DNA of 64,000 nucleotides, from contig NZ_JMLE01000016.1 of assembly GCF_000685965.1 (NCBI RefSeq), positions 1 to 64,000 of the forward strand, written 5' to 3'. The stretch comes from Arthrobacter sp. UNC362MFTsu5.1. GTDB lineage: Bacteria > Actinomycetota > Actinomycetes > Actinomycetales > Micrococcaceae. Both the position numbers and the translations under genes were made by a program. The notes below the pieces were generated by a model. The model had not been told where the DNA came from, did not search any database, and worked only from the letters and a program-made list of their open reading frames with translations. Shown one piece after another: positions 1 through 64,000 of this stretch. How positions within the stretch are numbered: position 1 is the first letter of the stretch; every line of letters begins with the position of its first letter.

Positions 1-4
1 CCCG

Positions 5-667
5 TCAGTACAGTTCGCCGACCGGGATCTCCACGGCCAGCCGGTTGGACGGGCCGGCCAGCGGGCAGGCCCAGGCCTCGTTGTAGGCGCAGGAAGGGTT
101 GTAGGCGAAGTTGAAGTCCAGGATGAACTCGGCGTCCGGCCCTGATCCCAGCACGCCGTGGAAGGCGCCCTTGATCGTGTCCAGCAGGTAGCGTCCGGCG
201 CCGTAGCTGCCGCCGGGCTGACCCGCCGTTGCATCCCGGAACGGCACGAAGATGCCGCCGCCGTAACCGTGCAGCTTCCAGACGGCCAGCTGGCCCATCT
301 CGGGCAGGTCGAAGGTTCCCAGGCGGACAAACCTGACCACCCCGTCGGTGCCCGTCTCAACGTTCATTTCCCGGCCGGCTCCCTCTTTCGTCAGGCGCAC
401 GTGGAACCTGTAGATGGGATCGTAGTCCGCTGTCCGGAGGCCGCTGAACGTGGCTTTGGAGGCGGCGGTGAGTGCCGACGCCGGGTGGGTGCCGAACATC
501 CTGTCGCGTTCCTGCCGCCAATACGAGTGCGCCTCGGCGGGGCTGTCCACGGCTATCCTGCGGACGTTTTGGTACATGGCGAAGGTCCGGACCCGCCAGT
601 CGGCAATGTCCAGGGCCGAGATGTGCGCCACGCTGTCCTGCTCCGTCTCAAAGTGCTGTTCCGCCAT
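5..667 (-). CDS. DUF1684 family protein
   Basis: A 220-residue soluble protein. The C-terminal half carries the DUF1684 hallmarks: a Gly-rich GGSYGAGRYLLDTIKG stretch, then DFNFAYNPSCAYNEAWACPLA near the end, with conserved Asp, Asn and Cys. No signal peptide or membrane segment is seen. The molecular function of the family is not established. The ATG is six bases downstream of a TACGCT box (674-679) with no Shine-Dalgarno, so the mRNA is probably leaderless. It is divergent from the lipoprotein gene starting at 766. The family call is firm; the role is unknown. Confidence 0.85.
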   Translation of the reverse strand: MAEQHFETEQDSVAHISALDIADWRVRTFAMYQNVRRIAVDSPAEAHSYWRQERDRMFGTHPASALTAASKATFSGLRTADYDPIYRFHVRLTKEGAGREMNVETGTDGVVRFVRLGTFDLPEMGQLAVWKLHGYGGGIFVPFRDATAGQPGGSYGAGRYLLDTIKGAFHGVLGSGPDAEFILDFNFAYNPSCAYNEAWACPLAGPSNRLAVEIPVGELY

Positions 668-673
668 GCCCCC

Positions 674-679
674 AGCGTA
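674..679 (-). promoter_or_regulatory. -10 box of DUF1684 gene (leaderless)
   Basis: TACGCT read on the minus strand, followed by exactly six bases and then the ATG at 667. This matches the TANNNT-N6-RTG pattern repeated through the window. Confidence 0.55.
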
Positions 680-753
680 GCCCTCTTTGCGGGCGGGAAA
701 GCCCGTGCGTCAACACTCCGGCCCGAAGGCGGCGGCCGCGCCGGGCGCGCGGC

Positions 754-759
754 TACTCT
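754..759 (+). promoter_or_regulatory. -10 box of lipoprotein gene (leaderless)
   Basis: TACTCT followed by six bases and the ATG at 766. It supports 766 as the start rather than the longer open frame that begins upstream. Confidence 0.55.
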
Positions 760-765
760 TGCCTC

Positions 766-1593
766 ATGACAGGGAAGGCAATGGCCCGCAGGGCACGGCT
801 GGGCGCGGCGTTCATCGTTGCGGCCGCGGTGATGTCCGGATGCAGCGGCGACGGCAAGGGGCAACCGGCCTGGACGGCGGGCAGCAGCCCGTCCGAGAGT
901 TCGACGGCGGGAGGAACGCCGTCGGCGTCGGCAACAGGCGCAACTCCCGGACCCTCCGCAACCGGCGGACAGCCTTCGGCGTCCGGTACGGAATCCGCGT
1001 CCGCCGGTGCGACGGCCGCCGCGTGGAAGGTCTTTTCGGACCCCGCCAAGGTGGTCAGTTTCGAACTGCCCCAGGACTGGATCGCGCAGTCGGTCACACC
1101 GGACCAGGGGACGCTTCCGGGGGCCCTCAAGGTCGAAGTCAAGGACGCCAAGGGCACGTATCTGGCAACGCTTCAGACCGGCCTGCCATCGCCATCCCCG
1201 GCTGCCTGCGCGGACGCGGCCCGAAGGCCGTACGTGGTGGTCAGCAGTGTTCCGCTGGACCTGCCGCACCGTGAGGGCGACGGGCTGATCACCCCGCACG
1301 TGGTGTTCCGCGTGATCCAGGGATACAAGTACTTCGGCTCCTTCGGCATCACCAACGTGGTGGGAGGAAGCGACGGCAAAGCGTGCGCGCTGCAAAACGT
1401 GGTCCGTGGCCCCGAAGGCAAGGGCGACGTCTCGTTCGGTGACCTGGCCGCGATCAGGGCCTTCGCCGCGGATGAGAAGGTAGCCCCCGCCAAGGCTTTC
1501 GACACCCTGGACCAGGCGGCCAGGTATGTCAACGAGGGCTCTGAATTTGCGAATGTCCAGCGGATGCTAATGTCTCTGAAGATCAAAAGTTAG
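766..1593 (+). CDS. Secreted lipoprotein of unknown function
   Basis: 275 residues from the ATG at 766. A short basic N-terminus and hydrophobic segment lead to the lipobox VMSGC (Cys26), so the mature protein should be lipid-anchored outside the cell. Residues about 30-85 are a Ser/Thr/Gly/Ala-rich linker. The rest is a globular domain with FELPQDWIAQSV near its start, resembling actinobacterial lipoproteins of unknown function. The open frame extends upstream, but the leaderless-type -10 box and the signal peptide fix the start here. An internal ATG at 781 is the alternative. Specific role unknown. Confidence 0.8.
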   Translation: MTGKAMARRARLGAAFIVAAAVMSGCSGDGKGQPAWTAGSSPSESSTAGGTPSASATGATPGPSATGGQPSASGTESASAGATAAAWKVFSDPAKVVSFELPQDWIAQSVTPDQGTLPGALKVEVKDAKGTYLATLQTGLPSPSPAACADAARRPYVVVSSVPLDLPHREGDGLITPHVVFRVIQGYKYFGSFGITNVVGGSDGKACALQNVVRGPEGKGDVSFGDLAAIRAFAADEKVAPAKAFDTLDQAARYVNEGSEFANVQRMLMSLKIKS

Positions 1594-1668
1594 TCCCGCC
1601 GCCCGCCCGTAAACCCAACCGGCCGGCACCGGGGACTGTTCGGCAACTACCTCACACCCCGGAGATAC

Positions 1669-2475
1669 ATGGAACGCAGCGTGGCCGCCCGCCTCGTCTT
1701 CAAGACCGCAGCTGAAACCAAAGTCGCGCTGGCGGTTGCCGTCGCAAGGAATCCGGGCTATTCGTCGCTCGTGGAGACGCTGTCGGTGACCTCCGGCACG
1801 GACCCGGTGCCGGTGACGGAGCTGTCCGACCACCACGGGGGCCGCTTCCATTACATGGAGTTCGCGGATCCCACGGAGGTGACCGTGGACTACTCGGCCA
1901 CGGTTTCCGGGCTGGCCCTTCCGGAAGAGCCCACCCGGATGGAACTCATCCGCTATGTCCGGCCCAGCCGCTACGCGGAGTCCGACCGGCTGCTGCCCAC
2001 GGCCTACGCGGAATTCGGCGGGCTCCAGGGCGAAGAGCTCCTGCTGGCCGTCCGCAACTGGGTCTTCAGCGAGCTTCGCTACGTCAGCGGTTCCTCCCGG
2101 GGGACCGACGGGGCGGTGGAGACGCTCCTGAACCGCCGCGGCGTGTGCCGGGACTTCGCGCACCTGGCCATTTCCCTCCTGCGTTCGAAGGACGTCCCGG
2201 CCAGGCTCGTGGCGGTATACGCACCCGGGCTGAGCCCGATGGATTTCCATGCCGTGGCAGAGGCCTATGTCAACGGCGCCTGGCATGTCATCGACCCCAC
2301 CGGGCTGGCGCCGCGCGAGAGCATGCTGAGGATCACCGCGGGCCGGGACTCCTCGGACACGGCCTTCCTGTCCACGGTGGGCGGAAGCCTGTCCCTGCGG
2401 GAACTTCGGGTGACCGCAGTAGTGGACGGGCAACTGCCTGCGGAGGACCCCGCCAGGCTCGTCGCGCTAACCTGA
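1669..2475 (+). CDS. Transglutaminase-like domain protein
   Basis: 268 residues. The N-terminal part (1-110) resembles the beta-rich extension found before transglutaminase-like domains in bacteria. The core has the papain-like triad: Cys160 in RGVCRDFAH, His194 in DFHAVAEAY and Asp209 in VIDPTG. No signal peptide, so it is probably cytoplasmic, and the likely activity is protease or amidase rather than cross-linking. The ATG is preceded by a GGAG ribosome site five bases away. It follows the lipoprotein gene by 75 bases and may be co-transcribed. Substrate unknown. Confidence 0.88.
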   Translation: MERSVAARLVFKTAAETKVALAVAVARNPGYSSLVETLSVTSGTDPVPVTELSDHHGGRFHYMEFADPTEVTVDYSATVSGLALPEEPTRMELIRYVRPSRYAESDRLLPTAYAEFGGLQGEELLLAVRNWVFSELRYVSGSSRGTDGAVETLLNRRGVCRDFAHLAISLLRSKDVPARLVAVYAPGLSPMDFHAVAEAYVNGAWHVIDPTGLAPRESMLRITAGRDSSDTAFLSTVGGSLSLRELRVTAVVDGQLPAEDPARLVALT

Positions 2476-2495
2476 CGCCGGCCCTGGCTAAGCAT

Positions 2496-2957
2496 CTAGC
2501 GCCCTGACAGGGACCCTCGCAGTTTCTCGGTAAGCCGCAGCAGTTCACGCTGTTCACTGGCGGTGAGCGCCGGCGTGATCAGCGCGGAAATGTCGCGGAC
2601 ATGCTCGCGTCCGATCTGCTTCTGCAGCTCCCGCCCGGCATCTGTCAGCTTCAGGAGGACCCCGCGTCCGTCCTGAGGTGCCGGCATACGCTCCACCAGT
2701 CCCCGCTTCTCCAGCCTCTCCACAAGCCTGCTGAGGCTGGACTGGCTGAGGAGCACGTTGTCATTCAGCTCATTCAACCGCAGCCAGCCGGAGGGGCAGC
2801 GCGAGAGGGTAAAAAGGACGTCGTATTCGTTGACGGCCAGCGACTTGAAGGCAGGGCCGGACTGGAGCCTTCGCATCACCGCCACCTGGGCACGGAACAG
2901 AGACTCCCAGGTTTCCGAAGCGAGTCTGACGGGCGAGCCGCCTGGCTGGGCGTTCAT
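2496..2957 (-). CDS. MarR family transcriptional regulator
   Basis: 153 residues with a MarR winged helix at about 30-110: a helix pair around LRLNELNDNVLLSQSSLSRLVERLEKRG (recognition helix) and the wing PAPQDGRGVLLKLT. Its ATG overlaps the TGA of the upstream monooxygenase gene (TGATG, 2955-2959), so the two are translationally coupled in one minus-strand operon. The 20-base dyad at 4133-4152 in front of the operon is the likely operator, which implies autorepression relieved by a small ligand. Ligand unknown. Confidence 0.9.
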   Translation of the reverse strand: MNAQPGGSPVRLASETWESLFRAQVAVMRRLQSGPAFKSLAVNEYDVLFTLSRCPSGWLRLNELNDNVLLSQSSLSRLVERLEKRGLVERMPAPQDGRGVLLKLTDAGRELQKQIGREHVRDISALITPALTASEQRELLRLTEKLRGSLSGR

Positions 2958-4081
2958 CAGGCGTCCTGGGCTGTCGGATTGGTCACTGCATCCTCCTGCA
3001 CCTGGGCGGCCAGCCGGGCTGCCACCCGCCCGGCGTGGGTGGGCGGTTCCGGCACATGCGCGGGCGTGAGGGCGGCGTACTCCTTGCGCAGGACCGGCAG
3101 GACCTCTTCGCCGAACAGGTCGAGCTGTTCCAGCACGGTCTTCAGCGGCAGGCCGGCGTGGTCAATCAGGAACAGCTGGCGCTGGTAGTCGCCGAAGTAC
3201 TCGCGGAACGTCAGGGTCTTTTCGATGACTTCCTGCGGGCTGCCGACGGTCAGCGGGGTCTGCGAGGTGAAGTCCTCCAGGGAGGGTCCGTGGCCGTAGA
3301 CCGGGGCATTGTCGAAGTACGGGCGGAACTCCTTGACGGCGTCCTGCGAGTTCTTGCGCATGAAGAACTGTCCGCCGAGGCCCACGATCGCCTGGTCGGC
3401 CTTGCCGTGGCCGTAGTGCTCGTAGCGTTCGCGGTAGAGGCCGATCAGCTGCTGGTAGTGCTCCTTGGGCCAGAAGATGTTGTTCGCAAAGAAGCCGTCG
3501 CCGTAGTACGCGGCCACTTCGGCGATCTGCGGCGTGCGGATGGAGCCGTGCCACACGAAGGGGGCGACGCCGTCGAGCGGGCGGGGTGTGGACGTAAAGT
3601 TCTGCAGCGGCGTGCGGTGCTTGCCGGACCAGTTCACCGTGTCCTCGTCCCACAGTTTGCGCAGCAGGCTGTAGTTCTCGATGGCCAGTTCGATGCCGTC
3701 CTGGATGTTCTTGCCGAACCAGGGGTATACCGGTGCCGTGTTGCCGCGGCCCATCACCAGGTCCACGCGGCCGTCGGCGAGGTGCTGCAGCATGGCAAAG
3801 TCTTCGGCGATCTTCACGGGATCGTTGGTGGTGATCAGGGTGGTCGCCGTGGACAGGATGATGCGTTCTGTCTGCGCCGCGATGTAGGCCAGCGTGGTGG
3901 TGGGGGAGGAGGAGAAGAACGGGCGGTTGTGGTGCTCGCCGATGGCGTAGACATCCATGCCGATCTCTTCGACCTTCTTGGCGATGGCTACGGACGCTTT
4001 GATGCGCTCGTGCTCCGTGGGCGTGCGGCCCGTGGTGGGGTCGGTGGTGATGTCACTGACACTGAATACGCCGATCTGCAT
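2957..4081 (-). CDS. FMN-dependent luciferase-like monooxygenase (LLM class)
   Basis: 374 residues from the ATG at 4081, which has an AGGAACGGAAGG ribosome site; the longer open frame upstream runs through the operator. Residues 1-340 form a luciferase-like TIM barrel with GEHH near residue 50, STATTLITTNDPV and VDLVMGRGN, matching the CE1758-type bacterial family. It should use reduced flavin from a separate reductase. First gene of an operon with the overlapping MarR gene. Residues after about 350 are an Ala/Pro-rich tail of no known role. Substrate unknown. Confidence 0.88.
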   Translation of the reverse strand: MQIGVFSVSDITTDPTTGRTPTEHERIKASVAIAKKVEEIGMDVYAIGEHHNRPFFSSSPTTTLAYIAAQTERIILSTATTLITTNDPVKIAEDFAMLQHLADGRVDLVMGRGNTAPVYPWFGKNIQDGIELAIENYSLLRKLWDEDTVNWSGKHRTPLQNFTSTPRPLDGVAPFVWHGSIRTPQIAEVAAYYGDGFFANNIFWPKEHYQQLIGLYRERYEHYGHGKADQAIVGLGGQFFMRKNSQDAVKEFRPYFDNAPVYGHGPSLEDFTSQTPLTVGSPQEVIEKTLTFREYFGDYQRQLFLIDHAGLPLKTVLEQLDLFGEEVLPVLRKEYAALTPAHVPEPPTHAGRVAARLAAQVQEDAVTNPTAQDA

Positions 4082-4132
4082 GATGTGCCTTCCGTTCCTG
4101 AACTGTTCGGGTCTGGTTTCAGTGTACCCGAG

Positions 4133-4152
4133 ATACATGCATTTGCATCTAT
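4133..4152. promoter_or_regulatory. Probable MarR operator
   Basis: Dyad ATACATGCATTTGCATCTAT: ATGCA-TT-TGCAT is perfect, and eight of nine arm positions pair when extended. It lies about 50-70 bases upstream of the monooxygenase ATG, where a repressor would block the promoter. Confidence 0.5.
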
Positions 4153-4201
4153 TGGTGGATGTAACGTCAGGCACGCCAGGATATTCCCGCATGGTTAAAC
4201 G

Positions 4202-4236
4202 GCCGTGCCCGTGCCACTTGGTGGCACGGGCACGGC
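4202..4236 (-). terminator. Intrinsic terminator after the RND gene
   Basis: A 16-bp perfect stem (4202-4217 with 4221-4236) and 3-base loop, followed on the minus strand by CGTTTAA. It is placed 40 bases beyond the RND stop codon, and may also insulate the operon that begins at 4081. Confidence 0.7.
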
Positions 4237-4273
4237 TGTTGTTCGGCTGCAGAAAGGCGTTCGGGTACCGCCG

Positions 4274-7200
4274 CTATTCGGGTTCGCCGGCCGCAGCGCG
4301 GCGGCCGGATACCTTCGGCACCATGCCCGTTGTCCAGTCGCGGAACTCGGCGTCGACGTCGTCCGGGGGCCCGAAGTCGGGACGTTCGTGCATTGCCCGG
4401 AGTAGGGCTTTCTTCTCGCGGCGCCCTTCCACCAGCCGGTACAGGACCGGTACCAGCACCAGCGTCAGCGCCGTCGAGGACACCAGGCCGCCGATCACCA
4501 CGATCGCCAGCGGCTGGGAGATGAATCCGCCGCCGCCGGTCAGGCCGAGTGCCATGGGCGTCAGGGCGAAGACGGTGGCCAGCGCGGTCATCAGGATGGG
4601 GCGGAGGCGCTGCCGGGCCCCGTGCGTGATGGCATCGGCCACGCTCATTCCGGGGGCCTTCATTCCGGAGGGCCCGGTCCGCGGTTGCCGGTACTGGTTG
4701 ATGAGGTCGATCAGGACGATGGCGTTGGTCACCACGATGCCCACCAGCATCAGCATGCCGATCAGCGAGGGCAGCCCCAGCGGCACCCTGGTCACCAGGA
4801 GGAGCGCGATGGCTCCCGTGGCGGCGAACGGGACGGACACCAGCAGGATGAGCGGCTGGATGAGCGATTTGAACGCCGCCACCATGATCACGTACACGAT
4901 GGCGATGGCGGCGAGCAGGGCCAGGCCCAGCTGCTGGAAGGATTCTGTCTGCTGGGTGGTGGCCCCGCCGATCTCCGCCGTCACGCCTGCGGGCAGTTCC
5001 ACTCCCTTGAGCCGGTTCTGCACCTCTGTGCTCACGGCGCCAAGGTTGGCGCCCGACGGCGTCACCGAGACCCGCGCGGTCCGCTGGCCGTTGCTGGCGG
5101 TGATGGACACCGGGATGTCCACCTGTTCCACGGAAGCGACGCTTCCCAGCGTAACGGCACCGCCAGCGGCCGGCAGCGGGATGTTCCGGACGGCGCTAAC
5201 GCTGGTGAAGCGGGTTCCCTCGCCGATCTGGACCGGGAAGTCGTTGGTGTCGATCCGCACCGTTCCGGCCGGCAAGGGGCTGATGGTGGAGGCCAGGACA
5301 CCGGCCACCTGCTCCTCGTTCAACCCCGCCGCGACGGCTTTGGCGCGGTCCACTTTGACCTGGACCACCGGCTGGCTGGCCGCAAGGTTGGTGGCAACCT
5401 CGGTGCTGCCGGGTACGCCTTCCATGGCCTTGACCATGGCGTCGCTGGCCGCCCTGAGGTCTGCGGAATTTGCCGCCTTCAGGGTGATGTCCACCGTGGA
5501 CGTGGTGCCGAACCCGCCCTGCTGGGAGCCTACGGAGATCTTGCCGACGTCACTGATTTTGGCCAGTTCGGTGCGGACGGTTTCCTGGAGCCTGGCCTGG
5601 TTGGCCTTCTCCTCGGTGACCACCGTGAACGAGGAGTTGGAGGCGCCGCTGGACGTCAGCGCGGTGAAGCCCGTTTGTGCGTTCCCTGACGTGACCTGGA
5701 CGTCCTTGATGCCGTCGATGTCCCGCAGGACTTCCTCGACCTTCACGGCGGCCGCGCTGGTATCTGTGAGGCTGGTTCCGGCGGGCAGGACTTGCCGGAC
5801 CGTCATGCTGTTCTCGCCGGAGCGGCCCAGCAGGTCGGTGGCGAGCAGGGGGGTCATGGCCGCCGTTCCGCCGAGCACCAGGACAGCCGCGATGAGTGTC
5901 ACCACCGGGTGTTTCTGTGTCTTGTTGAGGACTGGCAGGTATCCCCGCTGGAGCAGGCTACGCTGCTCCTTCTCATGGGCCCTGGCGGCGGCTTCCCGGG
6001 CCGCCTCTGCGGAAAGCTCGGCGCCCGCACTGCCGGCCGGCGTCCTGAGGAACCAGTACGCCAGGACGGGAACGATGGTGAGGGACACCAGGAGTGACGA
6101 GAGCAGCGCTATGGTCACCGTCAGGGCGAAAGGCCGGAACAGTTCGCCTGCCAGTTCCCCGACAAAGGCTATGGGGAGGAAGACGGCCACGGTGGTCAGG
6201 GTGGATGCCGTAATGGCACCGGCGACTTCCCGGATGGACGTGAGGATGGCGGAGAGCTTGGTTTCGCCATAGCTCAGGTGCCGCTTGATGTTCTCGATGA
6301 CCACAATCGAGTCGTCCACCACGCGTCCGATCGCGATGGTGAGTGCTCCGAGGGTCAGGATGTTCAGCGAGTATCCCGTGGCGGAGAGCCCGATGAACGT
6401 GATGAGCAGCGAGAGCGGGATGGACACGGCGGTAACCAGCGTGGACCGCACGGACATCAGGAACACCAGGATCACCGCGACGGCAAAGCCGAGGCCCAGG
6501 AGACCCTCCGTGGTGAGGTCCTTGATGGACTTTTCGATGAACGGGGCCTGGTCGAACACCGGGGTGAACTTGGCGTTGGATCCCAGCTCGGCTTCAAGCT
6601 GGCTGATGGAGTCCTTCACCGCGTGGGAGATCGCCACGGTGTCGCCTTCGGGCTTCTTCGTCACGGAGAGGGCAAGCGTTTCCTTGCCGTTGGTCCGGGT
6701 GATCGAGGTGCGTGTGTCGTCCTTAATGCTGACATCGGCCACGCTGCCGATGGTGGCGGCGTCCCTGGCGCCACCTAGCGGCAGGGCCTTGACGGCGTCC
6801 AGGGAGTCCACGGGGCTGCCGATCTGCAGCGAGAGCGTTTTGCCCTGTTCCTCGATGGTGCCTGCCGGAACCAGCGCCCCGTTGTTCTTCAGGGCGTTGG
6901 TGATGGACTGGAGGGTGGCGCCCTTGGCTGCCATGGCCTCGGGGCGGGGGAGGATCTGGATGTGCTGGGACGCACCGCCGGTGACGTCGGCGCCCCTGAC
7001 GCCGTCGAGCTTCTGGAGGCGGGGGACGCTGAGGCGCTGGAGATCGGCGTTCAGCTCACTGAGCGGTTTGTCGGAGGAGACCGCCAGGAAGACAATCGGG
7101 AAATCGCTGATGCTGCCCGCAATGGCCTGCGGCTGGACGTCGTCGGGCAACGTGCGCTTGGCATTGGAGATGGCACGGTCGATCTGGTTCCGTGCCCGGT

Positions 7201-7507
7201 CCAGGTTGGAACCGTACGTGAACACCATGGTGATCTGGGAAACGCCGGTGCGGGACGTGGACGACGTCGACTCCAGCCCCTCGACACCATTAAGCGCGGT
7301 CTCGAGGGGCCCGCTCACCTGCTTGTCCACCACTTCCGGCGAGGCCCCGGGCATGGCCGAGATGACCGTTATTTGCGGAAACTCGATGGAGGGAATGAGC
7401 TCCTGTTTCAGCGAGGACATGGTGATCACGCCGAACACCGACGCAAAGACGGTAATCAGCGCGATCAGTGCCCTGTTTGCCAGCGAAAGTTTAGCCAGCC
7501 GGTACAT
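4274..7507 (-). CDS. RND superfamily efflux permease (HAE1/AcrB-like)
   Basis: 1077 residues, typical of the family. An N-terminal membrane helix (about 10-30) precedes the first periplasmic-type porter domain. Helices 2-6 follow from about 330, with the proton-relay pair in GRVVDDSIVVIEN near residue 396. A second large extracytoplasmic domain spans about 545-850, and a second helix bundle follows to 1040. It probably exports lipophilic compounds by proton antiport. The ribosome site is AGGAG. It lies 69 bases after mqo on the same strand. No membrane-fusion or outer-membrane partner is nearby, as is usual for Gram-positive members. Substrate unknown. Confidence 0.9.
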   Translation of the reverse strand: MYRLAKLSLANRALIALITVFASVFGVITMSSLKQELIPSIEFPQITVISAMPGASPEVVDKQVSGPLETALNGVEGLESTSSTSRTGVSQITMVFTYGSNLDRARNQIDRAISNAKRTLPDDVQPQAIAGSISDFPIVFLAVSSDKPLSELNADLQRLSVPRLQKLDGVRGADVTGGASQHIQILPRPEAMAAKGATLQSITNALKNNGALVPAGTIEEQGKTLSLQIGSPVDSLDAVKALPLGGARDAATIGSVADVSIKDDTRTSITRTNGKETLALSVTKKPEGDTVAISHAVKDSISQLEAELGSNAKFTPVFDQAPFIEKSIKDLTTEGLLGLGFAVAVILVFLMSVRSTLVTAVSIPLSLLITFIGLSATGYSLNILTLGALTIAIGRVVDDSIVVIENIKRHLSYGETKLSAILTSIREVAGAITASTLTTVAVFLPIAFVGELAGELFRPFALTVTIALLSSLLVSLTIVPVLAYWFLRTPAGSAGAELSAEAAREAAARAHEKEQRSLLQRGYLPVLNKTQKHPVVTLIAAVLVLGGTAAMTPLLATDLLGRSGENSMTVRQVLPAGTSLTDTSAAAVKVEEVLRDIDGIKDVQVTSGNAQTGFTALTSSGASNSSFTVVTEEKANQARLQETVRTELAKISDVGKISVGSQQGGFGTTSTVDITLKAANSADLRAASDAMVKAMEGVPGSTEVATNLAASQPVVQVKVDRAKAVAAGLNEEQVAGVLASTISPLPAGTVRIDTNDFPVQIGEGTRFTSVSAVRNIPLPAAGGAVTLGSVASVEQVDIPVSITASNGQRTARVSVTPSGANLGAVSTEVQNRLKGVELPAGVTAEIGGATTQQTESFQQLGLALLAAIAIVYVIMVAAFKSLIQPLILLVSVPFAATGAIALLLVTRVPLGLPSLIGMLMLVGIVVTNAIVLIDLINQYRQPRTGPSGMKAPGMSVADAITHGARQRLRPILMTALATVFALTPMALGLTGGGGFISQPLAIVVIGGLVSSTALTLVLVPVLYRLVEGRREKKALLRAMHERPDFGPPDDVDAEFRDWTTGMVPKVSGRRAAAGEPE

Positions 7508-7576
7508 CTCATGGTCTCCTGGTGGGTTGACGGTCTAGTGGTTGGAGGTGGAACCGGCCGTAACCCGAACAGGGCG

Positions 7577-9082
7577 TCAGCTGGAGGGCGCGTCCACGGC
7601 TTCCAGCTGGAGGGCCTTGGCAGTTTCTGCCTCCAGCTGTGCGGCCAACTCCGGGTTGTCGTTGAGCTTGATGCCGTAGCCGGGCATCATTTCCTTGAGC
7701 TTGGACTGCCAGCCCTTGAAGTCCTTGGGGAAGGACTTCTGCAGGAGTTCGATCATGATGGGAACGGCGGTGGATGCTCCCGGGGAAGCCCCCAGCAGCG
7801 CTCCGATGGAACCGTCGCGTGCCGCGATCACCTCGGTGCCGAACTGCAGGACACCGCCCTTCTTCGGGTCCTTCTTGATGATCTGAACACGCTGGCCGGC
7901 GGTGATGAGTTCCCAATCGCCGTCTTTTGCTTCGGGGTAGTACTCGCGCAGGGCCTCGACCTTGTCGCCGTGACGCTTGGCCACTTCCTTGACCAGGTAG
8001 GCCGTGAGGTCCATGTTGTCCTTGGCCACGGCAAGCATCGGGATGATGTTGCTCGGGCGGATGGACAGCGGCAGGTCCAGGTACGAGCCGTTCTTGAGGA
8101 AGTTGGTGGAGAACCCGGCATACGGGCCGAACAGCAGTGAACGCTTGCCGTTGACGTAGCGGGTGTCCAGGTGCGGTACGGACATGGGCGGTGCTCCGAC
8201 GGAGGCCTGGCCGTAGACCTTGGCGCTGTGCTGGGCTGCGAGGGCCTCGTCGGTGCAGCGGAAGAACTGGCCGGAGACCGGGAAGCCGCCGTAGCCCTTG
8301 CTCTCCGGAATTCCGGAGGCCTGCAGCAGGTGGAGCGCGCCGCCGCCCGCGCCGACGAAGACGAACTTGGCGCGGATGTTGCCGTGCTCGCCGGACTGCT
8401 TGTGCTTGAGCGTGAGGTCCCAGCCGCCGCCCGGTGCACGGCGGATGCCGTTGACGTCGTGGCCGTAATTGATCTCCACACCGTTGTTGCCCAGGTACGT
8501 GGTCAGCTCGCGGGTCAGGGCGCCGAAGTCGACGTCGGTCCCCTCGGCTGCGCGGGTGGCAGCGATCCGCTGCTTGGCGTCCCGGCCCTTGACGATCAGC
8601 GGCGCCCACTTGGCGATCTGCGCGTGGTCCTCGGAGTACTCCATCGAGCGGAAGAGGGTATTCGGCTTCAGCGCCTCATACCGGGCCTTCAGGAAGTCGG
8701 CGTTGGCGTCCCCGATCACAAAGCTCATGTGCGGGACGGTGTTGATGAAGCCCTTGGGGGACCCGATGAGGGAGTTGCTGACCAGGTGGGACCAGAACTG
8801 GCGGGACAGCTGGAACTGCTCGTTGATGTGCAGTGCCTTGGAAGGATCAACCGAGCCGTCTTTGGCTGCGGGGGAGTAGTTAAGCTCACACAGCGCGGCG
8901 TGGCCGGTACCTGCGTTGTTCCACGGGCCTGAGCTTTCCAGGCCGGCTTCGTCGAGCCGTTCGAACAGCGAGATGGTCCAGTTCGGTTCGAGCTGCTTGA
9001 TGAACGCACCCAGGGTGGCGCTCATGATGCCGCCGCCAATCAGGACGACGTCGGCATGTTGGGTCTTGGATATGAAAGTCAC
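7577..9082 (-). CDS. mqo: Malate:quinone oxidoreductase
   Basis: 501 residues, the normal length. An N-terminal FAD-binding Rossmann motif, [14 protein letters not shown] (residues 11-24), is followed by Mqo signatures such as [23 protein letters not shown] and the C-terminal [20 protein letters not shown] membrane-associated citric acid cycle enzyme that oxidises malate to oxaloacetate and passes electrons to the quinone pool. It lies between the binding-protein gene and the RND gene on the same strand, with gaps of 78 and 69 bases. Confidence 0.96.
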
Positions 9083-9160
9083 AATCAGTCTCCGATAGCA
9101 GCGGCTCTGGCTGTCACAGAATATCCCGAGCGCCCCTCTAACTGAAATTGGGGCGGTCCG

Positions 9161-10837
9161 TCAAGGCTTAAGCTCCACCTTTGTGAAAACCTCGTTTAAT
9201 ACCGGCGAGGCGGGGTACTTCAGCACCCGGTCGGAGAGCGCCAGGGCAGAAATGGGGAAGGCGATGGGGACGGCAGGGACGGATTCCGCAATCTGGGCGT
9301 TGATGGTGCGGTACTGCTCCGTCCGGTCCTGTCCCTCCGGCAGGCCCCTGGCCCGCGCAATCTTCGAAAAGACCTGCGGATCCTGGTAGCCGAACTCGCC
9401 GGTTTTCTCGCCGAACAAAGGCCCCACGAAGTTGTCCGGATCGGAGTACGAACCATTCCAGCCCAGCAGGTGCAGGGCATGGTCGCCCGGAGACTGCACC
9501 TTCTGCAGGTACCCGTCCGTCCAGTCCACCGGGACCGGCTTGATGTTCAGGCCGACGGCGGTGAGCTGCCTGCTGAGTTCCGCATAGATTTTTTCGGGTG
9601 TCGGCAGGTACGGCCTGGTCACATTCAGGGGGTAGTAGAACTTGAGTTCCTCGCCCTTGTAGCCGGCCTCCTCCAGAAGCGCTTTGGCCTTGGCCGGATC
9701 ATGGCCCAGGGAGGGGGCGTTGTTATTGAAGCCGCTGAGTTTGGGCGGAACGAACTGGGACGCCTGGGCGGTGTTGTCGATGAAGAAGCGGCGGATCAGC
9801 GTTTCCTTGTCCACCGCCAGCTCGATGGCCTGGCGCACCTTGATGTTCTGCAGGATGGGCACATCCTGGTTCATGCCGAGGTACATCACGGAGAACGGGT
9901 CCCGCTGGATGATCTGCTTCCCGCGCTTGACGAGCTGGTCGAAGTTGCCCACGGTGACGGCGTCATAACCGTCGATCTTCCCGTCGAGGAGGGCCTGGAG
10001 CCGGGACTGCGGATGGTCGTAGGTGACGAAGTTGATGGTGCCGATCTGGCCCTTGTCGCCCCAGTAGTCCTTGTTGCTGACCAGCTTCACGCTGGAGTCC
10101 TCCCAGGCTGCGAAGCTGTAGGGGCCCGTGCCCACGGGATGCAGGGCATAGGCCGAGACCGGCTGGCCGTCGCGGCTCTGGCTGAGGCTGTCCGCTTTCT
10201 GCGCCGCCATGGCAGTCGGCGAGGACATCGCGAAGGCCGGGAGCGTCAGGGCCTGGAGGAACCCGGTGAAGGGCTGCGTGAGGTCGATCCGGACATTTCC
10301 GGGGGTAAGTGCCGTGCAGCCCTTGTAGATGGACAGCGAGGCCTGGTCGGCGTGGGCCTTGAAGACGCCCTTGAACGATGTGCCCGGGGCCTGCTTCCGC
10401 AGGCTTTCGGGGAAGTTGAACCACCGGTTGAAGTTGGTGCAGACCGCTGCCGCATCGAAGGGGGAGCCGTCCTGGAAGGTGACGCCTTCACGGAGCTTGA
10501 AGGTGTAGGCGCGGCCTTCACTGGACTCTGCCCACTCGGTGGCCAGCAGTGGAGTGGGAAGTCCGGTTGTCTGGTCCACTCCGACGAGGCCTTCGAGGAC
10601 CTGGCGGGTGATCCGGTAGGACTCGACGTCAGAGGCCAGGGCAGGATCGAGTCCCAGCGGCTGGGCCGCGGTGCCGAACGTGAATGTCGCCGTGGGCGCG
10701 GCGGGTGCCGAGCTGGTCTGAACCGCAGACGACGACGCCGGTGCCGGAGCGGGCGTGCCCGTGCACGAGGCCAGAAGCAGCGACAGGACCCCTGCGCCGA
10801 TACTGACTGCAATGCGGCGCGATTTACTGCTGGGCAC
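9161..10837 (-). CDS. ABC substrate-binding lipoprotein, family 5 (peptide/nickel type)
   Basis: 558 residues from the GTG at 10837, which has a GAGGTGATC ribosome site just upstream; the longer open frame lacks one. The signal peptide ends in the lipobox LLASC (Cys25). The rest is a full family 5 solute-binding fold with FKLREGVTFQDGSPFDAAAV, HPVGTGPYSF and RQAIELAVDKETLI. It should bind oligopeptides or a similar ligand outside the membrane. No permease or ATPase gene is adjacent, so it is an orphan that must work with components encoded elsewhere. Confidence 0.9.
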   Translation of the reverse strand: MPSSKSRRIAVSIGAGVLSLLLASCTGTPAPAPASSSAVQTSSAPAAPTATFTFGTAAQPLGLDPALASDVESYRITRQVLEGLVGVDQTTGLPTPLLATEWAESSEGRAYTFKLREGVTFQDGSPFDAAAVCTNFNRWFNFPESLRKQAPGTSFKGVFKAHADQASLSIYKGCTALTPGNVRIDLTQPFTGFLQALTLPAFAMSSPTAMAAQKADSLSQSRDGQPVSAYALHPVGTGPYSFAAWEDSSVKLVSNKDYWGDKGQIGTINFVTYDHPQSRLQALLDGKIDGYDAVTVGNFDQLVKRGKQIIQRDPFSVMYLGMNQDVPILQNIKVRQAIELAVDKETLIRRFFIDNTAQASQFVPPKLSGFNNNAPSLGHDPAKAKALLEEAGYKGEELKFYYPLNVTRPYLPTPEKIYAELSRQLTAVGLNIKPVPVDWTDGYLQKVQSPGDHALHLLGWNGSYSDPDNFVGPLFGEKTGEFGYQDPQVFSKIARARGLPEGQDRTEQYRTINAQIAESVPAVPIAFPISALALSDRVLKYPASPVLNEVFTKVELKP

Positions 10838-10988
10838 TCGATGATCACCTCTGGACGGCAGGAAGGCCCGCGGACAACGGACCGGTCCCCAGTCTAATTG
10901 ACCGATCCTGGACACCCGCCGGGTGCGTGCCGGCCGCGCGCCGTGGTGCATGCCGGGCTGCCGCCAGCCTTTGCTGAGGGCAAAAAAG

Positions 10989-11016
10989 GAGGCCCGCACC
11001 GTGCGGTGCGGGCCTC
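10989..11016 (-). terminator. Intrinsic terminator after the fasciclin gene
   Basis: A 12-bp GC-rich stem (10989-11000 with 11005-11016) followed on the minus strand by six T's (10982-10987), about 60 bases past the fasciclin stop codon. Confidence 0.85.
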
Positions 11017-11078
11017 GATTTCTCCAGGATCGGTCCAGGGAGTCAGTCTGGAGCCGGAGCAGGAGCGTGCAGGGTTGC

Positions 11079-11753
11079 CTACTTCGGCATCAGGACGGAG
11101 TCCACCAGGTAGACCGTGGCGTTGGCCGTCTGAACGCCGCCACAGATGACGCTGGCGTCATCGACCTTCAGCGCATCCTTGGTGCCTGTCACGGTGACCG
11201 ACCCGCCCTGGACCGTCTTGTGGGTGCCCACAATCTTGTCAGGAGTGATCTGGCCCGGAACCACGTGGTAGGTCAGGATCTTGCTCAGGAGGGCGTCGTC
11301 GGTCTTGAGCGTCTCGATGGTGGCGGCGTCGATCTTGGCGAACGCGTCATCCACCGGTGCGAAGACCGTGAATTCACTGCCATTGAGCGTGTCCACGAGG
11401 TTGACCTTCGGGTTGAGCTTGCCGGACACGGCTGCCGTGAGGGTGGTCAGCAGCGGGTTGTTCGAGGCTGCAACCGCAACCGGATCGAGGGCCATCCCTG
11501 CTACCGAGCCGGCGCCGCTGGGAACCTTTTCCGCGTAACCGGCGCAGCCGGGGCCAACCAGGTTGGCGGCCGGATCCATGGCGGCCGAAGAGCTGGCGGA
11601 CGGTGACGGTGCCATGCTCGAAGCGGACGGCGTCGAAGCCGGTGCGGAAGAGCTGTTCGCCGTCGTGGCTGAACCGCCGCAGGCGGTCAGGCTGAGCAGT
11701 GCTGCAGCTGCAACACCTGCGACGGTGAAAGTTGTGCGCTTGAATGACTGCAT
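11079..11753 (-). CDS. Fasciclin (FAS1) domain lipoprotein
   Basis: 224 residues from the ATG at 11753, which has an AAGGAG ribosome site. Lipobox SLTAC (Cys25), then a Ser/Ala/Pro spacer to about residue 60. The FAS1 domain (about 85-224) shows the two family blocks, [14 protein letters not shown] and [15 protein letters not shown], and ends with [11 protein letters not shown], resembling the MPT70/MPB83 group. Expected on the outer face of the membrane with an adhesive or ligand-binding role. It has a strong terminator downstream and stands alone. Confidence 0.93.
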
Positions 11754-11957
11754 TTCGATTCTCCTTGTTAGTGCCGACCATTGCCTGCGGTGAACGACTT
11801 TGCCGATCACTGCACTGGCTGAATTTCCGACTGCGGGCACCGACCCTTGGTTGGTGTCTCAATGGGTATTCGGCCGTTCGGCGGGAATGGATGGGTGGAC
11901 GGGGAGAATCTTTTTTCCGAGGTTCCCCCGGACGCTGGCGCAGGGAAGTTAAACGAA

Positions 11958-11987
11958 GGAATCCCGGACCGTGAGGCCCGGGATTCC
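11958..11987 (-). terminator. Terminator after tRNA-Leu
   Basis: A 10-bp perfect stem (11958-11967 with 11978-11987) followed on the minus strand by TTCGTTTAA, 16 bases past the tRNA 3' end. Confidence 0.65.
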
Positions 11988-12003
11988 AAGGGTTGTGCTG
12001 TTG

Positions 12004-12085
12004 TGCGCAAGGGGGGACTTGAACCCCCACGCCCGAAGGCACAGGAACCTAAATCCTGCGTGTCTGCCAATTTCACCACTCGCGC
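12004..12085 (-). tRNA. tRNA-Leu (UAG anticodon)
   Basis: 82 bases. Acceptor stem GCGCGAG pairs with CTTGCGC (one G-U). Anticodon stem CAGGA/TCCTG encloses the loop TTTAGGT, giving anticodon TAG. There is a long variable arm (TGCCTTCGGGCG), as expected for leucine, and a GTTCAAG T-loop. CCA is not encoded: the bases after the discriminator A are CAA. Confidence 0.95.
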
Positions 12086-12226
12086 GCGCCGCCGTCGTGC
12101 ATGTTTTTCCTGCTGTTCCTGCGGATGCAGGGAACGTCCGACGGCGGATTCCAGGCTCCAGTGTACCTGCCGGGGGCGCCATCCGCTCGATGGGCCGGTG
12201 TGCCGCACGCGGCCTGGCGAAAACGA

Positions 12227-12697
12227 CTAGGACAGTCCGAGGTCCCGGCGCAGCTTGGCCACATGGCCGGTGGCCCGCACGTTGTACTGGGCTATGGAGA
12301 CCGTGCCGTCCGCGTCCACCACAATGGTGGACCGGATGAGGCCCTCATAGGTCCGCCCGTAGTTCTTCTTCTCCCCCCAGGCACCGTAGGCCTCAGCCAC
12401 GGCGTGGTCTTCGTCGGACAGGAGCGGGAAGGTCAGCCCTTCCTTTTCTGCGAATGTGGCGAGCTTCCCGACCGGATCCGGAGACACGCCGACGACGTCG
12501 TAGCCTTCGCGTTGCAGGGAGGCGAGCGTGTCGCGGAAGTCGCACGCTTCCTTGGTGCAGCCCGGCGTCGACGCCGCCGGGTAGAAGTACACGATGGTGT
12601 TCCGGCCGCGGTAATCCTTCAGGCTGACGTCCTTCCCTGCGGAATCCTTCAACGTAAAGTCCGGTGCCGGAGTGCCGGGAGTGAGTCGTTCAGCCAA
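12227..12697 (-). CDS. bcp: Thioredoxin-dependent thiol peroxidase (Bcp/PrxQ type)
   Basis: 156 residues from a TTG at 12697, chosen because an AAGGAG site sits six bases upstream and the length then fits the family. Peroxidatic Cys47 lies in TPGCT, with a resolving Cys52 five residues later (PrxQ spacing). The active-site context is YFYPAASTPGCTKEACDF. Reduces peroxides with electrons from thioredoxin in the cytoplasm. Divergent from the MarR gene at 12785, whose promoter region it shares, so that regulator may act on it. Confidence 0.93.
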   Translation of the reverse strand: MAERLTPGTPAPDFTLKDSAGKDVSLKDYRGRNTIVYFYPAASTPGCTKEACDFRDTLASLQREGYDVVGVSPDPVGKLATFAEKEGLTFPLLSDEDHAVAEAYGAWGEKKNYGRTYEGLIRSTIVVDADGTVSIAQYNVRATGHVAKLRRDLGLS

Positions 12698-12771
12698 GAT
12701 TTTCTCCTTAGGAATGTTCTGGACATCCAAGCTTAGTAAGCGGGGGAGCGAGGGACGAATCCCACGCTGGC

Positions 12772-12777
12772 TATACT
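12772..12777 (+). promoter_or_regulatory. -10 box of MarR gene (leaderless)
   Basis: TATACT followed by seven bases and the ATG at 12785, with no ribosome site between. A short ATAC-N6-GTAT dyad (12773-12786) spans the start region and could be an operator. Confidence 0.5.
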
Positions 12778-12784
12778 AAGTTGT

Positions 12785-13276
12785 ATGCCTGATATGGATC
12801 GCTGGCCCACAGGGCGCCTCTTGTCCACCGCGGCACGTCTCGTGGAACACTCCTGGAACGAGAAGCTGGGAGCCATCGGGCTCACCCATGCCGGAGTGAT
12901 CGCCATGGAGGTACTTTCCCTTAACGGACCCATGACGCAGGCCCAGCTGGCCCAATTGGTCCGCGTCCAGGCCCAGACCATGGGAAAAACACTCAGCCGG
13001 CTCGAGGTCCACGGCCACATCCGGCGCGAGCGCAGCACGTCCGACCGCCGAAGCCACGTGGTGTCCCTGACCGAGCGCGGGGTGGAAGCTGTGGCCGCTG
13101 CGGCGGACATGGAACGAACAGTTCTTGCCGCCGCTTCCATCGACCCGGACATCCTTCGCCAGGAGCTCCAGGCGGTGGTGACCGTCCTGGCCAGCCGTTT
13201 TTCCTCGCCTGAAACCAAGGCAATTGTGGCAAGTGCCGAATCCGGACTGACTGTCGACGCGAACAGCGCCAACTGA
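12785..13276 (+). CDS. MarR family transcriptional regulator
   Basis: 163 residues with a winged-helix domain at about 30-115: GPMTQAQLAQLVRVQAQTMGKTLSRLEVHG for the DNA-reading helices and STSDRRSHVVSLTERG for the wing. The start overlaps a leaderless-type promoter; an alternative ATG lies at 12794. The C-terminal 40 residues are a dimer helix and a variable tail. It is divergent from bcp by 87 bases. A role in redox-linked control of bcp is inferred from position only. Confidence 0.88.
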   Translation: MPDMDRWPTGRLLSTAARLVEHSWNEKLGAIGLTHAGVIAMEVLSLNGPMTQAQLAQLVRVQAQTMGKTLSRLEVHGHIRRERSTSDRRSHVVSLTERGVEAVAAAADMERTVLAAASIDPDILRQELQAVVTVLASRFSSPETKAIVASAESGLTVDANSAN

Positions 13277-13288
13277 CCAGCTGATTGA

Positions 13289-13564
13289 CTACCCCAGGAG
13301 CCGGACGGCAATGGCCTCCAGCGCCTGGACGTCCCAGCCCTTATTCAGGGGACCCAGTTTGGCCTGCAGGACGGCCATGACGCCCATCTCCAGCAAAGCC
13401 TGTAAAGCCGAACCGGGGTTTTCGCTGAACTCGAGGCTGCTTTCCAATATCCCCAGCGCGTCGGCATCCGTGGAGGGCGCAGGCAGGGAGGCCGCCATCG
13501 CGGCGCCAAGCGCGTCGGCGTCGGCTTCGATCGTGCCCGTCACAGTAAACCGAAAGACAGCCAT
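13289..13564 (-). CDS. Small protein of unknown function
   Basis: 91 residues from the ATG at 13564, with GGAGGGG ribosome site. It begins MAVFRFTVTGTIEAD, a short beta-like segment, followed by mostly helical Ala/Leu-rich sequence ending in LEAIAVRLLG. No signal peptide, Cys or recognised motif. It is convergent with the MarR gene, 12 bases from its stop. A perfect 12-base palindrome (13588-13599) lies about 25 bases upstream of its start and suggests dedicated regulation. Function not recognised. Confidence 0.7.
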   Translation of the reverse strand: MAVFRFTVTGTIEADADALGAAMAASLPAPSTDADALGILESSLEFSENPGSALQALLEMGVMAVLQAKLGPLNKGWDVQALEAIAVRLLG

Positions 13565-13587
13565 GGTTAGCCCCTCCCACACCTAGT

Positions 13588-13599
13588 AGTGACGTCACT
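13588..13599. promoter_or_regulatory. Perfect 12-base palindrome in small-gene promoter
   Basis: AGTGACGTCACT, fully self-complementary, centred about 30 bases upstream of the ATG at 13564. Position and symmetry suit an operator for a dimeric regulator, not identified here. Confidence 0.4.
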
Positions 13600-13690
13600 C
13601 TATCCAGTGCCGCGCAGGTTCTCCGATGCTTAAGGTGAATATTTCCTAAAGAATTGCGGCCAGGCCCGATGCGCTGTTTTCGGGCAAAAC

Positions 13691-13734
13691 GAAACCCCGC
13701 CTTCACGGCTTGTGGCCTGTGAAGACGGGGTTTC
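13691..13734 (-). terminator. Terminator after tRNA-Lys
   Basis: A 16-bp stem with one mismatch (13691-13706 with 13719-13734) and 12-base loop. On the minus strand the stem ends in TTTC and is followed by GTTTTG. It starts three bases after the tRNA's encoded CCA. Confidence 0.8.
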
Positions 13735-13736
13735 TC

Positions 13737-13812
13737 TGGTGCACCCCCCGGGACTCGAACCCGGAACCCATTGATTAAGAGTCAATTGCTCTGCCAGTTG
13801 AGCTAGAGGTGC
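13737..13812 (-). tRNA. tRNA-Lys (CUU anticodon), CCA encoded
   Basis: Acceptor GCACCTC pairs with GGGGTGC. Anticodon stem ATTGA/TCAAT encloses CTCTTAA, giving anticodon CTT. D-arm and GTTCGAG T-loop are normal. The discriminator A (13740) is followed by CCA in the DNA (13739-13737). Confidence 0.96.
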
Positions 13813-13918
13813 AGCTGTTGTTTTGGTTCTTCCCGATGGCTTTTGTTTCCCTCGTTCATCTCCGCAACGACATGAAACTCTACACGAGTTTTAGCCCGGT
13901 GTGAAATCGGCGCCTGCA

Positions 13919-15070
13919 TCAGCCTCCGGGGCTGCCCGGAGGCGCCAAAATCAGCGCGGAATCAGGGTTTTGATTGTTGGTAAGCATCCACAAGGTGCCG
14001 TCCGGGGCCAGCGAAACGTCGCGGATGCGCCCGAACCGCGCTGTGAAATGGCTCACAGGATTGCCTGCATTTTCACCGGCGAGGGGGACTGCCCACAGTC
14101 TCTGGCCCCGCAGCGCTCCCAGATACGCTGTGGAGCCGACGATCTCGAGTCCGCTTGGAGAGGATTCCGCGGTGGACGGCCAGACGACTTTTGCGTCAAT
14201 GAAGCCGGCCCTTCCCGGAGCTCCGGTGACCTCGGGCCACCCGTAGTTCCCGCCGGGTTGGATCAGGTTCAGTTCGTCATCCACGTTCGGACCGAATTCG
14301 CTGGACCAGAGCCTGCCCGCGTCGTCCCAGTCGAGCCCCTGCACATTGCGGTGGCCAAGGCTGTAGACCGGGTTGTCTCCGAACGGATTGCCGGGCGCCG
14401 GCTCGCCCTTTTCGGTAATCCGAAGGATCTTCCCGCCAAGCGCGCTCGGATCCTGGGGCTGGTCGCGGCGCTGCGAGTCTCCGGTTCCCACATAGAGGTT
14501 CCCGTCCGGTCCGAAACGGATGCGGCCGCCGTTATGGGTCGAGGCCTTCGGGATGCCGGCGAAGATCGTCTCGGGCGTGCCCAGCTCCAGCGCGCCCCCT
14601 GGAACCCGCTCAGTCAGTGTGAGCCGGGCGATCCGGTTGTCGGACCGGGCCGTGAAATAGGCGAAAAGTGACCGGTCGGAAGCGAAGTTCGGCGACACCG
14701 CCAGCCCAAGGAGGCCGCCTTCACCGCCCGGGACTACTCCGGGGACACTCCCCAGTGCCGTTGTGTTCCCGTCCCGGACCGCTTTGAGTTCGCCGCTGTC
14801 CCGTTCGGAAATAACGGCCGTGCCGTCCGGCAGGAACACCGTGGACCATGGCAGGCGCAGCCCCTCCACTGTCCGCAGCACCCGGGGTTCCTGGCCCGCA
14901 CTGTTGCTGCCTGTGACCTGGCCGGCGTTACCCTTGGGGATGCTGCTGCCGCCACCGGTGCAGGCAACCAGCGCCAGCAACGACACGACGGCGGTGACAG
15001 GCCCGACGGCGGTGACGGGCCGCAGCAGGAGCGCCGGCCCGGGTCGGCGCCGCTCCTTGTCCCGGTTCAT
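13919..15070 (-). CDS. PQQ-dependent sugar dehydrogenase-like lipoprotein
   Basis: 383 residues from the ATG at 15070, with a GGAGGG site upstream. The signal peptide ends in LVAC (Cys37), so the enzyme should be lipid-anchored outside. The rest is a glucose/sorbosone dehydrogenase beta-propeller: PWSTVFLPDGTAVISERDSG, HNGGRIRFGPDGNLYVGTGDS (catalytic His region), GHRNVQGLDWD and NYGWPEV. Expected to oxidise sugars with PQQ; no PQQ synthesis genes are in the window. A 9-codon near-repeat (TAVGPVTAV) extends the signal peptide. It lies 28 bases after the sunset-domain gene on the same strand. Confidence 0.87.
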   Translation of the reverse strand: MNRDKERRRPGPALLLRPVTAVGPVTAVVSLLALVACTGGGSSIPKGNAGQVTGSNSAGQEPRVLRTVEGLRLPWSTVFLPDGTAVISERDSGELKAVRDGNTTALGSVPGVVPGGEGGLLGLAVSPNFASDRSLFAYFTARSDNRIARLTLTERVPGGALELGTPETIFAGIPKASTHNGGRIRFGPDGNLYVGTGDSQRRDQPQDPSALGGKILRITEKGEPAPGNPFGDNPVYSLGHRNVQGLDWDDAGRLWSSEFGPNVDDELNLIQPGGNYGWPEVTGAPGRAGFIDAKVVWPSTAESSPSGLEIVGSTAYLGALRGQRLWAVPLAGENAGNPVSHFTARFGRIRDVSLAPDGTLWMLTNNQNPDSALILAPPGSPGG

Positions 15071-15098
15071 GGTGACGGCGGCCCTCCGGATGCCGGGC

Positions 15099-16181
15099 CT
15101 AGTGCCGGCTCCGTCGCGGCGCACGGAAGCCGGCCGCTTCGGCATGGGCTGCCGACTCGAACCAGACCTCCGCTACGGTTTCCTCATAGGCCGGGCTGGT
15201 TTCGTCGTGGTAGATCATCGACTGCGCATTGCCCTTGACCGTGTAGCCCTCGGGTGCGCTGCCATCCGGACCCGGGGCGGCTGATCCTTCCCCGTACGGT
15301 TTGTCTGCCGCAAGGTGTCCGGCGGGTTCGGCCGTGTGGGTTGCGGACCCTTCAGTCGCGGCTGACGAGGCGGCCGCCTGCATGGTTTCGGCATCCCCCT
15401 CGGACGGGGCTCGTGTGTCGCCCGCAACGGCTGGCCCGGTCCCGCCGGCCGGTGGCAGTTCCGCCCCGGCTCCTTCTGTGCGGACTTCTTTTTCCTGGAC
15501 TTCTTTTTCCTGGACAGCTGCTTCCGGGACGTCTTCCGCTGCGGCGGATTCGGCGCCGGGGAGCGTGGGAGAATGCGGCTCCGTGTACTCGGGGTGATGG
15601 ACAGGCGCCGCGGTAGCCTTCCCGGCGGCCGGGGATTCCCCTGCTGATTCCTGAGCCGGGGCCGCCAGGGTGTGCGGTTCGGCGTGGGCTTCCGCCGCGT
15701 GCGGCGTGCTTGCCGCCTCGGACCACTGCGCCTCCCACTCTGCCTTGTCGGACACGGCTGCCTTGTCGGACGCAGCTGCCTTGTCGGAAACGGCTGCTTC
15801 GCCGGACACCGCTGCCATACCCGCGGCGGGCGCCGCCGTCGTGGCTGCTGTGTCTTCGTCCCAGTCATCCACATCTCCACCGGCGGGTGCGGACGCTGCC
15901 GGTGCTGACGTCATCGGTGCGGCTTTGGCTGCCGAGCTGAACCCTGCGGCACCCGGCATCCCGGCGGTGGCGGCTGCGTCTGCCGAAGGTGCTGCACTGC
16001 CTCCGGCCGGTGCGCCGGCAGCGGGCCGCGGAGTTCCTGCCTGCCCTGACGGTGGAACGGACACGCCGGCATCGGAGGGCGTCGATGTTCCGGTGGTATT
16101 TCCCGAACTGTTGCGGTTCAGGAGCCACCAAACAACTCCGACGATGACTACGATGACGATGACCCAGATAATCCAGTCCAT
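15099..16181 (-). CDS. Membrane-anchored low-complexity protein with C-terminal sunset-type domain
   Basis: 360 residues from the ATG at 16181. A very short N-terminus leads into one membrane helix (residues about 3-21, [19 protein letters not shown]). Residues 25-310 are Ala/Pro/Glu/Ser-rich, including three SDKAA-type tandem units and two QEKEV units. The C-terminal 50 residues ([13 protein letters not shown], then [22 protein letters not shown]) match the small domain called sunset in actinobacterial proteins such as ArfC variants. The anchored linker would hold this domain away from the membrane. Role unknown. Confidence 0.75.
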
Positions 16182-16256
16182 AGCAGAGCCCTTCTGTCCA
16201 TAAGGCAAGGTTGCCGTTGCTTGACGTTACGTCGGTGTGATTAGGGCTGTAAAGGT

Positions 16257-16820
16257 TCAGAGGGGCAGCCCGCGCCGGATGAAGTCAGCCATGAATTCAT
16301 GGAAGTCCGCGGCGTCGTCGGCCTGTTCGATGCTCCGGGTTCCGCGACCGGCCCGCTGAGCCGGTCCTCCCGGCGGCGAAGCCAGGCGCATGCTGTTTTC
16401 CACCCCGAAACGGAAGGCTTTCCCGGTACTTGCGGCCACTTCGTAACCGCCCAGCGAAGACTTGACGGCGGGCAGCCGGAGGGCATGCGAAAGGTTTGTC
16501 ATGTTGATCGCCACCGGAACCCCGGCCGCGGCCAGGGACTTTTCATCAAAAGGGGCCACGATGATCTCGGCCGGATGCCAGCGGTAGCCGATCACAAAGC
16601 TCCGCCGGCGCGGAGGAGCCCAGCCCCGGGCCGCAGCACCCGCACCCTCAAAGCTGTTGGAGCCGCAGACGAGGTTGTAGTCGCCGTAGTTGGGAATCTG
16701 GTGATCAAAAACGGCGCGGAGCCTGGCCTTGAGCTCTTCGCTGCTGAGCGGGGGAGCGGCGTCAGTGTCCGATTCCGGGTTGGTCGCGTCCGGGTTGACC
16801 GGCACGGGCTTGCTGTTCAC
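16257..16820 (-). CDS. Conserved-looking protein of unknown function
   Basis: 187 residues from a GTG at 16820, with an AGGAC ribosome site six bases upstream; the open frame continues to 16904 without one. It is a soluble protein with an Asp/Pro-rich N-terminal 30 residues, then a mixed alpha/beta region (FVIGYRWHPAEIIVAPFD, VAINMTNLSHALRLP). The C-terminus is DFHEFMADFIRRGLPL. No recognised catalytic motif. Divergent from the LysR gene at 16958, so the two might be functionally linked. Confidence 0.65.
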   Translation of the reverse strand: MNSKPVPVNPDATNPESDTDAAPPLSSEELKARLRAVFDHQIPNYGDYNLVCGSNSFEGAGAAARGWAPPRRRSFVIGYRWHPAEIIVAPFDEKSLAAAGVPVAINMTNLSHALRLPAVKSSLGGYEVAASTGKAFRFGVENSMRLASPPGGPAQRAGRGTRSIEQADDAADFHEFMADFIRRGLPL

Positions 16821-16921
16821 AGTGAAGTCCTGATGGTCGACCGGCAGGGTGGCTTGCACGCTACCAGAGCCGGCGCAGGATGCCTTGTCATGTCCGGGCT
16901 GCATGCGGGCTCAGTGCGCGG

Positions 16922-16945
16922 GCACTGTCCTGCAGCACTGTCCTG
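16922..16945. repeat. Two direct copies of an 11-base motif in the LysR promoter
   Basis: GCACTGTCCTG at 16922-16932 and 16935-16945, a 13-base period that covers the -35 region just upstream of the LysR -10 box. Possible binding site repeated nearly once per helical turn. Confidence 0.4.
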
Positions 16946-16951
16946 TAGCCT
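16946..16951 (+). promoter_or_regulatory. -10 box of LysR gene (leaderless)
   Basis: TAGCCT followed by exactly six bases and the ATG at 16958; no ribosome site. Confidence 0.55.
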
Positions 16952-16957
16952 CGCTTC

Positions 16958-17881
16958 ATGGATTTGAAACGGCTCCGGATTCTCCGTGAACTCTCGGACC
17001 GGGGAACCGTGGGCGCCACCGCCGAGGCCATGGAGGTGACGCCGTCGGCCGTTTCCCAGCAACTCAAGACCCTCCAGGACGAGCTGGGCGTTGTCCTGGT
17101 GGAGAAGTCCGGCAGGGGAGTGCGCCTGACCGAGGCAGGGCGCGCGATGGCGGCGGCAGCGGCGGATGTGTCCACTGCCATGGCCCGCGCCGAAGCCACC
17201 ATCGACACGTACCGGCAGGGCTGGCAGACGCACGTTAAGGCAGCCTTCTTTCCGAGTGCGGCGGAAATGTTCCTCCCAGGTCTCCTGCACCGCGTCAAGG
17301 CGGTGGAAGGACTCCGGTTCGAGGCCTCCTTCGAGGACCCCGGCGTCGCGGGCTTCGCTGCCCTGGCCGCCGACTACGACATCGTCCTGGCCCACAGCGT
17401 TGATGGTCCCGATGTCTTCGCCCGGCAGGGGCTCGTGGTGGTTCCCCTGCTGAACGAGCCGCTGGACGTCGCCGTGCCGGCCGGCCACGTCCTGGCGGCG
17501 AAGTCCTCGCTGACCGCCGGCGACGTAGTGGGTTTTCCATGGATGGGCGTCCCGGAGGGTTTCCCCTTCGACACGGTGCTGCGCCAGATCGAGGTCCAGG
17601 CAGGGTCTCCGGCGGTACGCGCGCAGTTGTTTCCCGATCTTCGCGTCCTGGAGGCACTCGTGAGTGCAGGTCACGGGCTGAGCCTGCTGCCCCGGTACAC
17701 CGCCTTGCGGAACCAGGAGCGCGGCTTCGTCTTGCGCCCGCTGCTCGGGGTGACTGCCCGCCGCAGCATCGTGGCGCTCGCCCGCCCTGATGTGGCGGCA
17801 CGGACCACAATCGCGCAGGTCCTGTCCATGCTGGAGGCCGAAGCTGCATCAATCGATGCCGCCGGCCTCCGTGATGCCTGA
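16958..17881 (+). CDS. LysR family transcriptional regulator
   Basis: 307 residues. N-terminal winged helix-turn-helix at 1-60 (MDLKRLRILRELSDRGTVGA, then VTPSAVSQQLKTLQDELG), followed by a linker helix and a periplasmic-binding-like effector domain (about 90-300). It is divergent from the 187-residue protein gene and upstream of ilvD on the same strand, 142 bases away. Its target and inducer cannot be told from sequence; control of the divergent gene or of itself is the usual arrangement. Confidence 0.9.
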   Translation: MDLKRLRILRELSDRGTVGATAEAMEVTPSAVSQQLKTLQDELGVVLVEKSGRGVRLTEAGRAMAAAAADVSTAMARAEATIDTYRQGWQTHVKAAFFPSAAEMFLPGLLHRVKAVEGLRFEASFEDPGVAGFAALAADYDIVLAHSVDGPDVFARQGLVVVPLLNEPLDVAVPAGHVLAAKSSLTAGDVVGFPWMGVPEGFPFDTVLRQIEVQAGSPAVRAQLFPDLRVLEALVSAGHGLSLLPRYTALRNQERGFVLRPLLGVTARRSIVALARPDVAARTTIAQVLSMLEAEAASIDAAGLRDA

Positions 17882-17912
17882 CACAATCCAAGGCAGCTCG
17901 GGCCTCAGCCGA

Positions 17913-17927
17913 TCTCATTATTCGAGA
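17913..17927. promoter_or_regulatory. Candidate NdgR/LtbR operator upstream of ilvD
   Basis: TCTCATTATTCGAGA, the TCTC-N7-GAGA dyad also present in the leuC/regulator gap. It lies about 110 bases before the ilvD start, with AT-rich sequence between. Confidence 0.5.
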
Positions 17928-18010
17928 CGAGAGTCCACTATTTGATCGAAATATTCCCGGTTTTCGGCTTAACGGTCCCCTCCGGGTCGTTGGCGTCCCG
18001 ATCGGAGTCA

Positions 18011-18016
18011 TAGACT
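18011..18016 (+). promoter_or_regulatory. -10 box of ilvD (leaderless)
   Basis: TAGACT followed by seven bases and the ATG at 18024. A TTGGCG at 17990-17995 could be the -35 box, but the spacer is short (15 bases). Confidence 0.5.
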
Positions 18017-18023
18017 TTGACCC

Positions 18024-19745
18024 ATGAGTGAGGACACCCAAGCAGCAATCGAGAACAAGATTGACATCAAGCCCCGCAGCCGGGTCGTCACCGACGGGAT
18101 CCACGCCGCCCCCGCGCGCGGTATGTTCCGCGCCGTGGGCATGGGCGACGACGACTTCGCGAAGCCGCAGATTGGCGTGGCAAGTTCGTGGAACGAGATC
18201 ACTCCCTGCAACCTTTCCCTGAACCGGCTGGCCCAGGGCGCCAAAGAGGGCGTCCACGCAGGCGGCGGTTTCCCCATGCAGTTCGGCACCATCTCCGTCT
18301 CGGACGGCATCTCCATGGGCCACGAGGGCATGCACTTCTCCCTGGTCTCGCGTGAGGTCATCGCCGACTCCGTCGAAACCGTGATGCAGGCCGAGCGCAT
18401 CGACGGCTCGGTGCTCCTGGCCGGCTGCGACAAGTCCCTCCCGGGCATGCTGATGGCAGCTGCCCGCCTGGACCTCGCCAGCGTGTTCCTGTACGCCGGC
18501 TCCATCATGCCGGGCTGGGTCAAGCTGGAGGACGGTTCCGAGAAGGAAGTCACCCTGATTGACGCCTTCGAAGCCGTGGGTGCCTGCGCCGCCGGCAAGA
18601 TGAGCCTCGGAGACCTGGAACGCATCGAAAAGGCCATCTGCCCGGGTGAAGGCGCCTGCGGCGGCATGTACACGGCCAACACCATGGCCTGCATCGGCGA
18701 AGCCCTGGGCATGTCCCTCCCGGGCTCCGCTGCCCCGCCCTCGGCAGACCGCCGTCGTGATGAGTTCGCCCGCAAGTCCGGCGAAGCGGTGGTCAACCTG
18801 CTCCGCCTTGGCATCACTGCCCGCGACATCATGACCAAGAAGGCCTTCGAGAACGCCATTGCCGTGACCATGGCATTCGGTGGCTCCACCAACGCCGTCC
18901 TGCACCTGCTCGCCATTGCCCGTGAAGCCGAAGTCGAACTGACGCTCGACGACTTCAACCGCATCGGCGACAAGATCCCGCACCTCGGCGACCTCAAGCC
19001 CTTCGGCCGCTACGTGATGACCGACGTGGACAAGATCGGCGGCGTGCCGGTCATCATGAAGGCACTGCTCGACGCCGGACTGCTGCACGGCGACTGCCTC
19101 ACCGTTACCGGCAAGACCCTTGCCGAGAACCTCGAGTCCATCAACCCGCCGGACCTCGACGGCAAGATCCTTCGTGCGCTGGACAACCCGATCCACAAGA
19201 CCGGCGGCATCACCATCCTGCACGGTTCCATGGCGCCGGAAGGCGCCGTCGTCAAGAGCGCCGGTTTCGACGCCGACGTCTTTGAGGGCACCGCCCGCGT
19301 CTTCGAGCGCGAACAGGGCGCCCTGGATGCCCTGGACAACGGAAACATCAAAGCCGGCGACGTCGTCGTCATCCGCTACGAAGGTCCGAAGGGCGGTCCG
19401 GGCATGCGCGAGATGCTCGCGATCACCGGCGCCATCAAGGGCGCGGGCCTCGGCAAGGACGTCCTGCTCCTGACGGACGGCCGCTTCTCCGGCGGGACCA
19501 CCGGCCTGTGCATCGGCCACGTTGCCCCGGAAGCAGCCGACGGCGGCCCCATCGCCTTCGTCCAGGACGGCGACAGGATCCGTGTCGACATCGCCGCGCG
19601 AACCTTCGACCTCCTGGTCGACGAGGCCGAGCTGGAATCCCGCAAGACCGGCTGGGAGCCGCTTCCTGCCAAGTTCACCAAGGGCGTGCTCGCCAAGTAC
19701 GCCAAGCTGGTGCACAGCGCCTCCACCGGCGCATACTGCGGGTAG
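18024..19745 (+). CDS. ilvD: Dihydroxy-acid dehydratase
   Basis: 573 residues, normal for the family. Converts dihydroxy acids to 2-oxo acids in valine, isoleucine and leucine synthesis. Conserved cluster-binding cysteines are Cys62 (ITPCN), Cys135 (GCDKS) and Cys212 (GACGG), with [14 protein letters not shown] and [19 protein letters not shown] further on; the pattern fits the [2Fe-2S] group. Leaderless-type start. Next downstream is the ilvBNC leader, 94 bases after its stop. Control by the IclR-type regulator is inferred from the dyad at 17913. Confidence 0.97.
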
Positions 19746-19762
19746 TACCCGCAGCCCAATCC

Positions 19763-19780
19763 GTGGACAACGGCGTCCAC
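19763..19780. promoter_or_regulatory. Inverted repeat between ilvD and the ilvB leader
   Basis: GTGGAC-N6-GTCCAC. Its right arm adjoins CATAGTGAGATGC, which resembles one arm of the leuC dyad, so this may be a degenerate operator or part of an ilvD terminator. No T run follows. Confidence 0.3.
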
Positions 19781-19839
19781 ATAGTGAGATGCGTACCGTC
19801 GTCGTTGACACGCTTCTCATCAGAGGGAAAACTGAACGC

Positions 19840-19911
19840 ATGATCGCATTCGTTACTAGCTTCGCTGCTGCAGAGGCAGTCGTCGTCCTTACCAAGCGCG
19901 TGGCTCAATAG
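19840..19911 (+). CDS. ilvBNC leader peptide
   Basis: A 23-codon open frame, MIAFVTSFAAAEAVVVLTKR then VAQ and stop, too short for routine calling. Three consecutive Val codons (19879-19887) followed by Leu, with Ile and other Val and Ala codons, fit a peptide that senses charged branched-chain tRNAs, as in the ilvBNC leader of Corynebacterium glutamicum. A GAGGG site lies 12 bases upstream. The stop is 28 bases before a strong terminator that precedes ilvB. Confidence 0.75.
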   Translation: MIAFVTSFAAAEAVVVLTKRVAQ

Positions 19912-19938
19912 CCCGACTGGTAACGAACCGTCACGCGC

Positions 19939-19976
19939 AAACCCCTCGAAGAGCCTCACGGCTGAGGGGTTTTTTT
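19939..19976 (+). terminator. ilvBNC transcription attenuator
   Basis: Stem AAACCCCTC (19939-19947) with GAGGGGTTT (19964-19972), an inner AGCC/GGCT stem, and seven T's. A competing pairing is visible: GGCTC at 19902-19906, at the end of the leader frame, can pair with GAGCC at 19951-19955 and would break the inner terminator stem. A further hairpin pairs 19896-19902 with 19932-19938. The arrangement fits ribosome-stalling attenuation. Confidence 0.75.
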
Positions 19977-20044
19977 ATTTGTTCCACATATTGAACCCGT
20001 CATGAGATTTACCCGCTAATAAAGATCCACAAAGGAAGAGTCCG

Positions 20045-21946
20045 ATGAGCAAAGGATCGCCGATCAGCCCCTCGCTGATGGCTACAAAGTCCGCTGGAGC
20101 CCCCAAAGCTCCGGAACGCGCCGACCGCACGGCCGATGCCGGCGTCGAGCACGCTGCTGCTGTCTCTCCTGTACTCGGACCGAACAACGTCGTACCCCCG
20201 ACGGTGATGACCGGTTCACAAGCTATTGTCCGCTCGCTCGAAGAACTCGGCGTGGACGATATTTTCGGTTTGCCCGGTGGCGCGATCCTGCCCACCTATG
20301 ACCCCTTGATGGCCTCCCGCATGAATCACGTGCTGGTCCGTCACGAACAGGGAGCCGGCCACGCCGCGCAAGGCTACGCCATGGTTACCGGGCGGGTGGG
20401 CGTCTGCATTGCCACCTCGGGTCCCGGCGCCACCAACCTCGTTACCGCCATCATGGATGCGCACATGGATTCCGTGCCGCTGGTGGCCATCACCGGCCAG
20501 GTATCCAGCGGTGTCATCGGCACGGACGCCTTCCAGGAAGCTGACATCGTGGGCATCACCATGCCCATCACCAAGCACTCGTTCCTGGTGACCGACCCCA
20601 ATGACATCCCGCATGTCATGGCTGAGGCATTCCACCTCGCCTCCACGGGCCGTCCCGGTCCGGTGCTGGTGGACGTCGCCAAGGACGCCCAGCAGGGCCA
20701 GATGACGTTCTCCTGGCCGCCGAAGATCGACCTGCCCGGCTACCGCCCGGTGGTCCGCGGCCACAACAAGCAGGTTCGCGAAGCAGCGAAGCTGATTGCT
20801 GCGGCCAGCAAGCCCGTCCTCTACGTCGGCGGCGGCGTGGTCAAGGCGCATGCTTCGGCGGAACTGCGGGAGCTCGCCGAAATCACCGGCGCACCGGTGG
20901 TGACCACCCTGATGGCCCGCGGCGTGTTCCCGGACTCACACCCGCAGCACGTCGGCATGCCGGGCATGCACGGCACGGTGTCCGCCGTTACCGCGCTGCA
21001 GCAGTCCGATCTGCTCATCACCCTGGGCGCCCGTTTCGATGACCGGGTGACCGGCGTCCTGAAAACCTTCGCGCCGAACGCCAAGGTGATCCACGCGGAC
21101 ATCGATCCGGCCGAGATCTCCAAGAACCGCACCGCGGACGTTCCGATCGTGGGCTCCGTCAAGGAGATCATCCCGGAACTGACCGAGGCCGTGAAGACGC
21201 AGTTCGCTGCTTCCGGCACGCCGGACCTGGAGAACTGGTGGGCGTTCCTGAACAACCTGAAGGATACGTATCCGCTGGGGTGGACCGAGCCCGAAGACGG
21301 CCTCACCGCACCGCAGCGCGTCATTGAGCGCATCGGTGCCCTCACCGGCCCCGAAGGGATTTACGTTGCGGGCGTCGGCCAGCACCAGATGTGGGCTGCG
21401 CAGTTCATCAAGTACGAACGCCCCCACGCCTGGCTGAACTCCGGCGGAGCCGGCACCATGGGATACGCCGTTCCCGCGGCCATGGGCGCCAAAGTGGGCG
21501 CACCGGACCGTGTGGTCTGGGCCATCGACGGCGACGGCTGCTTCCAGATGACCAACCAGGAACTGGCCACCTGTGCCATCAACAAGATCCCCATCAAGGT
21601 TGCGGTCATCAACAACTCCTCGCTGGGCATGGTTCGCCAGTGGCAGACCCTCTTCTACGAGGGCCGCTACTCGAACACCGACCTGAACACCGGCCACGAG
21701 ACAGTCCGCATCCCGGACTTCGTGAAACTGGGCGAGGCCTACGGCTGCGCGTCCTTCCGGTGCGAACGCGCTGAGGACATCGACGCCACCATCCAGAAGG
21801 CCCTTGAGATCAATGACCGCCCCGTGGTCATCGACTTCGTAGTGAGCCCCGACTCCATGGTGTGGCCGATGGTGCCCGCCGGAGTGAGCAACGACCAGAT
21901 CCAGGTCGCCCGCAACATGACCCCGGAATGGGAAGAGGAGGACTGA
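20045..21946 (+). CDS. ilvB: Acetolactate synthase large subunit
   Basis: 633 residues. Residues 1-55 are a variable Ala/Pro extension; the enzyme proper starts at [16 protein letters not shown]. ThDP-dependent motifs: the catalytic Glu in [13 protein letters not shown] and the cofactor block [33 protein letters not shown]. Catalyses the first common step of valine and isoleucine synthesis, with IlvN as regulatory subunit. GGAAGAG ribosome site. First gene after the attenuator; ilvN follows after two bases. Confidence 0.97.
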
Positions 21947-21948
21947 TC

Positions 21949-22461
21949 ATGACCCGCCACACGCTGTCCGTTCTGGTCGAAGACAAGCCCGGTGTGCTGA
22001 CCCGAGTCGCGAGCCTCTTCGCGCGCAGGGCCTTCAACATCAATTCCCTGGCCGTCGGCCCGACGGAAGTTCCGGGCATGTCCCGGATGACCGTCGTCGT
22101 CGACGCCGACGGTGACCTGATCGAACAGGTCACCAAGCAGTTGAACAAACTTGTCAACGTGATCAAGATTGTTGAACTGACCTCAGAATCTTCCGTACAG
22201 CGAGACCACATCCTGGTCAAGGTACGTGCGGATGCCGCAACACGCCTGCAGGTGACCCAGGCTGCAGACCTGTTCCGCGCTTCAGTGGTCGACGTCTCCA
22301 CAGACTCGGTGGTCATTGAAGCAACCGGCCACCCCGAAAAGCTCACCGCACTGCTGTCAGTGCTCGAGCCCTTCGGCATCCGCGAAATTGTGCAGTCCGG
22401 CACCCTGGCCGTTGGACGGGGATCCCGCTCCATGAGCGACAGGGCCTTGCGCAGCGCCTAG
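21949..22461 (+). CDS. ilvN: Acetolactate synthase small (regulatory) subunit
   Basis: 170 residues from the ATG at 21949, two bases after the ilvB stop. The N-terminal ACT domain is TLSVLVEDKPGVLTRVASLFARRAFNINSLAVG, and a C-terminal IlvN/IlvH domain follows. Confers valine feedback inhibition and full activity on IlvB. GAAGAGGAGG, inside the end of ilvB, serves as ribosome site, so the two are translationally coupled. Confidence 0.96.
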   Translation: MTRHTLSVLVEDKPGVLTRVASLFARRAFNINSLAVGPTEVPGMSRMTVVVDADGDLIEQVTKQLNKLVNVIKIVELTSESSVQRDHILVKVRADAATRLQVTQAADLFRASVVDVSTDSVVIEATGHPEKLTALLSVLEPFGIREIVQSGTLAVGRGSRSMSDRALRSA

Positions 22462-22486
22462 GCGCCACGTACAGCCCGTGCAGTAA

Positions 22487-23566
<1,080 letters not shown>

Positions 23567-23707
23567 GGCTGCCGCCACCAAGGCCGTCGGCCAGGTGCCC
23601 TTCACAAGGCAGTAGTGAGGCCGGGTTCACACTTAACAATGTGAGCCCGGCCTTTCCGTCCGCCTAGACTTGATTTATCCCCAGGACTGCAACGCAGAGG
23701 ATCAGCC

Positions 23708-25297
23708 GTGTCAAAACCCGTAGTACTGCTCGCCGAAGAACTTTCACCCGCCACAGTCGAGGCCCTCGGCCCGGACTTTGAAATCCGCCAGACAGACGGC
23801 TCCGACCGTTCCCAGCTGCTCTCTGCCATCGTGGACGTTGACGCAATCCTGGTCCGTTCTGCCACGCAGGTGGACGCTGAGGCCATCGCTGCGGCCAAGA
23901 ACCTGAAGGTCATTGCCCGCGCCGGAGTGGGCCTGGACAACGTCGACATCAAAGCTGCCACGCAGGCCGGTGTCATGGTGGTCAACGCGCCGACGTCGAA
24001 CATCGTCTCCGCCGCTGAACTGACGGTCGGCCACATCCTGAGCCTCGCCCGCCACATTCCGCAGGCCAGTGCCGCGCTCAAGGACGGCGAATGGAAGCGC
24101 TCCAAGTACACGGGCATTGAACTCTACGAGAAGAAGATCGGTATCATCGGCCTCGGCCGGATCGGCGCCCTCGTGGCAGCCCGCCTGAAGGGCTTCGACA
24201 CCAAGATCCTGGCGTACGACCCCTACATCACCTCCGCCCGCGCCGCCCAGCTGGGCGTGCAGCTGGTCACCCTGGACGAGCTGCTGGCACAGTCGGACTT
24301 CATCACCATCCACATGCCCAAAACGCCGGAAACGGTGGGCATGCTCGGCGCCGAGGCGTTCAAGAAGATGAAGAAGACCGCCTACGTCATCAACGTCGCC
24401 CGCGGCGGCCTGGTGGACGAGGAAGCCCTGCACGCTGCCCTGAAGGACGGCGAGATCGCCGGTGCCGGCGTTGACGTGTTCGTCAAGGAACCCAGCACCG
24501 ACCTGCCGTTCTTCGACATGGACAACGTGGTGGTGACCCCGCACCTGGGCGCCTCCACTGACGAAGCCCAGGAAAAGGCAGGCGTCTCCGTGGCCAAATC
24601 GGTCCGGCTCGCCCTGGCCGGCGAACTGGTCCCCGACGCAGTGAACGTTGCCGGCGGCGTCATTGCTCCGGACGTTCGCCCGGGCATCCCGCTGATCGAA
24701 AAGCTCGGCCGCATCTTCACCGCGCTGACCCACGCCTCCCTGACCCAGTTCGACGTCGAAGTTGCCGGCGAGATTTCCTCACTGGACGTCAAGGTGCTGG
24801 AACTGGCCGCGCTCAAGGGCATCTTCGCCGACGTCGTGACCGAACAGGTCTCCTACGTCAACGCCCCTGTCATCGCCGAGCAGCGGGGCATCAACGTCCG
24901 CCTGATCACCACGCCGGAAACCGAGTCGTACCGGAACCTCCTGACGCTGCGCGGTGCCCTGAGCGACGGCAGCCAGATCTCCGTGGCCGGCACACTGACG
25001 GGCCCCAAGCAGATCCAGAAGCTCGTGGGCGTCAACGGCTACGAGGTGGAGATTCCCATCAGCGAACACCTTGTGGTGGTTGCTTACGCGGACCGTCCGG
25101 GTGTGATCGGCACCATCGGCCACATCCTGGGCATGAACAACATCAACATCGCCGGCATGCAGGTTGCGCGCCAGGCCGAGGGCGGCCAGGTCCTGGCGCT
25201 CCTGACCATTGACAGCTCGGTTCCGCAGCAGGTCCTTGACGCGATCAAGGCCGGCATCGGTGCCGAGATGGTGCGGGAAGTCGACCTCGAAGACTGA
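23708..25297 (+). CDS. serA: D-3-phosphoglycerate dehydrogenase (long type)
   Basis: 529 residues, the long actinobacterial form. Substrate domain at the ends of the first 310 residues; NAD-binding motif IGIIGLGRIGALVAARLKGF; catalytic region ADVFVKEPS-like near residue 260 and TPHLGASTDEAQ with the active His. Then an intervening allosteric domain (about 320-450) and a C-terminal ACT domain (VVAYADRPGVIGTIGHILGM). First step of serine synthesis. AGAGGATC ribosome site. About 140 bases after ilvC, with probable own promoter. Confidence 0.96.
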   Translation: MSKPVVLLAEELSPATVEALGPDFEIRQTDGSDRSQLLSAIVDVDAILVRSATQVDAEAIAAAKNLKVIARAGVGLDNVDIKAATQAGVMVVNAPTSNIVSAAELTVGHILSLARHIPQASAALKDGEWKRSKYTGIELYEKKIGIIGLGRIGALVAARLKGFDTKILAYDPYITSARAAQLGVQLVTLDELLAQSDFITIHMPKTPETVGMLGAEAFKKMKKTAYVINVARGGLVDEEALHAALKDGEIAGAGVDVFVKEPSTDLPFFDMDNVVVTPHLGASTDEAQEKAGVSVAKSVRLALAGELVPDAVNVAGGVIAPDVRPGIPLIEKLGRIFTALTHASLTQFDVEVAGEISSLDVKVLELAALKGIFADVVTEQVSYVNAPVIAEQRGINVRLITTPETESYRNLLTLRGALSDGSQISVAGTLTGPKQIQKLVGVNGYEVEIPISEHLVVVAYADRPGVIGTIGHILGMNNINIAGMQVARQAEGGQVLALLTIDSSVPQQVLDAIKAGIGAEMVREVDLED

Positions 25298-25396
25298 CAT
25301 CCCGCCTATTCGGTGAACTTCTCGTGACAGACGTTAACTTCTGCCACGTATGATTGGCCGGTCTGCGTACAATGGCTGGGTCCGATTTTCGGATCC

Positions 25397-25422
25397 GGCC
25401 GGCAGACCGGCCATTATTTTTT
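25397..25422 (+). terminator. serA terminator, with an alternative long hairpin
   Basis: GGCCGG-CAGA-CCGGCC (25397-25412) then ATTATTTTTT. The right arm can instead pair over 11 perfect bases with GGCCGGTCTGC at 25356-25366, making a long-range hairpin of about 57 bases. A TACAAT box at 25368-25373 lies in the loop of the long form. Confidence 0.75.
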
Positions 25423-25505
25423 GCACACCCGGCAGGGGACGCCTTCACATCCGTTAGGTGTGGACAGAGGTGTGCGCTCACGCAATCCAGCTTTCAGGGA
25501 GCCCA

Positions 25506-28301
25506 ATGAACGCCGTCCAGAGGTTCATCAGAAGCCGAGTGCTTTTGCTGACCGCGGCCATTTTGATCGTCGCCATGTGCCTGTCCGTCCTCGTCCAGGG
25601 CCAGTCACAGGCGGCGCTCAACCGAACAGTCGACCAGAATTCCCGCGGACTTTATGACATCCTCGTCCAGGCCAAGGCAGGTTCCGGCGGCGCACTCATG
25701 CAGCCGGAAATCGCCAACGGCCAGGGCGGCATCAGCTTCGATCAGCTGGATGGCATCAGGAAGCTCACCGGCACCTCCGTGGCGGCCCCCATCAGCCTCG
25801 TCTCACGGGTATCGCAGAACCTCGAAGCGCCGCGGCTTGACGCCATGGACTACCTGGGATTCAACGCCGGCCTGGTGGGCACGGCGACCGCAGGGGAGCC
25901 CGGCGGAACCGACCCCGGCAAGTGGCCGGCAGCGCAATCGGTCCTCACTGACGAGGCCAAGAAATACCGCGTGACGGCCAGCGCCGTCAGCTCCGACGGC
26001 CAGTCGGAACAGACCCTGTTCAAGTCCATGGCCGAGGGTTCCCTCGGCAAGGCCAAGCTCGTCGAAGAGCAGACCGCCGGCGGCAAGAGCATCCGCATCG
26101 CGGGCGCCGACGGGGAAACGGGCATCAAGTTCCCGGCCCCCGCGGGCGGCTCCGAACACAACCTGTTCAACCTCTCGGTATCGCTGCCGCTGGCGCCGCA
26201 GGTGACGGAGTCCGTCGTCGCCGTCGACCCGGTGTCCGAGCGGGCCCTCCTGGGCACCGCAGGCGACTTCCTCGCACCGCTCGAAAAGGCGCCGCCGGCA
26301 GATGCACGGAACGCCGGAGCGATCGGCCGGCACTTCGAAAGCCTGTTCACCACGGGAATCAGCATGGAGGAACTGGAAGAGGGGCCCGACTTCCTCGGCG
26401 TCAAGCTCAAGTACTGGGCACCCCTGATGACCCAGTACCAGCAGGCCAAGCGCGCCGGCCAGCTCACGGCCGATTCCCAGGCGATCCCGCTGATCGTCCG
26501 CTCCGGCACCTCCCTCGACCTCAAGTACTCGGTCAAGATCGAGGAAATCGACGACTCCGGAAACGTGGTCAAAGACGTGGGCACGGTGACCCGTTCGCTG
26601 GACAAGGACTACCTTCCGTTCGTTTCCAAGTCGCCGTTCGCCCTGTCCTGGCCGGGCTCGCAGGACTTCTCCCAGCTGCTGGGGAACACCGGCAACTTCA
26701 GCCAGGGCCTCTACAACCCGGCAACGTGGAGCACCGCCTTCGCGTCCGCCCCCAAGTACACCGACGGTGCCACTGCCGGCAACGGAGCCGTGGACAAGAC
26801 CGCCACACCGGGGGAGTGGGTGACCGTCAACCGCCTTCCGGAGAAGGGTGCCGGCGGAGCGCCCGTCGACCAGACCCAGCGCGAGCCTGTTGACGAACGT
26901 TCCTACCGCGACAGCCTGGAGACCGGCACCAAGGTCGCCGCGCCGCTGGCCATGGTTTACGGCACGTTCGACGCCGAGAAGGTTAAGGAAGCCGCCGGGG
27001 ACATCAACCGGCTGCCCCTGGGCGGCTACGATCCGTCGCCGCTCACCCTGACCGAGGACGCCCAGGGCAAGAAGGTGGAGAACACCGAACTCAAGCCGTC
27101 ACTGAGCGCCACGGGACTGGTCAGCCAGTCTGCCGGTGCGATCACCGACTACTACGGCCTCGCCGCCGCCCGGGGATTCGAACAGAACGCTTCGGTCATC
27201 GACGCAGTCCGCGTCAAGGCCAAGGCGCCGGGCAGCTGGAAGGAGTCCCAGCCGGAGGTCGAGAAGCTTGCGGACGAAATCCGCGACATGGGCCTCGAAG
27301 CGACGGTTGTTGCCGGCTCGGCGCGTGAAGACGCCAACATTTTCGTTCCCGGATACTCCAAAGACGGCGCCGGCAAGGAATCCCCGCTGGGCACCGTCAC
27401 CCAGTCGTGGGTCCGCCAGGATGCGGCCGACGCCGTGTCCGGTTCCCTGACCGGTACGAATGTGACGCTGCTGTTCCTCACTCTGTGCGGTGCCGCGTTG
27501 CTGACTGGTGCCTCCACGGTCAGCTACATCCGCCAGCGCCGCCGCGAGGCCGGCACCCTGCGGGCCATGGGTTGGACGCAGAACAGGATCCGCAGCTGGG
27601 TCCTCGCCGAGTTCGGCGTGGGAGCGGCCATGCTGGCAATTGCCGGCACCATCCTGAGCCTGGTCAGCTGGAACCTCGCTACGGTCATTGTTTCCGCCTC
27701 TGTGCTGGTGCTCTACGCTGCCGCAGCCTACTTCGCGGCCCGGCAGCTGAGGCACCGTGACGAGATCGACCAGGAGCCGCAGCACGACGAGCGGCTGATC
27801 GCCGTCGACTCCCCGCTCACGTTCGCCAACCGCCAGCTGAGCACCAACAAATTCAACACCATCTCGCTGGCCGTGGCAGTAGGCGTTTTTGGTGCGGCCG
27901 TCGGCGGCCTGATCGCCCTGCTGATCGACATCCCGAGAGCCGCCGGCGCCAGTGCCCTCAGCGGCCTCGCTGCCGCCAGCGTGGCGCTGCCCAGCATCGT
28001 CCTGGCGCTCTCCGGCGTAGCTGTGGGCCTGGTGCTGACCCTTGTCACCGGACGCTTCGAGCTCCAGGCCAAGCGCCAGTACCTCGGCACGCTCGAAGCC
28101 ATGGGCTGGAACCCGGACATGCTCGGCCAGGTCCGGCTGTTCGAAAACGCCCTCGTGGGCACGGTGGCCCTGCCGCTGGGCGTGGTCGGCGCCCTCGGCA
28201 TCGGCCTCCTGCTCGCTCCCTATGCCGCGCTCTGGGCCGCCCTGGCCGGACTCGTGGCTGTACTTTGCTGGATTCCAATTGCAACGAAAGTGGTCCAATG
28301 A
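25506..28301 (+). CDS. FtsX-like ABC transporter permease
   Basis: 931 residues from the ATG at 25506, with GGGAG ribosome site. One N-terminal helix (about 12-32), a large extracellular domain (about 35-640), then membrane helices near 643-665, 700-745 (two), 785-845 (two) and 878-925 (two). SYIRQRRREAGTLRAMGWTQNRI after the second helix is the FtsX/MacB coupling segment, echoed by YLGTLEAMGWNPD, so the C-terminal half holds two FtsX units. Its stop overlaps the ATPase start by four bases. Probably exports or mechanically moves a lipid or peptide; substrate unknown. Confidence 0.9.
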   Translation: MNAVQRFIRSRVLLLTAAILIVAMCLSVLVQGQSQAALNRTVDQNSRGLYDILVQAKAGSGGALMQPEIANGQGGISFDQLDGIRKLTGTSVAAPISLVSRVSQNLEAPRLDAMDYLGFNAGLVGTATAGEPGGTDPGKWPAAQSVLTDEAKKYRVTASAVSSDGQSEQTLFKSMAEGSLGKAKLVEEQTAGGKSIRIAGADGETGIKFPAPAGGSEHNLFNLSVSLPLAPQVTESVVAVDPVSERALLGTAGDFLAPLEKAPPADARNAGAIGRHFESLFTTGISMEELEEGPDFLGVKLKYWAPLMTQYQQAKRAGQLTADSQAIPLIVRSGTSLDLKYSVKIEEIDDSGNVVKDVGTVTRSLDKDYLPFVSKSPFALSWPGSQDFSQLLGNTGNFSQGLYNPATWSTAFASAPKYTDGATAGNGAVDKTATPGEWVTVNRLPEKGAGGAPVDQTQREPVDERSYRDSLETGTKVAAPLAMVYGTFDAEKVKEAAGDINRLPLGGYDPSPLTLTEDAQGKKVENTELKPSLSATGLVSQSAGAITDYYGLAAARGFEQNASVIDAVRVKAKAPGSWKESQPEVEKLADEIRDMGLEATVVAGSAREDANIFVPGYSKDGAGKESPLGTVTQSWVRQDAADAVSGSLTGTNVTLLFLTLCGAALLTGASTVSYIRQRRREAGTLRAMGWTQNRIRSWVLAEFGVGAAMLAIAGTILSLVSWNLATVIVSASVLVLYAAAAYFAARQLRHRDEIDQEPQHDERLIAVDSPLTFANRQLSTNKFNTISLAVAVGVFGAAVGGLIALLIDIPRAAGASALSGLAAASVALPSIVLALSGVAVGLVLTLVTGRFELQAKRQYLGTLEAMGWNPDMLGQVRLFENALVGTVALPLGVVGALGIGLLLAPYAALWAALAGLVAVLCWIPIATKVVQ

Positions 28302-29053
28302 ACAACGACCTGAATCTCGACCGGATTCCCCAGGATGACGCCGGGGACGGCTCGCTCCAGACCCGTGCCAACACCATCCTGAAGGCCGCAGACCACGGGA
28401 CCCCGCTGGAACTGAGCAACATCACCATCCGCTACGGCGGCCAGAAGGGCGGAGCCGACGCCGTCAACGTCGTCGAAGGCTTTGACCTGACCCTCCACGC
28501 CGGGGAAATGCACTGCGTCGCCGGCCGAAGCGGTTCCGGCAAGACCAGTATCCTGACCGTCGGAGCAGGCCTTACCCTGCCGACGTCGGGCCGGGTGTAC
28601 TGGGAGGGCCAGTCCCTCGAGAGCATGGGCGACGACGAAATCGCCGACCGCCGCCGGGCACTGATCGGCTACGTGGACCAGGGCGGCGCGCTGATTGACG
28701 GCATGAGCGCACTGGAGAACGTCCTGCTGCCGGCCGTGCCGGACGGCGAAGTGGACCAGCGCCGCGACATGGCAAAGGACCTCCTGGACCTTGTCGGCCT
28801 GGGGCGGCGGATGCGCCACCGTCCGGCCCAGCTGTCCGGCGGCGAGCGTCAGCGCGTGGCGATCGCACGTGCCCTGATCCTGGGCACCCGCGTCCTGGTG
28901 GTCGACGAACCGACGGCGAGCCTGGACCGTACCTCGGCCAACCGCATCATCAGCATCCTGAAGGACACCACGTCCGACGGAATTGCCGTGCTGGTGGCGT
29001 CACATGACCACGAACTTGTCCGGCTCAGCGATACCCTGACCGAACTGATCTAG
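28298..29053 (+). CDS. ABC transporter ATP-binding protein (MacB/LolD type)
   Basis: 251 residues. Walker A GRSGSGKT (76-83), signature LSGGERQRVAIARAL, Walker B VLVVDEPTASLD and switch His in ASHDHE. A 37-residue N-terminal extension before the domain is unusual for this group. The ATG overlaps the permease stop (ATGA), so the two form one transporter, most likely as homodimeric ATPase with the double-unit permease. No binding protein or accessory subunit is adjacent. Confidence 0.93.
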   Translation: MNNDLNLDRIPQDDAGDGSLQTRANTILKAADHGTPLELSNITIRYGGQKGGADAVNVVEGFDLTLHAGEMHCVAGRSGSGKTSILTVGAGLTLPTSGRVYWEGQSLESMGDDEIADRRRALIGYVDQGGALIDGMSALENVLLPAVPDGEVDQRRDMAKDLLDLVGLGRRMRHRPAQLSGGERQRVAIARALILGTRVLVVDEPTASLDRTSANRIISILKDTTSDGIAVLVASHDHELVRLSDTLTELI

Positions 29054-29106
29054 ATTTAGGGGTAGCGTTCCACCAGCTCCCGGCCCGCACCGCTTCCGAA
29101 AAAAGG

Positions 29107-29112
29107 TAACTT
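29107..29112 (+). promoter_or_regulatory. -10 box of metG (leaderless)
   Basis: TAACTT followed by exactly six bases and the GTG at 29119. Confidence 0.5.
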
Positions 29113-29118
29113 CCCAGA

Positions 29119-30678
29119 GTGTCGTCTTCAGCCCAGACCCCGTTCTACATCACCACCGCCATTACGTACCCCAACGGCGTGCCGCACATCGGCCATGCCT
29201 ACGAGTACATTGCCACCGACGCAATGGCCCGGTTCAAGCGCCTGGACGGTTACGACGTTTTCTTCCTGACCGGCACGGATGAGCACGGCATGAAGATCGC
29301 GCAGACGGCCGACAAGGAAGGCATCACGCCCAAGGAGCTGGTGGATCGGAACGCCGAAATCTACAAGGCCGCCCACTCCGCCCTGGGAATCTCGTACGAC
29401 CGCTTCATCCGCACCACGGACGAGGACCACTACGCCGCTTCCCAGGCCATCTGGAAGAAGATGGAGGCCAACGGGGACATCTACCTGTCCAAGTACGAGG
29501 GCTGGTACTCGGTCCGCGATGAGGCCTACTACGTTGAAGACGAGACCGTCGTCAAGGAAGACGGCCTCCGCTACTCGCGCGAGACGGACACCGAGCTGAC
29601 CTGGACGGCCGAGGAAAGCTACTTCTTCCGGCTCTCCGCCTACCAGGACAAGCTGCTGGCACTGTACGAGGCACACCCTGAGTTCGGTGCCCCGCAGTCC
29701 CGCTTCAACGAGGTCATCAGCTTCGTCAAGCGGGGGCTGGAAGACCTCTCCATCAGCCGCACGACGTTCGACTGGGGTGTTCCGGTTCCCGGTAACGACA
29801 AGCACGTGATGTATGTGTGGGTGGATGCGCTGACCAACTACCTGACCGGCGTGGGCTACCCGGACGTCGATTCGGAGTCGTTCCGGAAGTTCTGGCCGGC
29901 GGACGTCCACGTGATCGGCAAGGACATTTCGCGATTCCACGCCATTTACTGGCCGGCGTTCCTCATGAGCGCCGGGCTGGAGCTGCCCAAGCGGATCATG
30001 ATCCACGGGTTCCTGAACAACAACGGCGTCAAGATGTCCAAGTCGCTGGGCAACGTGGTGGCTCCGTCGGACTTCGTGGCACAGTACGGCCTGGACCAGG
30101 TGCGCTTCTTCTTCCTGCGTGAGGTGCCTTTCGGCGCGGACGGGAGCTACAGCCACGAAGCCATTGTGGGCAGGATGAACTCCGACCTCGCCAACAACTT
30201 CGGCAACCTGGCACAGCGCTCATTGTCGATGGTCGCCAAGAACTGCGAGGGCCGGGTCCCGGTTCCCGGCGCATTCACAGCGGAGGATTCCGCGCTGCTG
30301 GCGCAGGCCAACGGCCTCCTGGAGGCCGCCCGGGCCGCGTTCGAGAAGCAGGAATTCAGCCGTGCCCTGGAAGCGATCTGGGGCGTCCTTGGCGACACCA
30401 ACGCGTACTTCGCCGAGCAGGCGCCTTGGGTGCTGCGGAAGACCGACGTCGAGCGCATGAACACGGTGCTGTTCGTGACGCTTGAGGTGCTCAGGATCGT
30501 TGCGATCCTGGTCCAGCCGGTTATGCCGACGGCGTCCGCCGCCCTCCTGGAAACGCTCGGCCAGCACGACGGCGACGCCCGCCTGTTCACGGCGGTCGCC
30601 GTGCCGCTCGTCCCCGGCACCGAGCTCCCTGCCCCGGCCCCGATTTTCCCGAAGTACGAGGAACCAGCCGAAGCGTAG
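29119..30678 (+). CDS. metG: Methionyl-tRNA synthetase
   Basis: 519 residues from a GTG. Class I signatures HIGH at 23-26 and KMSKS at 305-309. The connective peptide lacks Cys-based zinc knuckles ([18 protein letters not shown] instead), which is the short actinobacterial type. C-terminal helical anticodon-binding domain from about 370; no EMAP-like tail. Charges tRNA-Met in the cytoplasm. The start fits a leaderless mRNA; the gene is monocistronic, with a terminator downstream. Confidence 0.97.
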
Positions 30679-30718
30679 TACTTCCGGACGCCCTGTCGTC
30701 CCGCCATAGTTACCCCGG

Positions 30719-30757
30719 CGCTCCCTCGCTTGCCGCAGCAAGCGGGGGAGCGTTTTT
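30719..30757 (+). terminator. Intrinsic terminator after metG
   Basis: A 15-bp stem with one G-T pair (30719-30733 with 30738-30752), CGCA loop and five T's. Confidence 0.88.
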
Positions 30758-30780
30758 GTGCCCGCTGTTATCCCGGAGCG

Positions 30781-31092
30781 TGGCCCGGGGCGCGGTAGCA
30801 AGGGTCCAGGTATCCAAGTAGTCAGCCGTATGCGTGCGAGTGAATATTTTCACGAAGCAGGTAATTGATACCTGTGCCAGTTTGAGTAAACGCGTACCTG
30901 TTACTCGGGTTTAACCGGAGCGGCAAACCTAGCCTGAAAAGGCAAGCGAACTGATGACACTGTCTGGGGAGTAACTGTCGCCTTCACTTCGCTGTTTGAG
31001 GTCTCACACAGGTTTTGTTTTCACTGGTCTCGAAGACGGTTACTCCGCGCAGTCTGGTCAGTTCGAATCGGATTGGTATGGAGGGACCGAAC
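30781..31092 (+). other. Long gene-free leader region before the wall protein
   Basis: About 310 bases without a gene, less GC-rich than its surroundings. It holds CAGGTA-N5-TACCTG (30858-30874), GAGTAA-N11-TTACTC, and a segment (30921-30945) reading CGGCAAACC, then a GAAA-capped GCC/GGC stem. The last part resembles the 5' half of a GEMM-type c-di-GMP aptamer, but the second half does not match well. A structured 5' untranslated region is plausible; no firm RNA family is assigned. Confidence 0.35.
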
Positions 31093-31845
31093 ATGAAACG
31101 GACAATAGCCACTCTGGGGGTGGTGGGCCTCGGCATTATGGGGGCCACAGTGGCGGCTTACGCCGCGCCACCGTCCAGCGACGAAAACAGCATTATCATC
31201 TGCCACGCCAAGGGCGGATCCGGGAGCTATACGGCGGTGGAAGTCAGTGTCAACGGGCTTTCGGGACACAGCGGGCACGCTGACGACGTTGTCCCGCAGA
31301 ACAATGGCACCACGCTGCCGGGCGGCCAGAACCTGACAACGGCGAACCTGGCGCTCCTCGCCCAGGGCTGTGTGGCAGGGGGTGTGGTTCCGACAACTCC
31401 GCCGCCGCCTCCGCCTACGGACGAGCCGACGGACGAGCCGACTCCGACGGATGAGCCGACTCCGACGGATGAGCCGACGGACGAGCCGACTCCGACGGAT
31501 AGCCCGACGCCGTCAGATACGCCGTCGGCGACCCCGACGCCGTCGGATACATCGTCGGCGACCCCGACGACGCCTGCGGTGGTGACCGTGGTGGTGCCGC
31601 CGGCAACCACACCGGCGGCCGTCACCCCGGCGCCCGCCGCAGTGACCCCGGTTGCGTCAACACCCCTGGGGGCTGCCGCAGCGTCCGTTCCGGCAGCGAG
31701 CAACACGGGCTACAACGTCCAGACGGCCGTTGGCTCCCCGGGCGGAATTCCCGCCTGGCTGTCCATCCTGACCGGCCTCTTTGCCGCTGCAGGAGCGTGG
31801 GTGCTCGTGAAGAGCGGCCTGCGGTCCCGCGGAGCAAGCAGCTAG
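31093..31845 (+). CDS. Cell-wall-anchored protein with ICHATGS-type domain
   Basis: 250 residues from the ATG at 31093 (GGAGGGA site). Signal peptide to about residue 24 (VAAYA). Residues 33-95 show a C-H/H-x2-H/D-D/C pattern: Cys37-His38, His59, His62, Asp64-65 and Cys93, as in the common ICHATGS-type surface domain, which could bind a metal. Residues 101-160 are Thr/Asp/Glu/Pro repeats, then a Val/Thr/Ala-rich stalk. The C-terminus is a sorting signal: SNTGYN (203-208), hydrophobic helix about 220-239, then Arg-rich end. The sortase gene follows after 88 bases. Confidence 0.82.
   Translation: MKRTIATLGVVGLGIMGATVAAYAAPPSSDENSIIICHAKGGSGSYTAVEVSVNGLSGHSGHADDVVPQNNGTTLPGGQNLTTANLALLAQGCVAGGVVPTTPPPPPPTDEPTDEPTPTDEPTPTDEPTDEPTPTDSPTPSDTPSATPTPSDTSSATPTTPAVVTVVVPPATTPAAVTPAPAAVTPVASTPLGAAAASVPAASNTGYNVQTAVGSPGGIPAWLSILTGLFAAAGAWVLVKSGLRSRGASS
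31420..31572 (+). repeat. Coding tandem repeats (DEPT and DTPS units)
   Basis: Imperfect 12-18-base repeats encoding TDEP(T), then SDTPSATP units, in the wall-spanning stalk. Such repeats vary in number between strains. Confidence 0.75.
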
Positions 31846-31933
31846 GACAGTAAACCCGGGGCGGGTGCCGTGACCTTACGGCACCCGTCCTCCGGTTTTG
31901 GCATCACCTTCCCAAAATCTTCAGGAGCCCCGC

Positions 31934-32740
31934 ATGGTCTGTCACGTCCGGAACCGGCACCGGCATGCCGCCCGCATCCGCGGCCTGGTTCTTAGCAGCA
32001 GGGACCTTCTGGTGCTGGCATTCTGCGTGGCGGGGATTCTCGGGGCGTGGCTGGCATACGGCGTGACCGGAGCCGGGGACCACGGAGCATCCGCTGCCGG
32101 GGAACCGGCGGCCATCGTCCTGTCCGGGCGCTTGCCGGATCCGCTGGCGCCGGCCACGGTGCCTGCCGCCGAAGCGGCGGCCGCCGAGTCCGTTGCAACG
32201 TCGGATCCAGTTGCCTTGCCCGCCGTGCCGGCGCCGGCCGCACCGTTGGCCGCCGGCGGGTCGCCCGCGGCACCGCCTGCTCCTTCCTATCCCGCCGCGG
32301 CGGCACCCCGGCGCATCATCTACCCGGCCGCCGGCATGGACGTTGTGGTGCATCCGCTCGAACCGGAGTCCGTGGACGCCGCAAGCCACAGCATCGTGCC
32401 ACCGGAGACGATGGATGGCTACTGGCTTGCAAACCTGGGGATGCCCGGGACCGGCTCCGTGAATACCAGCTATGTCATCGGCCACAGCTGGGAGGGGCTC
32501 GACGCGCCGTTCAACCACTTGAGTTCCGCCGCGGCGGCCGGGGACGAACTCACAGTCACGACCTCAACCGGCGCCATGACCTACCGGGTGGACTCGGTGA
32601 CCACGTACACGAAGGCCACCTTGAAGGACAGCCCCATCTGGGCGGTGGTCCCCAACCGGCTGGTCCTGATCAGCTGCTACACGGAGGATCCGTGGGGTAA
32701 GAACGTTGCCGTGGTCGCGTCGCCCGTGGCAGGCCGCTGA
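31934..32740 (+). CDS. Class F-type sortase
   Basis: 268 residues from the ATG at 31934 (AGGAG site). Membrane helix about 24-43, Ala/Pro-rich linker 50-130, then the sortase barrel: PAAGMDVVVHPLEP, NTSYVIGHSWEG with catalytic His184, and VLISCYTEDPWG with catalytic Cys248. The Arg expected after the Cys is not seen; the local sequence is DPWGKN, with Lys256. It should attach the protein encoded just upstream to the wall. The lone substrate-sortase pair suggests dedicated recognition. Confidence 0.85.
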   Translation: MVCHVRNRHRHAARIRGLVLSSRDLLVLAFCVAGILGAWLAYGVTGAGDHGASAAGEPAAIVLSGRLPDPLAPATVPAAEAAAAESVATSDPVALPAVPAPAAPLAAGGSPAAPPAPSYPAAAAPRRIIYPAAGMDVVVHPLEPESVDAASHSIVPPETMDGYWLANLGMPGTGSVNTSYVIGHSWEGLDAPFNHLSSAAAAGDELTVTTSTGAMTYRVDSVTTYTKATLKDSPIWAVVPNRLVLISCYTEDPWGKNVAVVASPVAGR

Positions 32741-32766
32741 CACGCACCATTCCGGGCTGCCGATGT

Positions 32767-32781
32767 GTTCGAATATTGAGA
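32767..32781. promoter_or_regulatory. Degenerate NdgR/LtbR-like site upstream of leuB
   Basis: Minus-strand TCTCAATATTCGAAC shares ten bases with the leuC dyad and twelve with the ilvD dyad, and keeps one intact arm. It lies immediately upstream of the TTGACC at 32786. Confidence 0.45.
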
Positions 32782-32785
32782 CGAC

Positions 32786-32816
32786 TTGACCATCATGTGG
32801 ATGGCTTGGCTACCCT
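32786..32816 (+). promoter_or_regulatory. leuB promoter (leaderless)
   Basis: TTGACC (32786-32791) and TACCCT (32811-32816), spacer 19 bases; six bases then separate the -10 box from the ATG at 32823. Confidence 0.55.
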
Positions 32817-32822
32817 GAAAAG

Positions 32823-33875
32823 ATGAGCGCATCCACGATAAATCTTGCTGTCATTCCCGGCGACGGCATCGGCCCCGAAGTCATCGCCGAAGCGTTGAAA
32901 GTGTTGGAGAAGGTTGTAGCCGCCGAAGGCGTCACGCTGGACCAGACCCACTACAAGCTGGGAGCCCAGCATTGGCTTGAGACGGGCGAGACCCTTCCGG
33001 AGGAAGTGCTCAGCGATCTCCGCACCCGGGATGCCATCCTGTTCGGCGCCGTCGGTGCTGCCCCCGGTGACACCCGGATCCCGTCCGGCATCATCGAACG
33101 GGAGATGCTCCTGAAGCTTCGCTTCAGCCTGGACCACTTCGTCAACCTGCGACCGTCACGCCTCTTCGGCACCGTCGGCAGCCCGCTGGCCAATCCCGGC
33201 GACATTGATTTCATCGTGGTCCGCGAAGGCACCGAAGGTCCATATGTAGGCAACGGCGGTACCCTGCGTGCCGGGACCAGGCACGAGGTTGCCACCGAGG
33301 TTTCGCTGAACACGGCCCACGGCGTGGAACGGGTTGTCCGGGACGCCTTCCGCCGGGCGAGCGAACGCCCGCGCAAGCACGTCACCCTGGTCCACAAGCA
33401 CAACGTCCTGGTTTTCGCCGGCCACTTGTGGAAGCGCACGGTTGAAGCGGTGGCGCAGGAATTCCCGGACGTCACCCACGACTACCTGCACATCGATGCA
33501 GCCACGATCTTCATGGTCACGGACCCGGCACGCTTCGACGTCATCGTCACGGACAACCTCTTCGGCGACATAATCACCGACCTCGCCGCCGCAGTCACCG
33601 GCGGCATCGGCCTCGCAGCCTCCGGCAACATCAACATGGAACGCACCGCCCCGTCCATGTTTGAACCCGTGCACGGATCCGCCCCCGATATTGCCGGCCA
33701 GCAAAAAGCCGATCCCACGGCGGCGATCCTGTCGGCGGCACTGCTCCTGGACCACCTGGGCTATGCCGAGGCGGCAAAGAAGATCGAAGCGGCAGTCATT
33801 GCCGACGTCGAAACCCGGGATGGCCGGGAGCGTACCACCAGCGCGATCGGTGACGCTATCGCCGCCGCCGTTTAG
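32823..33875 (+). CDS. leuB: 3-isopropylmalate dehydrogenase
   Basis: 350 residues. Nucleotide and substrate motifs: [19 protein letters not shown], the LRKHFDLYANLRP-equivalent [33 protein letters not shown], and the metal-binding [30 protein letters not shown]. Oxidatively decarboxylates 3-isopropylmalate in leucine synthesis, cytoplasmic. Leaderless-type promoter with a degenerate regulator site. ilvE follows after 102 bases on the same strand. leuA is not in the window. Confidence 0.96.
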
Positions 33876-33977
33876 GGCCACGCATCGGGCGTAAGCTAGT
33901 TTCGAATCACCAATAATGCTGCCGTGGTCCGACGCTGAACCACGTTCACACACCAGGCAGCCGACCGTGGAGGAACC

Positions 33978-35090
33978 ATGACTCAGACTGCCCATGGCGT
34001 CGAATTCACCCATCAGCCTTCGGTAACCCCGAAGTCTGCTGAAGAGCGAGCAGCCATCCTGGCGAACCCGGGTTTCGGCAACTATTTCACCGACCACACT
34101 GCGATTGTCGACTACAGCGTCGACGAGAACGGCAAGGGCGGCTGGCATGACGCGCGCATCGAGGCATACGGTCCCATCTCGCTTGACCCGTCAGCGGCGG
34201 TGCTGCACTACGGCCAGGAGATCTTCGAGGGCCTCAAGGCCTACCGGCATGCCGACGGGTCGGTCTGGACCTTCCGTCCGGAGGCCAACGCCGCCCGGCT
34301 GAACAAGTCCGCCCGCCGGCTGGCGCTGCCGGAGCTTCCGGAAGAGTACTTCCTCGGCGCCATCCGCGAACTCGTGCAGGCCGACCGTGAGTGGGTTCCG
34401 GCGGGCGACGGCGAGGCGCTCTACCTGCGCCCGTTCATGATCGCCACCGAAGCGTTCCTGGGCGTCCGCGCGGCCAGGGAAGTCTCCTTCCGCGTGATTG
34501 CATCACCGGCCGGAAACTACTTCGGCGGCGAGCTGAAGCCCGTGTCGATCTGGATCTCCCGGGAGTATGCACGCGCTGGCCGCGGCGGCACCGGTGCGGC
34601 CAAGTGCGGCGGCAACTACGCAGCCTCCCTCATCGCCCAGCAGGAGGCCGAGGCCCACGGCTGCAAGCAGGTCCTTTTCCTGGACCAGTTCAATGACAAC
34701 GCCGTGGAAGAACTCGGCGGCATGAACGTCTTCTTCGTGATGAAGGACGGCTCGCTGGTCACCCCCGCGCTGACCGGGACCATCCTGGAAGGCGTCACCC
34801 GGATGTCCGTCATGCAGGTGGCCAAGGACATGGGCCGCACCGTCACCGAGCGCAAGATCACCCTGGACGAATGGCGGGACGGCGTCGCCTCGGGCGAGAT
34901 CACGGAGGTCTTCGCCTGTGGAACTGCCGCTGTCATCACGCCCATCGGAGTACTCAAGGACGCCACCGAGTTCATCGGCTCCGAGGATGCGAAGGCGGGG
35001 GAGACCACCATGGCCATCCGCGAGCAGCTTCTTGGCATCCAGACGGGCACCGTCGAGGACACCCACGGCTGGCTGACGCGCCTCGCCTGA
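33978..35090 (+). CDS. ilvE: Branched-chain amino acid aminotransferase
   Basis: 370 residues, fold-type IV PLP enzyme. PLP-binding Lys209 in GAAKCGGNYAASL; other family blocks are LHYGQEIFEGLKAYRHADGSVWTFRPE and LEGVTRMSVMQVAKDMG, plus EVFACGTAAVITPIG near the end. Final transamination for valine, leucine and isoleucine, and first step of their breakdown. GTGGAGGAACC ribosome site. A long hairpin follows the stop. Confidence 0.96.
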   Translation: MTQTAHGVEFTHQPSVTPKSAEERAAILANPGFGNYFTDHTAIVDYSVDENGKGGWHDARIEAYGPISLDPSAAVLHYGQEIFEGLKAYRHADGSVWTFRPEANAARLNKSARRLALPELPEEYFLGAIRELVQADREWVPAGDGEALYLRPFMIATEAFLGVRAAREVSFRVIASPAGNYFGGELKPVSIWISREYARAGRGGTGAAKCGGNYAASLIAQQEAEAHGCKQVLFLDQFNDNAVEELGGMNVFFVMKDGSLVTPALTGTILEGVTRMSVMQVAKDMGRTVTERKITLDEWRDGVASGEITEVFACGTAAVITPIGVLKDATEFIGSEDAKAGETTMAIREQLLGIQTGTVEDTHGWLTRLA

Positions 35091-35107
35091 GATTCCCCAC
35101 TTTCCTG

Positions 35108-35160
35108 ACGCACGACGCCGGGTGGGTCGCAATCGAAGCGGCCCACCCGGCGTCGTGCGT
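35108..35160. terminator. Long hairpin after ilvE
   Basis: A 23-bp stem with one G-T pair (35108-35130 with 35138-35160) and a 7-base loop, followed only by TTAACAA. Probably a terminator or RNA-stabilising structure; it also abuts the next gene's promoter. Confidence 0.6.
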
Positions 35161-35181
35161 TAACAATGCGAAGATGGACGG

Positions 35182-35964
35182 GTGAATCCCGAAATCTTTC
35201 CGTCGATTCGTCCGGCCAGCGACCTGACACGGTTCCGGCTTGCCCCCAACCCCGGCCCCATGAGCCTGGACGGGACCAATTCCTACCTGCTGGGCAGCCC
35301 CGGTGCGGGCAGCACCGTCGTGGTGGACCCCGGGCCGCTGGATGAACAGCACCTGCAGGAACTTGCCGGGGCAGGGAGGGTGGAGCTTATCCTCATCACC
35401 CACCGTCATGCGGACCATACGGCGGCGGCCGCGCGCTTCCACGAACTCACGGGGGCGCCGGTGCGCGCAGCGGATGCAGGGCACTGCCACGGAGGGATTC
35501 CCCTGGCTGACGGCGAAACCATCCTCGCGGCGGGGGTTGAGATCCGTGTCATTGCCACGCCCGGCCACACCTCCGATTCGCTCTGTTTTCACCTGCCCGC
35601 CGACGGCCGGCACGGATCGGTGCTGACCGGCGACACCATCCTGGGCCGCGGCACCACGGTGCTGGACTTTCCGGACGGGAAACTGGGCGACTACCTGGCA
35701 ACCCTCGACAGACTCGAAGGGATTGGGCCGGCCACCGTGCTGCCCGGGCACGGAGCCGTGCTCCCGGCGCTCGATGCAGTAGTCCGTGCCTACCGGAACC
35801 ACCGGCACGAACGGCTCGCGCAGATCCGGGCCGCCCTGGCGGACCTTGGTCCCTCTGCGGGAGTGGGCGAAATCACTGATGCCGTCTATACGGATATCGA
35901 GCCCGCCGTCCGGGCGGCCGCGGCGAACTCCGTGGCCGCCCAGTTGGAATTCCTCCGCAGCTGA
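35182..35964 (+). CDS. Metallo-beta-lactamase fold hydrolase
   Basis: 260 residues from a GTG. Zinc-binding motif THRHADHTAA near residue 75, with GHTSDS, TGDTILG and LPGHGAV supplying the other metal ligands; a C-terminal winged-helix-like region (HRHERLAQIRAALA) fits the LACTB2-type family. Probably a cytoplasmic thioesterase or nuclease-like hydrolase; substrate unknown. The start may be leaderless, with a weak GAAGAT box six bases upstream. It lies directly after the ilvE hairpin. Confidence 0.85.
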   Translation: MNPEIFPSIRPASDLTRFRLAPNPGPMSLDGTNSYLLGSPGAGSTVVVDPGPLDEQHLQELAGAGRVELILITHRHADHTAAAARFHELTGAPVRAADAGHCHGGIPLADGETILAAGVEIRVIATPGHTSDSLCFHLPADGRHGSVLTGDTILGRGTTVLDFPDGKLGDYLATLDRLEGIGPATVLPGHGAVLPALDAVVRAYRNHRHERLAQIRAALADLGPSAGVGEITDAVYTDIEPAVRAAAANSVAAQLEFLRS

Positions 35965-36035
35965 GCACCGGGATGCGAGCTCCGGCGCGGTGCTTGGGCG
36001 GCAGTGCCCGCGGCAGGACACGCGGGCGGAGACTG

Positions 36036-36041
36036 TACGCT
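36036..36041 (+). promoter_or_regulatory. -10 box of FAH-family gene (leaderless)
   Basis: TACGCT, seven bases before the ATG at 36049. AGGAA within the gap could also serve as a weak ribosome site if transcription begins earlier. Confidence 0.4.
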
Positions 36042-36048
36042 AGGAACC

Positions 36049-36825
36049 ATGCGTATCGCCCGTTTTGTAGCTGATTCTGATCCCCTCTACGGTGTTGTTG
36101 AAGGCGAGCCCGGCAGTGAGGAAGTCACTGTTATCAAGGGTGACCCCTTCTTTCACGGCGTGGAACGAACCACCCAAAAGCACAAGCTGGAGGACGTGCG
36201 GCTGCTTGCCCCCATCATTCCGCGCAGCAAAGTGGTGGGCGTGGGACGCAACTTCGTGGAGCACGCCGCGGAACTGGGCAACGAGGTCCCCAAGCAGCCG
36301 CTGCTGTTCCTCAAGCCGAACACCTCGGTGATCGGCCCCAACGATCCCATCGTGCTTCCGGAATTCTCCGAGGAAGTCTCCTTCGAGGCCGAGCTCTGCG
36401 TCGTCATCGGCCGGATCTGCAAGGACGTGCCCGAGGACCGCGTGGATGACGTCATCTTCGGCTACACCTGCGGCAACGACCTCACCGCCCGCGACGTTCA
36501 GAAGACGGACCTGCAGTGGGCCCGGGCCAAGGGCTTTGACACGTCGGCGCCGCTGGGCCCGTGGATCGAAACCGAGCTGGACACCGAGGACCTCCGGATC
36601 CAGGGCCGGCTCAACGGGGAGCTGCGCCAGGACGGCAGCACAAGCCAGATGATCCGGGGCGTCCGCGAGCTCGTCTCGGTAGTCTCCCAGGCCTTCACGC
36701 TGCTTCCCGGCGACGTGATCATGACCGGTACACCGGCTGGCGTGGGCGTGGTTGCGGCCGGCGACCGCTTTGAGGTGGAGATCGAAGGCATCGGCCGCCT
36801 GTCCAACCCGATCGTCCGGCGCTAG
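36049..36825 (+). CDS. Fumarylacetoacetate hydrolase family protein
   Basis: 258 residues from the ATG at 36049. FAH C-terminal fold with VVGVGRNFVEHAAELGNEVP, the metal-binding Glu pair in SFEAELCVVIGR, YTCGNDLTARD, and the closing GDVIMTGTPAGVGVV. Members hydrolyse or decarboxylate acylpyruvates and related diketo acids. It sits 45 bases before gltX and may be co-transcribed. Exact substrate unknown. Confidence 0.9.
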   Translation: MRIARFVADSDPLYGVVEGEPGSEEVTVIKGDPFFHGVERTTQKHKLEDVRLLAPIIPRSKVVGVGRNFVEHAAELGNEVPKQPLLFLKPNTSVIGPNDPIVLPEFSEEVSFEAELCVVIGRICKDVPEDRVDDVIFGYTCGNDLTARDVQKTDLQWARAKGFDTSAPLGPWIETELDTEDLRIQGRLNGELRQDGSTSQMIRGVRELVSVVSQAFTLLPGDVIMTGTPAGVGVVAAGDRFEVEIEGIGRLSNPIVRR

Positions 36826-36870
36826 CGGCGAGGCCCGGCCCCCCGGGCAGGCGGTAAAGTTGGAGTCACT

Positions 36871-38385
36871 ATGACTACTCCTTCTGTGTCCAACGCCGTC
36901 TCCAGTCCTGCCGTCACCGCCGAAACCCCGGTCCGGGTGCGGTTCTGCCCGTCCCCCACGGGCACGCCGCACGTCGGCCTGATCCGTACGGCGCTGTTCA
37001 ACTGGGCGTACGCCCGGCATACCCAGGGAACCTTCGTTTTCCGCATCGAGGACACGGACGCGGCGCGGGACTCGGAGGAGAGCTACGAGCAGTTGCTCGA
37101 GGCCTTGAAGTGGCTGGGCATCTCGTGGGAAGAGGGCGTGGAAACGGGCGGACCGCACGAGCCCTACCGCCAGTCGCAGCGCCTGGATCTCTACAAGGAC
37201 GTCGTGGCCAAGCTGCTGGAAGCCGGCTACGCCTACGAGTGCTACTCCTCCCCGGATGAAGTTGAGGCGCGCCACCGTGCCGCCGGCCGCGACCCCAAGC
37301 TCGGCTACGACAACTTCGACCGCGACCTCAGCGCCGAGCAGGTGGCCGCGTTCAAGGCGGAAGGCCGCGAACCGGTACTCCGTGTCCGCATGCCCGATGA
37401 GGACGTCACCTTCACCGACATGGTCCGGGGCGAAATTACCTTCAAGGCCGGAAGCATCCCGGACTACGTGATTGTCCGCGCCGACGGCTCCCCGCTGTAC
37501 ACCCTGGTGAACCCGGTGGATGACGCGCTCATGGGGATCACCCACGTCCTGCGCGGCGAGGACCTGCTGTCCTCCACCCCCCGCCAGGTAGTGCTGATCC
37601 GCGCGCTGATGGACATCGGCGTCGCAAGCTACATGCCGGTGTTCGGCCACCTTCCCTATGTGATGGGCGAGGGCAACAAGAAGCTGTCCAAGCGTGATCC
37701 GCAGTCCAACCTGTTCCTGCTCCGGGACCGCGGATTCATCCCCGAAGGCCTGCTCAACTACCTTTCCCTGCTGGGGTGGAGCCTGTCCGCCGACGAAGAC
37801 ATTTTCACGGTGGAACAGCTCATCGAGCACTTCGACGTCCACGATGTACTGGCCAACCCGGCGCGCTTTGACATCAAGAAGGCCGAAGCGATCAACGGCA
37901 CGCACATCCGGATGCTGGAAGCGGACGACTTCAGGGGCCGCCTGGTTCCGTACCTGCGCGCAGCCAACCTCGTGGGGGAGACGCTCACGGCCCGCGAAGA
38001 GGAAATCCTTGCCGAGGCAGCACCCCTGATCCAGGAGCGCATCGCCCTGCTGGGCGAGGCTCCCGAGATGATTTCCTTCCTGTTCAAGAAGGACGACGCC
38101 ATCGACGTTGCGGATGACGCGCGCAAGGGGCTCCCGGAAAACCTCACCGAGGTCCTGGACGCGGCAATCTCAGCCCTCGACGCCGTGGCTGACTGGAACG
38201 CCGAGAGCATCCAGGCAGCGCTGAAGCAGGCGCTCGTGGAGGGCCTGGGCGTCAAGCCAAGGCTGGCCTTCGGCCCGGTCCGGACCGCCATTTCCGGGCG
38301 CCGGATTTCGCCGCCGCTCTTCGAGTCAATGGTGATCCTGGGCAAGGCATCCTCACTGGCCCGCCTGCACGCTTTCCGCGGCTGA
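36871..38385 (+). CDS. gltX: Glutamyl-tRNA synthetase
   Basis: 504 residues. Class I signature HVGL at 34-37 ([19 protein letters not shown]) and KLSKR at 271-275. The C-terminal anticodon-binding helical domain runs from about 340. Charges tRNA-Glu, and in most actinobacteria also tRNA-Gln for later amidation. TTGGAG ribosome site. The stop overlaps the HAD gene start (TGATG). tRNA-Gln and tRNA-Glu genes lie 2.5 kb downstream. Confidence 0.97.
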
Positions 38386-39122
38386 TGACTGCACTGCGCG
38401 GCGACGGCGGCCGTGTGCTGCACACGGGCTTTGGTGTCATCCGGGGCGTGCTGTTCGACATTGACGACACCCTGGTGGACCTCGAATACGCCATGACCAC
38501 GGCGCTGCGTGATGTCAGCGAGCATCTCCTGCCCGGCCTGGACCAGGCCGGGTGGGAGAAATTCGGGCGCATCTTCACGCACGAGACCACACACTTCTAC
38601 GACCGCTACCTGGCCGGGGAGCTGACGTTCAACGAGCAGCGGCTCCTCCGCGGCCGGGCCGCCCTGGGACATTTCGGGGTGGAACTGGAAGAGGGGGAGG
38701 AATCCCACGCGTGGGTTACGTCCTACGCTGCCCTGCAGCACGGCTATGTCCGGGCGTTCGAAGATGTGGCCCCTGTTCTGGACGCCCTCGACGCCGCAGG
38801 AATTCCGTACGGAGCGGTGAGCAACAACGTCCACGATTACCAGCGCGTGAAGCTGGATACTGCGGGGCTGCAGCGGATCCGGGTGCTGGTGGGCACGGAC
38901 ACCGTGGGCGTGCCCAAGCCGGATCCGGCCATCTACCTCGAGGGCGTACGCCTCCTTGGCAGCAATGCCGCTGAAACGCTCTATGTGGGAGACAACCGCC
39001 TGCTGGACGCGGAAGGTTCGACGGCGGCAGGCCTGCTGGGCGTATGGCTGAACCGCAGCGGTGAAACGGAGTCCGCCTTTGCCGGCCACCAGGTAGGGTC
39101 GCTCGTCGACTTGCTGGGATAG
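38385..39122 (+). CDS. HAD superfamily hydrolase
   Basis: 245 residues. Motif I is FDIDDTLVD with nucleophile Asp25 and Asp27; motif II is in YGAVSNNVHD; the motif III Lys is in VGVPKPDPAIY; motif IV is YVGDN. A helical cap covers about 35-110. Translationally coupled to gltX by a 1-base overlap. Probably a small phosphatase; substrate unknown. Confidence 0.9.
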   Translation: MTALRGDGGRVLHTGFGVIRGVLFDIDDTLVDLEYAMTTALRDVSEHLLPGLDQAGWEKFGRIFTHETTHFYDRYLAGELTFNEQRLLRGRAALGHFGVELEEGEESHAWVTSYAALQHGYVRAFEDVAPVLDALDAAGIPYGAVSNNVHDYQRVKLDTAGLQRIRVLVGTDTVGVPKPDPAIYLEGVRLLGSNAAETLYVGDNRLLDAEGSTAAGLLGVWLNRSGETESAFAGHQVGSLVDLLG

Positions 39123-39169
39123 CCCCCTGCCGGTGGCCCCGCCCGGTCCGGGCCGGGCCACCGGCGTGA

Positions 39170-40564
39170 TCACACCGGGGCGCCGGCTTTCCGCCGGTTG
39201 CGCAAGGCAACGTACGCGCCAACCGAACCAAGCCCCAGAACGCCCACCATGCCGACGGCCGTGACCGCATCGGGCTGGCCCACCATGTCGGATGGCGAGA
39301 CCGCGGCCGCACTCGAGTAGAGCGTTTCCGTGCCGGCAGCCACCTTCGCGTTCCCCTCCGCGAGCTTGCCGGACCCGGTGGCAAGCTGCGTGGAACCGGA
39401 AGCGAGCTTGGTGTTGCCCTCCGAGAGCTGTGCCGCTCCGACGGCAAGGGCCTCCGAACCGCCCAGCAGGCCGGGGTTCGCGGGATCTGCCGGATCCCCC
39501 TTGATGCCGGCATTCAGGGTTCCGGTTCCAGCGGCGAGCCGGGCGGAACCTTCGGTCATGCTTGCGGCGGCCTTGAGCAGGCCCGGGCGGTCGGGGTTTC
39601 CGGGTACGCCGTCCATGCCCACCCTGATCTTGGCAGTCCCGTCGGCGAGGAGCCGGGTGCCAAGCACAACACCGGGGTTTTCCGGATCCTGGCTGTTGAG
39701 CTTGCCGCTCAGGGTGGCAAAGCCCGCGGTCAGCCTGCCGGCCCCGGCCTGCAGTTCCCCCGTGCCGTCATGGAGCCGTGAGGCGCCGGACTGCAGCTGG
39801 GCGGCGCCGGCGTCCAGCTTGTGGGCACCTGCTGTGATCTTTGCGATCTTGTCCTTGACGACCGAGAGCGGCACGAGTCCCTGCACGGGATCGTTCGCGG
39901 CAGCCTGCAGCAGCTCCAAAGCCTGCGCAAGGGCAGCGGTCCCCGTGCCTGTTTCCGGGTTGCCGTTTGCCCCGCGGTAGCCCTTGAGCTGGTCTGTTCC
40001 GGCGGCAAGCTGGCCGGCCCCTGCTTCCAGCTTCGATGCACCGGCACTGAGCCGGGTCGCGCCGTCGGCGAGGTTGTTCTCCGCGTTCCCGGATGCAGTG
40101 GGCGTCAGCGCTGCGGAGAGCTGCACCGCGCCTGCAGCCAGTTTGCCGGCACCGTCATCGACCTTGTAGACACCCGGGGCGAGCTTCGTCGTGACGTCCG
40201 TCTCGATCTTCACCGCACCGGCCGCAAGCTTCTCGGCTCCGGCCTGGAGCTGGTCCGCGCCGGGGGCCAGCTTGTCGGTGATGCCGGCGCGGACCTTCTG
40301 CGCTCCGGCGGCGAGCTTGCCGGCCCCGGTGTCTGCCAGCGTGGCGCCGGCGGCGAGCTTCCCGGCTCCGTCCTTGAGCTGATCGGCGCCTGCGGAGGCC
40401 TGGCCGGCTCCGTCCTTGAGCCTGGATGATCCTTCGGTGATGCGGCCGGTGACCACGGTGTAGAAACCCAGCAAGGCAATAAGGAGCAAAGCAAGCAGCG
40501 CTATGGCGATCTGCTGGCCGCGTGTGCGGGGGTTCGGGGGAGCAGTGGCACGACTCTGTGGCAC
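39170..40564 (-). CDS. Membrane protein with heptad GAxxLAAGA repeats (YhgE/Pip-like coil)
   Basis: 464 residues. Membrane helix about 19-41 (IAIALLALLLIALLGFYTVVTG), then about 370 residues of seven-residue units such as LKDGAGK and LAAGAQK, with short GNPxxPG-type insertions, and a second helix near 433-455 before a basic tail. The same repeat style occurs in the extracellular part of YhgE/Pip proteins. The middle likely forms an extended coil outside the cell. No catalytic motif; function unknown. It is convergent with the HAD gene. Confidence 0.75.
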   Translation of the reverse strand: MPQSRATAPPNPRTRGQQIAIALLALLLIALLGFYTVVTGRITEGSSRLKDGAGQASAGADQLKDGAGKLAAGATLADTGAGKLAAGAQKVRAGITDKLAPGADQLQAGAEKLAAGAVKIETDVTTKLAPGVYKVDDGAGKLAAGAVQLSAALTPTASGNAENNLADGATRLSAGASKLEAGAGQLAAGTDQLKGYRGANGNPETGTGTAALAQALELLQAAANDPVQGLVPLSVVKDKIAKITAGAHKLDAGAAQLQSGASRLHDGTGELQAGAGRLTAGFATLSGKLNSQDPENPGVVLGTRLLADGTAKIRVGMDGVPGNPDRPGLLKAAASMTEGSARLAAGTGTLNAGIKGDPADPANPGLLGGSEALAVGAAQLSEGNTKLASGSTQLATGSGKLAEGNAKVAAGTETLYSSAAAVSPSDMVGQPDAVTAVGMVGVLGLGSVGAYVALRNRRKAGAPV

Positions 40565-40817
40565 GGTTGGTTCCTCTCGACGGTCCTGGCGGAAGCGTGT
40601 GTGGCCCCGGAAGCCTCCAGCCGTGATGCAGCTAACATTCCGAACAGGGCGTAGAACTGCCGGTCAGGCCGGCTTCGGGGAGGTTGTTACTCTGCGGTAA
40701 CTTACCGAGCGTAAACTTGTTTGCCCCGGAATTGCAAGGGTTTTCTCGCGGGGCGACCCGAATCGTGCGTCATCGCAGCGGGCTGGGCGTGCAGCGGAAG
40801 GGGAGTCGGGCCCCGAT
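40565..40817. other. Gene-free stretch before the tRNA pair
   Basis: No gene supported. It holds the 5' region of the repeat-protein gene (plus-strand view of GAGAGGAACC as its ribosome site) and unassigned sequence with a GTAACTTACC stretch around 40697-40706. Confidence 0.4.
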
Positions 40818-40846
40818 TTGTGCCATCCAAAACTCTCGGGTAAAGT
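40818..40846 (+). promoter_or_regulatory. Promoter of tRNA-Gln
   Basis: TTGTGC (40818-40823), 17-base spacer, TAAAGT (40841-40846). A well-spaced housekeeping promoter, about 65 bases before the tRNA. Confidence 0.65.
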
Positions 40847-40911
40847 AATTACTCGTGCTGAGGCGCTGAGAGCGAAGGTTTAGGCCTGAAAGTCCGGCCC
40901 GAAAGTTCCAT

Positions 40912-40983
40912 TGGGATATGGTGTAATTGGCAACACTACGGTTTCTGGTACCGTCATTCTAGGTTCGAGTCCTGGTATCCCAG
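40912..40983 (+). tRNA. tRNA-Gln (CUG anticodon)
   Basis: 72 bases. Acceptor TGGGATA/TATCCCA, anticodon stem ACGGT/ACCGT around TTCTGGT (anticodon CTG), GTTCGAG T-loop, discriminator G. CCA is not encoded. Confidence 0.96.
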
Positions 40984-41111
40984 CTCTGAGAAAGCTGCAT
41001 TCCGATGCGGAAGATCAGGGGTTTCGAGCGGTTTATCCGATTTGAAACACTGGCTTTGTGTGTGAAATACTCACTGAGCCTGATAGCAGAAATGCTATCT
41101 GGAAAGTACGC

Positions 41112-41187
41112 GGCCCCATCGTATAGCGGCCTAGTACGCTGCCCTCTCACGGCGGTAACGCGGGTTCGAATCCCGCTGGGGTCACCA
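41112..41187 (+). tRNA. tRNA-Glu (CUC anticodon), CCA encoded
   Basis: Acceptor GGCCCCA/TGGGGTC with one G-T pair, anticodon stem CTGCC/GGCGG around CTCTCAC (anticodon CTC), GTTCGAA T-loop, discriminator A at 41184 and encoded CCA at 41185-41187. Probably co-transcribed with tRNA-Gln, 128 bases upstream. Confidence 0.96.
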
Positions 41188-41191
41188 CTGA

Positions 41192-41228
41192 AACGGTCCC
41201 GGGCAACAGCCCGGGGCCGTTTTGTTCT
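41192..41228 (+). terminator. Intrinsic terminator after tRNA-Glu
   Basis: A 13-bp stem with one T-G pair (41192-41204 with 41209-41221), AACA loop, then TTGTTCT. Confidence 0.85.
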
Positions 41229-41249
41229 TAATTCCGGTTGTATCCTGAG

Positions 41250-41274
41250 CAGCCGCTGCAGCCGCTGCAGCCGC
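41250..41274. repeat. Short 9-base tandem repeat
   Basis: CAGCCGCTG in two full copies and one partial, between the tRNA terminator and the GTPase gene. No function is evident. Confidence 0.5.
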
Positions 41275-41315
41275 GCGGCCAGCGCCGGATTCGAGCCGGA
41301 CCAGCGCTGAACTGG

Positions 41316-41321
41316 CATGAT
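41316..41321 (+). promoter_or_regulatory. Possible -10 box of GTPase operon (leaderless)
   Basis: CATGAT followed by six bases and the GTG at 41328. Weaker than the other boxes because the first base is C. Confidence 0.35.
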
Positions 41322-41327
41322 GAAGCT

Positions 41328-43109
41328 GTGACGTCACCATCTGAGAGCTCGCCCCCGGGACCTGCCGCGCAAAACACGCGGGCGGCCGCCGCCGTGGAAC
41401 TGCTCGAAGCTGTGCGCACGGACCTTGGCGCGGCCCGGCTGCCGCTCGCACTGCCCGGCGCGGACGCCGCGCGCCTCGATATCCGGAACGCGCTGGCGCA
41501 GCTGGACGACTACATCCTCCCGCGCTTCCGCAGCCTGGACGCCCCGCTGCTGGCGGTGGTGGGCGGATCCACCGGTGCCGGCAAATCCACCCTGGTCAAT
41601 GCACTGGTGGGCCACCCTGTTACGAGGGCGGGTGCCATCCGGCCGACCACCAGGCAGCCGATCCTGCTTCACCACCCGGCGGACGCGGCCTGGTTCGAGG
41701 ACCAGCGGGTCCTGCCGAGCCTGAGCCGTATCAGGGGCACTGTTGTGGACACGCAGTTGCCCGCCAACCGGGCCGGAGCCGCGCCGGACGCTGCGTCAAT
41801 ATCGTCCCTGGTGCTGGTGGGGCACCCTGCCGTGCCGGAAGGAATCGCCCTCCTGGATGCTCCCGACGTCGACTCCGTCTCGGATGACAACCGGAAGCTG
41901 GCGGGCCAGCTGCTTGCCGCCGCGGATCTCTGGCTTTTCGTCACAACCGCGAACCGCTACGCCGACGCCGTTCCCTGGAAGCTGCTCCTGGACGCTGCCT
42001 CCAGGGACATCATGGTGGCAGTGGTCCTGGACCGGGTGCCGCCGGCAGCCGAGGCGGAGGTCAGCACAGACCTGCGCATGATGCTGCAGCGGGAGGGCCT
42101 GGGCGCGGCCCGCCTGTTTATCATTCCGGAGGTCACCCTCGACGGCCTCGGAATGCTGCCCGACGGGGCCGTGGAGCCGCTGGCACGCTGGGTGCGAGAA
42201 CTGGCAGCGGACGCCGCCGGGAGGGCCGACATCGCCCGCCGGACCCTGAACGGCACTGTTCGTGCGCTCAGCGGCCGCGTGGCCGCGCTGGCGCAGGCTT
42301 CGCTGGAACAGCAGCAATCGCGGGATGTCCTGGCCAAGGATGCCCGAGCCGCTTATCAGGATGCTGTGGCCCGGATTCTGGACGCTACCAGGGACGGCGC
42401 CCTGCTCCGGGGCGAGGTCCTTGCCCGGTGGCAGGACTTCGTCGGCACCGGGGAGTTCTTCCGCGTCCTGGAGCAGAACATCGGGCGCATGCGGGACCGG
42501 ATGGGTGCATTCTTCCGCGGTGAGCCGGCACCGGCGGTCAAGGTCGAAACAGCCATTGAAACCGGACTCCAGGCGGTCATCATCGACGAAGCCGCCACTG
42601 CGGCCGAGGACGCCGACCAGCGCTGGCGCTCCGACCCGGCAGGACGTCAACTGCTGGGCACCGACGACCTTTCCGGCACCGGCCCCGGCTTCCCGGACAA
42701 GGTGGCCGCGGAGATCCGCGCCTGGCAGGAAGCCCTCATGGAGCTCATCCGTACGGAAGGCCAAGGCAAACGGACCCAGGCCCGGTGGCTGTCCTTCGGG
42801 GTCAACGGACTCGGGGCCGCCCTGATGATCGTCGTTTTCTCGATGACCGCAGGGCTCACCGGACTGGAAATCGGCGTGGCGGGCGGCACCGCCGTCGTCG
42901 GCCAACGGCTCCTGGAAGCGGTCTTTGGCGAGGATGCGGTCAGGCGCCTCGCGAAGACTGCGCGGGAGGACCTGAACGCGAGGTGCCACAAGCTGCTGCA
43001 GGCCGAACAGCAGCGTTTCCTGGACCGCCTCGACGTCAGCACAGGCGTATCGCCGGATGTCCTCTCGGGCCATGCCCGCGCCCTTCAGCGTCTGGCCGAG
43101 TCAGCATGA
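41328..43109 (+). CDS. Dynamin-like GTPase A
   Basis: 593 residues from the GTG at 41328. G1 P-loop GGSTGAGKST (79-88), G2 region RPTTRQP, G3 LLDAPDVDS and a G4-like VVLDRVPP. A long helical region follows (about 300-480), then a paired hydrophobic segment near 489-532 (GAALMIVVFSMTAGLTG and LEIGVAGGTAVVG) and a helical tail. This layout matches bacterial dynamin-like proteins that insert in or tether membranes, such as the Streptomyces DynA/DynB pair. It overlaps the next GTPase gene by four bases. Confidence 0.82.
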   Translation: MTSPSESSPPGPAAQNTRAAAAVELLEAVRTDLGAARLPLALPGADAARLDIRNALAQLDDYILPRFRSLDAPLLAVVGGSTGAGKSTLVNALVGHPVTRAGAIRPTTRQPILLHHPADAAWFEDQRVLPSLSRIRGTVVDTQLPANRAGAAPDAASISSLVLVGHPAVPEGIALLDAPDVDSVSDDNRKLAGQLLAAADLWLFVTTANRYADAVPWKLLLDAASRDIMVAVVLDRVPPAAEAEVSTDLRMMLQREGLGAARLFIIPEVTLDGLGMLPDGAVEPLARWVRELAADAAGRADIARRTLNGTVRALSGRVAALAQASLEQQQSRDVLAKDARAAYQDAVARILDATRDGALLRGEVLARWQDFVGTGEFFRVLEQNIGRMRDRMGAFFRGEPAPAVKVETAIETGLQAVIIDEAATAAEDADQRWRSDPAGRQLLGTDDLSGTGPGFPDKVAAEIRAWQEALMELIRTEGQGKRTQARWLSFGVNGLGAALMIVVFSMTAGLTGLEIGVAGGTAVVGQRLLEAVFGEDAVRRLAKTAREDLNARCHKLLQAEQQRFLDRLDVSTGVSPDVLSGHARALQRLAESA

Positions 43110-44725
43110 GCCGGCACAGCGGAACCAGGGAGGCCTCCCGCCTGGGCTCCCGCCTGGAAGCCCTCAACGACGCACGCGAGCTCGCCGGCGGCGTAGTGCC
43201 CGACGAGGCCCTGGACGACGTGCTCCAGGTGCTCGAGCGAGCCAGTTCCCGTCGTTCTTTGTCCTCGGACCACACGGTGGTGGGCTTCTTCGGCGCCACG
43301 GGCAGCGGTAAGTCGTCGCTCTTCAACGCGGTCAGCGGCGCGGAAATCGCGACGGCGGCGGCCCGCCGCCCCACGACGTCGGAACCGCTGGCGGGTGTCT
43401 GGGGAGCGGAGGGCAGTGAGCCGCTGCTGGACTGGCTTGGCGTCACCAGCCGGCACCATTCCGCAGCGGTACCGGGGTTCGCCGATGAATCCACCGGACT
43501 GGTCCTGCTGGACCTGCCCGATTTCGACTCAACCAAGGCCGCCAACCGGGAGATCGTCCAGCGCATGGTGGGACTGGTGGACGTCCTGGTGTGGGTGCTG
43601 GACCCGCAGAAATATGCGGACGCCGCTGTGCACAACGACTTCCTGACGCCGCTGGCTTCCCACGGAGCGGTAACGCTGGTGGTCCTCAACCAGATCGACC
43701 GGCTTCCGCCCCGGGACGTCGAGCCGGTCCTGGAGTCTCTCAAGGCCATCCTTGCCCGGGACGGACTGGGCAAGGTCCAGATCCTCGGCGCCTCTGCCCT
43801 GACTGGAACGGGAGTGGACAAAGTGCGGGCAGCCATCCGCCACGTGGTGGTGCAACGGCAGGCATTGTCGCAGCGGCTGGCCGCGGACGTCTCCAAGGCC
43901 TCGGCGCAGCTTGCGGAGGCCTCCGGGGCGGGAGAGGCTGCCGGGGTCACGGCGGGCACACGGTCGCAACTGGCGGCTGAGCTTGCGGCTGCCGCCAACG
44001 TCCAGCTGGTGGTGGACGCTGTGTCGCGGTCCTACCGGCAGGAAGCCACCCGGCGCACCGGCTGGCCGCTGACCCGGTGGCTGGTCCGGTTCCGGCCCGA
44101 CCCGCTGCGGCGGCTGAACCTGCGCCGGGAGGGAGCCAGGTCCGAGGTCAACCGGACCTCGCTGCCGCCCGCGGGGGCACCGGAACGTGCCAGGACGGAC
44201 GCGGCCGTCCGGGAATTCGCGGATGCAGCCAGCGCCGGAGCCCCGGGTCCCTGGCGTGCTGCCATCCGCAGCGCGGCGCGTGAAGGCCGTGACCGGTTGC
44301 CTGACGCACTTGACCAGGCTATTGCCGGCACCGAGCTGATGGCCGGCCGGAAATCGTGGTGGTGGGGACTGTTCAACGTCATCCAGTGGCTGGCCCTCGT
44401 CACGGCACTGGGCGGCCTGGCGTGGCTGGGCGTCCTGGCCGGCCTGGCGTATCTCCAGCTCCCGGTTCCCGAGGTTCCCAGGGTGGAAGGGTGGCCTGTT
44501 CCCACACTGATGATCGCCGGGGGAGCGGTGCTTGGTATTGTGCTTGCCCTCGCCGGGAAGTTCGTGGCGGCCGCCGCTGCCGGGCTGCGGGCCGCCGCGG
44601 CCGGGAAGAAGCTCAGGACCGCCGTGGCTGCGGTCGCGGACAGGCTGGTGGTGGAGCCGGTGGAGGTGGAGGTCAGCAGGCTGAAGTCCTTCAACGCCGC
44701 GTTGAAATCCGCCCGCCGCGACTAG
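43106..44725 (+). CDS. Dynamin-like GTPase B
   Basis: 539 residues from the ATG at 43106, overlapping the preceding stop (ATGA). P-loop GATGSGKSS (63-71), G2 RPTTSEP, G3 LLDLPDFDS and G4 NQIDR. Helical middle (about 245-420), then two membrane segments near 421-450 (FNVIQWLALVTALGGLAWLGVLA) and 465-495, and a short basic tail. Probably works with GTPase A as a hetero-oligomer on the membrane, in division or envelope maintenance by analogy with DynA/DynB. Its stop overlaps the convergent DUF1697 stop. Confidence 0.82.
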   Translation: MSRHSGTREASRLGSRLEALNDARELAGGVVPDEALDDVLQVLERASSRRSLSSDHTVVGFFGATGSGKSSLFNAVSGAEIATAAARRPTTSEPLAGVWGAEGSEPLLDWLGVTSRHHSAAVPGFADESTGLVLLDLPDFDSTKAANREIVQRMVGLVDVLVWVLDPQKYADAAVHNDFLTPLASHGAVTLVVLNQIDRLPPRDVEPVLESLKAILARDGLGKVQILGASALTGTGVDKVRAAIRHVVVQRQALSQRLAADVSKASAQLAEASGAGEAAGVTAGTRSQLAAELAAAANVQLVVDAVSRSYRQEATRRTGWPLTRWLVRFRPDPLRRLNLRREGARSEVNRTSLPPAGAPERARTDAAVREFADAASAGAPGPWRAAIRSAAREGRDRLPDALDQAIAGTELMAGRKSWWWGLFNVIQWLALVTALGGLAWLGVLAGLAYLQLPVPEVPRVEGWPVPTLMIAGGAVLGIVLALAGKFVAAAAAGLRAAAAGKKLRTAVAAVADRLVVEPVEVEVSRLKSFNAALKSARRD

Positions 44726-45267
44726 CGGTCGTCCAGGGCCTGCGTGGCGTCGCGCACCTTGATCATGGTGCGAAGGTTGCGTGTGGTGGTTGTGGACTTG
44801 TAGCGGGCCTTGGATGACAGCTTGCTGAACGGGCTGTCCAGAGTGCCGCCCGCCGGCGCCAGCCACGCCATCGCTTGGGGGCCCAGGCGGTGCTGCTGCG
44901 TACCGTCCAGCCGGGAACCCGCCTCGTACAGCTCGTCCAGAACGGCTGTGTCCGAACTCAGCGTGACGTACGTGTGCGTCGTTTTGTCCTCAGCCGGGTA
45001 CGGGCACGCCTCCACGAGCGCGGCAATGCGGTCTGCGGTCAGCACCACCACCCAGGCGTCGTAGCCAAAGGCCTTACGGAGGCAGGTTTCGACGTCCTTC
45101 TTGACCGCCGCCGCGCCGAGATCGCTGGCCATCACCACGTTGCCGCTGGCCAGCAGCGTCTTGACGCCCGCGAAACCCTGTTCGTCGAGTGCACTGCGGA
45201 GGTCCGCCATTTTGATGTTGATGCCGCCCACGTTGATGCCGCGAAGGAATACCCCATAGCTGTTCAT
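44722..45267 (-). CDS. DUF1697 family protein
   Basis: 181 residues from the ATG at 45267, chosen because a TAGGCT box lies six bases upstream; a GTG two codons earlier is the alternative. The family signature is YGVFLRGINVGGINIKMADLR at the start and VKTLLASGNVVMAS next, with RNLRTMIKV near the end. Cytoplasmic, ferredoxin-like fold; function unknown. Its stop codon interleaves with that of GTPase B (CTAG), so the two transcripts converge. Confidence 0.88.
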   Translation of the reverse strand: MNSYGVFLRGINVGGINIKMADLRSALDEQGFAGVKTLLASGNVVMASDLGAAAVKKDVETCLRKAFGYDAWVVVLTADRIAALVEACPYPAEDKTTHTYVTLSSDTAVLDELYEAGSRLDGTQQHRLGPQAMAWLAPAGGTLDSPFSKLSSKARYKSTTTTRNLRTMIKVRDATQALDDR

Positions 45268-45273
45268 GGGCAC

Positions 45274-45279
45274 AGCCTA
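45274..45279 (-). promoter_or_regulatory. -10 box of DUF1697 gene (leaderless)
   Basis: TAGGCT on the minus strand, exactly six bases before the ATG at 45267. It lies at the very end of the upstream IclR gene region. Confidence 0.5.
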
Positions 45280-45280
45280 C

Positions 45281-46000
45281 TTAGTCGTTGTTCTTACGGA
45301 GCGCCTCGGTCAGCACCCGTGCAGCGTTGCAGACGACTTCGGCGTGCAGCCGGCCGGGCTGGCGGGTCAGGCGCTCGATCGGGCCGGAAATGGAGACGGC
45401 GGCAATCACGCGTCCGGACGGTCCCCGGACCGGCGCGGAGACGGAGGCGACCCCCGGCTCGCGTTCGCCGAGGCTCTGGCCCCAGCCCCGCCGTCGTACT
45501 CCCGCCAGGACGGTGGGCGTGAAACGCGCCGCCTGCAGTCCTTCGAGCAGCCGGTCGTGGTCCTCCCACGCCAGCAGCACCTGGGCGGCGGAGCCGGCCT
45601 TCATGGAGAGCTGCGTACCCACCGGGATGGTGTCGCGGAGCCCGATGGGGCGTTCGGCCGACGCGACGCACACACGCCAGTCGCCCTGCCGGCGGAAGAT
45701 CTGGGCGCTTTCGCCGGTGGCGTCGCGCAGCTGCATCAGCACCGGTCCGGCGGAAGCGATCAGCCGGTCCTCGCCGGCGGCGGAGGCGAGCTCCACCAGG
45801 CGGCTTCCCAGGACAAAGCGGCCCTGGATGTCGCGGCTCACAAGCCGGTGGTGGACCAGCGCCAGGGCAAGCCTGTGTACGGTCGGCCGGGCCAGTCCGG
45901 TGGCAGCCACCAGCTGCGCCAGAGTGGTGGGACCGGCCTCAAGTGCGTCAAGCACATGGGCCGCTTTATCGATGACACCGACTCCACTAGAATTGTCCAT
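45281..46000 (-). CDS. IclR family regulator of leucine synthesis (NdgR/LtbR type)
   Basis: 239 residues from the ATG at 46000. N-terminal winged helix (about 8-70: VIDKAAHVLDALEAGPTTLAQLVAATGLARPTVHRLALALVHHRLV with intervening turns) and an IclR effector domain (about 80-235). Divergence from leuCD is the standard setting of NdgR in Streptomyces and LtbR in Corynebacterium, which repress or tune leu and ilv genes. The dyad at 46016-46030 lies between the two starts and would give autoregulation too. The symbol is withheld because orthology was judged by context and eye only. Confidence 0.88.
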   Translation of the reverse strand: MDNSSGVGVIDKAAHVLDALEAGPTTLAQLVAATGLARPTVHRLALALVHHRLVSRDIQGRFVLGSRLVELASAAGEDRLIASAGPVLMQLRDATGESAQIFRRQGDWRVCVASAERPIGLRDTIPVGTQLSMKAGSAAQVLLAWEDHDRLLEGLQAARFTPTVLAGVRRRGWGQSLGEREPGVASVSAPVRGPSGRVIAAVSISGPIERLTRQPGRLHAEVVCNAARVLTEALRKNND

Positions 46001-46015
46001 GTAATGATATTGCCG

Positions 46016-46030
46016 TCTCAATATCTGAGA
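46016..46030. promoter_or_regulatory. NdgR/LtbR-type operator between regulator and leuC
   Basis: TCTCAATATCTGAGA: arms TCTC(A) and (T)GAGA around an AT-rich centre. It is 16 bases upstream of the regulator ATG and about 83 upstream of leuC. Confidence 0.65.
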
Positions 46031-46112
46031 TGCAAATCATTTGGCTGGCGTATTACGCGGGCGTGCTGGTTCAGTGGATGTAAACAGCCAACAGCAGTGA
46101 AGGGAGATGGCC

Positions 46113-47567
46113 ATGGCAAAGACATTGGCCGAGAAAGTCTGGGACGCGCACGTGGTGCGCAAAGGCGACGGCGAAGGTGCCAACGCCCAGCCGGACCTTC
46201 TCTACATCGACCTCCACCTGGTGCACGAAGTGACCTCGCCGCAGGCCTTCGAAGGTCTCCGCCTGGCGGGACGGCCGCTGCGCCGCCCGGACCTCACCAT
46301 CGCCACCGAGGACCACAACACCCCCACGCTGGACATCGACAAGCCTATCGCCGATCTCACCAGCCGGACGCAGATCCAGACGCTCCGCAACAACTGCCAG
46401 GAGTTCGGCGTCCGCCTGCACTCCCTGGGCGACGCCGAACAGGGCATCGTCCACGTGGTCGGTCCCCAGCTTGGCCTGACCCAGCCCGGCATGACCGTGG
46501 TCTGCGGCGACTCGCACACGTCCACGCACGGCGCCTTCGGCGCACTCGCCATGGGCATCGGCACCTCCGAGGTGGAGCACGTCATGGCCACCCAGACGCT
46601 GTCCCTGAAGCCGTTCAAGACCATGGCCATCAATGTGGAGGGCGCGCTGCGTCCGGGTGTTTCGGCAAAGGACATCATCCTGGCCGTCATCGCGAAGATC
46701 GGCACCGGCGGCGGGCAGGGCTACGTGCTCGAGTACCGCGGCTCGGCGATCCGTGCGCTGTCCATGGAAGCCCGGATGACCATCTGCAACATGTCGATCG
46801 AAGCCGGCGCCCGCGCAGGCCTGGTTGCTCCGGACCAGACCACTTACGACTACATGTACGGACGCCCGCACGCGCCGCAGGGCGCTGAGTGGGACGCCGC
46901 CGTCGAATACTGGAACACGCTCCGCTCCGAAGACGACGCAACGTTCGACGTCGAGGTGGACCTCGACGCCGACACCCTGGAGCCGTTCGTGACCTGGGGT
47001 ACCAACCCCGGCCAGGGCGTTTCGCTGTCCGCCAAGGTGCCGTCGCCGGAGGACTTCGGCGACGAAAACGCCAAGGCCGCGGCTGAACGGGCATTGCAGT
47101 ACATGGGGCTGGAAGCCGGCACCCCGATGAAGGAGATCCGGGTGGACACGGTCTTCCTGGGCTCCTGCACCAACTCCCGGATGGAGGACCTGCGCGCGGC
47201 GGCGGACATCGTCCGGGGCCGCACCAAGGACCCGAACATCCGCATGCTCGTGGTTCCCGGCTCGGCCCGGGTCCGGCTCGAGGCCGAAGCGGAGGGCCTG
47301 GACAAGGTCTTCAAGGACTTCGGTGCCGAATGGCGCTTCGCCGGCTGCTCCATGTGCCTGGGCATGAACCCGGACCAGCTGGAGCCGGGCGAACGCTGCG
47401 CCTCCACCTCCAACCGCAACTTCGAAGGACGCCAGGGCAAGGGCGGCCGCACGCACCTCGTTTCACCGGTGGTCGCGGCAGCCACTGCAATCCGCGGAAC
47501 GCTCAGTTCGCCGTCGGACCTGGACCCCGCTCCGGAGTCCGCCGCAGCCCGCAGCAGCGCTGCTTAG
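46113..47567 (+). CDS. leuC: 3-isopropylmalate dehydratase large subunit
   Basis: 484 residues from the ATG at 46113, which has AAGGGAG at proper distance; the ATG at 46107 abuts that site. [4Fe-4S] ligands are Cys352 (GSCTNS), Cys412 and Cys415 (GCSMC). [33 protein letters not shown] is the aconitase-family block. With LeuD, isomerises 2-isopropylmalate to 3-isopropylmalate. First gene of leuCD, divergent from its probable regulator. Confidence 0.97.
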
Positions 47568-47649
47568 ATAACGCCTCTTAGGCAACACCGGCTAGCCCGC
47601 GCAGCCCAGAGCACGCAGCCCAGACCCACTCAGTACCGAAGGATCCGCC

Positions 47650-48252
47650 ATGGAAAAGTTCAGCACCCACACCGGGATCGGCGTACCGCTGCGCCAGAGC
47701 AACGTGGACACCGACCAGATCATCCCCGCCGTATACCTCAAGCGCATCACCCGCACCGGCTTCGAAGACGCGCTGTTTGCGGCCTGGCGCAAGGACCCGG
47801 CCTTCATCCTGAACCAGGCCCCCTTCAACGCCGGCTCCGTGCTGGTGGCCGGTCCGGATTTTGGCACCGGGTCGTCCCGCGAGCACGCCGTCTGGGCCTT
47901 GAAGGACTATGGCTTCAAGACCGTCCTGTCCTCCAGGTTCGCCGATATCTTCCGCGGCAACTCCGGCAAGCAGGGCCTGCTGGCGGCTGAAGTCGCCCAG
48001 GATGACATCGAACTCATCTGGAAGGTGCTGGAGAACGCCCCGGGCACCGAAGTGACCGTGGATCTCGTCTCCAAGACCGTGATGTGCGGCAATGTGGTGG
48101 CACCGTTCGAGATTGACGACTACACGCGCTGGCGCCTCCTGGAAGGCCTGGACGACATCGGGCTGACCCTCCAGCACGAGGAAGACATCACGGCCTACGA
48201 GGCCACCAGGCCCGCGTTCAAGCCGAAGACACTGCCCGCACGGCTGTCCTAG
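47650..48252 (+). CDS. leuD: 3-isopropylmalate dehydratase small subunit
   Basis: 200 residues. Swivel-domain motifs [15 protein letters not shown] and [21 protein letters not shown], with [15 protein letters not shown]. Completes the active site of LeuC. It follows leuC by 82 bases with a GAAGGA site before its ATG. Confidence 0.97.
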
Positions 48253-48453
48253 GCGGGGCGGTCCCCGGGATCCCAGCCGCACCCCCGCCTGGTACACGCC
48301 GCACCCTTAACCGGTCCGCGCCGCGCCCGCTTCAGATCTCCTCTGCAGTGTTGGGAAAATCGCGCCGTATTTCAGATCGGTAACGCTAGCTCCTATGCTT
48401 AGCTGGAGCCTTTGTAAGGATTTGGGGGCGAGTAGTCGTGAGGAAACCGGTAT
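48253..48453. other. leuD-murA intergenic region
   Basis: About 200 bases without a gene. It probably holds the murA promoter; TATGCT at 48394-48399 is a candidate -10 box. Confidence 0.4.
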
Positions 48454-49779
48454 ATGAGTAGTGTTTTGACAATCCGCGGAGGCGTCCCGCTAACTGGACG
48501 CGTCACCGTTCGCGGGGCCAAGAATCTTGTCCCCAAGGCCATGGTGGCCGCCCTGCTGGGCAACGAGCCGTCCGTGCTGCGCAACGTCCCTGAAATCAAG
48601 GACGTCGAGGTTGTCACCAGCCTGCTCCAGCTCCACGGCGTCACGGTCGAAAAGGACCCGGTGACCGGTGACCTGACCCTGGATCCGAAGGGTGCCAAGA
48701 CCGCATCCAGCACCGCCATCGATGCCCACGCAGGCGACTCCAGGATTCCCATCCTGTTGTGCGGCCCGCTGATCCACGCCATCGGCGAAGCATTCATTCC
48801 CGACCTTGGCGGCTGCAAAATCGGCGACCGCCCCATCGATTACCACCTGAACGTCCTCCGCCAGTTCGGGGCCGTTGTGGAAAAGCGTCCGGGCGGCATC
48901 CACATTTCCGCGCCCAAGGGACTCCAGGGCGCCAAGATCTCGCTGCCGTACCCGTCGGTGGGCGCCACCGAGCAGGTTCTGCTCAGTGCCACCCGGGCTG
49001 AGGGCATCACGGAGCTTTCCGGTGCCGCCACGGAACCGGAAATCATCGACCTCATTGCCGTGCTGCAGAAGATGGGCGCCATCATCAGCGTCCAGACAGA
49101 CCGCACCATCCGGATCGAAGGCGTGAAGGACCTCGGGGGCTACAACCACCGCGCCCTCTCGGACCGGAACGAATCCGCATCCTGGGCATCAGCGGCACTC
49201 GTGACCCGCGGAGACATCTTCGTGGAGGGCGCCTCACAGCGCGACATGATGACGTTCCTGAACACCTACCGCAAGGTGGGCGGCGGCATGGACATCGGTG
49301 AGGACGGCATCCGTTTCTACCACCGCGGCGGCAAACTGAACCCGCTCGTCCTGGAAACGGACGTCCACCCCGGCTTCATGACGGACTGGCAGCAGCCCCT
49401 CGTGGTTGCCCTGACCCAGGCCGAGGGCGTGTCGATCGTCCACGAAACCGTCTATGAGAACCGTTTCGGATTCACTGACGCCCTCATCCGGATGGGCGCC
49501 AACATCCAGGTGCACCGCGAATGCCTCGGCAGCGTGCCGTGCCGTTTCGGCCAGCGCAACTTCCTGCACTCCGCCGTCATCTCGGGACCCACGCAGCTCA
49601 AGGGCACCGACATCGACGTCCCGGACCTCCGGGGCGGCTTCAGCCACCTCATCGCCGCACTGGCCGCCACGGGCACGTCCCGGGTGACCGGAATAGACAT
49701 CATTAACCGCGGCTACGAGCGCTTCACGGAGAAGCTCGCCGGGCTGGGCGCCGATTTCGACATCACTTCAGCCAAGTAA
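48454..49779 (+). CDS. murA: UDP-N-acetylglucosamine 1-carboxyvinyltransferase
   Basis: 441 residues. First committed step of peptidoglycan synthesis: transfers enolpyruvate from PEP to UDP-GlcNAc. Two inverse-barrel EPT domains. The active-site loop has Cys121 in LGGCKIGDRPIDYHL, the residue fosfomycin alkylates, so the target is of the sensitive type (inference). GAGGAAA ribosome site. Heads a tightly packed run with plsC, gpsA and ddl. Confidence 0.93.
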   Translation: MSSVLTIRGGVPLTGRVTVRGAKNLVPKAMVAALLGNEPSVLRNVPEIKDVEVVTSLLQLHGVTVEKDPVTGDLTLDPKGAKTASSTAIDAHAGDSRIPILLCGPLIHAIGEAFIPDLGGCKIGDRPIDYHLNVLRQFGAVVEKRPGGIHISAPKGLQGAKISLPYPSVGATEQVLLSATRAEGITELSGAATEPEIIDLIAVLQKMGAIISVQTDRTIRIEGVKDLGGYNHRALSDRNESASWASAALVTRGDIFVEGASQRDMMTFLNTYRKVGGGMDIGEDGIRFYHRGGKLNPLVLETDVHPGFMTDWQQPLVVALTQAEGVSIVHETVYENRFGFTDALIRMGANIQVHRECLGSVPCRFGQRNFLHSAVISGPTQLKGTDIDVPDLRGGFSHLIAALAATGTSRVTGIDIINRGYERFTEKLAGLGADFDITSAK

Positions 49780-49789
49780 CGGGGCCCCA

Positions 49790-50536
49790 GTGAAGGAAAC
49801 GGCCAAGAGCCGCATCACCTTTGTCATCGTCGCCGGAATCGTCAGGCCTGTGATGAACCTGATGATGAATAAGAAGTGGGAAGGGCTGGAAAAGCTCCCG
49901 GCGGGCGGCTTCATTGCCGCCCCCAACCACTGCACCGAGATCGACCCGCTGGTCATCGGCCACATGCTGTACAACCAGAAGCGGATGCCGCACTTCCTTG
50001 CGAAGGGCGGCCTGTTCAAGGTGCCGGTCCTCGGAGCGGTGCTGCGGGCCACCAAGCAGATCCCGGTGGAACGCTCGACGGCGGGCGCCAACCGGTCGCT
50101 GAACGTCGCCAAGGAAGTGGTGGACGAAGGCGGGGCCATCGTCATCTACCCCGAAGGCACGCTGACCCGGGACCCGGAGCTGTGGCCGATGAAGGGGCAC
50201 ACCGGTGCCGCCCGGATGGCGCTCGAAAGTGGCATTCCCGTGGTTCCGATGGCGCACTGGGGAGCGCACCAGGTGTTCCCGCGCTATGCGAAGCGCTTCC
50301 ACCTTTTTCCCCGGCGCACCTCACGCGTCATCGTGGGCAACCCCGTGGACCTTAGCGCCTTTGAGGGCCGGCCGCTGGACAAGGCCACGCTGACGGCTGC
50401 CACCGGCGTCATCATGGACGCCATCACCGGACTCCTGGCCACCCTGCGGTCGGAACAGCCTCCCGCTGAGCGGTGGGATCCGGCCGCCCACAACCAGAGC
50501 AAGCACGGGCGCAACATCGATCGGGGCGGCAAATGA
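49790..50536 (+). CDS. plsC: 1-acyl-sn-glycerol-3-phosphate acyltransferase
   Basis: 248 residues from a GTG, ten bases after the murA stop. Acyltransferase motif NHCTEID (HX4D), then glycerol-phosphate-binding YPEGTLTRD and a PVVPMAHWG block. A weak N-terminal hydrophobic stretch suits membrane association. Converts lysophosphatidic acid to phosphatidic acid. Its TGA overlaps the gpsA start, linking it to glycerol-3-phosphate supply. Confidence 0.88.
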   Translation: MKETAKSRITFVIVAGIVRPVMNLMMNKKWEGLEKLPAGGFIAAPNHCTEIDPLVIGHMLYNQKRMPHFLAKGGLFKVPVLGAVLRATKQIPVERSTAGANRSLNVAKEVVDEGGAIVIYPEGTLTRDPELWPMKGHTGAARMALESGIPVVPMAHWGAHQVFPRYAKRFHLFPRRTSRVIVGNPVDLSAFEGRPLDKATLTAATGVIMDAITGLLATLRSEQPPAERWDPAAHNQSKHGRNIDRGGK

Positions 50537-51585
50537 CCCCTGAGCAGGCCGCAGCGGGCTCAGCCATGTCGGTCGCTGTCCTCGGAGCAGGCTCCTGGGG
50601 CACCACCTTTGCCAAGATCCTTGCCGATGCAGCAACGGCATCCGGTGTCCAGCGGAGCATACGGCTCTGGGGGCGCCGCGCCGAGGTCGTTGAGCAGATC
50701 AACACCCTGCACCGGAACCCGCAGTACCTCAAGGACATCGACCTCCCGCACAGCATCACCGCTTCCACCGACGTCGCCGAGGTGCTTTCCGGCGCAGACC
50801 TCGTGGTGCTGGCGGTTCCCGCCCAGTCGCTGCGGCTGCAACTGCGCGAGTGGCGGCACCTGATCTCACCGGATGCCTACGTGGTTTCCCTGATGAAAGG
50901 CCTCGAACTCAGTTCGGATGCCCGCATGAGCGAGGTCATCTGCGAGGAACTGGGTATCAAAGCCGAGCGGATCGCTGTGGTGTCGGGGCCGAACCTGGCC
51001 ATGGAAATCGCCCGCGAGGAACCCACCGCCTCCGTGGTGGCCTGTTCCGACGCCGGGGTGGCCTCCTGGATCGCCCGCAGCTGCACCGCGCCGTATTTCC
51101 GGCCGTACACCACCACCGATGTCGTCGGCGTTGAAATCGGCGGCATCGTGAAAAACGTGATCGCCCTGGCGGTAGGTATCTGCGAAGGCAAAAGGATGGG
51201 TGACAACACCAAAGCCTCGGTTATCACCCGCGGGCTTGCCGAGACCTCCAGGCTCGCCCTGGCACTGGGGGGAGAAGCGCAGACCATGGCCGGCCTGGCG
51301 GGCCTGGGCGACCTGGTCGCCACCTGCTCCTCGCCGTTGTCCCGTAACCACACCGCCGGACGCCTGCTGGGCAAGGGGCTGACGCTGGAACAGGTCACCG
51401 CCGAAATGACCCAGACAGCCGAAGGGATCAAGTCCGGGCAGGCCGTGCACGAACTTGCCGGAAAGCTCGGCGTCGAGATGCCCATCACCGCGGCAGTGGT
51501 TGCCGTGCTGGCCGGAAAATTGTCCGTTGACGAACTGGGACCGCTGCTGCTGGCCCGGGACCTGAAATCCGAAGGCGATTACTGA
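50533..51585 (+). CDS. gpsA: Glycerol-3-phosphate dehydrogenase [NAD(P)+]
   Basis: 350 residues from the ATG at 50533 (ATGA overlap with plsC); an internal ATG at 50566, next to MSVAVLGAG, is the alternative. Dinucleotide motif VAVLGAGSWGTTFAKILA, substrate blocks SGPNLAMEIA and GGIVKNVIALAVGICEG, and GLGDLVATCSSPLSRN. Makes sn-glycerol 3-phosphate for phospholipids. The next gene, ddl, begins two bases after its stop. Confidence 0.95.
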   Translation: MTPEQAAAGSAMSVAVLGAGSWGTTFAKILADAATASGVQRSIRLWGRRAEVVEQINTLHRNPQYLKDIDLPHSITASTDVAEVLSGADLVVLAVPAQSLRLQLREWRHLISPDAYVVSLMKGLELSSDARMSEVICEELGIKAERIAVVSGPNLAMEIAREEPTASVVACSDAGVASWIARSCTAPYFRPYTTTDVVGVEIGGIVKNVIALAVGICEGKRMGDNTKASVITRGLAETSRLALALGGEAQTMAGLAGLGDLVATCSSPLSRNHTAGRLLGKGLTLEQVTAEMTQTAEGIKSGQAVHELAGKLGVEMPITAAVVAVLAGKLSVDELGPLLLARDLKSEGDY

Positions 51586-51587
51586 CT

Positions 51588-52733
51588 GTGTCGGAAGTAC
51601 AAGTGAACAAGAACGGCCACGGCCACACCAAACCCCGCGTCGCCGTGTTGTTTGGGGGCCGCTCCAGCGAGCACGCCGTCAGCTGCGTCACGGCCGCCGG
51701 CGTTCTCGGGGCCATCGACTACGACAAGTACGATGTCATCCCCATCGGCATCGCCAAGACCGGCCAGTGGGTCCTCGCCCCGGGGGACACCCGGCAGTGG
51801 TCCCTCTCGGCCTCCTCGCTTCCCGAGGTGGCGCCGTCGGCCCGGACGGTAACGCTTGCTGAGATCGGCGGCGAACACCAGCTCATCGTGGCGTCCCCGA
51901 ACGAAGTGCCGCAGGAACTCGGCACCGTGGACGTTGTTTTCCCGCTGCTCCACGGTCCGTTCGGTGAGGACGGCACCATCCAGGGCCTGCTGGAACTGTC
52001 GGATACCCGCTATGTGGGTGCCGGCGTGCTGGCCTCCGCCGTGGGCATGGACAAGCACTACATGAAAGTGGTCTTCGAAGCCGCCGGCCTGCAGGTGGGA
52101 CCCTACATTGCCGTGACGGACCGCCAGTGGATCACGGACCCCGAGTCCGTCCGCAAACGCGTTGACCTGCTGGGGTACCCCGTATTCGTCAAGCCGGCGC
52201 GGGCGGGGTCCTCCATGGGCATCTCCAAGGTGGATTCACTGGAGGGCCTGGATGCGGCCATCGAGGCGGCCCGTGAGCATGACCTCAAACTCGTGATCGA
52301 AGCCGGAATCGTGGGCCGCGAAATCGAATGCGCCGTCCTCGAAGGGCGCGGCACCGATGCACCGCGCACGTCCATGCCCGGAGAGATCGCCGTGGCACCG
52401 GGCGAACACGAGTTCTATGACTTCAACGCAAAATACGTGGAGGACGACGCCGCGTCGCTCAGCTGCCCCGCAGACCTCCCCGATGAGGCGATCGCCCGGG
52501 TCCGCGAGCTTGCCGCCGCTGCGTTCGACGCCGTGGGGGCCGAAGGGCTGAGCCGCGTGGACTTCTTCTACACCCCCGACGGTGAGCTGATCATCAATGA
52601 GATCAACACCATGCCCGGTTTCACGCCGAAAAGCATGTACCCGCAGATGTGGGCCGCCTCCGGGCTGGGCTACGCGGAACTCATTGACGAACTGATCTAC
52701 CTGGCGCTGAACCGGAAGACCGGGCTGCGCTAG
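51588..52733 (+). CDS. ddl: D-alanine--D-alanine ligase
   Basis: 381 residues from a GTG at 51588; a GTG at 51603, with GGAAG upstream, is equally possible. ATP-grasp enzyme: VAVLFGGRSSEHAVSC, HGPFGEDGTIQGLLEL, FVKPARAGSSMGISKV and the metal-binding VDFFYTPDGELIINEINTMPGFT. Makes the D-Ala-D-Ala dipeptide for peptidoglycan. Last gene of the murA-plsC-gpsA-ddl run. Confidence 0.96.
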   Translation: MSEVQVNKNGHGHTKPRVAVLFGGRSSEHAVSCVTAAGVLGAIDYDKYDVIPIGIAKTGQWVLAPGDTRQWSLSASSLPEVAPSARTVTLAEIGGEHQLIVASPNEVPQELGTVDVVFPLLHGPFGEDGTIQGLLELSDTRYVGAGVLASAVGMDKHYMKVVFEAAGLQVGPYIAVTDRQWITDPESVRKRVDLLGYPVFVKPARAGSSMGISKVDSLEGLDAAIEAAREHDLKLVIEAGIVGREIECAVLEGRGTDAPRTSMPGEIAVAPGEHEFYDFNAKYVEDDAASLSCPADLPDEAIARVRELAAAAFDAVGAEGLSRVDFFYTPDGELIINEINTMPGFTPKSMYPQMWAASGLGYAELIDELIYLALNRKTGLR

Positions 52734-52772
52734 CGTCGCCCGGCCGGGACGCGTGTGCCGTTGGCCCCGGCC

Positions 52773-52797
52773 GGTCGGGACCCTTGGTCGGGACCCT
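52773..52797. repeat. Two direct copies of a 12-base motif
   Basis: GGTCGGGACCCT at 52773-52784 and 52786-52797, each partly palindromic, ending at the DUF3515 stop codon. They could act as a weak terminator between the convergent ddl and DUF3515 genes. Confidence 0.4.
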
Positions 52798-53299
52798 ATT
52801 GCCCGGTGGGCAGGTTTTGCAGCTCTTCCTGGCCCACGCAGTTCCTCGTGGCCTTGATCTTCCCGGCAGCGGCCGAGAGTTCCGCCAGCACGGTCGCGGA
52901 ACTGATCTGGTCGGGGTCCATGAGGATTTCCGTGGCCGGTTCGCGGCCGAAGGTCGTCAGCGTCCACACGGGGTCGCCTTCCTTGATGACCCAGTCGATG
53001 CCGTTGACGCTGACGCAGCGGTCGGTGGTGGGGCCGGGAACATTGACCCCGCAGCGGAGGATGACCTTGGACGGATCGCCCCACGCGGCGGTTGCCTGGC
53101 TGTTGGTCTTCCGCAGCCCCGCATCCCCCATGCTGTCCGGCAGGGCCACCATCATGGGGGCGCAGGCCGGGTTGGCCGCATCCTTGGCCGGCGCCACATC
53201 CACCACCGGGGCGCATCCGCTGAGGGCCAGCACCACAGCCGCCGCCGTTGCGGGCAGGCGAAGCGAACGGAGGGAAGCCGGGGTGCGGAGCTGGTGCAT
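52796..53299 (-). CDS. DUF3515 family lipoprotein
   Basis: 167 residues. Signal peptide with lipobox ALSGC (Cys29), then the DUF3515 domain with Cys-containing CGV...PGPTTDRCVSVNGIDWV. Conserved next to ddl and thiL in actinobacteria; function unknown. The ATG follows a TAGGCT box by exactly six bases, so the mRNA is probably leaderless. Confidence 0.88.
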   Translation of the reverse strand: MHQLRTPASLRSLRLPATAAAVVLALSGCAPVVDVAPAKDAANPACAPMMVALPDSMGDAGLRKTNSQATAAWGDPSKVILRCGVNVPGPTTDRCVSVNGIDWVIKEGDPVWTLTTFGREPATEILMDPDQISSATVLAELSAAAGKIKATRNCVGQEELQNLPTGQ

Positions 53300-53305
53300 G
53301 GTTTA

Positions 53306-53311
53306 AGCCTA
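53306..53311 (-). promoter_or_regulatory. -10 box of DUF3515 gene (leaderless)
   Basis: TAGGCT on the minus strand followed by TAAACC and the ATG at 53299. Confidence 0.55.
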
Positions 53312-53388
53312 TCCCGGCCCGGGCGCCCGGCCGGACGGGCAGGAGAGGCCGGCGCCCGGCCCCGGAACCGGATGTCGGTCCCGGACTG

Positions 53389-53394
53389 TAGCGT
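53389..53394 (+). promoter_or_regulatory. -10 box of thiL (leaderless)
   Basis: TAGCGT followed by exactly six bases and the GTG at 53401. Confidence 0.5.
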
Positions 53395-53400
53395 AGTGGT

Positions 53401-54438
53401 GTGCCTGAATCTCACCTCACTGTCGCCGGACTTTCCGAATCCGAACTCCTCGCCAGGATCTTCCCGCGCCTGAACAATCTGCACCCGAACGGCGGAGCAG
53501 CGGCCTCGGCGCTCCTGCTGGGACCGGGTGATGACGCCGCCATCGTGGCAGCCCCGGACGGCCGGACCGTGGTCAGCATTGACACCCAGGTCCAGGACCA
53601 GGATTTCCGGCTGGTGTGGCGCAACGGATACCGGACCACGGGCTTCGACGTCGGCTGGAAGGCTGCAGCGCAAAACCTCAGCGACATCAACGCCATGGGC
53701 GCGCGGTCCACGGCCATGGTGGTGAGCCTGACCCTGCCGCCCGAGACGCCCGTTTCCTGGGTCGAGGATTTTGCCGACGGGCTTTCCCATGCCATCCACG
53801 ACCTCGGCGCCGACGGATGTTCGGTGGCCGGCGGCGACCTCGGCCGTGGCCGCGAACTCGCGGTCACGGTGGCCATCCTGGGCACCCTGGCCGGGCAGCA
53901 GCCTGTTCTGCGTTCGGGCGCCCGCCCGGGCCATACCGTCGCCCTGGCCGGAACGGTGGGGCATGCGGCGGCCGGGCTTGCCCTGCTTGAATCCGGGCCG
54001 GCCGTTGACCTGCTGTCTCCGGCGCTGCGAACCATTATGGACAGGCAATGCCGGCCGCTGCCGCCGCTGGCAGCCGGGCCGGCTGCCCTGGCTTCGGGTG
54101 CCTCGTCCATGATGGACATTTCCGACGGACTGGTCCGCGACGGCCACCGCCTGGCCGCCGCCAGCGGTATCGTCCTGAACCTCGATCCGGCGGCACTGAA
54201 GCTGCTCACGGAACCATTAGCCGCCGCCGCGGACGCGGTGGACGCCGACCCCATGGCCTGGGTGCTGGGCGGCGGGGAAGACCATGGGCTCCTTGCCACA
54301 TTCCCGGCGGACGTACAGCTGCCTCCGGGTTTCGCTGCGATAGGCTCAGTAGAAGCCCTTGCACCAACGGAAAGCACTGGCGTGAAGATAGCGGGCCGGC
54401 CCGCGGACACTGTGGGATGGGATCACTTTGCAGACTAA
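53401..54438 (+). CDS. thiL: Thiamine-monophosphate kinase
   Basis: 345 residues from a GTG. AIR-synthase/PurM-like fold: GPGDDAAIVAAPDGRTVVSIDTQVQ for metal and ATP binding, MGARSTAMVVSLTLP, GGDLGRGRELAVTV and MMDISDGLVRDGHRLA. Makes thiamine diphosphate, the cofactor used by IlvB. No other thiamine genes are in the window. Leaderless-type start; its 3' end overlaps the DAK2 gene by 11 bases. Confidence 0.94.
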   Translation: MPESHLTVAGLSESELLARIFPRLNNLHPNGGAAASALLLGPGDDAAIVAAPDGRTVVSIDTQVQDQDFRLVWRNGYRTTGFDVGWKAAAQNLSDINAMGARSTAMVVSLTLPPETPVSWVEDFADGLSHAIHDLGADGCSVAGGDLGRGRELAVTVAILGTLAGQQPVLRSGARPGHTVALAGTVGHAAAGLALLESGPAVDLLSPALRTIMDRQCRPLPPLAAGPAALASGASSMMDISDGLVRDGHRLAAASGIVLNLDPAALKLLTEPLAAAADAVDADPMAWVLGGGEDHGLLATFPADVQLPPGFAAIGSVEALAPTESTGVKIAGRPADTVGWDHFAD

Positions 54439-55450
54439 GATTGCCGCCAACGCGCAAGCGATGAAGCGGTGGTTGGGCAAGGCCGAAACAGCGCTCGGGA
54501 ACCACAGCGACCGCCTCAACGCCATCAACATTTTTCCCGTGGCCGACGGCGACACCGGCACCAACCTCTACCTGACGGTCCGTGCCGCTGCGCAGGCGGT
54601 CAACGGCGCCGCCATATCGCCCGATCCCGAACTTTCGCAGCAGCCCGGGAGGACCCCGGGCCAGCAGGACGTCGGGGCCGTGCTTGCGCGGGCAGGCCAG
54701 GCCGCCATGGAACAGGCTCGCGGCAATTCGGGAACCCTGTTTTCGGTGTTCCTGTGCGCCGCCGCTGAGCCTTTGGCCGGCCATGCCCGCCTGAGCTCGC
54801 CGCTGCTGGCAGCGGCCCTCAACCGCGCCCAGATCAGGGCCTGGTCCGCCTTGAGCGATCCCGTTCCCGGGACCATGCTCTCGGTCATGGAGGCGGCCGC
54901 GCGCGCTGCCGCCGGAGTGGATGCCGACCAGAACGGCGATGACAGCAACCACGCCCTGGGCCTTGCCCTCGATGCGGCGGTTGAGGCGGCCCTCGAAGCG
55001 GTCGTCAGGACCGAGGACCAGTTGGCGGCCCTGCACGAGGCCCATGTCGTGGACGCCGGCGGGGTCGGAATGCTCCTCATCCTCGACTGCCTGCGTTCAT
55101 CGGTGCTCGGCGAGGAACTTCAAAGCGACATGCTGGACGGCCTCCACGGCTATGACGTCCAGGATCCGCACATCCATGCGGACATGCCCGACGACGACGG
55201 CGTGGAAGTCATGTGCACCATCAGCCTTTCGCCGTTGGACGCCGCCACACTGCGCCAGCGGCTGGATGAAATGGGTGATTCGGTGATCATGAGCCAGGTG
55301 GGCGGTGCCACTGACGCTGACGGGAAATACCGCTGGCGGGTGCACGTGCACGTCCCGGCCCCTGAACCGGCCGTGGCACTGATCGGATCCCTCGGCGAAC
55401 CCACGGACATCTCTGTCAGCCAGCTCGCCCTGCCGCGGGACCCCGACTGA
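54428..55450 (+). CDS. DAK2 (DhaL-like) domain protein, short FakA-like
   Basis: 340 residues from a TTG that overlaps the thiL end by 11 bases; GGGATGGGAT lies upstream. The nucleotide-binding DhaL block is NIFPVADGDTGTNLYLT (Asp40, Asp42), with RGNSGTLFS and DAGGVGMLLIL. Residues about 200-340 match the FakA middle domain. The DegV-binding C-terminal third of FakA (normal length about 550) is absent. Possibly a fatty acid or dihydroxyacetone-type kinase; partner unknown. Confidence 0.82.
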   Translation: MQTKIAANAQAMKRWLGKAETALGNHSDRLNAINIFPVADGDTGTNLYLTVRAAAQAVNGAAISPDPELSQQPGRTPGQQDVGAVLARAGQAAMEQARGNSGTLFSVFLCAAAEPLAGHARLSSPLLAAALNRAQIRAWSALSDPVPGTMLSVMEAAARAAAGVDADQNGDDSNHALGLALDAAVEAALEAVVRTEDQLAALHEAHVVDAGGVGMLLILDCLRSSVLGEELQSDMLDGLHGYDVQDPHIHADMPDDDGVEVMCTISLSPLDAATLRQRLDEMGDSVIMSQVGGATDADGKYRWRVHVHVPAPEPAVALIGSLGEPTDISVSQLALPRDPD

Positions 55451-55451
55451 G

Positions 55452-57665
55452 ATGAACGCTGAGCTGGAACTGGGCCTGGAACGCCGTATCGGCAAACGTT
55501 CCGCGGCCGTCATTGAGAAACACCTCGGTATCACCACCGTCGGCGGCCTGCTCAACTACTTTCCGCGCCGCTACCTCAACCGCGGCGAGCTGACGCCCAT
55601 CAGCGAGGTCCCGCTGGACGAAGAGGTCACCCTGATCGCGCGCGTCGTGTCCAGCAGCACCCGGGCCATGCGGGCGCGCCGCGGCACCCTGACCGACGTT
55701 GTGATCACGGATGACGACGGCACCCTGAAGGTGAGCTTCTTCAACGGTTACCGCGCCAAAGCGGAGCTGCTCCCGGGCCGGCGGGCCCTGTTCTCGGGGA
55801 AAGTCACCCGGTACGCCGGCAACCTGAGCCTCACGAACCCTGACTTCCAGCTGCTCGACGAGGACCCTGACACTCCGGGCATGGATCCGGAGAAGCTCGC
55901 CGCCATGCCCATCCCGATCTATCCGGCAACGGCAAAACTCACGAGCTGGTCCATCCAGAAAGTGATCTCAACCCTTCTGGACACCGCCGACCTGGAACTC
56001 CTGGACGACCCCCTGCCGGGCGACGTCTCGGCGCGGGAAAAGTTCCTGCCGGCCGCCGAAGCCTACCGGCTCATCCACACGCCGGAGGTGCCGGGGGACT
56101 GGCAACGGGCCCGGGACCGCTTCCGGTACCAGGAAGCCCTCGTGCTGCAGTCCGCCCTGGCCCGGCGCCGCGCCCAGCTGGCGGCCGAAGAGGCCACGGC
56201 CCGGCGGCCGGTCGCAGTCGGAATCCTGACGGCGTTCGACCGCCAGCTGCCGTTCACCCTCACCGCCGGCCAGTCCGCCGTCGGCAAGACCCTCGCGGAG
56301 GAGCTCTCGCAGGACAGCCCCATGAACCGGCTCCTCCAGGGCGAGGTGGGCTCGGGCAAGACCATCGTTGCCCTGCGCGCCATGCTCCAGGTGGTTGATG
56401 CCGGCGGGCAGGCCGCGCTGCTGGCGCCCACCGAAGTCCTGGCCGCGCAGCACTTCGAATCCATCCGCCGGACGCTCGGTCCGCTCTCCCGGGACGGACT
56501 CCTGGGCGGATCCGGGCCGGACGCCGTCCAGGTGACGCTGCTGACCGGATCGATGCCCGTTGCTGCCCGCAAGCAGGCCATGCTGGATGCGGCCTCTGGC
56601 ACTGCCGGGATCGTGATCGGAACGCATGCGCTGCTGAGCGACAATGTCTCCTTCTACGACCTCGGGCTGATTGTCGTGGATGAACAGCACCGTTTCGGCG
56701 TGGAACAGCGCGACGCCCTCCGCGCGAAGGCCAGCAAACCGCCCCACCTGCTGGTCATGACCGCCACGCCCATCCCGCGGACCGTGGCGATGACCGTGTT
56801 CGGCGACCTGGAAACATCGGTGCTGGACGAACTCCCGGCGGGCCGTGCCCCCATCTCCACGCACGTGGTGGGACTCGCCGAAAATCCCGGCTGGGCCGGG
56901 CGCATCTGGTCCCGTTCCCGGGAAGAGATCGACGCCGGCCACCAGGTCTACGTGGTGTGTCCCAAGATCGGCGAGGACGACGACGGCGACTTCAGCCCCG
57001 GGGAAGCGGAACCGACAGCCGCGGACCTGGAAGGGGACGGACCTGCCCGCGAGCTCGCGTCCGTTACCGCCGTCGTCGAACACCTCCAGGATGAACCTGC
57101 GCTGGCCGGCGTTTCACTGGCGCCGCTCCACGGCAGGCAGGATCCGGCCCTGAAGTCCGCAACCATGGCGTCCTTCACCGCGAATGAAACCAAACTGCTG
57201 GTGTCCACCACGGTGATCGAGGTGGGTGTTGACGTCCACAACGCCACGCTGATGGTGATCCTGGACGCGGACAGATTCGGCATATCCCAGCTGCACCAGC
57301 TTCGCGGACGGGTGGGCCGCGGCGGACTGCCCGGCACCTGCCTCCTGGTGACCACCCTGGAACCCGGACACCCCAGCCGACGCCGGCTGGATGCCGTGGC
57401 AGCCACCACCGATGGCTTCGAACTGTCGCAGGAGGACTTGAAGCTGCGCCGCGAAGGGGACATCCTCGGGGCTTCGCAGTCAGGCGGACGCTCCGCACTG
57501 AAACTGCTCCGCGTGCTGGAACATGAGGACGTCATTGCGAAGGCACGCCAGGACGCGCAGCAGATCGTGGCCGCGGATCCGGCCCTGGCGGGCCATTCCG
57601 CACTGGCGGAGGCAATCGAAGAGTATTTGAACCCCGAAAAGGAGGCGTTCCTTGAGCGTGGCTAG
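55452..57665 (+). CDS. recG: ATP-dependent DNA helicase RecG
   Basis: 737 residues. N-terminal wedge (OB) domain to about 180, Walker A GEVGSGKT (297-304), DEQH box in VVDEQHRFGVEQR, ATPIPRT, and the C-terminal helicase motif QLRGRVGRGG. Branch migration and fork-reversal helicase. It begins one base after the DAK2 stop, so it is in the same operon. Confidence 0.96.
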   Translation: MNAELELGLERRIGKRSAAVIEKHLGITTVGGLLNYFPRRYLNRGELTPISEVPLDEEVTLIARVVSSSTRAMRARRGTLTDVVITDDDGTLKVSFFNGYRAKAELLPGRRALFSGKVTRYAGNLSLTNPDFQLLDEDPDTPGMDPEKLAAMPIPIYPATAKLTSWSIQKVISTLLDTADLELLDDPLPGDVSAREKFLPAAEAYRLIHTPEVPGDWQRARDRFRYQEALVLQSALARRRAQLAAEEATARRPVAVGILTAFDRQLPFTLTAGQSAVGKTLAEELSQDSPMNRLLQGEVGSGKTIVALRAMLQVVDAGGQAALLAPTEVLAAQHFESIRRTLGPLSRDGLLGGSGPDAVQVTLLTGSMPVAARKQAMLDAASGTAGIVIGTHALLSDNVSFYDLGLIVVDEQHRFGVEQRDALRAKASKPPHLLVMTATPIPRTVAMTVFGDLETSVLDELPAGRAPISTHVVGLAENPGWAGRIWSRSREEIDAGHQVYVVCPKIGEDDDGDFSPGEAEPTAADLEGDGPARELASVTAVVEHLQDEPALAGVSLAPLHGRQDPALKSATMASFTANETKLLVSTTVIEVGVDVHNATLMVILDADRFGISQLHQLRGRVGRGGLPGTCLLVTTLEPGHPSRRRLDAVAATTDGFELSQEDLKLRREGDILGASQSGGRSALKLLRVLEHEDVIAKARQDAQQIVAADPALAGHSALAEAIEEYLNPEKEAFLERG

Positions 57666-57704
57666 GAGCGGACGCACAGCTTCAGGCGGCATGGGGGTAC
57701 GCGC

Positions 57705-58283
57705 ATGAGCCGTATCATTGCGGGTGCCGGCGGTGGAATGACGCTGGCCAGCGTGCCCGGGTCCATGACCCGTCCCACCACGGACCGGGTCAAGGAAGCA
57801 CTGTTCTCACGGCTTGAGGCCTTCAATGTGGTGGCAGGTGCCCGCGTTCTCGACCTCTATGCGGGCTCCGGGGCGCTGGGCGTGGAAAGCGCCAGCCGCG
57901 GGGCGGAAACGGTTGACCTCGTGGAGTTCGAGGGCAAGGCCAGCGAGGCCTGCCAGCGCAACGCTGACCTAATTAACGGGTCCGTGGGCCGCAAGGCGGT
58001 GTCGGTCCACCGGTCCCGGGTGGAGTCCTTCCTGGGACGGACCGTGCCGGGAACCCTGTGGGACCTTGTGTTCCTGGACCCGCCGTATCCGCTGGATGAG
58101 CCCGCCATGGCCGCTGTGCTGGAGGAGCTGTCACCCTACCTGGCGGAGGGCGCCGTCGTTGTCGTGGAGCGCTCGTCCCGCAGCCCGGAACCGGCGTGGC
58201 CGGCGTCGCTGGAACGGTTCGCGGAGAAGAAATACGGCGAGACCAAGCTGTGGTTTGCCGAACCCGTGGGCGGCGGCAGCTGA
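57705..58283 (+). CDS. rsmD: 16S rRNA (guanine-N2-)-methyltransferase RsmD
   Basis: 192 residues. SAM-binding VLDLYAGSGALGVESASRGA and catalytic DPPYP (Asp125-Pro129). IIAGAGGG and RPTTDRVKEALFS at the start are family marks. Modifies G966 of 16S rRNA. Usually paired with coaD, but here coaD lies 2.9 kb further on, beyond three minus-strand genes. Confidence 0.95.
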   Translation: MSRIIAGAGGGMTLASVPGSMTRPTTDRVKEALFSRLEAFNVVAGARVLDLYAGSGALGVESASRGAETVDLVEFEGKASEACQRNADLINGSVGRKAVSVHRSRVESFLGRTVPGTLWDLVFLDPPYPLDEPAMAAVLEELSPYLAEGAVVVVERSSRSPEPAWPASLERFAEKKYGETKLWFAEPVGGGS

Positions 58284-58299
58284 CTAGGATGGCGCCTGA

Positions 58300-59085
58300 T
58301 TAGCCAGAGAGCCCGTCGAGGTCCACGCCGGCCAGCACCGTCCCTGGGTGCGGGCCGCGGGCCGTCAGCTCTTCGGTCCATCCCGCCGGCCACGGACCCC
58401 GCGTGCCGATGAGGATGATGTTGCCGGGATGCCGCCCGGCGAACATGCCGGACTCAGCGAACGCGGCCACCCCGTCCATGACCTGCCGCAGCGCTGCCAC
58501 CTGGCTCCGGACCAGCGTCAGCCCGGGTTCGTCACCCACGTTGACGATCAGCACGCCATCCGGCGTCAGCCGGGCAGCCGCTTCCGTGTAGAACCCGGCG
58601 CAGGCAATGTGCGCCGGCGCTTCCGGTCCGGAGAAGATATCCAGGATCACGACGTCGAACCGCAGCCCCGCCGGGAGCTCCGCCAGTGCGTCCCGGGCGT
58701 CGCCGATCAGCGTGTGCAGCACCGTTCCGGCCGGCATCGGCAACTGCTGCAGGACGAAGTCCAGCAGCTCCCGCTCAAGCTCCACGGCGTACTGCAGGGA
58801 CCCCGGCCGGGTCGCCTGGATGTAGCGGGCCAGTGTCAGTGCCCCGGCCCCGAGGTGCAGGGCGCTGACAGGCTCACCGGCAGGGGCTGCCAGGTCCACA
58901 ACGTGTCCGATCCGGCGAAGGTACTCGTAGAATATTTCTCCCGGCTCGGCAAGATTCACGTGTGACTGCTCCGCACCGCCGATGCTCAGCACGAAGGATC
59001 CCTCCGTAAAGGCGTCCGGTTCGATGGTCGCGTGCTGGCCGGTGGTCCGGAGGAAGCGTGACCCCGCCGCGGGCCGCGGAGGCAT
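58300..59085 (-). CDS. Spermidine synthase-like methyltransferase-fold protein
   Basis: 261 residues. Rossmann block ALHLGAGALTLARYIQ, acidic YAVELERELLDFV, GDARDALAEL and FDVVILDIFSG. It lacks the full catalytic D-L region of genuine polyamine synthases (VILDIFSGP in place of a DLPD-like motif), so aminopropyl transfer is doubtful. Third gene of a minus-strand operon with the aminotransferase (two-base gap). Role unknown. Confidence 0.78.
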   Translation of the reverse strand: MPPRPAAGSRFLRTTGQHATIEPDAFTEGSFVLSIGGAEQSHVNLAEPGEIFYEYLRRIGHVVDLAAPAGEPVSALHLGAGALTLARYIQATRPGSLQYAVELERELLDFVLQQLPMPAGTVLHTLIGDARDALAELPAGLRFDVVILDIFSGPEAPAHIACAGFYTEAAARLTPDGVLIVNVGDEPGLTLVRSQVAALRQVMDGVAAFAESGMFAGRHPGNIILIGTRGPWPAGWTEELTARGPHPGTVLAGVDLDGLSG

Positions 59086-59087
59086 CG

Positions 59088-60296
59088 TCAGAGCCTGTCG
59101 CGGAGCGTAGCGAGCCTCGATGCGGCTTCTTCAAGGACCTCGGTCTTTTTACAGAAGGCAAAACGGAGCAGGCTGCGGCTCCGTTCGGCGCCCGCAGGGT
59201 GGCAGAAGACGGGTACCGGGATTGCGGCGACCCCCACCAGGTCCGGAAGCCTCCGGGCCAGGTCGACGGAATCGGAGATCCCCAGGGGAGCTGTGTCCAC
59301 ATTCACGAAATAGGTTCCCTGCGGCGTGAACACGTCCAGGCCGGCAGCCCTGAGCCCGTCGCTGAGGATGTCCCGCTTCCGCCTGAGGGTCTCGGAGATC
59401 CCGGTGTAGAAATCGTCCGGAAGGGCCAGCCCCACGGCGATGGCGCCTTGGAACGGCGTGCCGGAGCTGTAGCTGAGGAACTGCTTCACCGTCCTGATGG
59501 CGGATACGAGGTGTTCGGGTCCGCTCAGCCAGCCGATCTTCCAGCCGGTGAAGGAGAATGTCTTGCCTGCCGAGGAGATGGTGATGGTCCGGCCGGCAGC
59601 CCCGGGCAGCGTTGCCACGGGGATGTGCTGCGCACCGAAGGTCAGGTGTTCGTAGACCTCATCGGTGATGATTACGGCATTGTGCCTGGCAGCAAGGTCG
59701 ACGACGCGCTGCAGCACCTCACGCGGAAAAACGGCGCCGGTGGGGTTGTGCGGATTGTTGATGAGCACAACCTTGGTGCGGCTGCTGAAGGCTGCTTCCA
59801 GGGCGTCCATGTCCGGCATGAAATCCGGAGCCAGCAGGGGCGCCGTCACGTGCGTGGCTCCTGCCAGCCCGATCATGGCGCCGTAGGAGTCATAGAAGGG
59901 TTCGAAGGTGAGCACTTCGTCGCCGTGCTCCACGAGGGCCAGCAGCGAGGCGGCGATGGCTTCCGTGGCGCCGGTGGTGACGATGATTTCAGTTTCCGGG
60001 TCCGGGGACAGTCCATAGAACCGCTGCTGGTGTGCCGAAATCGCCTCCCGGAGGGGAAGGATTCCCTTGCCCGGCGCGTACTGGTTGGCGCCCGAGTTGA
60101 TCGCCGCCTGTGCGGCCGCCTTGATTTCCGCCGGGCCGTCCTCATCGGGGAAGCCCTGGCCAAGGTTGATTGCGCCGGTCCGGACCGCGAGGGTGGTCAT
60201 TTCCTCGAAGATCGTGACACCGAGGCTGCCGTCGGCTGCCAGCAGGTTGGCTCCCGACGCTGCCCGCTGCCACGGTGCCGGAACTGTTGTGCTCAC
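59088..60296 (-). CDS. PLP-dependent aminotransferase, class I/II
   Basis: 402 residues from a GTG at 60296 that overlaps the upstream stop (GTGA). Fold-type I: GQGFPDEDGP, NQYAPGKGILPLREAI, NNPHNPTGAVF, DEVYEHLTF, the PLP Lys in SSAGKTFSFTGWKIGW, and RFAFCK with the carboxylate-binding Arg. Closest in style to the kynurenine/methionine aminotransferase and DapC groups; the donor is not certain. Operon of SDR, this gene and the spermidine synthase-like gene. Confidence 0.9.
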   Translation of the reverse strand: MSTTVPAPWQRAASGANLLAADGSLGVTIFEEMTTLAVRTGAINLGQGFPDEDGPAEIKAAAQAAINSGANQYAPGKGILPLREAISAHQQRFYGLSPDPETEIIVTTGATEAIAASLLALVEHGDEVLTFEPFYDSYGAMIGLAGATHVTAPLLAPDFMPDMDALEAAFSSRTKVVLINNPHNPTGAVFPREVLQRVVDLAARHNAVIITDEVYEHLTFGAQHIPVATLPGAAGRTITISSAGKTFSFTGWKIGWLSGPEHLVSAIRTVKQFLSYSSGTPFQGAIAVGLALPDDFYTGISETLRRKRDILSDGLRAAGLDVFTPQGTYFVNVDTAPLGISDSVDLARRLPDLVGVAAIPVPVFCHPAGAERSRSLLRFAFCKKTEVLEEAASRLATLRDRL

Positions 60297-61168
60297 TGTT
60301 TGCCTGCCTGTCGGTTGGTGACGGAGTTCTCTGCCCGTCCGGTGAATTTTTCCATTCCCGTATAGATCCGGAAGATTCGTCCGCCGATGAAGTCCCATGC
60401 GCGGACCGGGAGAATCCCGCGAAGGACCTTGCCAAGATTGGCCGTCGCCGGAGCGATCAGGAGCGGGCGCCCCGCGGCCATCGCCCGCCATGCCCGCCGG
60501 ACCGCGTCATCCGGCGTCATGAGCGGCGTGAGCAGCGGACCCCGGGCGCCGGCGAACATTCCGGTGGAAATGTAGCTCGGGCAGAACGTTGTGACCCGGA
60601 GGTGCCGGTAGCCCTCCTGCTCCAGTTCGATCCGCAGCGAGTCGCTCCAGCCCACCACGGCCCACTTGGAAGCTGCATAAACGCTCATCCGCGGATTTGG
60701 GACTGTTCCGGCCGCAGAGGCGACATTCAAAATCCGGCGGGGACGCCCGGCGTCGGCCATCATGTCCGGCAGGAACGCAAGGGTGACGTACATCGGCGCC
60801 AGGGCGTTGACGTCCATGGTCAACGCGATGTCCGGGCCGGACCGGTGCTCCCAGAACAGGGCGCCGCGCACGATTCCCGCATTGTTCACCAGCAGCGTCA
60901 GGGGGCCTTCGGCCGCGCATTCCCGTGCGGCCGCCGCAATGGCGTCACGTTCCGCAAGATCCACCTGCCGGGCCACGGCGCGGGCGCCGAGGTCCGTGAC
61001 TTCGCGGGCAACGCCCTGCAGCCGGTCGCCGTCCACATCCCACAGGATCACGACAGCAGCGCCGTCGGCCGCGGCACGGAGGGCGTGCAGCCGGCCCATG
61101 CCCATGGCGGCTCCGGTGACAAGAACTACGCCCCCTGCAACGGTGAAGGGAATGTTCGACTCGGGCAT
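60293..61168 (-). CDS. Short-chain dehydrogenase/reductase
   Basis: 291 residues. Cofactor motif VTGAAMGMGRLHALR, NNAG at NNAGIVRG, catalytic Ser in NVASAAG and YAASK (Tyr-x3-Lys). The Asp in WDVDGDRL after the second strand suggests NAD preference. C-terminal extension beyond 230 may bind membrane. First gene of the three-gene minus operon; substrate unknown. Confidence 0.9.
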   Translation of the reverse strand: MPESNIPFTVAGGVVLVTGAAMGMGRLHALRAAADGAAVVILWDVDGDRLQGVAREVTDLGARAVARQVDLAERDAIAAAARECAAEGPLTLLVNNAGIVRGALFWEHRSGPDIALTMDVNALAPMYVTLAFLPDMMADAGRPRRILNVASAAGTVPNPRMSVYAASKWAVVGWSDSLRIELEQEGYRHLRVTTFCPSYISTGMFAGARGPLLTPLMTPDDAVRRAWRAMAAGRPLLIAPATANLGKVLRGILPVRAWDFIGGRIFRIYTGMEKFTGRAENSVTNRQAGKQ

Positions 61169-61174
61169 CCAGTC

Positions 61175-61180
61175 ATGTTA
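61175..61180 (-). promoter_or_regulatory. -10 box of SDR operon (leaderless)
   Basis: TAACAT on the minus strand, exactly six bases before the ATG at 61168. Confidence 0.5.
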
Positions 61181-61199
61181 TCCCGCTCCGTGTATGCGG

Positions 61200-61205
61200 T
61201 AGGTT
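61200..61205 (+). promoter_or_regulatory. -10 box of coaD (leaderless)
   Basis: TAGGTT, exactly six bases before the ATG at 61212. The divergent SDR -10 box is only 19 bases away. Confidence 0.5.
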
Positions 61206-61211
61206 CGGAAC

Positions 61212-61712
61212 ATGAGACGCGCCGTTTGCCCAGGCTCCTTCGACCCGATCCACAATGGCCACTTGGAAGTCATCGCAAGGGCCGCCGGCCTCTTTGACGA
61301 AGTGATTGTGGCGGTGTCCACCAACTACGCCAAGAAGTACCGTTTCACCTTGGAGGAGCGGATCGACATGGCGCGCGAGACCCTTGCGTCGCTTCGCGGC
61401 ATTGTGGTGGAGCCCGTGGGGGAGGGCCTGCTTGCGGAATACTGCAAGCAGCGGGGGGTGTCCGCCATTGTGAAGGGCCTCCGGTCGTCCTCGGACTTTG
61501 ACTACGAGCTGCCGATGGCCACCATGAACCGCCAGCTCAGCGGCGTGGAAACGGTCTTCCTTCCCACCGAGGGCCACTACTTGCACTTGTCATCAACGCT
61601 GATCAAGGAAGTCTTCAATCTGGGCGGAAGTGTGTCGGACTATGTGCCGAGGTCGGTGCTGAAACGGCTGCTGGCGGGCGAGTCGTCTCCGGATCAGCCC
61701 CGCAGAGGGTAG
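61212..61712 (+). CDS. coaD: Phosphopantetheine adenylyltransferase
   Basis: 166 residues. Nucleotidyltransferase signature PGSFDPIHNGH with His14 and His17, and ISSTLIKE-like SSTLIKEVFNLGG at the end. Makes dephospho-CoA from 4'-phosphopantetheine. Leaderless-type start. Divergent from the SDR gene by 43 bases. Followed by yceD after about 150 bases. Confidence 0.96.
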   Translation: MRRAVCPGSFDPIHNGHLEVIARAAGLFDEVIVAVSTNYAKKYRFTLEERIDMARETLASLRGIVVEPVGEGLLAEYCKQRGVSAIVKGLRSSSDFDYELPMATMNRQLSGVETVFLPTEGHYLHLSSTLIKEVFNLGGSVSDYVPRSVLKRLLAGESSPDQPRRG

Positions 61713-61864
61713 GCTATATCGGTACGCAACGGCCCCGGCCGGATTCGCGGCCCATTCCTTAGTTTGTCCCGCGGTGCTGAACTGTGTGGCTTTCGCCCGG
61801 TTTGAGTCCATCCGGAAGATCAGGCTAAGATAGTACGTCGGTCATATGTTCAACAGGAGTTCTC

Positions 61865-62413
61865 ATTAAACGAGATGCTAGTTCGCCCTTGGCGTTCGAC
61901 GTCAAGGACCTCGGGCGCAGTCCGGGGAGCATGCGGACGCTGACGGAACATGTACCCGCACCAAGTGACCTTGGTGTGGCACTCATTGGCGTGCAGGAAG
62001 GCTCGGATGTCGGGCTGGATCTGCGGCTGGAGGCCGTACACGAAGGAATCCTGGTATCAGGAACCGTTCACGTCGAAGTAACCGGCGAGTGCGGCCGATG
62101 CCTGGATCCCCTTGCGTATGACCTTGAGGTCAATGTGCAAGAACTTTTCTTCTACGAGGACGCCCAGTTCTCTGCTGAAGAAGACGAAGAAGAGCAATAT
62201 CGAATCGAGCACGATTTAATCGATCTTGAGCCGGTGTTGCGGGACGCAGTTGTAACCATGCTGCCGTTCCAGCCGGTGTGCCGGGAAGACTGCCAGGGCC
62301 TTTGCTCCGAATGCGGAGTACGCCTGGAAGACGAGCCGGGGCATCACCACGAGGTCGTAGATCCTCGCTGGGCTGCCCTAGCTGATCTGGCTAAGCCTGA
62401 CCGGCAAAATTGA
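61865..62413 (+). CDS. YceD family (DUF177) protein, probable ATT start
   Basis: 182 residues if begun at the ATT at 61865, 174 from the TTG at 61889. The ATT has AGGAG five bases upstream and restores the IKRDASSPLAFD start; the TTG has no ribosome site and would cut into the conserved SPL-FD block. Four Cys motifs: GECGRC and CREDC-GLCSEC, as in the family. YceD is genetically linked to 23S rRNA and L32 (rpmF) in bacteria and plants. rpmF follows after 36 bases. Confidence 0.85.
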   Translation: MKRDASSPLAFDVKDLGRSPGSMRTLTEHVPAPSDLGVALIGVQEGSDVGLDLRLEAVHEGILVSGTVHVEVTGECGRCLDPLAYDLEVNVQELFFYEDAQFSAEEDEEEQYRIEHDLIDLEPVLRDAVVTMLPFQPVCREDCQGLCSECGVRLEDEPGHHHEVVDPRWAALADLAKPDRQN

Positions 62414-62449
62414 TTTGTAAGTGTTTTTCTAGAGAGAAATGAGTTAGCC

Positions 62450-62653
62450 GTGGCTGTCCCGAAGCGGAAAATGTCTCGCTCGAATACCCGCGCCCGCCGC
62501 TCCCAGTGGAAGGCAACCGCCCCCCACCTGGTGAAGACCGTTGAGAACGGCCAGGTTACCTACAGCCTGCCGCACCAGGCAAAGGTCGTTACCGACTCGG
62601 CTGGCACTGCGCTGTTCCTTGAGTACAAGGGCCGCAAGGTCGCGGACGTCTAA
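62450..62653 (+). CDS. rpmF: Ribosomal protein bL32
   Basis: 67 residues from a GTG. Starts [21 protein letters not shown], the L32 signature. No Cys pair, so it is the zinc-free form. Part of yceD-rpmF-rnc-mutM. Confidence 0.96.
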
Positions 62654-62671
62654 TCGGCCCACTGGCTGAAC

Positions 62672-63394
62672 ATGACGTCTTCAACTGAAGAGCTTTTGAA
62701 GCGTCTCGGTGTCTCTATTGATGCCGGGACGCTTCGTCTTGCTCTGACACATCGCTCCTATGCCTACGAAAACGGCGGCATACCCACCAATGAGCGCCTT
62801 GAGTTCCTGGGCGATTCCATCCTAGGCTTTTCCGTGACCGATGCCCTGTACCGGGACAACCCTGCACTGCCCGAGGGCGATCTCGCGAAGCGGCGCTCAG
62901 CCGTGGTGAGCACCAGGGCACTTGCCGGAATCGGCCGGAGCCTTGGCATTGGCGAATACATCTACCTCGGACAGGGCGAAAAGCTCACCGACGGCAAGAA
63001 CAAGGCGTCCATCCTCGCCGACACCATGGAAGCGCTCATTGGCGCCACCTATGTGTCCAACGACATTGAGACGGCGCGCCAACTCGTGATGCGGCTGATC
63101 GGCCCGCTGCTCCAGGATGCCGCCGCGCTCGGGGCAGGCACCGACTGGAAGACCAGCATCCAGGAACTCGCAGCCAGCCGTCAGCTGGGCAGCATCTACT
63201 ACGCGGTGGAGGGCTCAGGCCCGGACCACGCGCGCACGTTCGTGGCGGTGCTCCGGATCGGCGGAACCGATTACGGGCAGGGGGCCGGACGCTCCAAGAA
63301 GGAAGCTGAGCAGGAAGCCGCAGCCGATGCCTGGCGGAAGCTGTCGGCTGCCGGCGAGGCTAGCGTTCCGGCGGAATCCGAAGCCGGCCTCTAG
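62672..63394 (+). CDS. rnc: Ribonuclease III
   Basis: 240 residues. Catalytic signature NERLEFLGDSIL (about 40-51), with Asp and Glu later (LADTMEALIGA), and a C-terminal dsRNA-binding domain (about 165-230, DWKTSIQELAA and RSKKEAEQEAAADAWRKL). Processes rRNA and double-stranded RNAs. ATG 18 bases after the rpmF stop. Confidence 0.96.
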   Translation: MTSSTEELLKRLGVSIDAGTLRLALTHRSYAYENGGIPTNERLEFLGDSILGFSVTDALYRDNPALPEGDLAKRRSAVVSTRALAGIGRSLGIGEYIYLGQGEKLTDGKNKASILADTMEALIGATYVSNDIETARQLVMRLIGPLLQDAAALGAGTDWKTSIQELAASRQLGSIYYAVEGSGPDHARTFVAVLRIGGTDYGQGAGRSKKEAEQEAAADAWRKLSAAGEASVPAESEAGL

Positions 63395-63401
63395 GTTCTT
63401 C

Positions 63402-64000
63402 GTGCCCGAACTGCCGGAAGTTGAAGTTGTCCGCCGCGGCCTGGTGAGCTGGGTCTGCGGCCGGACAATCACCTCCGTTGACGTCCTGGATCCGCGTTCC
63501 ATCCGCCGGCATGTGCTCGGCGCCGAGGACTTCGCGGGCAACCTTGAGGGCGCCCGGGTCATGGATGTGGTGCGCCGCGGCAAGTTCCTCTGGCTTCCCC
63601 TGGAGGAACCGGCAGCTGCGACGCCGGCCAATGACCGTCCTGCCGTGGCCCTGATGGCGCACTTGGGAATGAGCGGCCAGCTGCTGATGCAGGATTCCGG
63701 TGTGCCGGACGAAAAGCACCTGAAAATCCGCCTGCGGCTGAGCCCTGTTGATGGAATGCCGGAACAGCTCAGGTTCGTGGATCAACGCATTTTTGGCGGA
63801 CTGTTCGTGACGTCGCTGGTTCCCACGGCCGACGGCGGACCCGGCGGCCTGGGGGAGGTGCCCGCACCCTACATTGCCGCGGAAGCCGCACACATCGCCC
63901 GGGATCCGCTGGACCCGCACTTTTCCTTCGACTCCTTCTACCGCCGCTTGCGGAACCGGAAGACGGGGTTGAAGCGTGCCCTCCTGGATCAAGGGCTTGT
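63402..64000 (+). CDS. mutM: Formamidopyrimidine-DNA glycosylase, N-terminal part
   Basis: Open to the end of the window, about 199 residues seen from a GTG at 63402. Starts PELPEVEVVRRGL with the catalytic Pro and Glu directly after the initiator. RRGKFLWLP and AHLGMSGQLLM follow, and an H2TH-type helical region begins near FDSFYRRL. The zinc finger lies past the window edge. Repairs oxidised purines such as 8-oxoguanine. Seven bases after the rnc stop, so co-transcribed. Confidence 0.93.
   Translation, partial: MPELPEVEVVRRGLVSWVCGRTITSVDVLDPRSIRRHVLGAEDFAGNLEGARVMDVVRRGKFLWLPLEEPAAATPANDRPAVALMAHLGMSGQLLMQDSGVPDEKHLKIRLRLSPVDGMPEQLRFVDQRIFGGLFVTSLVPTADGGPGGLGEVPAPYIAAEAAHIARDPLDPHFSFDSFYRRLRNRKTGLKRALLDQGL

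Follow-up and report, generated by a model that had tools for sequence, protein, structure and literature searches.

Does the ribosome that translates a short frame ahead of ilvB decide whether transcription continues into the genes for branched-chain amino acid (BCAA) biosynthesis? The question is raised by the window, by which we mean the whole 64,000-nucleotide stretch of DNA analyzed, in which a 23-codon frame with the codon run GTC-GTC-GTC-CTT and a strong intrinsic terminator precede ilvB, as an initial annotation made from the sequence had described. Such a layout should sense shortage of valine, leucine, and isoleucine just before the genes for their biosynthesis. We consider it probable (at roughly 0.7) that the leader is a ribosome-mediated transcription attenuator of ilvB-ilvN-ilvC, of a kind known in other Actinobacteria, and the evidence that supports this reading comes from sequence and comparison, namely from the leader, the promoter spacing, two helices (termed A and B), the terminator, and the ribosome geometry. 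The initial annotation had spoken of a complete attenuation layout; as a BCAA leader-peptide attenuator this gains comparative support, while the detailed pairing mechanism it proposed is not supported, and helix A and a leaderless promoter had been missed.

The leader, its promoter, and the neighboring genes

Reading rightwards, the gene order is ilvD (ending at 19745), the leader (19840–19911), the terminator (19939–19976), ilvB, ilvN, ilvC, and serA, and the spacing between the stop codon of the frame and the terminator amounts to 27–28 bases, in agreement with the initial annotation. The positions of the individual elements are collected in Table 1. To judge from the named best matches of its IlvB, among them Arthrobacter sp. 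Leaf137 at 95%, the window comes from a member of the Micrococcaceae. Leucine is encoded by CTT in 78% of 64 Leu codons from 55 distinct leaders of the window's similarity cluster. Elsewhere it is a rare Leu codon: of 165 Leu codons counted in four window genes, 6% are CTT. The RNA from 19840 to 19978 folds at −49.5 kcal/mol (z −2.3), and its 3′ part, 19901–19978, at −28 kcal/mol (z −2.9). An Rfam scan of the window returned four tRNAs as its only matches at gathering score, leaving the leader unmatched. We also observed a gene for a LysR-type regulator (16958–17881) just upstream of ilvD on the same strand, for which the best NCBIfam match was GltC, below the cut-off.

Table 1. Elements of the ilvB leader region, with positions in the window.
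Element	Position	Strand	Details and basis
−35 hexamer TTGACA	19805–19810	+	110 of 120 distinct family promoters have TTGAC beginning between −37 and −35 relative to the ATG
−10 hexamer AAAACT	19828–19833	+	17-nt spacer; 6 nt before the ATG; NANNNT conserved
Leader frame MIAFVTSFAAAEAVVVLTKRVAQ with stop	19840–19911	+	ATG at 19840, TAG at 19909–19911, 23 codons; sequence and comparison
Helix A, 5′ arm (A1)	19849–19859	+	Codons 4–7 (FVT and part of S); predicted fold, ORF:loop coevolution
Putative regulatory codons Val-Val-Val-Leu (GTC GTC GTC CTT)	19879–19890	+	Read from sequence; Leu codon bias
Helix B, 5′ arm (B1) GCGCGTGGC	19896–19904	+	Codons for K-R-V-A; coevolution, covariation; present past the stop codon in other genera
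Helix A, 3′ arm (A2)	19917–19927	+	2 nt before the 3′ arm of helix B; predicted fold, coevolution
Helix B, 3′ arm (B2) GTCACGCGC	19930–19938	+	Abuts the terminator directly; coevolution, covariation
Terminator, 5′ arm	19939–19955	+	Folding, family comparison
Terminator, 3′ arm	19960–19972	+	Folding, family comparison
U-tract TTTTTTT	19970–19976	+	Sequence; hairpin spans 19939–19972
ilvB (then ilvN, ilvC)	20045–21946	+	Acetolactate synthase large subunit, proposed regulated gene; protein family match

The promoter boxes stand at nearly constant distances from the leader ATG. Among the 120 distinct family promoters, NANNNT starts 12 nt (103 promoters) or 13 nt (15 promoters) before the ATG in 118, while most other offsets give counts of 0–11; both boxes are found together, under a looser joint rule, in 116; and Shine-Dalgarno-like 4–5-mers lie at −16 to −5 in 9. 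In Streptomyces lividans the distance from −10 hexamer to start site averages 6.3 nt (PMC8079986), and because the −10 box of the window lies 6 nt before the ATG, transcription is predicted to start at 19840 ± 1, on or next to the ATG itself. The leader is thus probably leaderless. A generic promoter scan of the window found no promoter, which we attribute to its strict −10 rule.

Farther upstream, positions 19765–19789 hold the inverted repeat GGAC-N6-GTCC followed by ACATAGTGAGA. The pattern GGAC-N4–9-GTCC is present in 94 of 127 family upstream regions, against a mean of 2.8 in 10 shuffles, and in most cases it lies 77 to 74 nt upstream of the leader ATG. We take this repeat to resemble IclR-type sites, and it is perhaps a putative operator of a regulator acting at the promoter. 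As a mark of a BCAA regulon the repeat was rejected, since the genome has a single exact site of this pattern, the one in front of ilvB; the neighbors of two inexact sites encode a protein with a winged-helix regulator domain and a HAD-type hydrolase. A second inverted repeat, GTGAGA/TCTCAC, flanks the −35 box in 27 of the 64 leaders of the window's cluster and is degenerate in the window (19784–19824).

Conservation of the frame and of two crossing helices

We compared the DNA upstream of ilvB from 182 family loci, made up of 58 of the 61 genomes of the genus, 6 more loci of the same genus, other family members, and loci L032–L035, with a few species possibly represented twice; of the 80 loci in the set that also supplied L032–L035, 57 from named Actinobacteria (L036–L092) served for comparison, and 30 of these had a frame and a U-run. 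A single script picked the elements at every locus, favoring candidates with BCAA runs, [KR]R, ATG, and a U-run, and its counts are therefore counts of picks; as a control for picker bias, the same script was applied to dinucleotide shuffles (three rounds of the same 182) and to the reverse strands. A leader frame with a U-run was picked at 153 of the 182 loci, at 151 together with a terminator of −13 kcal or better, and at 142 with, in addition, a helix B of −12 kcal or better. The same three counts were 2/0/0, 1/0/0, and 4/0/0 of 182 in the shuffles and 2/2/0 of 182 on the reverse strands. With at most 4/0/0 in any shuffle round, the layout is more than chance. The 29 loci without leader and U-run comprise 13 with no candidate frame (L159, L211, L226, L229, L231–L234, L238–L241, and L250) and 16 with a frame that lacks TTTTT; by eye, several of the latter carry the same leader with a broken U-run and others do not. 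Counts given below out of 127 refer to a set of distinct leaders from which L035 and 8 of 136 with a weaker helix B are left out, and in which relatives are not independent, 64 of the 127 falling into one cluster, that of the window.

The initial annotation had made its reading depend on conservation of the leader frame in relatives, and this conservation was found. A leader with an RVA tail is present in 64 of 64 same-genus loci, and the distance from the ATG to GCGCGTG is 2 mod 3 in each of the 103 leaders (of 127) that contain this heptamer, over 13 different distances. By comparison, the distances from B1 to B2 in these 103 leaders use all three phases (49, 32, and 22). A phase that stays fixed over 13 distances from ATG to B1, while that from B1 to B2 varies, indicates that the leader is translated in frame. 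The start codon is ATG in 126 of 127 leaders.

In 15 of the 127 leaders the frame ends before B1, and 8 of these 15 still keep GCGCGTG in the same phase, for which reason we rejected the idea that KRVA is kept for the sake of the peptide. These eight leaders separate a constraint on the RNA from one on the peptide. They come from L143, L144, L147, L152, L154, L155, L168, and L172, where the stop preceding GCGCGTG is often a TAG that replaces a Lys, Arg, or Gln codon of the relatives, with the helix arm retained.

When the leader is folded with no ribosome on it, helix A is the longest helix predicted. The stem proposed in the initial annotation, between GCGCGTG (19896–19902) and CACGCGC (19932–19938), lies where it had been located, its extent being corrected to the nine pairs of helix B, 19896–19904 with 19930–19938. 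Along the RNA the arms follow one another as A1, B1, A2, and B2, so that the two helices cross and must either be mutually exclusive or form a pseudoknot.

Three lines of comparison support these helices. Complementarity was scored against shuffles in 128 distinct leaders, L035 among them, that remained after removal of the 8 of 136 whose helix B did not reach −12 kcal, giving mean z values of −3.2 for the terminator arms, −4.0 for B1:B2, and −1.8 for ORF:loop, which represents helix A. In this count and in the covariation count the arms of helix B were chosen by best pairing, that is, fitted. Covariation over 38 distinct pairs of helix B arms yielded 290 paired cells of 342, compared to a mean of 172.7 and a maximum of 217 in shuffles, with 104 double changes. 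Coevolution was evaluated by comparing each leader's own partner with swapped partners in 20 cluster representatives (5000 permutations), with L035 excluded because its terminator was mispicked. In these representatives the helix B regions, here unfitted, coevolve (z −6.3, 0/5000), as do the terminator arms (z −8.0, 0/5000) and ORF:loop, for helix A (z −3.6, 3/5000), including the last 14 nt of the loop taken separately (z −3.0, 6/5000).

Ribosome position and proposed control of the terminator

To place the ribosome on these leaders, we assumed a footprint reaching 14 nt behind and 15 nt ahead of the start of the P-site codon. A ribosome whose A site holds the stop codon covers the whole of B1 in 123 of 127 leaders, whereas one holding the first BCAA codon there leaves B1 entirely free in 125, and one holding the second does so in 100. 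The final BCAA codon starts 8 nt ahead of B1 in 86 of the 127. In ribosome-masked folds, which consider only the RNA ahead of the ribosome, helix B exceeds a probability of 0.5 in 122 of 127 leaders with the ribosome at codon 1, in 115 at codon 2, and in none at the stop; with no ribosome it does so in 49. In the window the probability of helix B is 0.84 at the first and second Val codons, about 0.5 at the third, and 0.00 at the Leu and stop codons. Because a ribosome at the stop codon hides B1 and a stalled one exposes it, helix B is, in these modeled states, the stall-dependent helix. This reverses the earlier assignment, in which the 19896/19932 stem was the one formed when the ribosome does not stall. 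Points against the attenuator include the 29 family loci without leader and U-run and the finding that, in most leaders, a ribosome waiting at the final BCAA codon would hide at least half of B1, in line with the value of 0.00 at the Leu codon of the window.

These results fit the following mechanism. Transcription would start on or next to the leader ATG, and the ribosome would load at the 5′ end of the RNA. Where charged Val- and Leu-tRNA are ample, the ribosome would advance to the stop codon and cover B1, so that helix B could not form and the intrinsic terminator would end transcription. Under valine shortage it would instead wait at the first Val codons, leaving B1 free to pair with B2 immediately upstream of the terminator, and transcription would read through; stalling is in this way expected to raise readthrough into ilvB. 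Without a ribosome, helix A would be made first and compete with helix B, which would make termination the default.

How helix B might act on the terminator is a separate matter. Counting both gaps and overlaps, we found the helix and the terminator to abut exactly in 87 of 127 leaders, with a gap in 12 and some overlap in 28, many of the overlaps arising through short detached triplets; in the window both gap and overlap are 0. When helix B is allowed to invade the terminator, 16 of the 127 leaders gain at least 2 kcal, fewer than the 25% that do so once terminator starts are shuffled; among 30 named Actinobacteria outside the family, 13 do. In this family, helix B would therefore need another way to stop the terminator. 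Equilibrium folds of the window form the terminator in every ribosome state, stalled or not, with a probability of 0.74–0.75, and the 5′ arm of the terminator is paired upstream at more than 0.4 in 1 of 127 leaders when the ribosome is stalled, in 11 with the ribosome at the stop, and in 23 with no ribosome. Because the terminator is equally probable in all states and its 5′ arm hardly pairs upstream under stalling, competition by base pairing, as in textbook attenuators, is not seen, a further point against the attenuator.

Two precedents led us to propose a steric action instead. Terminator hairpins are considered to enter the exit channel through which RNA leaves the polymerase, and termination is prevented by a phage protein that occupies it (PMC6624301); in a manganese riboswitch, a helix beside the polymerase enforces readthrough (PMC11087558). 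By analogy, the duplex lying flush with the 5′ arm of the terminator and beside the stalled ribosome might keep the terminator from closing in the exit channel for lack of space, a tentative idea that is our preferred reading of this step although we give it, within the attenuator explanation, somewhat less than even odds. The more general proposal of a Micrococcaceae antiterminator defined by zero-nucleotide abutment, a helix B whose foot meets the leading edge of the stalled ribosome, steric block, and no alternative pairing seems to us unlikely.

Helix B could also be a mere pause hairpin that synchronizes polymerase and ribosome, the distance between the two deciding the outcome with no RNA antiterminator involved. 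The helix does end just upstream of the terminator, so that during a pause about 11 nt further on only the 5′ arm would exist; a pausing role has been proposed by Ryabchenko et al. for the upstream hairpin of C. glutamicum (PMC11857589), and no antiterminator pairing that coevolves with the terminator arms was found. By itself, however, pausing leaves unexplained both the zero gap between helix B and terminator in 87 leaders and the constant position of B1 relative to the last BCAA codon in 86, and we regard it as improbable.

In the arrangement of the initial annotation, stalling would instead allow GGCUC to pair with GAGCC inside the terminator, and the 19896/19932 stem would hold GGCUC when the ribosome does not stall. 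The complementarity is real in the window, with GGCTC at 19902–19906 and GAGCC at 19951–19955 as annotated. When the ribosome holds the Leu codon in its A site and the transcript extends no farther than 19957, before the 3′ arm of the terminator is made, the pairing reaches a predicted 0.31, but at full length it falls to 0.00. The 4-mers GGCT and AGCC occur in 38 of the 64 leaders of the window's cluster but in 1 of 63 outside it, and both 5-mers in 22 of 64 and 0 of 63. Coevolution was absent between the segment following B1 and either terminator arm (5′ arm, z −0.33, 1814/5000; 3′ arm, z −0.36, 1745/5000) and between the ORF and the arms (z 0.25 and 1.68), and a search for a textbook antiterminator by shuffles and partner swaps in 20–21 representatives found none for ORF, B1, or loop with either arm. 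In addition, losing five upper pairs would leave the lower stem of the terminator intact, and the ribosome geometry of the 19896/19932 stem is the opposite of that assumed. Pairing of GGCTC with GAGCC may contribute locally in the window, but on this comparative evidence it cannot be a conserved switch, and the arrangement as a whole is very unlikely.

Control exerted mainly at the promoter through the operator-like repeat at 19765–19789, with the leader translated and the terminator working but codon stalling without a role, would agree with the conservation of that repeat and with leader codon mutations in S. coelicolor that proved to be without effect (Craster 1999, cited in PMC1262725), a result that also counts against the attenuator. 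It is very unlikely, given that frame, codon run, and helix B geometry are conserved together and that related leaders respond in C. glutamicum (cited in PMC11857589) and M. tuberculosis (PMC13236596).

Relation to known attenuators

The ribosome-mediated attenuator that we favor has its counterparts among known systems. The leader contains the features of actinobacterial ilvB attenuators, namely a frame with BCAA codons, an intrinsic terminator, and, ahead of the terminator, a helix that depends in the modeled folds on the position of the ribosome. In the trp-type attenuator of E. coli, a codon-sensing ribosome chooses between helices ahead of the terminator. The mechanism proposed here shares the codon-sensing ribosome and the choice of helix before the terminator, but no helix was found in these leaders that takes up the 5′ arm of the terminator, and stalling is predicted to expose the first arm rather than hide it.

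Leader peptides and terminators before ilvB were described in 2005 for Corynebacterium, Mycobacterium, and Streptomyces (PMC1262725), and later work has added an ilvB-II motif in Corynebacterium (Narunsky 2023, PMC10272879) and a mutational analysis of the C. glutamicum ilvBNC attenuator (Ryabchenko 2025, PMC11857589). Among the matches listed in literature searches on ilvB and on attenuation of BCAA genes in Arthrobacter and the Micrococcaceae, no paper dealt with the leader of this family, subscription papers lying outside their range. The present comparison would place a probably leaderless ilvB attenuator that reads valine codons in the greater part of a family of soil bacteria, and its roughly 180 loci go beyond work on single species by pointing to a ribosome-dependent helix (B), a competitor (A), and a proposed pairing that is not conserved.

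In C. glutamicum, Val-to-Ala mutants of the leader lose the valine response, and expression drops when the start codon is lost (Morbach 2000, cited in PMC11857589). The ilvBNC leader of that species resembles the present one in its BCAA codons, in a start site at the start codon (predicted here), in its intrinsic terminator, and in the order of its hairpins, with H1, which blocks the antiterminator, corresponding to helix A, the stall-dependent H2 to helix B, and H3 to the terminator. The initial annotation had called the two peptides different; letter for letter this is so, but the C. glutamicum peptide, MTIIRLVVVTARRLP (quoted in PMC11857589), and the present one share a VVV-x-x-(K/R)R kind of core, and the unlikeness lies outside the Val run and the (K/R)R tail. 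The leaders also differ at the junction, where H2 and H3 of C. glutamicum share the boundary trinucleotide GCC (PMC11857589), whereas the overlap in the window is 0. We therefore do not assign the window's leader to the C. glutamicum "fast" three-hairpin subtype, whose features include overlap through a shared trinucleotide.

The M. tuberculosis ilvB1NC leader likewise has a BCAA run (LVVI), an antiterminator that is freed by stalling and prevented by a ribosome at the stop codon, and an intrinsic terminator, and in ilvB1 reporters the change of LVVI to AAAA abolishes induction (PMC13236596). The ilvL leader of S. lividans, MRTRILVLGKRVG, is leaderless, as predicted for the leader studied here, and has a KRV tail and hairpins with a U-tract before ilvBHC (PMC8079986); it differs in its shorter BCAA run (ILVL), and codon control is disputed in S. 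coelicolor (PMC1262725). Attenuators in actinobacterial ilvB leaders are thus known, and what may be new in the Micrococcaceae is a stall-dependent helix that abuts the terminator with no overlap, an arrangement that poses the question of whether touching alone can let a helix stop a terminator.
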